IMG/VR virus record: IMGVR_UViG_3300025869_000062
Coordinates: 1 to 29,423 of that record
Source: a virus
Direction: 5' to 3' (one strand)
DNA length: 29,423 nucleotides
The position numbers and the translations under genes were made by a program. The number at the start of each line of letters is the position of its first letter. Position 1 is the first letter of the stretch. The notes beneath the pieces were generated by a model. It was given only the letters and a program-made list of their open reading frames with translations. It was not told the origin of the DNA and ran no database searches. Of this stretch, positions 1 to 29,423 are shown in pieces.

Positions 1-1
1 A

Positions 2-58
2 ATGAGAGGTGGTAAAGTTCGAGTGGTAGAATCTGTTAGATACGCGGAGGCAGTATAA
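2..58 (+). CDS. 3' end of an upstream small gene (partial)
   Basis: An open frame runs from the window edge to a TAA at 56-58 and gives at least 18 C-terminal residues, ending in RYAEAV. It is supported by context: its stop overlaps the next start as TAATG, and its last codons contain GGAGG (46-50), the ribosome binding site of the next gene. The same arrangement recurs at 288. The true start is outside the window or at the ATG at 2-4, and the function cannot be judged. Confidence 0.45.
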   Translation: MRGGKVRVVESVRYAEAV

Positions 59-288
59 TGAGAGACTTAACTGGTAAGATTTGTGAAATCGATTATGTCG
101 GTTCGAGTGTGAGAGTTCTTGGTAAGATTACTCAGTCGCGGTATACTTCTGCTACTGGTGTGACGCACCACTTTGAGTTCCTTACTCCGTTTAGATGGGA
201 ACAAAATGGGTGTGAAATTTTTCGAGACGTTGGTGAGGGTTCTTGTACCGACGATAACATGGTCGTAAAAGTATGGGAGGCAGCGTAA
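58..288 (+). CDS. Small hypothetical protein, 76 aa
   Basis: I do not recognise this protein. The start is supported by GGAGG at 46-50 and by the TAATG overlap with the preceding frame. The product is soluble, with alternating hydrophobic stretches and no signal peptide or membrane segment, suggesting a small beta-rich fold. It ends in VWEAA, the codons of which carry the GGAGG that serves the next gene. It is the first complete member of a translationally coupled chain of tiny genes typical of the hypervariable accessory regions of T4-like phages. Confidence 0.75.
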   Translation: MRDLTGKICEIDYVGSSVRVLGKITQSRYTSATGVTHHFEFLTPFRWEQNGCEIFRDVGEGSCTDDNMVVKVWEAA

Positions 289-473
289 TGAGTGAAGTAA
301 GATTTGAAACATTCTCTGGTAGGAAATTTGGTACCGTAGTTGAGGCTTTTGAAGACGGTGGTTTTGCCGTGAAGAGAAAACCAAACCGGGATCCAGGCTT
401 TCCTAATCATAAAACGGAATACGTTGTATTCGCGAAAGAAGTTACCCCAATCAAAGCAAGGAAAACATCATAA
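288..473 (+). CDS. Small hypothetical protein, 61 aa
   Basis: The start is placed at 288 (MSEVRF) rather than an in-frame ATG 15 bases upstream, because 288 forms a TAATG overlap with the preceding stop and has GGGAGG at 275-280. The product is basic and glycine-containing with no membrane segment or known motif. Residues around FSGRKFGTVVEAFEDGGFAV could form small beta hairpins. Its own stop at 471-473 overlaps the next ATG, again as TAATG. Function unknown. Confidence 0.7.
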   Translation: MSEVRFETFSGRKFGTVVEAFEDGGFAVKRKPNRDPGFPNHKTEYVVFAKEVTPIKARKTS

Positions 474-712
474 TGTTCAAAAGTAGAACCTGTGGATTAA
501 CCGTAATCAATTTGGATGGGCCTGAAGGGAACTCTTTTGTTCTCTTGGGTTACGCCAGAAAACTTGCGAGACAAGTCGGTTTAGATTCCGAACGTGTTCA
601 TATTGAAATGACGGCAGGTGATTATAGTCATCTTGTCAGGACATTTGATAAGTATTTTGGGGATGTTGTTAGTTTAGAAACAAATAAACCAGAACTTCTG
701 GATTATGCATAA
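473..712 (+). CDS. Small hypothetical protein, 79 aa
   Basis: The start lies in a TAATG overlap with the preceding gene; no strong Shine-Dalgarno is seen apart from AAGGAAAA at 460-467, so expression probably depends on coupling. The protein reads as a short alpha/beta domain: a beta stretch (TVINLDGPEGNSFVLLGYA), a helix, another strand (VHIEMTAGD) and a final helix. No catalytic motif is visible. The stop lies inside a CATAAATA box (708-715) that resembles the late promoter. Confidence 0.75.
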   Translation: MFKSRTCGLTVINLDGPEGNSFVLLGYARKLARQVGLDSERVHIEMTAGDYSHLVRTFDKYFGDVVSLETNKPELLDYA

Positions 713-715
713 ATA
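708..715 (+). promoter_or_regulatory. Possible T4-type late promoter, CATAAATA
   Basis: The box differs from TATAAATA at the first base and overlaps the stop codon of the preceding gene. The next start (737) lies 21 bases downstream, a plausible late leader. Perfect boxes elsewhere make a late system certain, but this variant may be chance. Confidence 0.35.
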
Positions 716-736
716 AACGAAAAAGAGGGCCCTACT

Positions 737-934
737 ATGGCTATTGAAAAAATGAAAGTTGTGAATGAGAAATTCGCTGCGAGGCTCGACAAGGGAAATA
801 TGATCGAGTTACCTTGGCAAGTCATTCGCGATCTCAAGTTAGAAAAGCACGACCTGGTCGAGTTTGAATTTTGCCTCATCTCTGACGATGATGGCGATTG
901 TGATGGATTTACTGTAAAGAAAAAGGTGAGTTAA
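737..934 (+). CDS. AbrB/SpoVT-like small DNA-binding protein candidate, 65 aa
   Basis: The N-terminal two thirds resemble the swapped-hairpin AbrB fold: a strand (FAARLDKGN), a strand (MIELPW), a short helix (QVIRDLKLEK), then HDLVEFEF, in the order seen in AbrB and MazE-type proteins (xIxIPxxVRxxLxLxxGDxVxF). Such domains bind DNA as dimers, as transition regulators or antitoxins. An acidic run (DDDGDCDG) precedes a lysine-rich tail. A GAGGG ribosome binding site lies at 725-729. No toxin partner is obvious next to it, so a regulatory role is more likely than a toxin-antitoxin pair. Assignment is by pattern only. Confidence 0.7.
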   Translation: MAIEKMKVVNEKFAARLDKGNMIELPWQVIRDLKLEKHDLVEFEFCLISDDDGDCDGFTVKKKVS

Positions 935-1093
935 ATGAATATGATGGTTAAATTGGAAGCGTTAAACGAAATCATTTCGGATCTTCAGGTCCAGGTTAAG
1001 CCTCAGGCTACTGGTCATATCCGTACTGCGATTTCAGTACTCGAAACCGAGCGGGATAATCTAAAGGAGACTATTTCAGTTAAAGTAGCATGA
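935..1093 (+). CDS. Helical micro-protein, 52 aa
   Basis: This reading frame starts directly after the preceding stop (TAA 932-934, ATG 935), with an AAAAAGGTGAG ribosome binding site at 919-929, and ends in an ATGA overlap with the next gene at 1090. The product begins MNMMVKLEALNEIISDLQ and is predicted to be two helices broken at KPQATG, with heptad-like leucine and isoleucine spacing (ISVLETERDNLKETI). It may form a coiled-coil dimer. It fills an otherwise empty gap and is coupled on both sides. Function unknown. Confidence 0.65.
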   Translation: MNMMVKLEALNEIISDLQVQVKPQATGHIRTAISVLETERDNLKETISVKVA

Positions 1094-1284
1094 TCAATGA
1101 TGAAGAATTCTCTACGCGGGAATCTTGTCAAACAGCAATTGAAAGCAGGACAACACATCTACGTGCAATGGTAACAAAGATGACCCAAGACAGGGTTGGT
1201 CGAGGATATCAAATCACTATGACAGATGCTGCAAATTTACAAAGCGAGATTACAGCCTTACAGCTAAAATTACTCTCACTTTAA
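1090..1284 (+). CDS. Helical small protein, 64 aa
   Basis: The start overlaps the preceding stop (ATGA at 1090-1093). The nearest Shine-Dalgarno-like sequence, AAAGGAG at 1063-1069, lies about 20 bases upstream, so translation is probably coupled. The product is mostly alpha-helical with no cysteine pairs beyond one Cys and no membrane segment. Its C-terminal half (DAANLQSEITALQLKLLSL) has leucine spacing fitting a short coiled coil, like the protein before it; the two could form a hetero-oligomer. Function unknown. Confidence 0.7.
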   Translation: MINDEEFSTRESCQTAIESRTTHLRAMVTKMTQDRVGRGYQITMTDAANLQSEITALQLKLLSL

Positions 1285-1299
1285 AAATGGATTTATATT

Positions 1300-1494
1300 A
1301 TGGAAATTTTGAAAGAAGTAACTGTTTGGGACGATGAAACCCTTAATAAAAACAACGGCATTTATTGGGTAAACCAAGCCGGCAATCTCGTAGCCTTCCA
1401 GCCTCCCGGCGGGACTAAAAAGACATTTACCAATCCTCTAAAGCAATTCTCTAAATCTCGCAGAAAGTTTATCAAAATAACTGAACCCGTATGA
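1300..1494 (+). CDS. Small hypothetical protein, 64 aa
   Basis: A short protein with aromatic residues in the N-terminal half (VTVWDDETL, GIYWVNQAGNLVAFQPPGG) and a strongly basic C-terminal third (KQFSKSRRKFIKI). The N-terminal part could be a small beta sheet of the kind that binds ligand or protein, and the basic part could contact nucleic acid. The ribosome binding site is weak. The stop overlaps the next start as ATGA, so it is co-translated with the membrane protein that follows. No family recognised. Confidence 0.7.
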   Translation: MEILKEVTVWDDETLNKNNGIYWVNQAGNLVAFQPPGGTKKTFTNPLKQFSKSRRKFIKITEPV

Positions 1495-1721
1495 GCAAAG
1501 ATAAAATCAATGCCTTCAAAGAGGCAGTAGTCGATACCCTTATCGGCATGGCAATTAATGCTCCAATCAATTTTTTATTAGTAGCCATGGCATTTCAATT
1601 AGATTGGTCTGCTCTTTCCACCAGTCTACTTCTTACTGGTACGTTTACAGTTCTAGCGTTGATTCGGAAAACGGTAATTCGGCTTTACTTCAAAAAGCGA
1701 GAAAGTGAAAGTTTTTCATAA
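1491..1721 (+). CDS. Two-helix inner-membrane protein (DUF7220-like), 76 aa
   Basis: The start overlaps the preceding stop as ATGA. Two hydrophobic segments (about residues 18-36 and 41-58) flank a short polar turn, followed by a basic C-terminus (RKTVIRLYFKKRESE). The pattern of a short amphipathic start, a helix beginning G(M)AIN, a second helix beginning SLLLTGTFTV and a positively charged R...RLYF tail matches the small phage membrane family called DUF7220 as I remember it. The role of that family is not known to me. The positive-inside rule puts the C-terminus in the cytoplasm. Confidence 0.7.
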   Translation: MSKDKINAFKEAVVDTLIGMAINAPINFLLVAMAFQLDWSALSTSLLLTGTFTVLALIRKTVIRLYFKKRESESFS

Positions 1722-1745
1722 TCTCTTCAGAGTTATTTCATTTTG

Positions 1746-1753
1746 TCTAAATA
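1746..1753 (+). promoter_or_regulatory. Possible late promoter variant, TCTAAATA
   Basis: A one-to-two mismatch variant of TATAAATA located 46 bases before the TorF start, in the only sizeable intergenic gap near that gene. It is followed by a 5-bp hairpin near the expected RNA 5' end. The match is weak, and it is supported mainly by position. Confidence 0.3.
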
Positions 1754-1761
1754 AATCTACC

Positions 1762-1779
1762 GGCTCAGAAAAAAGAGCC
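1762..1779 (+). other. Hairpin in the 5' leader of the porin gene
   Basis: GGCTC (1762-1766) pairs with GAGCC (1775-1779) around an A-rich loop of eight bases. There is no U-run after it, so it is unlikely to be a terminator for upstream genes. It lies between the putative late box and the AAGGAG ribosome binding site, so it may protect the RNA 5' end. Confidence 0.45.
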
Positions 1780-1799
1780 AAAATCAATAAGGAGAAAAC

Positions 1800-2429
1800 A
1801 TGAAAAATTTAAAATTATTAGCGGTATTGGTTATGTGTTCAATTGGAATGTCTGCTCAAGCTCTTGAGTTAGGCGGTTCAGTTTCTTTGGGGAGCAATTA
1901 CATTTTTCGTGGTGCGTCTCAGAATGCAGGCAATCCTGCTGCATCTGGTGAAGTACGTTTAACTCATAATGGATTCCTTGCATCGGTCTGGGCTAGTCAA
2001 GTAGACTACGGAACAGAACTCGAGGTAGAATATGATCTTATGGTAGCAAAAATGTTCCGTAAAGGTGACTTTAAAGTTGCTGTCGGTTACATTGACTATA
2101 ACTATTCTTCATTCGATACACTGATGGATTTCGAAGAATCTGCCTCTGACGTTGAAGAAGTTGCTTTCATGGTCGGTTACAAAGCTCTCACTGGTCGTTT
2201 CTATAAAGGCCTTGATGACGCTCCCGATTACATGGAGCTTGCAGTAGATGTATTCGGTGTTGCTGACTTTACTGTTGGCGATTATGATACTGTAGGACAT
2301 CACTACATGGTCTCTAAAACTGTTGAAGTAGAAGGTATTGATGTGACCTTTGGTTATCGTCAATTCTTTGCAGAAGATGATATATCAGATGAGAAATCTG
2401 CTGTATTAACAATCACAAAGAACTTCTAA
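1800..2429 (+). CDS. TorF-family (Gcw_chp, TIGR02001-like) outer-membrane protein, 209 aa
   Basis: A Sec signal peptide of about 21 residues ends SAQA. The mature protein begins LELGGSVSLGSNYIFRGASQ, which matches the family hallmark of an N-terminal strand with Y-x-FRG-x-SQ, here at residues 34-41. The rest alternates beta strands (FLASVWASQVDYG, ELEVEYDLM, FKVAVGYIDYNY, VEVEGIDVTFGYRQF) and ends in phenylalanine, as outer-membrane beta barrels do. Family members are about this size and are annotated as putative porins in Gram-negative bacteria. A phage copy suggests envelope remodelling, nutrient entry or receptor masking, which is inference. AAGGAG at 1789-1794 sets the start; a strong terminator follows at 2440. 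Confidence 0.88.
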   Translation: MKNLKLLAVLVMCSIGMSAQALELGGSVSLGSNYIFRGASQNAGNPAASGEVRLTHNGFLASVWASQVDYGTELEVEYDLMVAKMFRKGDFKVAVGYIDYNYSSFDTLMDFEESASDVEEVAFMVGYKALTGRFYKGLDDAPDYMELAVDVFGVADFTVGDYDTVGHHYMVSKTVEVEGIDVTFGYRQFFAEDDISDEKSAVLTITKNF

Positions 2430-2439
2430 AATCATCTCA

Positions 2440-2459
2440 GGGCCCTTCGGGGCCCTTTT
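2440..2459 (+). terminator. Rho-independent terminator with UUCG loop
   Basis: GGGCCC (2440-2445), TTCG loop (2446-2449), GGGCCC (2450-2455), then TTTT. A 6-bp all-GC stem with the extra-stable UUCG tetraloop is the classic T4 terminator form. It ends the porin transcript and lies only 16 bases before the iscU start codon. Confidence 0.9.
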
Positions 2460-2463
2460 CCTA

Positions 2464-2471
2464 TATAAGTA
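2464..2471 (+). promoter_or_regulatory. Late promoter-like box TATAAGTA before iscU
   Basis: One mismatch to TATAAATA. It ends 4 bases before the iscU ATG, so a transcript begun at the usual late spacing would start at or just inside the start codon and be leaderless. No Shine-Dalgarno is visible in front of iscU, which is compatible with that idea but does not prove it. Confidence 0.3.
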
Positions 2472-2475
2472 TATT

Positions 2476-2877
2476 ATGGCATACTCAGAGCAAGTATTAG
2501 ATCATTACGAAAACCCACGCAATGTGGGTCGGTTTAATGACGAAGATGAAGACATTGGCACAGGCATGGTCGGTGCACCTGCTTGTGGTGATGTAATGCG
2601 TTTACAAATAAAGGTATCCGAAGATGGAATTATCCAAGATGCTAGGTTTAAAACCTACGGATGCGGAAGTGCTATCGCTTCTTCCAGCCTCCTTACCGAA
2701 TGGGTTAAAGGTCGCAGTCTTGACGAAGCTGGGAGTATTACCAACTCCCACATCGCTGAAGAACTCGCCTTACCTCCGGTCAAAATCCACTGTAGTGTCC
2801 TTGCAGAAGATGCGATCAAAGCTGCGATAAAGGACTATAGAGATAAACATGATAACGTTGACGCAGTCAGCATCTGA
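2476..2877 (+). CDS. iscU: IscU Fe-S cluster assembly scaffold protein, 133 aa
   Basis: The scaffold on which [2Fe-2S] clusters are built from sulfur delivered by cysteine desulfurase IscS, then handed on with the chaperones HscA/HscB. The start MAYSEQVLDHYENPRNVG is canonical for the family. All ligand positions are present at the same numbers as in E. coli IscU: C37 and D39 (PACGD), C63 (YGCGS), H105 and C106 (IHCS), plus the HscA-binding LPPVK at 99-103. Length is normal. Nothing is truncated, so it should be functional and able to use host IscS and HscA/B, which are not encoded in this window. It overlaps iscA by 29 bases. No ribosome binding site is seen; a terminator hairpin stands just upstream. 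An auxiliary metabolic gene, probably captured from a bacterial host. Confidence 0.97.
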   Translation: MAYSEQVLDHYENPRNVGRFNDEDEDIGTGMVGAPACGDVMRLQIKVSEDGIIQDARFKTYGCGSAIASSSLLTEWVKGRSLDEAGSITNSHIAEELALPPVKIHCSVLAEDAIKAAIKDYRDKHDNVDAVSI

Positions 2878-3172
2878 CCACATAATCAACTATATCAAAC
2901 AACGTGGTAAAGGTATCGGCATCCGAGTTGGGGTAAAAACCACGGGTTGTTCAGGATGGGCATATGTCGTAGAACCCGTTGACGTAGCAGATGAGTTTGA
3001 TAATCGGTTCACTGATAAAGGTATCGATATCTACGTTGATTCAAAAAGTTTAACATATATTGATGGTAGTGAAATGGATTATGTAACGAAAGGCCTGAAC
3101 GAAGGCATTCAATTTAAGAACCCTAAAGTCAAAGCAGAATGCGGCTGCGGCGAAAGCTTTTCTGTCGTATAA
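2849..3172 (+). CDS. iscA: IscA-type (A-type carrier) Fe-S assembly protein, 107 aa
   Basis: A-type carriers bind iron or a cluster and pass it to target apoproteins. The three conserved cysteines are present: C34 (TTGCSGW) and the C-terminal pair C98 and C100 (ECGCGESF), in a protein of 107 residues, the same length as E. coli IscA. The typical SGWAYVVEPVD and D-Y-V segments are also there. The start at 2849 lies inside the iscU frame, giving a 29-base overlap and strong translational coupling. The stop at 3170-3172 lies within a perfect late promoter box for the next gene. ErpA, or SufA-like members, are alternatives within the same family. Confidence 0.95.
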   Translation: MITLTQSASDHIINYIKQRGKGIGIRVGVKTTGCSGWAYVVEPVDVADEFDNRFTDKGIDIYVDSKSLTYIDGSEMDYVTKGLNEGIQFKNPKVKAECGCGESFSVV

Positions 3173-3175
3173 ATA
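3168..3175 (+). promoter_or_regulatory. T4-type late promoter, TATAAATA
   Basis: A perfect TATAAATA overlapping the iscA stop codon, 37 bases before the start of the 465-residue virion protein. In T4 this box is read by RNA polymerase carrying gp55 with gp33 and the sliding clamp. Confidence 0.85.
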
Positions 3176-3212
3176 ACTCTATCCTCTACCACTTTAAATT
3201 CAGGAACGTATA

Positions 3213-4610
3213 ATGGCACAATGGAATAGAGATACACAAAGTTTCCTTCAAAAAGATACTACCCACCCGGGTCGAGAAGATTTTACCGGCGTTACTATAG
3301 CTGATCGATTTGGTTCAATCACTGATTGGCGTCCAGATTTTACCTCAAAGAATCGACTCAAGATGTCTGCGCCAGCAACGGTATTTTGGAATTCATTTAG
3401 TGCGTTTGCTGATAACGATACCTTTGTCACAACGACTTCAGGTGACGGAAAGGCCTATATTAATAACGACGCTACTGTACCAGAAGACTTTGATCCAATC
3501 AGTCCAGGTACAGATCAGGTTCTTGAAAAGTCAGTTATCCTTCGAGTCTCAACGGCTGGAGATAAAGTAATTCGTCAAAGCAGACGAGTCATTCCTTATA
3601 TCCCAGGCAAAGAACAATTCGTTTCATTAGCATGTCGATTTGCTCCACCAACAGAATTCATTCGTCGACGCATTGGGATGTTCGATGAAGAGAATGGAAT
3701 GTTCTTTGAAGACGATGGTGAAAATTATTATGTAGTACTTCGTAAAAATGGAGTTGAAACAGTTCGAGTTGCTCGTGAAAACTGGAATGGCGATAAATTA
3801 AACGGTGTTGGTAGAAGTGGTATTCTTTTCGATTCCACTAAGCAGCAATTGCTCGGTATCGAATACGAGTGGTATGGAACTGGTATGGTTCGTTTTGGTT
3901 ATGTAATCGATAATGAACTTCATGCTATCCACACAATCTATAACGCAAATAATACTGTAGGTACTTGGACAAAGACACCTAATCTGCCACTTCGGTTTGA
4001 ACATGAAGCATTGCCAGGTTGGGTCGGTGGCCCTCAGTATCTCTATCAATCTTCATCCTCTGTTATTGCTGAAGGGGGCATCGAAGATCTTGGTGTATTG
4101 AATAATTCAATTTCTGGTTTAAATACTACGACAACGCCTCCTACAATGTCTGTCGCTGGGACTAATCTATCAGTAGCTAATACATTCTTTCCTTTGTTGA
4201 GCATCAGACTTAAAGATGCGACACTCGATTCTTTTGTATCACCTCAGGCATTTCAAATCTTCACAAAAGATAATGCAGATTGTTATTTTGTGATTGTAAG
4301 AAACCCAACACTTACGGGTGCTGTGTTTAATATTGCTGATAATGATTGGATTGGTGCTGAGATTGATGATCAGGCAACCGCTGTGGATTTTGACATTACT
4401 GATGTAATATATTCAGGCTTTTTCCCCGGTAGCTCATCAACACCTATTTCATTACCTATTTCTGCACAACTCCAACTTGGACGTACATTTGCTAACCCAG
4501 GGGCACCAGATTTTGGAAATCTAACCTCTGATGTGATTACCATATGTGCAGCATGTCGTGGTGCAACTACTCAGGCATTTGCTTCATTGACTTGGTTAGA
4601 ACAGCCGTAA
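3213..4610 (+). CDS. Virion structural/adhesin-type protein, 465 aa
   Basis: A soluble beta-rich protein without a signal peptide, preceded by a perfect late promoter and AGGAA at 3203-3207, so it is almost certainly a virion component. Residues about 150-245 form a module (RIGMFDEENGMFF, then NWN-x-D-x-L-x-G, then IEYEWYGTGMVRFGYV) that is clearly related to residues about 247-365 of the 930-residue minus-strand protein at 19369-22161. The shape suggests a lectin-like or concanavalin-like sandwich. The C-terminal half is Ser/Thr/Asn-rich. The stop overlaps the next start as TAATG. A tail or fiber-associated structural protein is the best guess; direct function unknown. Confidence 0.82.
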   Translation: MAQWNRDTQSFLQKDTTHPGREDFTGVTIADRFGSITDWRPDFTSKNRLKMSAPATVFWNSFSAFADNDTFVTTTSGDGKAYINNDATVPEDFDPISPGTDQVLEKSVILRVSTAGDKVIRQSRRVIPYIPGKEQFVSLACRFAPPTEFIRRRIGMFDEENGMFFEDDGENYYVVLRKNGVETVRVARENWNGDKLNGVGRSGILFDSTKQQLLGIEYEWYGTGMVRFGYVIDNELHAIHTIYNANNTVGTWTKTPNLPLRFEHEALPGWVGGPQYLYQSSSSVIAEGGIEDLGVLNNSISGLNTTTTPPTMSVAGTNLSVANTFFPLLSIRLKDATLDSFVSPQAFQIFTKDNADCYFVIVRNPTLTGAVFNIADNDWIGAEIDDQATAVDFDITDVIYSGFFPGSSSTPISLPISAQLQLGRTFANPGAPDFGNLTSDVITICAACRGATTQAFASLTWLEQP

Positions 4611-4948
4611 TGTACACATATGACTTATCTGTGATTGGTCCTTTGGGTAGGACATGGTGGACTGATCGAGGCTTAGAACCTCGCTATGACTGTGCAGGTG
4701 GTAGACTTCACGCGTATGATGTGGTTGTCGAAAATGGGCCTGCACTCCAAGAATATCCTATAGCTGTAATGGATCAATTCTCATGGTCAAAATTAAACAT
4801 TTGGTTTCTACAATTACAAACTGAAGAAATACTAACTTTAGCAGAATTACTTGATAATTTTGTCGAGGCAACAAATACGGAAATTGGCTGGGTACTTGTT
4901 GACGGCGCTCGACAAGAAGTTGATTATCCTACTGCCGGCGAGATCTAA
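4610..4948 (+). CDS. Hypothetical late protein coupled to a virion protein, 112 aa
   Basis: The start is set at 4610 because the ATG overlaps the preceding TAA (TAATG); an upstream in-frame ATG at 4544 would lie inside the other gene. The protein begins MYTYDLSVIGPLGRTWW and has many aromatic residues, an acidic middle helix (TEEILTLAELLDNFVEA) and no membrane segment. Co-transcription and translational coupling suggest it works with the 465-residue virion protein, perhaps as an assembly partner or minor virion component. No family recognised. Confidence 0.75.
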   Translation: MYTYDLSVIGPLGRTWWTDRGLEPRYDCAGGRLHAYDVVVENGPALQEYPIAVMDQFSWSKLNIWFLQLQTEEILTLAELLDNFVEATNTEIGWVLVDGARQEVDYPTAGEI

Positions 4949-4952
4949 TTTA

Positions 4953-4960
4953 TATAAATA
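4953..4960 (+). promoter_or_regulatory. T4-type late promoter for the exported-protein cassette, TATAAATA
   Basis: A perfect TATAAATA immediately after the stop of the preceding gene and 20-38 bases upstream of the first exported-protein gene. No terminator or other clear promoter is seen before 8256, so this box may drive all six genes of the cassette late in infection. Confidence 0.85.
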
Positions 4961-4998
4961 GATATTGAATAACTTTGTAAATGATATGGTTGAATGAA

Positions 4999-5568
4999 AT
5001 GCGATTTTTACTCTTTACTATTGGGCTTTGTTTTATTGTTTTTGCAAATGCGGAAGAAACTACAGCACCGATTACGCCGGATGATACAATTCGGACTGAA
5101 TCAATAACTGATAGTACAGTGAATTCAAATTCGAATCAGACGACTACACTAAAGTCGCCTCCCGCATCGGCGATCACGCCAACAATAAACACGTCCAATT
5201 CTGATCTTTGTACATTTGGTGTAGCTGGGGCTATCCAAACGCAGATACTTGGTATCTCGACCGGAACCCAGGTAACAGATGAAAACTGCGAGCGACTAAA
5301 GCTTTCTAAAACCCTGTTTGATATGGGTATGAAGGTTGCAGCAGTTTCTACATTATGCCAAGATCGTCGTGTATTTGATGCTATGATGATGGCGGGTACT
5401 CCCTGTCCTTATGATGGCAAAATCGGACCCGACGCGAAATCAGCATGGGCATTAGACGAAAGTCAAAAGCCTTTGTTAAACAAAGACAAGGAGGGAATAA
5501 GCGATGGCACGAAGACACTACTGGGTGGCGCTGGTGTTGCTGCTCTGCTCCTCTTACTCTTACTCTGA
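4999..5568 (+). CDS. Exported protein with C-terminal hydrophobic anchor, 189 aa
   Basis: I place the start at 4999 because it gives a clean Sec signal peptide (MRFLLFTIGLCFIVFANA); the ATG at 4981 would add six residues including a Glu. Neither has a good Shine-Dalgarno. After a Thr/Ser/Asn-rich linker (about residues 20-65) comes a compact four-cysteine domain (DLCTFGVAG, NCERLKLSK, TLCQDRRVFDAM, TPCPYDGKIG), probably with two disulfides. The C-terminus ends in an alanine/leucine-only hydrophobic run, a membrane anchor. It overlaps the next gene by 65 bases. Topology predicted: periplasmic domain tethered at its C-terminus. The role is unknown; similar four-cysteine proteins occur in marine T4-like phages as I recall. 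Confidence 0.82.
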   Translation: MRFLLFTIGLCFIVFANAEETTAPITPDDTIRTESITDSTVNSNSNQTTTLKSPPASAITPTINTSNSDLCTFGVAGAIQTQILGISTGTQVTDENCERLKLSKTLFDMGMKVAAVSTLCQDRRVFDAMMMAGTPCPYDGKIGPDAKSAWALDESQKPLLNKDKEGISDGTKTLLGGAGVAALLLLLLL

Positions 5569-6391
5569 ACACGTCGATCTAAGTCCTCAGTACGGTACAA
5601 CAAGTAATGCAGCTAGTCGTGGTTATGATTGGGTCATGCAAAATGTACTGCCCCAACAAGCCGGACTCCTAGTCAACCAAGTAGCATATCGCTACACTAC
5701 TGTAAAAGAACAAACAGATCAGATGGTAGTCCATGTCCAAAACGAGAATGCTCGTGGGCCTGGTTACATCTTTCGCGACTCTACAGATTGGACAGGATTG
5801 CCAGGCAATACTTTAACTAAGGTCGTGCCCATAGTCAATGGCATTGACATTTCTTATTGGGGTCGAGGTTCTATAGAGGTTGAAGGTACTGGATCGGTAC
5901 AATCACCTGAAGTATTTTACACATATACATACGATCCGTGTTTTGATCCACAAACGAATATAGAATGCCCTGGTTATATCGATCCATTTGTGGTTGAATT
6001 GACCGAGGTAGAAGTAGTAGATCCACTCGATGATGATAACGTACAAAACGAGCTGGATCGTAAGACAAATTTACGTCAACAAAAAGAAGACGAGAAAGAA
6101 AAAGCCAGAAAGAAAGCTCTGGCTGAAGACAAGATTGACCAACTTTTGGAACAGATCTTAGGCGTTGCTGATTCTAGTGAGTTCTCTTTAGAACAAATAC
6201 TCTTACATCAGCAATTGATGAACCTAGGTGGTCTGCCCATAAGTTATCAAAGAGCTCTAGTTGGTGGAGATTATTCCGAAGGAGTGGTCTTGAAGGATGC
6301 GAGGCTCCCCAACAATTCTAGAGGATTGAGAGTAGGTATGGCGCAAGAATTATTGCATCAGGAAATGATTATGCTACAATATGCCAAGTAA
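5504..6391 (+). CDS. Exported protein with coiled coil, 295 aa
   Basis: A Sec signal peptide (VALVLLLCSSYSYS, cleavage before EH) starts the protein; the LLLC there is not a valid lipobox. Residues about 25-150 are a beta-rich domain with GPGYIFRDSTDWTGLPGNT and SYWGRGSIEVEG, followed by a cysteine pair (CFDPQTNIEC) likely to be disulfide-bonded. A charged helix (NELDRKTNLRQQKEDEKEKA, about 183-202) forms a probable coiled coil, then a helical C-terminal region. A strong AAGGAGGG at 5487-5494 inside the preceding gene sets the start, giving a 65-base overlap. It is probably periplasmic and a partner of the neighbouring exported proteins. Function unknown. Confidence 0.82.
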   Translation: MARRHYWVALVLLLCSSYSYSEHVDLSPQYGTTSNAASRGYDWVMQNVLPQQAGLLVNQVAYRYTTVKEQTDQMVVHVQNENARGPGYIFRDSTDWTGLPGNTLTKVVPIVNGIDISYWGRGSIEVEGTGSVQSPEVFYTYTYDPCFDPQTNIECPGYIDPFVVELTEVEVVDPLDDDNVQNELDRKTNLRQQKEDEKEKARKKALAEDKIDQLLEQILGVADSSEFSLEQILLHQQLMNLGGLPISYQRALVGGDYSEGVVLKDARLPNNSRGLRVGMAQELLHQEMIMLQYAK

Positions 6392-6417
6392 AACACTTTT
6401 TTAAAGGGAGAACTTAA

Positions 6418-6921
6418 ATGTTCAATAAAACACTTATATCATGCGTTGCGTTTGTGTCCTTTTCGTTTTCGGCTATGGCAACAGAGATTCCCGTTACTGG
6501 TAACGTGGCCTCTAAATGCGTTGTGACACAAGACACACCCGGGGTTTTTGGTAACCCAGATCCATCTACGTTGAGTACTGACCCAACGAATGGTGGAATC
6601 GATCCGGTAGTTAGATACGACGTGATACAGGCAAGCTTTTATATGGCTCGCATTAGTGCACCGAATTCTTTCTCGGATAGCCCGGCTTTATCAGATACGG
6701 TTGTTTGGACTACTTCAGTCTCAACTGATCAGGTATCTGACGCCTCCATGTCAGCTTACGATACCGCTAAGGTAGAGTACGATAATGTAACAGAGGTTGA
6801 TTTAACTGTTGCAGGTTCAACTTGGTTCAAGGTTGAAGCAGAGGCTGATTATGGCTTTGATAAGGCTTTTCCGGGCGGAAGTTACCAAGCTTCTGTGGTC
6901 GCGGAATGCATCGCAATTTAA
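6418..6921 (+). CDS. Exported pilin-like beta-sandwich protein, 167 aa
   Basis: A Sec signal peptide ends SAMA before TEIPVTGNVASKC. The mature protein of about 145 residues is all-beta with exactly two cysteines in the mature region, one near the start (ASKCVVTQ) and one near the end (VVAECIAI), plus a terminal strand GGSYQASVVAECIA. The layout of an N-terminal G-x-V-x-x-x-C strand and an aromatic P-x-G-x-Y-x-A-x-V final strand resembles fimbrial or spore-coat-U-type subunits, though the cysteine spacing is not that of classical chaperone-usher pilins. Ribosome binding site AAAGGGAG. The next gene looks chaperone-like, which strengthens the idea of an exported fibre or coat. Confidence 0.82.
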   Translation: MFNKTLISCVAFVSFSFSAMATEIPVTGNVASKCVVTQDTPGVFGNPDPSTLSTDPTNGGIDPVVRYDVIQASFYMARISAPNSFSDSPALSDTVVWTTSVSTDQVSDASMSAYDTAKVEYDNVTEVDLTVAGSTWFKVEAEADYGFDKAFPGGSYQASVVAECIAI

Positions 6922-6942
6922 AGGAAACAAAGGATCTTACAA

Positions 6943-7329
6943 ATGCGTTATATTATGCTTATACTATTATTAGGAATTTGTGGGTTGAAGAATGTTTCAG
7001 CCCATGAATTTCTTCCAACCTACCCTAGGTTGACATTATCATATGTTCCAGGTATTCTGCAAACGCAGATGGAACTTTTTAATAGACGAGAAGATATTCA
7101 ATATTATGAATACAGTGTGTGGTCGAAGGACTTTGAATCAAAGGTTCCTTTTGCCACAAATGAGAAGATTCAAAGAATTGGTTATCTTGAAAAGAAAGTT
7201 ATTGACATATACATTCGTGCTAAAGATAAAGATCGCGCAGTGTATATTTGCTCTAAGAGCAAAATACTTAAACAGGATGTGTCTCGAACCACGATGGCTT
7301 CAAGGATATGTTCTAAGATAAAAGATTAA
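6943..7329 (+). CDS. Exported small protein, possibly pilus-chaperone-like, 128 aa
   Basis: A Sec signal peptide ends VSA before HEFLPTYPRLTLSYV. The mature part (about 108 residues) reads as seven short strands: TQMELFNRREDIQYYEYSVW, a loop, KVPFATNEKIQRI, then KKVIDIYIRAKDKDRAVYIC. The succession resembles the N-terminal immunoglobulin domain of periplasmic pilus chaperones (strand with N/R after it, Y-x-V, P-F-x-x, final strand), but the second domain and the chaperone catalytic Arg/Lys pair cannot be assigned, so this is weak. Two cysteines (YICSKSK and RICSKIKD) may pair. Preceded by AAAGGA at 6921-6926 and AAAGGAT at 6929-6935. Confidence 0.8.
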   Translation: MRYIMLILLLGICGLKNVSAHEFLPTYPRLTLSYVPGILQTQMELFNRREDIQYYEYSVWSKDFESKVPFATNEKIQRIGYLEKKVIDIYIRAKDKDRAVYICSKSKILKQDVSRTTMASRICSKIKD

Positions 7330-7336
7330 ATTAATT

Positions 7337-7783
7337 ATGAGAATCTTTGTAATTGTAATATTGATAAGTGTGGCTTTTAATGTTAGAGGCGAATCGAGTT
7401 CATTGAACTTGGCTCTGCCAAACACAGCAAGTAGCTATGCATCGGATCGTGTAAGGGCTGGCCAGTTAGAATGTCAGAATGCTATTGGTGGGGCAACCAC
7501 TATGGAATTCGGAGTTGTTGGCATCATTAATCAGAATGGCCCTTACGATAATGTATACGGGAGTAATACTTACGTAAGTCCCGATGGGTGGGATCAAAAT
7601 GGTTTGGTAAAAGATGTTGGTGTTTATGCCAAGATCACCATTCCATTAGATAAACCTAAAGAGCGTATGAATTGTAATGCACTCTTTAAACTTGAACTTG
7701 AACGACGACGTTTGGAAATCCAGAAACTTCAACAAGAAGTCGCTAATTTGAGAGCTCTCAAATTTGAAGACGACGAAATGTAA
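7337..7783 (+). CDS. Exported coiled-coil protein, 148 aa
   Basis: A signal peptide (MRIFVIVILISVAFNVRG) is followed by a globular region with two cysteines (LECQNAIGG and MNCNALF) that bracket a beta-rich stretch (TMEFGVVGI, VGVYAKITIPLD). The C-terminal 45 residues are a charged coiled coil (LELERRRLEIQKLQQEVANL) ending in an acidic tail. The start has no visible Shine-Dalgarno and lies 7 bases after the preceding stop, so it may be coupled. The coiled coil could pair with that of the next gene product. Function unknown. Confidence 0.8.
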   Translation: MRIFVIVILISVAFNVRGESSSLNLALPNTASSYASDRVRAGQLECQNAIGGATTMEFGVVGIINQNGPYDNVYGSNTYVSPDGWDQNGLVKDVGVYAKITIPLDKPKERMNCNALFKLELERRRLEIQKLQQEVANLRALKFEDDEM

Positions 7784-7797
7784 AAGGATAGAGGACA

Positions 7798-8256
7798 ATG
7801 GCAGAAGTTGAATTTGGAGGCATGACCTTCAAAGGCGGGAAGATGATGATTCTTCTCACTGCATTAAGTACTCTGGGTGGAGCCAGTTGGGGAGTCTTTG
7901 AGTTTTATAAAGACTATATGGATATGAAAGAAATCATCCAGAATATAGATGTGGGTGCGATAGAAGCACGGAATAATGTTATCGAAACAAAACTTGATGA
8001 GGCAATCGATTATTCAAGAAGCATTAAAAACGATTTGAGAGATGACTTCAATCGAATGGAAAAAAATGTAGACAGAATCGAAGACCAAAATCGAGAAATG
8101 CAAGATAAGGTTAAAGATATGATTGACCGTGCAACGGAACGATTTGATACCAAGAGAGAAAGTCTATCGACTGATACTCGATTGCAAATTGAAGCGTTAG
8201 ATGACCGTCTTAACAAAAAGATTCAACAGGTGCTTGACAATCCTCTAGCCGATTAA
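7798..8256 (+). CDS. Membrane-anchored coiled-coil protein, 152 aa
   Basis: A short cytoplasmic or periplasmic lead (MAEVEFGGMTFKGGK) precedes one hydrophobic segment (MMILLTALSTLGGASWGVF, about residues 16-34), followed by about 110 residues of nearly continuous charged heptads (for example IKNDLRDDFNRMEKNVDRIE and MQDKVKDMIDRATERF). It ends in NPLAD. AGAGGA (7789-7794) sets the start. It is the last gene of the exported cassette and has no cleavable signal. It could anchor the cassette to the inner membrane or span the periplasm, as phage spanins do, but no lipoprotein partner is present, so spanin function is not claimed. Confidence 0.83.
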   Translation: MAEVEFGGMTFKGGKMMILLTALSTLGGASWGVFEFYKDYMDMKEIIQNIDVGAIEARNNVIETKLDEAIDYSRSIKNDLRDDFNRMEKNVDRIEDQNREMQDKVKDMIDRATERFDTKRESLSTDTRLQIEALDDRLNKKIQQVLDNPLAD

Positions 8257-8271
8257 CGGAAGGAGTAAGTC

Positions 8272-8460
8272 ATGCGGGTTAAAGTAACGTTTCATAACGG
8301 GTATTCACTCGTTGGTGATTTAGAGGTTGGAGGTGACGAAACCATCTTAGGCGATGTATTAAACGACAGACGAAAGTTTATCGAAATTGCAAGACCAAAC
8401 GGTGCGTTGCTTCACATGAACAAAGAGGCGGTTGCCTATATCGTTAAAGAGGCAGATTAA
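8272..8460 (+). CDS. Small beta-barrel-like protein, copy 1 of 3, 62 aa
   Basis: Shares a common plan with the proteins at 8660-8857 and 8865-9071: V-K-V-x-F-H-x-G in the first strand, then a G-x-L strand, a central L-x-D-V-L-N-D-x-R-x-F-I motif, and a final strand N-K-x-x-V-A-Y-I. The plan is close to a small Sm/SH3-like barrel and to a family I know as DUF6812 (RLSDxLN). GGAAGGAG at 8259-8266 is a strong ribosome binding site. No catalytic residue is apparent; a binding or adaptor role is plausible. Confidence 0.78.
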   Translation: MRVKVTFHNGYSLVGDLEVGGDETILGDVLNDRRKFIEIARPNGALLHMNKEAVAYIVKEAD

Positions 8461-8461
8461 C

Positions 8462-8647
8462 ATGAATAATGTAATCGAGCTTTACGACAGTATAGGAAGA
8501 TTTCACGATAATGCTAGATTGATCGATGTAGAACCAGAGGTAGTCAATGAACAGGTTCGTAGTCATGACTATCAAAAGGATATGGCATTGGTTTGTTCTT
8601 TTGGTCTTAACGTGGGATTTATAATAGGACTCTTTGTATTTTTATAA
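8462..8647 (+). CDS. Tail-anchored membrane peptide, 61 aa
   Basis: The start at 8462 (MNNVIELYDSIGRF) lies one base after the preceding stop; the longer frame from 8432 would overlap the previous gene without need. The first 40 residues are polar and helical, and the last 20 (ALVCSFGLNVGFIIGLFVFL) form a single C-terminal membrane helix that runs to the end of the protein. This is a tail-anchored topology with the bulk facing the cytoplasm. It sits between copies 1 and 2 of the barrel paralogs, so one of these may be its soluble partner. Function unknown. Confidence 0.72.
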   Translation: MNNVIELYDSIGRFHDNARLIDVEPEVVNEQVRSHDYQKDMALVCSFGLNVGFIIGLFVFL

Positions 8648-8659
8648 TAGGTGAATTGT

Positions 8660-8857
8660 ATGATTGAAAGTAAAATAGTTAAAGTATGTTTACAATTGAT
8701 TGATGGTTCCCGTTGGGTAGATTGCGAAGTTTTTCTACCTACGGGAGACCGTTTATCAGACGTGATGAATGATGAAAGAAATTTCTTGCCACTCAAGAGA
8801 GCTGGTAAAGATCAAATTATATCAAAGGGTCAAATAGCTTTTATTAACGAGGTGTAA
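8660..8857 (+). CDS. Small beta-barrel-like protein, copy 2 of 3, 65 aa
   Basis: The start is chosen at the ATG at 8660 (MIESKIVKV) because AGGTGA at 8649-8654 is correctly placed for it; a GTG at 8651 lies within that Shine-Dalgarno. The paralog signature is clear: VKVCLQLIDGS in the first strand, GDRLSDVMNDERNFLPL in the centre and SKGQIAFI at the end. It has the best match of the three to the RLSDxLN/xxFIxL pattern of DUF6812-like proteins. Divergence from copies 1 and 3 is large, so the duplication is old or the copies arrived separately. Confidence 0.76.
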   Translation: MIESKIVKVCLQLIDGSRWVDCEVFLPTGDRLSDVMNDERNFLPLKRAGKDQIISKGQIAFINEV

Positions 8858-8864
8858 ATTATAA

Positions 8865-9071
8865 ATGAAAGTTAAGGTACTATTTCATGATGGTACTGCT
8901 ATGTTTGGAAAATTGATAGGGGACGAAATAGAATGTTTAAAGCCAGCACAAGCATTAGATTGGATAATGAACAACAACAATGATTTTATCTACGTCGAAG
9001 ATTGGATCTCGGCTCAGCACGTTCAGGTAAATAAGAACGGGATAGAGTCAATAGTTCTCGACGATTATTAA
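8865..9071 (+). CDS. Small beta-barrel-like protein, copy 3 of 3, 68 aa
   Basis: Starts MKVKVLFHDGTAMFGKL, closely parallel to the start of copy 1 (MRVKVTFHNGYSLVGDL). The central motif is altered (ALDWIMNNNNDFIYV) and the last strand is VNKNGIESIV. GAGGTG at 8849-8854, across the previous stop codon, serves as ribosome binding site. The stop codon TAA is the beginning of an 11-bp tandem repeat. It presumably forms the same fold as copies 1 and 2, and the three may make a mixed oligomer. Function unknown. Confidence 0.76.
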   Translation: MKVKVLFHDGTAMFGKLIGDEIECLKPAQALDWIMNNNNDFIYVEDWISAQHVQVNKNGIESIVLDDY

Positions 9072-9095
9072 CACAAAATTAACACAAAATTAACC
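9068..9095 (+). repeat. 11-bp tandem repeat, about 2.5 copies
   Basis: The unit TTAACACAAAA occurs twice exactly (9068-9078 and 9079-9089), followed by a partial third TTAACC. It overlaps the end of copy 3 and opens the 85-base intergenic gap before the next gene. It may be an operator-like site or slippage product; no clear sigma70 -10/-35 pair could be placed beside it. Confidence 0.7.
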
Positions 9096-9156
9096 AGACC
9101 TTTACTGTATTAATACCTCTTATTGAATAGATACACTTTTAATAAAGGAGTTAGTA

Positions 9157-9495
9157 ATGAAAAAGAACTGGAAAGAAACTCTATTACTCGTACTGTTCAT
9201 TGGGTCAGTGTTTATGATGTTAAGTCTAGACATCAAAGCCGCGCCCTATGTGGAATGGAAGAACGAATACGAACTCAAAGAGTGGACTCACACTAAAACA
9301 ACCAACCATTTCCGTGTTGGTTATAAAACAGACGACAACCTTTATTTTGAGATTGGCCCTATGACTGATGGCCATTCTTATGAAGCAGGCTACAAGTTCA
9401 AGTTTGATGCTGTAACAGTTAAAGGTAAACTGGAGACCAAGGACACTGGAAATGCTAAGACCAAGGTTGAGACTGAAGTAAGATACACGTTCTAG
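9157..9495 (+). CDS. Small predicted outer-membrane beta-barrel protein, 112 aa
   Basis: A signal peptide or anchor (TLLLVLFIGSVFMMLSL) ends IKAA before PYVEWKNEY. The mature 80-odd residues are a run of alternating strands (HFRVGYKTDDNLYFEIGP, SYEAGYKFKFDAVTVKGKLE) ending in VETEVRYTF, with the C-terminal phenylalanine typical of outer-membrane barrels. At this size it could form a small barrel only as an oligomer or be a periplasmic sheet. AAAGGAG at 9145-9151 sets the start. It is the second predicted surface protein of the window after TorF, and both are likely to change the host envelope. Confidence 0.8.
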   Translation: MKKNWKETLLLVLFIGSVFMMLSLDIKAAPYVEWKNEYELKEWTHTKTTNHFRVGYKTDDNLYFEIGPMTDGHSYEAGYKFKFDAVTVKGKLETKDTGNAKTKVETEVRYTF

Positions 9496-9496
9496 T

Positions 9497-9504
9497 CATA
9501 AATA
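9497..9504 (+). promoter_or_regulatory. Possible late promoter, CATAAATA
   Basis: One mismatch (first base) to TATAAATA, directly after the stop of the preceding gene and 26 bases before the TTG start of the next. Position and spacing fit the perfect boxes elsewhere in the window. Confidence 0.45.
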
Positions 9505-9530
9505 CTATCTTTGTCTATTGGTAGGTAATT

Positions 9531-10217
9531 TTGAAAGAATACAGTCAAACTTATAAAGAAGAACATCAAAACAAAGAGTATCGGTTCCGTCTCACAAGTC
9601 AAGTAGAAGAGATGATCCAGGCTTATCACAATGATCCCACAGATATTTGGATTAATTCGTTTGGTGGTTGTAGATCTAATTGGATCTGCGATTTGCTTAA
9701 TGATCAATACAATACTCGATGTAAAGGATACCAAATAAAAGGTGCTCATGCTTTAAGGCCCCAAGATGTTCCGGTTCAGATGGGCATATTTTGTTACGTT
9801 GAGGATCTTGGTGTGGCTTTATCTTCGTCGGACGCCCATCTCGAAACAACTTGGCATGTCTACGAAAAAATGTTAGAATCGAAACATAATGACCGACTTG
9901 ATTATGACATGGACAAATATTTAGATTTGATCGATCAGCAAATAGACAATTGGACAACCAATCCCCACTTTCCGGTATTGATTCTGAATACCGATACTAT
10001 GGCAAATAAAGAGACATATGATCTCTTTTTGAGCTTATTCAATGTCGAAGATCTGCCGATGCGACAACGACGAACCAAAAGGATGAACAGAAGCTTCAGG
10101 CCTTGGTCTCGTAAAATCAATAAAATAAATAAAAAGCTACGGGCTCTACCCAATTGGGAAATCCGAATGCCTTATAATACATTCATCAAAAATAAGCACG
10201 TTCTTATTCCAAAATAA
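9531..10217 (+). CDS. Sulfotransferase-like protein (tentative), 228 aa
   Basis: The start is a TTG at 9531, with AGGT just upstream (GGTAGGTAATT); no ATG fits the N-terminus. Residues 38-56 (DIWINSFGGCRSNWICDLL) resemble the 5' phosphosulfate-binding loop of sulfotransferases (W-x-x-S-x-P-x-S-G-x-x-W), but Pro and Ser are replaced, so activity is doubtful. A middle region (YVEDLGVALSSSD) could correspond to the second nucleotide-binding segment. The C-terminus is strongly basic (RQRRTKRMNRSFRPWSRK). A cytoplasmic modifying enzyme of glycan or protein is possible; a glycosyltransferase-like or nucleic-acid-binding protein is an alternative. Confidence 0.72.
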   Translation: MKEYSQTYKEEHQNKEYRFRLTSQVEEMIQAYHNDPTDIWINSFGGCRSNWICDLLNDQYNTRCKGYQIKGAHALRPQDVPVQMGIFCYVEDLGVALSSSDAHLETTWHVYEKMLESKHNDRLDYDMDKYLDLIDQQIDNWTTNPHFPVLILNTDTMANKETYDLFLSLFNVEDLPMRQRRTKRMNRSFRPWSRKINKINKKLRALPNWEIRMPYNTFIKNKHVLIPK

Positions 10218-10230
10218 TCTAAACAAAGTG

Positions 10231-10258
10231 TTGACTTTTTGATAGAACCTGATAGAAT
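10231..10258 (+). promoter_or_regulatory. Sigma70-type early promoter 1
   Basis: TTGACT (10231-10236) and TAGAAT (10253-10258) with a 16-base spacer. The -35 is embedded in AAAGTGTTGAC, which recurs at 10507 and 11662. It drives the gene at 10287. A TATAAATC a few bases downstream is probably coincidental. Confidence 0.82.
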
Positions 10259-10286
10259 GGTACTATAAATCAGAGGAGACAACGCG

Positions 10287-10499
10287 ATGATAAACCGAAT
10301 TGAGTGTAGTCGTGACGAAGACGACGGCAAACTCACCATCCGAATGTTCGAAGAATCTAGTGGCCTTGTAGGTGTCGCTAAGACGGCCCTTGCGGCAAAA
10401 CATATCTTTGATACTTACGGCGGCCCTGCCTCGACGATTCATGGCGTAGTGCCCGAATCACACGACAACTTTTGGTCAAAAATTTGCAATTTATTGTAA
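10287..10499 (+). CDS. Small early protein, 70 aa
   Basis: Preceded by a sigma70-type promoter (10231-10258) and GAGGAG at 10273-10278, so likely made early with host RNA polymerase. The product starts with an acidic stretch (RDEDDGKLTIRMFEE) and continues with a helical part (LVGVAKTALAAKHIFDTYGG). No domain is recognised. The stop codon is immediately followed by the next early promoter, so the gene is monocistronic or read through at low level; no terminator hairpin separates them. Confidence 0.75.
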   Translation: MINRIECSRDEDDGKLTIRMFEESSGLVGVAKTALAAKHIFDTYGGPASTIHGVVPESHDNFWSKICNLL

Positions 10500-10506
10500 A
10501 AAAGTG

Positions 10507-10535
10507 TTGACAAAGTTGCTTTTATTTGTTATAAT
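10507..10535 (+). promoter_or_regulatory. Consensus sigma70 early promoter 2
   Basis: TTGACA (10507-10512), a 17-base spacer and TATAAT (10530-10535): a perfect consensus promoter. The -35 again lies in AAAGTGTTGAC. Expected to be very strong immediately after infection and to drive the block from 10560. Confidence 0.93.
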
Positions 10536-10559
10536 GTTATTTTTATTGAAGGATTTATA

Positions 10560-10892
10560 ATGTATAGTTTGATCAAAAATGCCAATACCAATATGACGTC
10601 TTTTCAAGGTCGGCTTAAGGCTCGTTATTCGGACCTCGTGGAAATATTCGGTGAGCCTACCTACGATACTCCGAGTGGAGACAATAAGGTCAGCACTGAG
10701 TGGAATATGAAATTCATCGACGAAACAGAAAATTCTCGTGAGATCGAAGCTACGATCTATGACTGGAAAGAATATGACGAAGGGTTTCGATGTCGCAACG
10801 ATGTTCCTTATGATTGGCACATTGGCGGTCGTGACCCTAGAGCATTCTATGCTGTACGTGAATTTTTTGAATCAAACTTCGAGGCCGCTTAA
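10560..10892 (+). CDS. Conserved phage protein of unknown function, 110 aa
   Basis: Lies 24 bases after a perfect consensus sigma70 promoter, with GAAGGA at 10548-10553. The sequence has the features of a widespread small phage protein as I remember it: an early TSFQG, then LVEIFGEPTYDTPSGDNKVS, a W-x-M/I-x-F strand, ATIYDWKEYDEG and DWHIGGRDPRAFYAV. These repeat in many phages of Gram-negative bacteria, with no known role to my knowledge. No membrane segment is seen. Strong early expression suggests host takeover or DNA metabolism. Confidence 0.83.
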   Translation: MYSLIKNANTNMTSFQGRLKARYSDLVEIFGEPTYDTPSGDNKVSTEWNMKFIDETENSREIEATIYDWKEYDEGFRCRNDVPYDWHIGGRDPRAFYAVREFFESNFEAA

Positions 10893-10894
10893 TT

Positions 10895-11101
10895 ATGATG
10901 ACTTTTCTACCCGAATATAATGGTACCTCCTGCGACAATTCAGGTGCTCCAATGGAGAAAGCCACGGGTCACTTTGCTCGTGGAGCGACCGGACGTGTTT
11001 GTCTCGTTATGGTCACTGAATTCGAGGGCCACAAGATCTCTACTCTTGATGAGATAGAAGACTGGGCTCACTCGGTACCCGGTGGCTATCTGGATTATTA
11101 A
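10895..11101 (+). CDS. Small early protein, 68 aa
   Basis: Starts 3 bases after the preceding stop; ATG at 10895 or 10898 would both serve, with GAGG at 10880-10883 upstream. It has two cysteines (TSCDNSG and GRVCLVMV), a glycine-rich centre and a short acidic helix (STLDEIEDWAHS). The arrangement could be a small beta domain with a helix. It is co-transcribed from the consensus early promoter with its neighbours. No family recognised. Confidence 0.72.
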   Translation: MMTFLPEYNGTSCDNSGAPMEKATGHFARGATGRVCLVMVTEFEGHKISTLDEIEDWAHSVPGGYLDY

Positions 11102-11103
11102 AC

Positions 11104-11676
11104 ATGAATGTATTCGTACTAGACGAGTCGCCAGAAGAGTCAGCTCAACAACAATGTGATAAACATATCCCCAAAATGGTGGTGGAATCAGGACAAATGC
11201 TTTCTACTGCCCATCGTATGGTGGATGGTGAGCGACGCCAAGAGCGTAATAAAAATGGACGGATGGTTACTACCTATACCTTACCAGATCGTCGAGAAAC
11301 GATATTATACAAAGCAGTGCACTATAACCATCCTTGTACCGTCTGGACTCGAGAGTCTGACTTGAATTATCGTTGGCATTACCGCCACTTCATAGCTCTG
11401 TGTGATGAATATACCCATAGGTATGGTAGAGTACACAAGACAGACAGGAAACTACGAGAAGCTCTCGCACAACCACCCCTCAATATCCCCCGTTTTGGGA
11501 AACGTACTCCCTTTCCATTAGCCATGGGCTCTAACCCCGAATGTATGTTTCCCGAAGACCCCATAAAATCCTATCGATTGTTCTATCAGACCAAGCAAGA
11601 TCGCTTCAAAATGGTCTGGACCCGACGTGAAAAACCGGAATGGTTTAATTACAAAAAAGTGTTGACATTTGGTTAA
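11104..11676 (+). CDS. Conserved phage protein, possibly DNA-glycosylase-like, 190 aa
   Basis: A conserved T4-superfamily protein by pattern: MNVFVLDESPEESAQQQCDK, then H-x-x-K-M-V-V-E-S-x-Q-M-L-x-T-A-H-R, a middle NHPCTVWTRES, DEYTHRYGRVHKTDRKL, and a C-terminal SYRLFYQTKQDRFKMVW with PEWF. It recalls proteins annotated in relation to pyrimidine-dimer DNA glycosylases (PF03013-like: D-K-x-x-x-K-x-x-x-E-x-x-Q), which would act in DNA repair, but this link is from memory and not secure. It is soluble. The next promoter's -35 element lies just before its stop codon. Start by the first ATG, 2 bases after the preceding stop; no clear ribosome binding site, so probably coupled. Confidence 0.82.
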   Translation: MNVFVLDESPEESAQQQCDKHIPKMVVESGQMLSTAHRMVDGERRQERNKNGRMVTTYTLPDRRETILYKAVHYNHPCTVWTRESDLNYRWHYRHFIALCDEYTHRYGRVHKTDRKLREALAQPPLNIPRFGKRTPFPLAMGSNPECMFPEDPIKSYRLFYQTKQDRFKMVWTRREKPEWFNYKKVLTFG

Positions 11677-11690
11677 AAGTATGTTATGAT
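11662..11690 (+). promoter_or_regulatory. Sigma70-type early promoter 3, inside a coding end
   Basis: TTGACA (11662-11667), a 17-base spacer and TATGAT (11685-11690). Preceded by AAAAAAGTG. The -35 lies within the last codons of the gene before it. It excludes the ATG at 11686, which would be upstream of the transcript start. Confidence 0.88.
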
Positions 11691-11718
11691 AACATCATAC
11701 AAAATTGGAATGACGATT

Positions 11719-11901
11719 ATGAAAGAAAGAAAACTTGATAAAGCGATCCCACATGGTGGCTATGATCGACGCCGGCGACCTATTAATCTGAACGATGAAT
11801 TTTCAGATCTCGAAGAGTCAATGATGACTGGAGTTCGAACTTTAGCTTTCTGTGCCTTGTCAGTTGTCTGGATCTTTATGTTAGCGGACATTTTAGGATG
11901 A
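11719..11901 (+). CDS. Tail-anchored early membrane protein, 60 aa
   Basis: The start is set at 11719 (MKERKLDKAIPHGG): the frame is open from an ATG at 11686, but that lies in the -10 box of promoter 3. The first 35 residues are basic then acidic (RRRRPINLNDEFSDLEE); a single membrane helix (VRTLAFCALSVVWIFMLADILG) closes the protein. Tail-anchored, with the N-terminus in the cytoplasm. The stop overlaps the next start as ATGA. Function unknown; possibly acts at the inner membrane early in infection with the following membrane protein. Confidence 0.72.
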   Translation: MKERKLDKAIPHGGYDRRRRPINLNDEFSDLEESMMTGVRTLAFCALSVVWIFMLADILG

Positions 11902-12152
11902 GCTACGAACTCCAATTTTTTGCAGTAGCGCTCACATTCACTGGCCTTGGTTGGTACTTCGGTTGTCAATGGATGGCAAAGAGAATGGCAACTTTCACTG
12001 TTAACTCACTGATCGCAGATGGATTTCTCAGATATCGGCTCGATGACAATGGTGAAACTGAAATCTTGAAATGGAATTATGATATGAATGATGAAGATTT
12101 CGACAACCTATTAACTAAACTTAAAAATTTAAAGGTAAAGGACGATGAGTAA
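11898..12152 (+). CDS. N-terminally anchored membrane protein, 84 aa
   Basis: The start overlaps the preceding stop (ATGA). Residues 6-25 (QFFAVALTFTGLGWYFGCQW) form one membrane helix, followed by a basic turn (MAKRMAT) and a cytoplasmic domain of about 55 residues with an acidic, helical end (NDEDFDNLLTKLKNLKVKDDE). It is translationally coupled to the tail-anchored protein before it, suggesting a two-component membrane unit. It overlaps the following small gene by eight bases. Function unknown. Confidence 0.77.
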   Translation: MSYELQFFAVALTFTGLGWYFGCQWMAKRMATFTVNSLIADGFLRYRLDDNGETEILKWNYDMNDEDFDNLLTKLKNLKVKDDE

Positions 12153-12276
12153 GATCGGTGATTGGGTCCTTGAAATGCAAGAAGCAGCCTTAGAAATGAC
12201 GCAGATAGAATTCTGCCGCAAATTTGGTACCCAGAATAATTTTATTTGGGAATATATGAATGAGTCATTGACTTGA
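12145..12276 (+). CDS. Conserved micro-protein MSKIGDWV..., 43 aa
   Basis: A short frame starting at ATG 12145, inside the end of the preceding gene, with AAAGG at 12131-12135. It reads MSKIGDWVLEMQEAALEMTQ followed by E-F-C-R-K-F-G-x-x-N and W-E-Y-M-N-E-S-L-T. The pattern (MSKIG-x-W/Y-V, alternating acidic helix, EF-x-x-K-x-G) is one I associate with a small helical protein found in many T4-like phages. It is probably all-helical and soluble. The stop overlaps the next start (TTGA). Function unknown. Confidence 0.7.
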   Translation: MSKIGDWVLEMQEAALEMTQIEFCRKFGTQNNFIWEYMNESLT

Positions 12277-12434
12277 AAAAAATCTGGACCATTTGGAAGT
12301 TCACTATTGGTTCCTTCTCTGATGAGAAAACAGAACCATATGACAATTATATAACTGTATTCAGAACATTAATTGTCTTGGTGAACTTTATAACGTGCTT
12401 CTTTATTATGGCTAATGTAGTTCATAATTGGTAG
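12273..12434 (+). CDS. Conserved single-helix membrane peptide with TTG start, 53 aa
   Basis: The start is a TTG at 12273 overlapping the preceding TGA. The product begins (M)KKIWTIWKFTIGSFSDEK, continues TEPYDNYITVFRT, and finishes with one membrane helix (LIVLVNFITCFFIMANVV) and HNW. The order of a basic aromatic start, an acidic linker, a helix and a terminal HNW recalls a tiny protein conserved in marine T4-like phages. It closes the early membrane group (11719-12434). The lack of an ATG would make it easy to miss. Function unknown. Confidence 0.68.
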   Translation: MKKIWTIWKFTIGSFSDEKTEPYDNYITVFRTLIVLVNFITCFFIMANVVHNW

Positions 12435-12446
12435 TACAACCCCCCG

Positions 12447-12481
12447 CAGTGAGAGAGGATACAAGAGACGAATCTCAGCTG
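12447..12481 (+). other. Imperfect hairpin in the leader of the DUF262-HNH gene
   Basis: GAGA (12451-12454) pairs with TCTC (12473-12476) and CAG (12447-12449) with CTG (12479-12481), separated by a small internal bulge and closing an 18-base loop. It lies 33 bases before the ATG, in the 79-base gap after the preceding gene, and is followed by an A-rich tract with AAAGGA. It could be a regulatory leader, but the stem is short. Confidence 0.35.
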
Positions 12482-12513
12482 TTTATTAATAGAAAATAAA
12501 AGGAAACAAAAAA

Positions 12514-13941
12514 ATGAACATGAACCTTCCCGTTGCATTTACAATGCAGATACAAAAAAATTACGTATTCTACCCCAAACCGATGAAAATCAGAGACTTT
12601 ATTTTATGGGCACCGAATATCGATATGACTCCAGAAGGACAACGACTAGAAACAGCCCCTAAATTAGAAGGCGATTCTACACCTTCCAAGGCTCAAGGCA
12701 TCATACATTCAATCCTTTGTGGTATGGATCTGGGTAGCATTATTCTTAGTGAAACCCCAGATAAGAGCTTGTTCTGTGAATCTGTCGATGGCGGCCATCG
12801 TAAGCGTTATATTATTGCTTTCGTTCGAGGAGAGTTTAAGTGCTTTTTCCGAGGCCTAAAATTCGGAGAGCTTCCTCTAGAGGATCAAGAGAAATTCTTG
12901 GAAAGGACTCTCAACTTCATCATCTACCAAGGTCTTGAACCTGCAGATAATGCCTTCATCTTCCAATCAGTAAATAAATCTACTGATGTAAATCACCAAG
13001 AGAACTTGAACGCGTATAATGTGATTCCGGTGGCCAAGGTGATTCGAGAAGTGGTTCGACCTGTGCCTGGAGTTGGAAATACATATCACGAATTATTCGA
13101 GTTTTTTCAAAGACCGAATAGTGCACCAAGATTTAAATATCTACAGTTTGATAATCATCGGTTGCGTATCGATGAAATGGTTGCAAGAATCTTTTATCGT
13201 TATTATGACGGTGGTGGTGTAGGTGTGTGCGAACGTAGCCATCTTGAAGCGATGTATCAAGAATATCCTAGTCAAGAGAAGATGGACGAATTGGCCAAAA
13301 AGGTAAGGACTTTATTAAATCACATTTGCGCGATGGCTGTCATCCGAAAACGTTTCTCGGGTGGGGGCCTCACATTACGTGAATTTAGAATCTTTGAAAG
13401 GCTGTATATGCATATCGAATCTAAATTTGGTAAATTCCGTGTCATAGACAATGATGTATACTATCAAGCGGTGATGAAGGCCTATTCTGACTTTGATAAG
13501 CCTTATGATGACCAGCCTGATGAACTGAAAGAAACATCACCATTTAACAGCCAAAAGACTATAGGCAAACAGTTTAATGATTCTCTCAATGAATACGACA
13601 CTGTTAAACATGCCATGTTCCCTGTCGAACAATTATTGAAACGAATGGATTTGTCTACACTGATTCGAGACATAGACAATAAGAGAATGTACACCCATAA
13701 AGAAAGAGACACGAAACTACGAGAGCAAGGATATATTTGTGCAATCGATGGTAAACCTCTTACACTAGTTGATGGTGAAGCAGGACATATCATCTCTCAT
13801 GCTAACGGTGGTCGCACCGTCTATTCTAATATGGCTATGATCCGAAAGGAATATAACCGAGAGATGGGTACTCTGTCGATTATGGAATATTGTCAATTGA
13901 AAAAAATCACTCCGGCATTACCTTCAATGGTGACTGCATGA
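12514..13941 (+). CDS. DUF262 + HNH nuclease-type protein, 475 aa
   Basis: The N-terminal domain fits DUF262 (ParB/sulfiredoxin-like, as in GmrS-type systems): LEGDSTPSKAQGIIHSIL at 51-68, DGGHRKR at 92-98 as the D-G-x-x-R nucleotide-site motif, and FQSVNKSTD at 150-158. A helical middle follows. The C-terminus has an HNH nuclease core: YICAIDGKPL (C409), AGHIISHANGG (H425), then N439 and N448. In type IV systems such as GmrSD, DUF262 uses NTP and the HNH domain cuts modified DNA; here both are on one chain and inside a phage. Likely roles are host DNA attack or exclusion of rival phages. AAAGGA at 12499-12504 precedes the start. The stop overlaps the next gene. Confidence 0.88.
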   Translation: MNMNLPVAFTMQIQKNYVFYPKPMKIRDFILWAPNIDMTPEGQRLETAPKLEGDSTPSKAQGIIHSILCGMDLGSIILSETPDKSLFCESVDGGHRKRYIIAFVRGEFKCFFRGLKFGELPLEDQEKFLERTLNFIIYQGLEPADNAFIFQSVNKSTDVNHQENLNAYNVIPVAKVIREVVRPVPGVGNTYHELFEFFQRPNSAPRFKYLQFDNHRLRIDEMVARIFYRYYDGGGVGVCERSHLEAMYQEYPSQEKMDELAKKVRTLLNHICAMAVIRKRFSGGGLTLREFRIFERLYMHIESKFGKFRVIDNDVYYQAVMKAYSDFDKPYDDQPDELKETSPFNSQKTIGKQFNDSLNEYDTVKHAMFPVEQLLKRMDLSTLIRDIDNKRMYTHKERDTKLREQGYICAIDGKPLTLVDGEAGHIISHANGGRTVYSNMAMIRKEYNREMGTLSIMEYCQLKKITPALPSMVTA

Positions 13942-14123
13942 ATGGAAATCCATATTCATACGAAGTGGTGGTACATGATAAAATCGACGACGACGTTATC
14001 GATATTGAACCACTTGCAACGTATTATTTCGACACCGACTCTGGAGCCGAAACATTCAAACGTGGCATAATCCGACAGGGTCGTGTTGCAAAAATTAACA
14101 AAATTAATCTTAACAATCTATAG
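13938..14123 (+). CDS. Small acidic hypothetical protein, 61 aa
   Basis: The start at 13938 overlaps the stop of the DUF262-HNH gene (ATGA); the longer frame from 13890 would lie within that gene. The protein has an N-terminal strand (YSYEVVVHD), an acidic run (KIDDDVIDIEPLATYYF), then a basic end (RGIIRQGRVAKINK). Tight coupling to a nuclease makes an accessory or inhibitor role conceivable, but nothing in the sequence shows that. The next gene follows after 10 bases. Confidence 0.7.
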   Translation: MNGNPYSYEVVVHDKIDDDVIDIEPLATYYFDTDSGAETFKRGIIRQGRVAKINKINLNNL

Positions 14124-14133
14124 GAACTATATT

Positions 14134-14400
14134 ATGTCAGGTATTATTATCCCATCCAGTCCAGAAGATCGAAAGCGAATCAAAGCATGCATGGAAGAGG
14201 TTTCCAACGCATTCACTCGTGTTGAAGGGGAAAAAGATTTCATCAAAGAGGCAATTCAGTCTCTATCTGAAGAAGTTGATATTCCTAAAAAGGTCTTGAA
14301 CAAAATGGCTCAGATCTTCCATAAACAAAATATGGCAGAAGTCACTGGTGAATTTGCAGATATCTCAGAGTTGTATGATATTGTAATGTCTGTAAAATAA
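14134..14400 (+). CDS. dsbA: DsbA-like double-stranded DNA-binding protein, 88 aa
   Basis: Resembles T4 DsbA and its relatives in marine phages: a helical start with a lysine/arginine/glutamate-rich helix, then a central block GEKDFIKEAIQSLSEEVDIP followed by KKVLNKMAQIFHKQNMAEVT and a final E-L-Y-D-I-V. In T4 the protein binds double-stranded DNA and stimulates late promoters. The ATG at 14134 with TAGGA at 14121-14125 is chosen over an upstream ATG at 14083 that lies inside the previous gene. It points head-on at gp23 across a bidirectional terminator. It has no relation to the periplasmic oxidase of the same name. Confidence 0.83.
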   Translation: MSGIIIPSSPEDRKRIKACMEEVSNAFTRVEGEKDFIKEAIQSLSEEVDIPKKVLNKMAQIFHKQNMAEVTGEFADISELYDIVMSVK

Positions 14401-14424
14401 AGTCCTAAACAGCAGATAAAAAAA

Positions 14425-14444
14425 GGGTGGCATCTCTGCCACCC
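14425..14444. terminator. Bidirectional rho-independent terminator between convergent operons
   Basis: GGGTGGCA (14425-14432), TCTC loop, TGCCACCC (14437-14444): a perfect 8-bp stem. Read on the minus strand it is followed by seven T, an excellent terminator for the gp23 transcript; on the plus strand TAAATTTT follows, a weaker tract for dsbA. Confidence 0.93.
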
Positions 14445-14463
14445 TAAATTTTAACTTACCTCG

Positions 14464-14479
14464 TCCTACTTCTGTAGGA
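14464..14479 (-). other. Second hairpin just after the gp23 stop
   Basis: On the minus strand TCCTAC, loop AGAA, GTAGGA, about 10 bases after the gp23 stop codon and without a U-run. It may protect the abundant capsid mRNA from 3' decay in front of the true terminator. Confidence 0.5.
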
Positions 14480-14488
14480 TTCTTATTC

Positions 14489-15808
14489 TTAGAACAAGTT
14501 AGAGATAATAACCTTACGATAGTACTCGTTAGATTCTGCACCCAGTGCACCGCTACCTACAGCAGCACCACCAGCGAAGGGGTTAGCTACCATGCCGTAA
14601 CGAGTCTTGAAGCCGATCTTAGGTTGGAACGAATTCTCACCAATGGCGCGAACCATTTGGAGAGGGACGTATGGGCAATAGAATACACCAGCATCAAATG
14701 CAGATGAACCCTTATAACCAACAACCATGTAGTTAGCACCAGCATAGGGATCGATGTATACACGGAAACGACCGTTCAATACACCAGCGAAAGTATTACC
14801 AGTATCGTCAACAGACAATGCATTACCATTCAGAGCAGGCGTGTAATCTAACATACCAGCCATCTGAAGAGCAGAAGCAACATCAGAAGAACAAATAACC
14901 ATGTTACCCTTACCGCGACGAGTAGCTTTAGCAATTGCGTTAGCTTCTTGTTCGATTTGGAACATCAGGCCCTTGAACTTCTCAACTGACCAACGACCGT
15001 TAGCATCGACGTCAAGGTCGAATGTACCAGTAGTAGCAGTACCAGCGGCACCAACTTTAGCAACCTTGTGAACTGTACGAACAACTTCACGATTGATTTC
15101 CGCGAGGATCTCACCTTGAAGAATGTTAGCCAATTCTGTTTCAGCGTCCAAACCATGAACAGCTTTAAGGTCTTGTGCCAATTCAGTGGTGTATTCTGCT
15201 TTCAGAGCACGGCTCATTGCAGTAACACTAACTTTCTCGATTGAGAAAGACATCTGGGCAATATCGCCAGCATCAGTTGCAGCTTCTTGAGCAGCAGTTG
15301 TTTTACCAAGGCCAGACTCGACTCCAGTTGCTCCACCAGTTGTTCCAGCCTCAGTGCTACCGGCACCTGAGAAATCAGTATCAGCTTCACCATAGAAGGC
15401 TTCGGGGCCAGCATTAGGTGTGCCATACTTGGAACGCATTGCGAAGATCAAACCAGTAGGTCCAGTCATTGGTTGAACACCACAGATGTCATAAGCCATC
15501 ATGTTGGGCATTGCGCGACGTACTAATGAAATCAGTACAGGATCATAACCAGCAACAGGTGAAGCAGCAGCACTAGAAAAACCAGCAGCGCCTGCAGAAG
15601 CAGGGTCTGTGTTTAAGTTAGGTGCAGTACCTTCTGACAGTAATGATGTCATGTTTGCAGAAAGATCACCAGTTTCGGCAAGTGCACGCTCCGTATTCTC
15701 AAGAATGGTAGCGGTTACTGCTTTACGATGACTATCTGCGATCGGTGAAAAAGATTCGTGCTCTAAGATTGGGCCCCACTTTTCCACAAGTTTTTGATAG
15801 TTTGACAT
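14489..15808 (-). CDS. 23: Major capsid protein gp23
   Basis: Forms the hexamers of the T4-type head. Signature residues 97-118 (RRAMPNMMAYDICGVQPMTG onward) match the gp23 core, and the C-terminal YRKVIISNLF is the usual end. At 439 residues it is shorter than T4 gp23 (521), as in marine T4-like phages, which lack some insertions. Protease gp21 should remove an N-terminal propiece; candidate sites of the (L/I)-x-E type are LAE at 43-45 and LSE at 57-59. AAGGAGATAG at 15816-15825 and a perfect late box at 15856-15863 lie upstream. An Ala/Gly/Thr-rich loop (about 148-180) may be surface exposed. Confidence 0.98.
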   Translation of the reverse strand: MSNYQKLVEKWGPILEHESFSPIADSHRKAVTATILENTERALAETGDLSANMTSLLSEGTAPNLNTDPASAGAAGFSSAAASPVAGYDPVLISLVRRAMPNMMAYDICGVQPMTGPTGLIFAMRSKYGTPNAGPEAFYGEADTDFSGAGSTEAGTTGGATGVESGLGKTTAAQEAATDAGDIAQMSFSIEKVSVTAMSRALKAEYTTELAQDLKAVHGLDAETELANILQGEILAEINREVVRTVHKVAKVGAAGTATTGTFDLDVDANGRWSVEKFKGLMFQIEQEANAIAKATRRGKGNMVICSSDVASALQMAGMLDYTPALNGNALSVDDTGNTFAGVLNGRFRVYIDPYAGANYMVVGYKGSSAFDAGVFYCPYVPLQMVRAIGENSFQPKIGFKTRYGMVANPFAGGAAVGSGALGAESNEYYRKVIISNLF

Positions 15809-15855
15809 GTATCTATCTCCTTGTTTAAATTGTTTACAAATGTTACTATGAAAAT

Positions 15856-15863
15856 TATTTATA
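15856..15863 (-). promoter_or_regulatory. T4-type late promoter for gp23
   Basis: Perfect TATAAATA on the minus strand, 47 bases before the gp23 start, in the gap between 22 and 23. It would give a separate abundant capsid transcript, as in T4. Confidence 0.9.
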
Positions 15864-15884
15864 AAAACCTAATTTTATCGTCAC

Positions 15885-16757
15885 TTATTGTTTGTTTTTT
15901 CTTGCGTTGAGTGCCTCGACAAGAGCGTTCACTGAAGTATATTCTGAGGATGCAACTACAGGAGCAGCTGTCTCTTCAGTAATAATTTCTTCTTCATCAC
16001 CATGGACATCAGTCTGTGCAGGAGCTTCTGCAAAGAAAGATTCTTTGATGGTCTTGAGGTTTTCACTATATTCCTCAAGGTCCTTCTTATTAAGGTTTCC
16101 AGCAAGTACCTTAAACCTTTCAACTTCGAGTTCAGTCAAACCTTCGACAACAACATCAAAAGCCTTTTCAGCATGATATTCGTCGATCTTCGCTTGAAGT
16201 TCAATATTTGTATTTACAAGCTCGTTAGAAGACTCTTTAAGGCCTTCAATCTCAGTTTCGAGATCAGCGACTACATCATGAGTTTCCTCATTGATGTCAA
16301 CGTTGTGATCTTCGAAAAGTGACTTGAGACCAGTCATGAAAGACTCTGCCATTTCGACCTTGATTCCGGCCTCAATTGCAATTTCGTTTTCTTCCATCCA
16401 TTGTTCAACGACGTAATCGAGATACTTATCAAGATTCTCAACAATCGTGGACACCTGCTCTTCAAGCGACGCTTGATTTTGTGTTTCGAGGGATTCAGTG
16501 AGGCTTTCAGTTAATTCAGCCACCTTCTTCTCTACATGCTCAGATACAGCTGCTTCAAAAACAACTGTTACCTTATTTTTAAACTCATCAGAAAATTCTT
16601 CGCCTTCGAACAGAGAAGCAACAGAAGTATCAACTTCAACAACTTCCTCTACAACCTCTTCGGTAGTAGATTCAGTGGCTTCTTCAACCTGAACAGGCGC
16701 ATCTTCTTGGGCTGCAACAATTTGCTCTTCTGCAGCAATTTGATTTTCGTCTGCCAT
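15885..16757 (-). CDS. 22: Prohead core scaffolding protein gp22, 290 aa
   Basis: Builds the internal core around which gp23 assembles and is later degraded by gp21. It lies between 21 and 23 as in T4 (T4 gp22 is 269 residues). Very acidic and helical: an N-terminal Glu/Val-rich stretch, then VASLFEGEEFSDEFKNK (about 45-61), long heptad regions (ELTESLTESLETQNQASLEE), and a basic RKNKQ end. AAGGAG precedes the start, and a perfect late box lies at 16806-16813. The T4 core products also include internal peptides cut at (L/I)-x-E sites, several of which occur here (for example LTE and LEE). Confidence 0.94.
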   Translation of the reverse strand: MADENQIAAEEQIVAAQEDAPVQVEEATESTTEEVVEEVVEVDTSVASLFEGEEFSDEFKNKVTVVFEAAVSEHVEKKVAELTESLTESLETQNQASLEEQVSTIVENLDKYLDYVVEQWMEENEIAIEAGIKVEMAESFMTGLKSLFEDHNVDINEETHDVVADLETEIEGLKESSNELVNTNIELQAKIDEYHAEKAFDVVVEGLTELEVERFKVLAGNLNKKDLEEYSENLKTIKESFFAEAPAQTDVHGDEEEIITEETAAPVVASSEYTSVNALVEALNARKNKQ

Positions 16758-16805
16758 TTGATTCTCCTTTTAGTAAATTATAAATTAATTGCAAAAAGTA
16801 TCACT

Positions 16806-16813
16806 TATTTATA
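16806..16813 (-). promoter_or_regulatory. T4-type late promoter for gp22
   Basis: Perfect TATAAATA on the minus strand, 48 bases before the gp22 start and 5 bases after the gp21 stop. Confidence 0.9.
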
Positions 16814-16818
16814 ATAAA

Positions 16819-17505
16819 TTAACCTTTAAGGCCTGAAATGAATTTTTCCAGCATCCTTGCAGCAGTCATTTCATCAATTCTTTTTACAACCTTTTTATAT
16901 TGTTTTTCAACTTCTTCGACCACCTCTTCTAATACTTCTTCAATCGGTTGACGAGCAACCCAATGTCCCGAAGCGATATCGTAAAAGTATTCAACGTTTT
17001 CCATAACACCGTTAACAAATGCTTTCGGTGCAGATGGATCGGTTACAATATCTACGGTGGCGAGGTGAAAGTCTTCTTGGACCTCCATTGCACCTTCTTT
17101 TGAAGCCTTAACGGATCCAAGACCACGTGTAGAAACACCAATCTTAACTCCTTCGTCGATGAAAGTTTTTACAATCTCACCCATAGGAGTTGATAGGATT
17201 TTTGCTTTACCATGGAAATCAGACTTTACCTGAGTCATTTCCGTGATTAAGTGTGAAACACGATCACCATTAATGGTAGGGCCATCGGGATGTCCCAACT
17301 CACCAAGAGCTCTCTTTGTTTCAATATATTCTTTATTGTATCGCGTCATTTCTTTAGCGAGGACAGATTCGGGGTAAATACGACCATTGCGGTTTTTGAT
17401 ATTCCCCTGCATGAAAATACCTTCGATGAAATAGGATTTCTTCCCTTCATCATTAGCTTCTGTTAAGACAGAACACTCTTCTGTGATTTCTGTAATTAGT
17501 CGCAT
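16819..17505 (-). CDS. 21: Prohead maturation protease gp21, 228 aa
   Basis: Serine protease that trims head and core proteins before DNA packaging. The conserved block GNIKNRNGRIYPESVLAKE (34-52) is typical of the family. The catalytic histidine is probably H72 in LGELGHPD and the serine S125 in GVSTRGLGS, with a later DIVTDPSAP segment. Length fits T4 gp21 (212). The C-terminal helix (EEVLEEVVEEVEKQYKKVVK) is likely a core-binding and self-cleaved tail. It sits directly upstream of 22 in the usual order. AAAGGAAAGG and a perfect late box (17530-17537) precede it. Confidence 0.96.
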   Translation of the reverse strand: MRLITEITEECSVLTEANDEGKKSYFIEGIFMQGNIKNRNGRIYPESVLAKEMTRYNKEYIETKRALGELGHPDGPTINGDRVSHLITEMTQVKSDFHGKAKILSTPMGEIVKTFIDEGVKIGVSTRGLGSVKASKEGAMEVQEDFHLATVDIVTDPSAPKAFVNGVMENVEYFYDIASGHWVARQPIEEVLEEVVEEVEKQYKKVVKRIDEMTAARMLEKFISGLKG

Positions 17506-17529
17506 AAGTTAAACCTTTCCTTTAAGAAT

Positions 17530-17537
17530 TATTTATA
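17530..17537 (-). promoter_or_regulatory. T4-type late promoter for gp21
   Basis: Perfect TATAAATA on the minus strand, 24 bases before the gp21 start, within the 44-base gap to the upstream gene. Confidence 0.88.
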
Positions 17538-17549
17538 ATTAAATTTTTT

Positions 17550-17807
17550 TTAGACTCTGTAAGCAATCTGGACTGCCAATGCGCCGGAACCAGAAACTGC
17601 AACAGTATCCGAGTAATCTTTTTCTATGATACAAACATCACCCGCTTTTAAAGTAAAAGTTCCATTTACTGTTCCGACAATTGTCACAACCACATCAGCA
17701 GCATTAACTGTAGGATTATACAAGCGAACCAGTCGTGCATTACCCACAGTATCGGCTACAGTTAAGGTAACTTCTGCACCTATTGGTCGAATATATTTAC
17801 CAGCCAT
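17550..17807 (-). CDS. Small beta-rich head-region protein, 85 aa
   Basis: Starts MAGKYIRPIGAEVTLTV and is all-beta with small residues (NARLVRLYNPTV, DVVVTIVGTVNGTFTLKAGD, IIEKDYSD). Small proteins of this shape occur near the head genes of marine T4-like phages as I recall, and I would guess a minor capsid or decoration protein. Its start overlaps the stop of the 302-residue gene (TAATG), with AAAAAGGAA upstream, so both are made together. Neither a T4 counterpart nor a biochemical role can be named from sequence. Confidence 0.8.
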   Translation of the reverse strand: MAGKYIRPIGAEVTLTVADTVGNARLVRLYNPTVNAADVVVTIVGTVNGTFTLKAGDVCIIEKDYSDTVAVSGSGALAVQIAYRV

Positions 17808-18715
17808 TACTTATTCCTTTTTGACAAAACACCCGACACGATAGATTCTTTTTTCTGTTTCTTGTCTTTTAGCTTAGGGTTGACAGGACCAAACTTATCT
17901 CGCATTGGAGTAGAAGACCCGTACTCTTCAATGTCGGTTTCTTCATTATCTGCTTTCCAGTTCTTTTCGATGTAATTATAGAACTCTTTTTCTTTCTCGC
18001 CTTCCAATTCAGCTGGTGAACTGACGCCAAATTTCTTTAAAGTTGCTTTGAAGAATTTGGTATATTCTTCTTTGTCACCTTCATCAATTTCTGATTCGAA
18101 TTTTTCTAACCTTGATGGAGACTTAGAATCTTCAGACATAGCTGCTTCGAATAACTCGTCTAAACTTTCTTCGTCTTCTTCTACCTCTTCACCAATTGAT
18201 TTCAATTCGCCCTGGGCATATGCATAGAGGGATTTGATTGAGGCATGAGCTTCGGCCAATTTATTCTGATACCACTCTTCGGGGTCACCAGAATTCTTGA
18301 CGTACTCTGAAATCTCATCGGCAGCAAAAGAGATAAAGGAAAGTTGCTTTTCCATCATTGGAATTTCTTCTTCTGCGGACTCTTCTACCTCTTTATCAGC
18401 AAGTTTCTTAGTTACTTCCTGTTCTTTCTTATAAAGAAGGGCCTTGAGTTTTTCTTTGAATTCTCTACGACGAGCATCAACCTTAGTTTCTTCTTTGATA
18501 GGCTTTGCAGGCTCTTTACCTACATATGCAGTATCATATTTTTCAGAGCCACCAGCATCAGCAAGACGAGGTTGACGTTCAATTTCGCCACTGAATACAT
18601 GTTCTTGTGGGATTACATAATCGATTGTTTCGACATCATGCAAATCTTTGAATCTTTTCTCTTCTTCGGGCTTGGGTTGTGCAACTTCAGCCAAAAGTTC
18701 TTTTAAAGATTTCAT
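17807..18715 (-). CDS. Prohead core-like acidic protein in the gp67/gp68 position, 302 aa
   Basis: Extremely charged and helical. Residues about 121-172 are the most conserved-looking (MEKQLSFISFAADEISEYV, then GDPEEWYQNKL and SLYAYAQGEL), and the C-terminus ends in a basic tail (KDKKQKKESIVSG...KRNK). T4 has core genes 67 and 68 just upstream of 21; this gene sits two places upstream of 21 and under its own late promoter, so a core or scaffold role is a reasonable inference, without clear homology. A second stretch (KFFKATLKKFGVSSPAELEG, EFYNYIEKNW) could be a small folded domain. TAGGAG at 18722-18727 sets the start. Confidence 0.85.
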   Translation of the reverse strand: MKSLKELLAEVAQPKPEEEKRFKDLHDVETIDYVIPQEHVFSGEIERQPRLADAGGSEKYDTAYVGKEPAKPIKEETKVDARRREFKEKLKALLYKKEQEVTKKLADKEVEESAEEEIPMMEKQLSFISFAADEISEYVKNSGDPEEWYQNKLAEAHASIKSLYAYAQGELKSIGEEVEEDEESLDELFEAAMSEDSKSPSRLEKFESEIDEGDKEEYTKFFKATLKKFGVSSPAELEGEKEKEFYNYIEKNWKADNEETDIEEYGSSTPMRDKFGPVNPKLKDKKQKKESIVSGVLSKRNK

Positions 18716-18745
18716 ATTTACTCCTAAAAAATTCGTTATAGAATA

Positions 18746-18753
18746 TATTTATA
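18746..18753 (-). promoter_or_regulatory. T4-type late promoter for the 302-aa core-like gene
   Basis: Perfect TATAAATA on the minus strand, 30 bases before the start and 7 bases after the preceding stop. Confidence 0.88.
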
Positions 18754-18760
18754 ATTTTTA

Positions 18761-19369
18761 TTAAATCCGTGCAATATACTGATTTTTCTTCAGGTTATCG
18801 CTTAACTTCTTACCAGTAGTACCAGCAGTTTGATGATCAGAAACCAATTCTTCCCAAACGGCCGGAGCAACATTTTGTGCAATTGCAGCTAAATCTTCAT
18901 CTGTAATATTTGCCGTTAGACTTTCTATTCGAATCAAATCTACAATATTCGATCTCGTAAGAGACACTGAAACACCTTGAGCAAATAAAAATGGATTATC
19001 ACCAACTTCTCTTGTATATAAGTTTCCGAGAATGCTCAGTGTATATGCATTTGTCCCAATAAACGGTTGGATCCTCCAACCATTTTCTAAGAAGAATGTA
19101 GCACCGACTTGTACGTCTGAAGCAATTTCTTCACCACCAATTACAGAAATGGCTTCTGGCCAAACTGTAGCATGAGGCGCTTCTTGTGAATATAGATTCC
19201 ATTCTTTCCACGCGGAATAGATATCTATTTTCACATCTAACTCTGTTACATCTGGAGCAACGTATATGATACGCTCGGGCCCTGAGAATGTAACTTTCTG
19301 GAAAGGAGCACCACCCTCTTCTCTAGGTGCCCATCTCCACCAATTATTATAGTTGTATATAAGCTGCAT
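18761..19369 (-). CDS. Virion structural protein, 202 aa
   Basis: Matches a small virion protein pattern found in many phages: an early F-x-G-P-x-R-I-I-Y-V-A-P-D-V-T-E-L-D-V strand, KIDIYSAWKEWNLYSQ, then AISVIGGEEIASDVQVGATF, FLENGWRIQPF, LSILGNLYTRE and a region of V-x-x-S-x-S strands. These usually sit among tail or fiber genes; the exact place in the virion is unknown to me. The C-terminal third (ITDEDLAAIAQNVAPAVWEE) is helical. The start overlaps the stop of the 930-residue gene (TAATG), so the two are translationally coupled. Confidence 0.85.
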   Translation of the reverse strand: MQLIYNYNNWWRWAPREEGGAPFQKVTFSGPERIIYVAPDVTELDVKIDIYSAWKEWNLYSQEAPHATVWPEAISVIGGEEIASDVQVGATFFLENGWRIQPFIGTNAYTLSILGNLYTREVGDNPFLFAQGVSVSLTRSNIVDLIRIESLTANITDEDLAAIAQNVAPAVWEELVSDHQTAGTTGKKLSDNLKKNQYIARI

Positions 19370-22161
19370 TACTGCAACCTTTCACGCCAGAAAATATTCC
19401 AGTTAGTGATGGAATTTTCTTCCGCCGGACCACGATCACCATCTTCATCTTCATTTGAGTTTTCCAACCATTTCATCATGAATGTCCAGGCTGCGCGGGG
19501 TGGTGGACCACCATACAGAGACAATAGATCAGCACCAACATCTTCAGCAACATCTAAACCTAAATCAGCATCCCACTGTAGTGCTTTCAATGATGTCCAA
19601 TAATCTGCCGCGTCCGAGGATGTTCCTGAGCCTGTAATATTACCAGCACCACCAGAATCTGTAGTAAATGTGCCTGAAGTAAGTCCGACATCTAAAGCTG
19701 ATACAGTAGCGTTAGCAGCGGCAGCAGTTTCTAATCCTCTACCACAAATTACAAGAGTACCAGGATTGCCTGCAATAGGAACAACAGTTCCAAGACCACC
19801 AATTGCTTGACCAGATGCCGTAAAGATTTCGCCAGGCGCGTTGATTATTGCTCCTACCTGAGTATAATCTGTAGATCCTACTGTGACGACTTGATATTTG
19901 GTACCCCCTATCATATCTGATGCGGGAATAGGTGTTCCGTCCACTTCAATCTTCATAATACCACAAGTTGCACCTGCAGCGTCACCACCTGTGACTGTTA
20001 ATGTGGTTCCAATTTGAAGATTTGCACAATCGTCTACATCAAGTGTTCTGGTTAATCTATCATCCGCGATGTCTGCCTGAGAGTTGTATAACCAGCCAAG
20101 AGTTCTGGTTACATATGAAATGTAGTACCAATCATTAGGACTATCGACTCTGTCTACAGATGCATAACCTGTGCCGCCCGTAGTTTTAACAGACCCGAAA
20201 GTCGAGGCACTAGAAAATGCTTGAGATAAATCTTCACCACCATTAAATTGACGTAATACAACAGGTTGTGTATCCCAGAAATAGTGCCGATCTGATAAAC
20301 CCGATGGACCAAAAATTGGGTGTGTACCAACCTCAATTAATACACGATTAATACCTGTACCATATCGATCTGACGACGCAGTAAAACCATCAAGTTCTTG
20401 CTTTGATTTTGCAATGATTTGATCAGCTGTATTCCTTACAGTTCCGTATTGAAAGTTATCAGAGAACGTTGCAAAATCAAAAGAGTCATGACCATTCACC
20501 ATGAATCTGCCAATCTCAACAACGTGAGCTAAGTGATCCCCTTCGTAATCGATGTCGACTGTGGGTACACTAGGTCTTTCATCTTCGAATTGATATCCTC
20601 GCATAATACAACCATAGAATGCTCTTACCTCAGCAACCCTAGGTGCATTATCCCTAATACGATGATTAGCAATTTGGAATGTCAACGGCTGATAAACTGT
20701 ATGATTTTCATCACCACTTAATAAAAATTGCGTCGGTGACATTGTGACCATATATTGGGTTGAACTCTCACTACTAAAACCACCAGTTCTTAACATTGAA
20801 GGCCAATTCGTGGTCCCACCCCGTGTTTGTTTATGACGCCAATATGGCTGTAGGTGTGGCTGACCTAATAATTTTCTATTCATATCCACTGAAATCTGTT
20901 GTGCAGATTTCAACGGGTCTGATCTTTGTTCTGAGAGTACTGAACCGCCGTACGCAAAGAATTGAGAAATACTTCCAGTAGTGGCTGTATTTACCATAGC
21001 CCAACAAATTGGTCGGCTAGCCGAGGTAAGAGGATTATGGTTTTCCACCATGATCCCTTCTTCACCATTGCCATGATACATTTCATGGCACACAATACGT
21101 TCACCGTTGTAGAAAACACCCCAGCGAGTACGGCCACCACCAAGAAATTGATAATCGATCCAGTATGAGTTAATATTAGTTACATCTATTTTCATACCAG
21201 AAGGATTAGATGATCCACTAGTACCTAAGAGAGTATCTTTATTCCAATTTCTTTGAAGGATCGCATGATTTCTAACCATCCCACCGTGCGACCATCTATG
21301 AATAACTCTAAGAGAAGACCCACTACCTGGAGTAACTGGACCCATCATTGTATCACCCGGTGTATCATCTGATCCGGCAATCGAGAAGAAATATCCATCG
21401 AATGCATCAAATGCACCCCAAGCTCGTGTAACACCAGCTTTACCAGTATCTCCTGATCGAGCAGCCATGACGTAAAGATTTGAACCACCGAGTTCGAATG
21501 AATGGTATAGATTTGAAGTATGAGTTACACGATCAAGTAGCTGAGTACCTACGGTTAATGCTACGCCACGGGTATTCGCATCCCACGCATTGTCAACATC
21601 AGCACTACCTTCTACTGAGGTTGTAAATTCATCTGGCAAATTAGATTTGCCAAAATCGTATGATGCAAGTATTAAACCATCATTAACTCTTAATGCTCCA
21701 GTACCTGTAACCTGTGGAGGCCCTTCAGCAAACGTCATTTTACCAGAGCCGAATCGGTCAATATCCCAACCATATTCTGGGTTATCATAACCTACGACTA
21801 TGTTTGAATTGATATAGATTTCTTCAACTTCTTGGACTTCAGCTACTTTTGTAATACCGTCCTCGTCCAAAATATCAGACCCGATTACAAATTGAGAATT
21901 CTTATATCTTGCAAGCTTATTAAAATGGATTTCTAATATGCCGGTTGTACTGGATAATGCGATATGCCCGTGTACGTGGAATGCTGTCTTGGTAGGAGCA
22001 GTTATTCCTTCTTGCATATTAGCATAATAGAAACCCCCAATACTCCAAGCAAAGTTTTCAGTCACGCTACTGTTATAAAACAATTGCGCGGTATGGATTA
22101 CCTTTACACGTTTACCAGTACTATCTGGAGGTACCCTAAGATAAGTCTTCTCACCTGCCAT
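19369..22161 (-). CDS. Large virion/adhesin-type structural protein, 930 aa
   Basis: A multi-domain beta-rich protein without a signal peptide. Residues about 247-365 form a module (WGAFDAFDGYFF, NWN-x-D-x-L-x-G, then YWIDYQFLGGGRTRWGVFYN) that is related to the 465-residue plus-strand protein at 3213-4610. The middle has H-x-x-Y-F-W-D-T-Q-P-V-like strands, and about residues 690-780 carry a Thr/Gly-rich repeat region suggesting a receptor-binding fibre or baseplate plate. The C-terminus (NSITNWNIFWRERLQ) is short and helical. AGGGAAG at 22170-22176 precedes the start. Likely a tail-fibre or adhesin part; host specificity is a guess. Confidence 0.86.
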   Translation of the reverse strand: MAGEKTYLRVPPDSTGKRVKVIHTAQLFYNSSVTENFAWSIGGFYYANMQEGITAPTKTAFHVHGHIALSSTTGILEIHFNKLARYKNSQFVIGSDILDEDGITKVAEVQEVEEIYINSNIVVGYDNPEYGWDIDRFGSGKMTFAEGPPQVTGTGALRVNDGLILASYDFGKSNLPDEFTTSVEGSADVDNAWDANTRGVALTVGTQLLDRVTHTSNLYHSFELGGSNLYVMAARSGDTGKAGVTRAWGAFDAFDGYFFSIAGSDDTPGDTMMGPVTPGSGSSLRVIHRWSHGGMVRNHAILQRNWNKDTLLGTSGSSNPSGMKIDVTNINSYWIDYQFLGGGRTRWGVFYNGERIVCHEMYHGNGEEGIMVENHNPLTSASRPICWAMVNTATTGSISQFFAYGGSVLSEQRSDPLKSAQQISVDMNRKLLGQPHLQPYWRHKQTRGGTTNWPSMLRTGGFSSESSTQYMVTMSPTQFLLSGDENHTVYQPLTFQIANHRIRDNAPRVAEVRAFYGCIMRGYQFEDERPSVPTVDIDYEGDHLAHVVEIGRFMVNGHDSFDFATFSDNFQYGTVRNTADQIIAKSKQELDGFTASSDRYGTGINRVLIEVGTHPIFGPSGLSDRHYFWDTQPVVLRQFNGGEDLSQAFSSASTFGSVKTTGGTGYASVDRVDSPNDWYYISYVTRTLGWLYNSQADIADDRLTRTLDVDDCANLQIGTTLTVTGGDAAGATCGIMKIEVDGTPIPASDMIGGTKYQVVTVGSTDYTQVGAIINAPGEIFTASGQAIGGLGTVVPIAGNPGTLVICGRGLETAAAANATVSALDVGLTSGTFTTDSGGAGNITGSGTSSDAADYWTSLKALQWDADLGLDVAEDVGADLLSLYGGPPPRAAWTFMMKWLENSNEDEDGDRGPAEENSITNWNIFWRERLQ

Positions 22162-22184
22162 TTGTTACTTCCCTATTAGCCCTA

Positions 22185-22370
22185 TTAGTCCAAATCGACG
22201 TAAAGTGTTGATAGTTCTTGCCTAACGAGATTATAGTGTTTGATAATCTCCATCGGCTTTAATTCTTCTAGGCCTTCAGTAGTGCCTGCTACGATAAGGA
22301 CTTTATTAATTAGGTCCTCAAAAAATTGGATAGACTCATCCAATGCTTGTTTTTTTTCTTGTTCTGTCAT
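22185..22370 (-). CDS. Small helical protein, 61 aa
   Basis: An alpha-helical protein (KKQALDESIQFFEDLINKVL, then EELKPMEIIKHYNLVRQELS) with no cysteine or membrane segment, 23 bases upstream of the large adhesin gene and in the same direction. A possible chaperone or assembly factor for the neighbouring fibre protein, by size and place only. The Shine-Dalgarno (GGAG) is rather far upstream. It follows a hairpin that ends the preceding gene. Confidence 0.68.
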   Translation of the reverse strand: MTEQEKKQALDESIQFFEDLINKVLIVAGTTEGLEELKPMEIIKHYNLVRQELSTLYVDLD

Positions 22371-22401
22371 TTTATTTTAAACTCCATATTAAATCAAAAT
22401 C

Positions 22402-22421
22402 GGGGGTCCAAAAGGACCCCC
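22402..22421 (-). terminator. Hairpin terminator after the 874-aa gene
   Basis: On the minus strand GGGGGTCC, loop TTTT, GGACCCCC, a perfect 8-bp stem, followed by GATTTTGATTT, an imperfect U-rich run. It lies about 30 bases after the stop of the 874-residue gene and 32 bases before the next start. It may also work as a 5' cap hairpin for the transcript from the box at 22432. Confidence 0.75.
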
Positions 22422-22431
22422 TGTACATTAC

Positions 22432-22439
22432 TATTTATT
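22432..22439 (-). promoter_or_regulatory. Late promoter variant, AATAAATA
   Basis: One mismatch (first base) to TATAAATA on the minus strand, located between the stop of the 874-residue gene and the hairpin. It could start transcription of the 61-residue and 930-residue genes just upstream of the hairpin. Confidence 0.4.
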
Positions 22440-22449
22440 TCATTGTGCA

Positions 22450-25074
22450 TTATGCCGGATCGATGAAGTTTCTTTCCAACGGAGCAACAAGTGAAATTGA
22501 ACCACCAGTTTCGGTAATGGTACCAGACTGAATTACATATTGACCTGTTTCAAGACCAATTGCAACAACAGTTACTGGGACATCAGTAGACCCAGTACGC
22601 CCGTTGGTAGTATCAGCATCGAATGCGTAGTTAAATTCATACACACCAGAGGTTACGTTCCCAACCTGATTACTGACGTCTGAACCAACAGCACTAGAAA
22701 TACCATTTACAACCCTTTGAAGCTGTAATGCGCCGGTTGTACCGAAGTCATTACCTGCCTGCGCACCAACACCTACTGAGTAGTATGCATAGAATACAGC
22801 AGCTGCATCTGATGTCAGGTTGTTGTTGAAGTTGATAGAAACTGTTACAACGATCGGAGCCTTGTGAGAAGTACCTCGAGCGCCACCATCGTATGTAACA
22901 GATAATGCTTCATTATACTGAATGTTGTTAACGTCAGCAGCAGCAATATCATCAACCACTACACCTGAAGGGATAGTAGCATCTCGATATGTATTCAAGG
23001 TAGAACCTACGAAGAATACGAGAGGATCTGCAATATCACCACGTCGAATAGAACCTGCAGCACCTGAGGTACCGATGTTCAGATCATTGATGTTACCAGT
23101 CTGACGTAACAAGTATTGCGTATACTCATAGAGAACTTCTTTGGTAGCTCCAGGCGCATCAGTTGCACCAGGCGCATTACCATCGATTTCAATAGTATAT
23201 GCAGACCAAATACCATCAGTAGGTCCAGTGGTTAGCTTAGCATCTTCTTCGATGTTTCTTTGTCCACCATAAGCACCGAACGCAGAGTTGGCCGAACCGT
23301 AAAGAACAGCGGGATCCCAATAGGTCCATGTGATACCACCAGTATCGCCTGCCATGGTCGCGTTGTTGGTAGTACCAGCTATATCAGCATAATACCATCG
23401 AGGTCCACCGACCGAAGTTTGTGAGTTAGCAACATCGAATACAACATCACCAGCAGCATAAGTTGTGGCATTGGCGTAATCGCCTTTGATCACAACATCG
23501 AGTGTAGTCGTGACAGGGTTAACCATGTACTTAACAGTAATATCATTGGTGTAACCAAGCTGACAAGTACCAGTTGCTGCAGAACCTGTATCACCAGAAG
23601 TAATGGTGAATTCCTGAAGGCCGTTAAGAGCAAGTACAGTGTATAAGTTACCAGTAGTATCACCGAAGGCAGCAACACCAGTATTCACGATGAACACAGG
23701 AGCGCCGACATAAAGACCGTGATCCACAGAAGTTTGCACTGTAATTGTCGTTCCATTGCCTACAATAGATGAAATTGCAGCTGTACTAAATGCAGCATCA
23801 TCAGTAGTATTAATGTTCAAATCAACAGCGTTAGTAAGTGGGAATCGATATACAATGTATGTCAATTCCGATACACCGATGTCGACCAAGTCAGCATCTG
23901 CATATGTCTTCTTTCTTGTTCGCACGAAGATCTTGAAGTAGCCATCTCGAACGTATCCTACTAATGTACCTGTAGTACTTGCATCAGATGCAGCGTCGAT
24001 GATGGTTTCTGATACCCTAATTGAGTTGGCATCAGGTAAGGACCGTACAGTTACGTATTGGTTATTGCCTGCGTTTGTTGCACCAGTGATCTTAACCAGA
24101 TCTCCAATACTGAAAGCATGAGGAGTATTGAAATCAATGGTTTTTGTAGAAGCAGTGAAATCAACAGTAGCAGTAAGCGTAACAGTACCAACATCAGCGA
24201 TGAAATCATCAGCACGACTGTCACCGTAATCAGTGTTACCATACCACTGTACAGCCTGGTTCACAGCACCAGCATATGATGTATTTACAGGAGTAGCGTT
24301 TGTACCATTATCTTGTACATAGTACGTTTGGTCATTTGCATCTAACGATCCCAAGGTTACAACACCTGAGTAACGTCGAGATATACCGCCACCTGCAGCA
24401 ATTTCTGACCATCCAGCAGTACGAATCATTTCACGAGTAGTGAAGATTTCACCACCCTGATATACTGCGTTGCGATAGAAAGTAATAGTGGCTGTATCAA
24501 CTGTCGGTGCGCCTGTACCAGGCAATACAGCACCATCAAGTGTCAATACATAGGGTCCAGCACCTGAGGTACTCTTGACTCTATAAAAACCATCATTATC
24601 GGTAGAACCAGAAATGACAACATAATCTGCATTAGTAAGACCCAAAGTGGCCCAATCCAAATCTGCAGCAGATGTAACCGTATGATCACCACCAGTTACA
24701 TCAAAAGTAATGTCAGAAGCCGAACTTGTGCCTAATGATTCACCATCAGCAGGTTTCCAGCCATTTTGAAATTCGAACTGTTCGTTCGTAATAGATAGCA
24801 TCGGGAAAGGATACTGGGGAAGATTGCTATCTTCTTTCCATACGTCCTTAAAAAAAGAATAAAGTGCCTGACCTGTAATTCCAGATCCTGCAGCCGCAAA
24901 ATTTTGTGCGCCTTTGAAATAGAAAACTTTATTTACCGCATCTAACCATATTTCGTCAGATTGGAAGAAACCACTAGAAGCCTCAGTATTATCAAGAGGT
25001 TGTTCTGGAGTTCCGGCCACGGTTTTAAGTTTATCTAGGTCAACATACGTCTGCGCCGTATTAATTGTTGCCAT
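22450..25074 (-). CDS. Large conserved virion structural protein, 874 aa
   Basis: The N-terminus matches a widespread phage structural pattern: TYVDLDKLKTVAG, then SGFFQSDEIWLDAVNKVFYF, GITGQALYSFFKDVWKEDSN, YPFPMLSITNEQFEFQNGW, and TREMIRTAGWSEI. Later VGVSELTYIVYRFPL-like and Thr/Asp/Gly-rich strands repeat through the body. The C-terminus ends PLERNFIDPA, related to the end of the next protein (RFDRNFSDP). An intact tail or baseplate-associated adhesin is the best reading. AGGAG and a perfect late box at 25166-25173 lie upstream, with a 91-base leader. A hairpin terminator follows. Confidence 0.88.
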   Translation of the reverse strand: MATINTAQTYVDLDKLKTVAGTPEQPLDNTEASSGFFQSDEIWLDAVNKVFYFKGAQNFAAAGSGITGQALYSFFKDVWKEDSNLPQYPFPMLSITNEQFEFQNGWKPADGESLGTSSASDITFDVTGGDHTVTSAADLDWATLGLTNADYVVISGSTDNDGFYRVKSTSGAGPYVLTLDGAVLPGTGAPTVDTATITFYRNAVYQGGEIFTTREMIRTAGWSEIAAGGGISRRYSGVVTLGSLDANDQTYYVQDNGTNATPVNTSYAGAVNQAVQWYGNTDYGDSRADDFIADVGTVTLTATVDFTASTKTIDFNTPHAFSIGDLVKITGATNAGNNQYVTVRSLPDANSIRVSETIIDAASDASTTGTLVGYVRDGYFKIFVRTRKKTYADADLVDIGVSELTYIVYRFPLTNAVDLNINTTDDAAFSTAAISSIVGNGTTITVQTSVDHGLYVGAPVFIVNTGVAAFGDTTGNLYTVLALNGLQEFTITSGDTGSAATGTCQLGYTNDITVKYMVNPVTTTLDVVIKGDYANATTYAAGDVVFDVANSQTSVGGPRWYYADIAGTTNNATMAGDTGGITWTYWDPAVLYGSANSAFGAYGGQRNIEEDAKLTTGPTDGIWSAYTIEIDGNAPGATDAPGATKEVLYEYTQYLLRQTGNINDLNIGTSGAAGSIRRGDIADPLVFFVGSTLNTYRDATIPSGVVVDDIAAADVNNIQYNEALSVTYDGGARGTSHKAPIVVTVSINFNNNLTSDAAAVFYAYYSVGVGAQAGNDFGTTGALQLQRVVNGISSAVGSDVSNQVGNVTSGVYEFNYAFDADTTNGRTGSTDVPVTVVAIGLETGQYVIQSGTITETGGSISLVAPLERNFIDPA

Positions 25075-25083
25075 TTGTTTCTC

Positions 25084-25129
25084 CTAGATTGTTTAGGGGT
25101 TAAAATATACTCACTTCAACATAATCTAG
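25084..25129 (-). other. Inverted repeat in the leader of the 874-aa gene
   Basis: A 7-bp perfect inverted repeat: on the minus strand CTAGATT (25129-25123) can pair with AATCTAG (25090-25084), the last two bases of which are the first two of the AGGAG ribosome binding site. The loop of 32 bases makes the stem weak, but it could mask the site. Confidence 0.3.
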
Positions 25130-25165
25130 ATTTAATATTAAATAAAATCAAAAAAATTATTAACT

Positions 25166-25173
25166 ATTTATAA
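25166..25173 (-). promoter_or_regulatory. T4-type late promoter for the 874-aa gene
   Basis: Perfect TATAAATA on the minus strand, 91 bases before the start, the longest leader among the perfect boxes, and 15 bases after the stop of the preceding gene. Confidence 0.88.
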
Positions 25174-25188
25174 CAATTGAGATCTATG

Positions 25189-26979
25189 TTATGGATCACT
25201 AAAGTTTCTGTCGAATCTTTGTTGTACAGGAATCGAAGAATCTGCATTCTCTAAAGAAAGCCCTGTTAAACTTATATATTCATATTGGTTATTTAGGATA
25301 GCAATAAAAATTGGCACATCTGCATTGCTTGTCGGTGGATCTTGATATACCCATGAGAAGGTAAACGTATTATCATCAGTTGCTCCAGTAACTGTAACAG
25401 TACCATTTCCATTATCAGGTGATGTGCCAACACCACCAGTCATATCTTCAATGCCGGCAATTGCTGATGAATCTGATACCTTGAATATTCTTACCTCAGT
25501 CCCGTCTTTCATTCCAGTCAATGCAAATGTTCTTGTGGTAGGTGGTTCACGAACTACACCTTGATCATCAATTAATTCGTATTGGTTTGTTGCTGAAAAG
25601 TTTGTAATCAATACACCTCGAGCACCAAAGAATCGACCACCAGCAAAGTTACCAAAAGGTGTTGCCTTCTTTGGTAGAACAACGACAATACTGCTAATAT
25701 TATTGATTGAATTACCACCAATGGTCAAATTTTCTGTAGCAGTAAATGTACCTTGTGATGAGTGAAGCATCACATAAGTATCTGTTGCGTTTACACTCAA
25801 TACATAACCAGTTGCACCACTCGTCGATCCTGTGACCTCATCACCAATATTAATCGTACCAGTGATTGAAGCATATTGAATGTAATGATCAATACCAATA
25901 TATTGTTGACCTTCAACACCTGCTCTAAGTGTCGTATCACCATCTCTTGTTAAGTATTGAAGATGTCGATATGCATTAGCAAGAGTTTCACCACCACAAT
26001 TAACTGTGACAGAATAATTTTCATTTGTTGTATCAGCATTAATATCAGCAGTTGCTGCACCAAAGGTAATACTAAAACCTGCAATCGTAGTTAGTGATGG
26101 ACTTGTATTATTCAAATCTGGTGCTGTTGCAAGAGGTACGACGTTTCTGCCTTCAACTGTTTGAATTGAAAAGTCGTCGTAAAGAGTATTTTCTTTTCGA
26201 GCAAAGAATGTAAAATAAGAATTATCGATTTCTACCCAAGGATCGACCGAATAATCTGTAATCAAGAAGAGTCGATCTAAGAATCCTGCAGGCCAATATT
26301 TTGTAAGTAATGATTGATCTTGTGCAACTTCAATATCTGTAGCCGATTCAATCGCGCCAATCGTTACAATATTATTCCATCTTTTTTCGCCATCAGTTGC
26401 TGCGCCAGTTTGCGTTGCAGTATGCGCGTTACAAGTTAGTGTACCCGATGTTGAATCAAAATTATTTCCTGCTGCACTGCTATCTGGTCGAATCCAAAGA
26501 TATGTACCATAGTCTCCTGTTTCATAATCGAGAAGAACTCCAGCATCTCCGTCAGCATGAGTAATTGCATTACCAACATCACCAATTACGATATCAACGT
26601 TTGTGATAGGAACACAAACAATACCTGTTGCAGAACCCACAGTTCGAGTCCATCCAACGGTTTGAATTGAACCACCAGTTAAGTGTTCTATTGTGGTTTG
26701 ATCAATAAACCAAGGATTGTCATCACCTGTTTCAATGAGGCCAATATCATACACCCTTGGTGTAACGGCCTTCATTGGAGTACCAAAAGTCTTTTCAATA
26801 TAATCACCAACTCCACCGGTGTTATTATCAAAGAGATCTTGGAGCGCAGTATATAATTCGTTTACAGTTCGAGTTGCTGTAGTGGCAGTAGATCCTGTCC
26901 ATTTGATTTGCTTATCACCAGCTGCATCACCAGGGAAATATACTGTGATGTCACCGCCTAAAAGAGATTCAGTAGCCAT
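25189..26979 (-). CDS. Virion structural protein, 596 aa
   Basis: A beta-rich protein without a signal peptide, starting MATESLLGGDITVYFPGDAA. The middle has repeated glycine-led strands (TGTINIGDEVTGSTSGATGY, GTFTATENLTIGG), and a region (YDIGLIETGDDNPWFIDQTT) close to the N-terminus. The C-terminus QQRFDRNFSDP shares its end motif with the 874-residue protein (ERNFIDPA), pointing to a common assembly or attachment signal. Its start lies one base after the stop of the next upstream gene. Tail or baseplate-type adhesin inferred; function not known. Confidence 0.85.
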   Translation of the reverse strand: MATESLLGGDITVYFPGDAAGDKQIKWTGSTATTATRTVNELYTALQDLFDNNTGGVGDYIEKTFGTPMKAVTPRVYDIGLIETGDDNPWFIDQTTIEHLTGGSIQTVGWTRTVGSATGIVCVPITNVDIVIGDVGNAITHADGDAGVLLDYETGDYGTYLWIRPDSSAAGNNFDSTSGTLTCNAHTATQTGAATDGEKRWNNIVTIGAIESATDIEVAQDQSLLTKYWPAGFLDRLFLITDYSVDPWVEIDNSYFTFFARKENTLYDDFSIQTVEGRNVVPLATAPDLNNTSPSLTTIAGFSITFGAATADINADTTNENYSVTVNCGGETLANAYRHLQYLTRDGDTTLRAGVEGQQYIGIDHYIQYASITGTINIGDEVTGSTSGATGYVLSVNATDTYVMLHSSQGTFTATENLTIGGNSINNISSIVVVLPKKATPFGNFAGGRFFGARGVLITNFSATNQYELIDDQGVVREPPTTRTFALTGMKDGTEVRIFKVSDSSAIAGIEDMTGGVGTSPDNGNGTVTVTGATDDNTFTFSWVYQDPPTSNADVPIFIAILNNQYEYISLTGLSLENADSSIPVQQRFDRNFSDP

Positions 26980-26980
26980 C

Positions 26981-28726
26981 TTATAACTCCACTAGCTCAT
27001 CTTCGATAAGGGTAACACTCACTGAAACGCCATTCGTTCCAGTGTTTGCAGTTGTTTCAACTGGAATATATCTTGTACTTCCTGTAGTACTTTTTCTAAC
27101 CCTTAATACGATAGGTACGCTTGCTGAAGCATTAACCGCTGAGGTAAATTCACCAGAAGCATTAGTTAATTGATTTGTAATTGTGGCACCGGTTGTTTCA
27201 TTAAATACTACTACCTGTGCACCGTTGACTGCAGTACCTGAAGCATCTTTTACAGAAATAATAATACCCACATTTTGTTCGATATTCACTGTACCTGTAC
27301 CGTTTATTTCTACTGTAGGAATTGTTCCTTGATTTACCACCCGAATAGTCAAAATGGCGTTTGAAGCAAGAGTTACAGATAATGCTCCATTAGTAGTACT
27401 CGTGATATTGGTGCCTGTTGTCTGAGTTCCATATCCAGTTAATGTATTGCCATCCCAATCTATAGTTGTATTTGTACTAATTGTATCACTAAGTGAAACG
27501 GCGGGCACTGTACCAGTTCTAGTAAATGAGCAATTGGTAATACTACCAACAGTACTTGATGTTGATATGATAGAGGCAGTAGATCCAGCAAAGGTCTCTT
27601 CAAATGAACATTCATCAATAGAAGCAGAGTTCTGAGTAACTGATTCTGTTCTTCGAAATGCTGTTTCAGAAAGTGTAGTACCACTGCCCCATTCGAATGT
27701 TCCCATATCAACAAAATTACAAGAAGTGATATTACAGTTTGCAGTAGCGTTTGTTACTACCAAATCTCCACGACTATTAGTAGAAGCGACCGGGTTGCCG
27801 ACACCCGTATTAATGAATGAACAACCGGTCCAATTCACCTCTGTTGCAGTAGCGTCTGAAGAATTTTGAATTTCAATATTATGGAAATTAGTACCGACAC
27901 GGGGAGTATTTCGAATGAAAATGTTTTTATTGGTATCTGTGAATCTGGCGTTTCCACCGGCAGCAGCAGTAACTGTATTATCACCAATTAATACCTTACC
28001 TTGCCAATTATAACCACCAGCAGTTTCTTCAAAAATACCATATCTATTGGTATTATCATCAAGCTGAGTGGCTAAATAATCAAAATCTATTGGTGTATCC
28101 GCACCAGTTCCTCCAGTCAATTCTATTGTACACCGACCAACTCGAATAGTATCAATGCCAAAGTGTGAAACACCTCTGTTTTGTTCCGGCGCAGTAACAC
28201 CACCACCGATAAAGTTAATCGTACCTGAAAAAGTTCCGGCTGAGTCGTCTGCTGTAAACGCAGAAGGATCAACGGCATAACAATACCAACCACCCTGTGG
28301 GTTTGGAGTGAAATCACTACCGGAAACAGTATAGGCCTCAATATCTCCTGTACTCGATCCAATTAATACAAAATGGCCACCCGGTGGATTGGTTGCTCCT
28401 GCTGTAGCACCGGCAAACGTATCAAGTGAAGAAGGTGCGATGAACCACATCCAAACCAAGATTGCACCATCAGTATCAACTGTAGCCGCAGCTCCATTTC
28501 CGGTTGCTGTATCGTATAGCAAAGAGCCTCGAACTGAGTTATTTCTTGTGTGCTGACCGGCTATCATGCCGGATCCTTGAATATAGAAGTTTGATTCTAA
28601 TGCAAAGGCCTGAAAGTCATCGTAAGCGGCCGCAGTCGATTCAGACCAATCAGTAGTGGCCTCTCCCGCGTTTATCAATCCACCATTAGCAGATGATAAA
28701 TCTGTGTCAATTGCTCGTGCGACCAT
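26981..28726 (-). CDS. Beta-helix-like virion protein with C-terminal Ig-like domain, 581 aa
   Basis: The middle (about residues 280-430) has repeated short strands rich in N, S and T (NCNITSCNFVDMGTFEWG, ASIDECSFEETFAG, VGSITNCSFTRTG), the pattern of a right-handed parallel beta-helix as in tail spikes. The C-terminal 90 residues (VKDASGTAVNGAQVVVFNET, LTNASGEFTSAV) resemble a carboxypeptidase-regulatory/Ig-like domain. The start overlaps the stop of the collagen-like gene (TAATG). Probable fiber or spike with possible glycan binding; no catalytic residues identified. Confidence 0.85.
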   Translation of the reverse strand: MVARAIDTDLSSANGGLINAGEATTDWSESTAAAYDDFQAFALESNFYIQGSGMIAGQHTRNNSVRGSLLYDTATGNGAAATVDTDGAILVWMWFIAPSSLDTFAGATAGATNPPGGHFVLIGSSTGDIEAYTVSGSDFTPNPQGGWYCYAVDPSAFTADDSAGTFSGTINFIGGGVTAPEQNRGVSHFGIDTIRVGRCTIELTGGTGADTPIDFDYLATQLDDNTNRYGIFEETAGGYNWQGKVLIGDNTVTAAAGGNARFTDTNKNIFIRNTPRVGTNFHNIEIQNSSDATATEVNWTGCSFINTGVGNPVASTNSRGDLVVTNATANCNITSCNFVDMGTFEWGSGTTLSETAFRRTESVTQNSASIDECSFEETFAGSTASIISTSSTVGSITNCSFTRTGTVPAVSLSDTISTNTTIDWDGNTLTGYGTQTTGTNITSTTNGALSVTLASNAILTIRVVNQGTIPTVEINGTGTVNIEQNVGIIISVKDASGTAVNGAQVVVFNETTGATITNQLTNASGEFTSAVNASASVPIVLRVRKSTTGSTRYIPVETTANTGTNGVSVSVTLIEDELVEL

Positions 28727-29423
28727 TAGTTATACTCGTAAGTTATCCTGTCGTCCCATACCTTATCAAAATCGGCCGAATTATCTGCCCAGATGATTTC
28801 GAGATCATCTCCTACCTCATAGACACGTTTAATCCGCCAAACAGGATTCGCCCGGTTCGAACCAGGATCTGCCTCGCCGACGTAGGTAAACCCATTTTCC
28901 TCGTCAGTGTCTATTAATCTATCGTATTGTTTTTCCATGCCTATCTGCAGCCTCTCTGTTATATCTAGGAAAGATTGAGACACGAATTTCTTTTTTTCTG
29001 TGTCGAATATTAATATTGCATCACCTTCCATCATATGGCGTTTCTTGAATTCGACATCATCCATCTGTAAAATATTAACAGAACCACCGCCACCGATTTC
29101 TCGGAGAGACTGATTAACTCTTTTTACAAAATCATTGAACTTTGCTGAGATATCCTTGATCGATGCTTCCGTATTCTTTTCATTCGTGCTGAATGCGGTA
29201 CTAATCTTGGTCTCAAATTCTGAGATATCTTTTTTTGTTTCTGAAATGAAACTAGAGATTTGATTTTCTGTAAGTTGTGTGGTTTCTATAAGGTTACGTT
29301 CGAAGGCTTGGATTTCTTGTGTGTAATCTTTACCGTCTTTACCTGCCGTACCACGAGCACCTTTTAAACCTTGTGGTCCTGCTGGGCCTTGTTCTCCTAG
29401 TTGGCCAGGAACGCCCATAGGAC
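28726..29423 (-). CDS. Collagen-like and coiled-coil virion protein, 5' end outside window
   Basis: The reading frame is open to the window edge and begins with Gly-x-y triplets (GPM-GVP-GQL-GEQ-GPA-GPQ and on to GKD-GKD), so the ATG at 29416-29418 lies inside the repeat and is not the true start. Next comes a heptad region (FERNLIETTQLTENQISSFI, then FNDFVKRVNQSLREI), and a globular C-terminal domain from about residue 110 (GGGGSVNILQMDDVEFKKRH, YVGEADPG, WRIKRVYEV, WDDRITYEYN). Collagen plus coiled-coil is typical of trimeric phage tail fibres. The stop overlaps the next start (TAATG). Confidence 0.85.
   Translation of the reverse strand, partial: PMGVPGQLGEQGPAGPQGLKGARGTAGKDGKDYTQEIQAFERNLIETTQLTENQISSFISETKKDISEFETKISTAFSTNEKNTEASIKDISAKFNDFVKRVNQSLREIGGGGSVNILQMDDVEFKKRHMMEGDAILIFDTEKKKFVSQSFLDITERLQIGMEKQYDRLIDTDEENGFTYVGEADPGSNRANPVWRIKRVYEVGDDLEIIWADNSADFDKVWDDRITYEYN

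Follow-up and report, generated by a model that had tools for sequence, protein, structure and literature searches.

What do six consecutive late genes of a T4-like phage contribute, when the products of all six appear to be sent into the envelope of the host? The question arises from a cassette in the window, by which we mean the whole stretch of DNA analysed here, a complete IMG/VR virus record of 29.4 kb (29,423 nucleotides). The gene content of the window points to a fragment of a T4-like myovirus, and its gp23 is nearest to those of the Sinorhizobium phages phiN3/phiM12 (63%) and the Methylophilales phage Melnitz (61%). We call the six products P1 to P6.

The surroundings of the cassette have some features of their own. 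Two predicted outer-membrane beta-barrel proteins flank it, a Gcw_chp family protein (1800–2429; E 9e-12) and a protein like cyanophage Phage_OMP (9157–9495; E 1e-4, below the cut-off). Genes for a NifU/IscU-like Fe-S scaffold (2476–2877; PF01592, E 1e-53) and an A-type carrier (2849–3172; PF01521, E 5e-19) stand in tandem and overlap, and 32 of 86 loci again have the scaffold gene close to the cassette. A pyrimidine dimer DNA glycosylase-like gene (PF03013, barely above the cut-off) lies at 11104–11676.

P1 to P6 form one conserved late operon

The T4-type late promoter element TATAAATA is present in exact form at 4953–4960 on the + strand, as the first-pass annotation had recorded. Its first base is 46 nt 5′ of the P1 start codon at 4999 (MRFLLF...), a start that we preferred over 4981 from the relatives; the P1 query sequences themselves started at codon 5002. 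We observed seven copies of the element in the window, all pointing in gene orientation, against 2.1 expected, and only 1 of 100 shuffles reached seven. Among the relatives, 35 of 60 distinct upstream regions have TATAAATA 27–68 nt before P1, whereas the element precedes P6 in none of 50. The region 4500–9600 has no terminator-like sites on the + strand and no excess of sigma70-like sites. The earlier description of six closely spaced genes on the same strand with no terminator between them was thus borne out, and the search for independent promoters and terminators between the genes spoke for a single unit.

Next, we compared the gene order among relatives. With P1 as the seed, IMG/VR yielded at least 587 relatives, and the best 80 loci were read. 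The order P1-P2-P3-P4-P5-P6 and the strand were constant in these loci, and absent members lay mostly past the contig or locus ends. A further 151 locus records, many of them on the same contigs as the P1-seeded loci, came from searches with P5 (385 relatives) and P3 (at least 587); all six genes were present in 130 and consecutive subsets in the others, with no violation of order or strand. The conserved order that had been proposed as a check was therefore unbroken in both sets.

Each of the 80 relatives has an overlap of 65, 68, 80 or 83 bp between P1 and P2. In the window this overlap spans 5504–5568 (+ strand), where the hydrophobic tail of P1 and the signal peptide of P2 are read from the same DNA in different frames. 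Overlaps of 16 or 4 bp between P3 and P4 and between P4 and P5 are also frequent. Such overlaps imply translational coupling. As the order was never violated, the P1/P2 overlap occurred in all 80 relatives and TATAAATA preceded P1 in 35 of 60, we concluded that P1 to P6 constitute one conserved late operon. The notion of a late-transcribed, co-inherited set of exported proteins is strongly supported by the late promoter, the constant gene order, the overlaps and the export signals described below.

Extra genes are inserted chiefly in the P5–P6 interval, where the gap reaches about 870 bp. Ten six-gene loci encode there a small protein whose C-terminal segment is hydrophobic (e.g. L038:5537-6001), and this protein recurs just 5′ of P1 in 12 Mosig-type loci; a relative, L165:5415-5894, matches phrog_32327. 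This recurring protein is a possible further partner of the module. In a few loci a transglutaminase-like cysteine proteinase (Peptidase_C93, below the cut-off; e.g. L094:4471-4887) is found between P5 and P6.

Export signals, cysteines and membrane anchors

We then analysed the six proteins (all genes on the + strand) with rule-based tests for signal peptides, lipoboxes and cysteines, using 46–63 distinct family members per protein. A hydrophobic N-terminal region was detected in 62/63 members of P1, 59/59 of P2, 52/52 of P3, 51/51 of P4 and 47/48 of P5, and signal-peptidase-I-like sites were counted in 63, 56, 52, 51 and 48 of the same members, respectively. A lipobox was found in no member of P1–P4 or P6 and, in weak form, in 3 of 48 P5 members. 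Conserved cysteines of the mature proteins number four in P1 and two, as one invariant pair, in each of P2 to P5; P6 has none. The Sec-type signals and the paired cysteines previously claimed for the first five products are thus conserved across the family.

P1 (4999–5568), which is shared with SAR11 and Roseobacter phages, carries the four invariant cysteines and a hydrophobic C-terminal tail that runs to the last residue, in line with the single C-terminal anchor described before. P2 (5504–6391) starts 65 nt inside the tail of P1; it has a charged helical stretch and a conserved C-terminal region. The invariant cysteines of P3 (6418–6921) are Cys34 and Cys164, and those of P4 (6943–7329) are Cys103 and Cys123. 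P5 (7337–7783) has the conserved segments EFGVVG... and DVGVYAKITIP before a C-terminal coiled coil. From its sequence layout, P6 (7798–8256) consists of an N-terminal TM segment and a long coiled coil, so that the sixth product is indeed a membrane-anchored coiled coil. Coiled coils had also been claimed in two exported proteins; by our heuristic the claim holds for the C-terminal helix of P5, but P2 has only the charged helical stretch.

Of 48 distinct six-gene members, 45 have the motif NPL within the final 12 residues of P6; the P6-like protein has it there in 45 of 45 HTVC115P-type and 40 of 40 Mosig-type members. It is near-universal in the P6-like proteins of three phage groups (e.g. 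L102, L106), though their coiled coils differ.

Predicted folds of P3, P4 and P1

P3 and P4 share a reading frame, and we folded them as one chain from the window DNA read through the P3 stop, with 88 aligned rows; P1 was also modelled. The joined model has a mean pLDDT of 84.5, with both cores above 90, and a pTM of 0.51.

The P4 part (199–303; pLDDT mostly above 90) matched domain 1 of DraB (4djm) with a Foldseek E of 2e-4 and a VIA Z of 9.4, and SafB, FimC, Caf1M and PapD with VIA Z of 8–9. With high confidence, we therefore predict a single-domain PapD-like chaperone fold for P4, which agrees with the chaperone-like product suggested by the first-pass annotation. An unrelated Ig-like domain, CsxA, ties with DraB against P4 (Z 9.5); therefore, the match indicates the fold and is not proof of function. 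Mature P4 has about 108 residues and forms one domain, the second Ig domain being absent. Its F1–G1 loop is about 13 residues long and FGS-like, and each of the F1- and G1-equivalent strands carries one cysteine of the invariant pair. No Pfam PapD match was obtained in 49 members, and hhalign gave no match to FimC.

P3 is confidently predicted to be a beta-sandwich. Its mature N-terminus has the conserved motif [VI]x[IV]xGxVxxxC (hydrophobic-x-G-x-V-x-x-x-C), which is disordered in the model and resembles that of the E. coli K-12 Fim subunits. An hhalign comparison with Fim pilins matched weakly on this motif (E 0.0036, probability 9%), against 0.04–0.13 for the controls P1, P2 and P5. Adhesin domains of the MSCRAMM type likewise align with P3 (Z 7–7.8). 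The VIA-align list for the joined model was taken up by the P4 domain, so that the absence of pilins beside P3 in it is uninformative. The earlier pilin-like assignment is a lead; Pfam gave no pilin family match and the Fim profile match is weak. A BFVD structure search gave no clear match. The P1 model was poor (pLDDT 61), with no PDB match at Z ≥2.

A reduced form of the module in other phages

P1 was present in 11 of 50,697 phage records, and the named hosts of the P1-bearing phages are all SAR11 or marine Rhodobacteraceae. No matches to P2, P3 or P5 were found among phage isolates. The first-pass annotation had mentioned similar proteins in marine T4-like phages; such proteins do occur in uncultivated contigs, but not among the isolates as far as P2, P3 and P5 are concerned. 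In the isolates that were read, the gene after P1 encodes an exported and often long second protein, a TM coiled coil comes next, and P3–P5 are absent. Since the isolates carry this trio without P3–P5, the module exists in two forms: T4-like phages have the six genes, and other phages have a P1-P2-P6-type trio. P2 matched the long second protein of the pelagiphages weakly at its C-terminus (E 7e-4, probability 27%), and the two long versions of the latter matched each other well (96%). Matches in genome collections resemble phage contigs within MAGs and single-cell genomes, two Alphaproteobacteria SAGs among them.

Searches against known families and systems

No named family was found for any of P1–P6 in Pfam, NCBIfam, PADLOC or PDB sequences beyond coiled-coil noise from P6. 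PHROG matches were to function-unassigned families (P1 to phrog_20531, E 2e-13) or were coiled-coil noise, and PDB sequence searches with the P1, P3, P4 and P5 profiles gave nothing useful. Individual cassette genes are on deposit as hypothetical proteins. In a limited literature search, curli clusters of pelagiphages were described and the six-gene module was not.

Some annotations on related genes look spurious. P6-like genes are labelled 'lysozyme' in CRP-207 and CRP-810 (the CRP-207 protein has no Pfam lysozyme domain), and genes like P1 or P2 are labelled 'OmpA family' or 'TonB'. Matches to phrog_739 in isolates were uninformative, as it was also detected in all 14 controls; the GTA holin search of the large contigs was run without a positive control. 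An anti-phage defence system is unsupported, with PADLOC giving just the P6 noise. As a system, the module fits no known kind among those tested.

Possible functions of the module

The reading that we tentatively favour, and that we hold to be possible rather than probable, is a late, inner-membrane-tethered periplasmic complex working at lysis or release. This role is favoured because of the late timing and the neighbouring genes. In Mosig-type loci with room, the trio is directly 3′ of an o-spanin gene in 42 of 50 and of an i-spanin gene in 32 of 50, and in the isolate Mosig it is directly 3′ of a 3TM holin gene. In one locus of the six-gene form, L097, a 3TM holin lies two genes past P6. 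In the six-gene group (7 kb on both sides), an i-spanin is near in 5 of 25 loci and a lysozyme in 6 of 25, and lysis genes lie anywhere from <1 kb to tens of kb away, the latter in G006. Counting against a release role, lysis genes are not reliably close to the six-gene group and the phages already own spanins; six of eight large six-gene contigs have their own Rz/Rz1 pair and lysozyme, apart from the cassette.

In the proposed mechanism, P6, by its N-terminal TM segment, and P1, by its C-terminal anchor, would be held in the inner membrane, most of each protein lying in the periplasm. P2 and P5 would be exported partners with helical or coiled-coil segments, and P4 may serve as a small periplasmic chaperone whose likeliest client, chiefly by adjacency, would be P3; the joined model gives no support for a P3–P4 interface. 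The assembled complex might then act as an accessory to the phage's holin, lysozyme and spanins, targeting the periplasm or outer membrane of hosts that are probably Alphaproteobacteria. That P3–P5 are absent from the relatives counts against reading their role from these phages. It is unlikely that the module is an usher-less chaperone–subunit system, in which a one-domain PapD-like chaperone delivers a donor-strand-type subunit to an inner-membrane-tethered, periplasm-spanning assembly acting on the host envelope at release; such a system would represent a new class among the lysis or envelope machines of phages.

The alternative that survives best, although still rather unlikely, is superinfection exclusion, in which a complex of the periplasm and inner membrane would keep competing phages from passing their tails or DNA into a cell that is already infected. 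The inner-membrane-anchored, periplasmic and predicted disulfide-bonded products are similar in architecture to known exclusion proteins such as Sp and Imm of T4, and the module is spread over phages with common host groups. However, phage exclusion genes are usually early, whereas P1 has a late promoter, and PADLOC and NCBIfam gave no match past the coiled-coil noise.

It is also unlikely that the infected cell displays a surface fibre or sticky layer, with P3 as a donor-strand-type subunit and P4 as its chaperone, for a purpose like that of the curli proposed for pelagiphages. The PapD-like domain-1 fold of P4, the disordered pilin-like N-terminus of P3 and its adhesin alignments are consistent with a fibre. 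However, the outer-membrane usher (PF00577) was found in 0 of 8 large six-gene contigs, which may be fragments, and CsgG in 0 of 9 records; the usher was detected in the E. coli control and CsgG in four control genomes. These absences therefore argue against a standard fibre. In addition, profile searches of 49 members returned neither a pilin nor a PapD family, and the P1-P2-P6-type core occurs without P3–P5.

Lysis-timing control of the T4 RI kind, with a sensor in the periplasm holding the holin back or setting it off, is quite improbable: a holin or spanins are close by in several relatives and the exported disulfide proteins have membrane anchors, but a set of six co-conserved proteins is large for this task and no antiholin similarity was found in PHROGs or Pfam.

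With at least 587 IMG/VR relatives each of P1 and P3, the module is a common marine-phage feature without an assigned role. Its core crosses phage families infecting SAR11 and marine Rhodobacteraceae, which are among the most abundant ocean bacteria. If the favoured release complex exists, it adds a component to Gram-negative phage lysis besides holin, endolysin and spanin; if the module makes a fibre or shuts out rivals, it is an envelope system of a new kind made by phages. The cultured reduced-core phages Mosig, HTVC115P, Baldr and CRP-207 make it testable.

Comparison with known systems

FGL chaperones carry a disulfide-forming cysteine pair on the F1 and G1 strands (PMC4133393). P4 is like the FGL chaperones DraB, SafB and Caf1M in its predicted domain 1 fold and in its cysteine pair on the equivalent strands (PMC4133393), but differs from them in having one domain, a short F1–G1 loop, no detectable sequence similarity and no usher.

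A curli or type VIII secretion cluster has been described in pelagiphages (PMC9599517, PMC9004378, PMC7029224). Like the module, it comprises several genes for exported envelope proteins, is common to marine phage families and has no assigned benefit. Unlike it, the phages tested here have no CsgG and the cassette lacks curli genes. As the published clusters consist of other genes, we rejected an identity with curli/T8SS.

P6 resembles the i-spanin of the two-component spanins Rz/Rz1 (PMC6139136) in its N-terminal TM segment and periplasmic coiled coil, as judged by sequence, and partner genes overlap in both systems; the operon, however, has no lipoprotein partner, and canonical spanins are encoded elsewhere in six of the eight large contigs. 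We therefore rejected P6 as the spanin of six-gene phages, because these usually carry a separate Rz/Rz1 pair. The fusion aid that had been suggested earlier is thus unlikely in the sense of a spanin; the association with lysis is suggestive, mainly in relatives.

The closest parallels are Pelagibacter phage HTVC115P (gp54-gp53-gp49), Mosig (Mosig_202-201-200), Baldr, CRP-207 and CRP-810. These phages belong to different families and lack P3, P4 and P5, and the second protein of the pelagiphages, at ~450–760 aa, is much longer than P2. Like the six-gene form, however, they carry a P1 homologue (~31–60% identity); after it come an exported protein of larger size and a TM coiled coil with NPL at its end, all with function unassigned.
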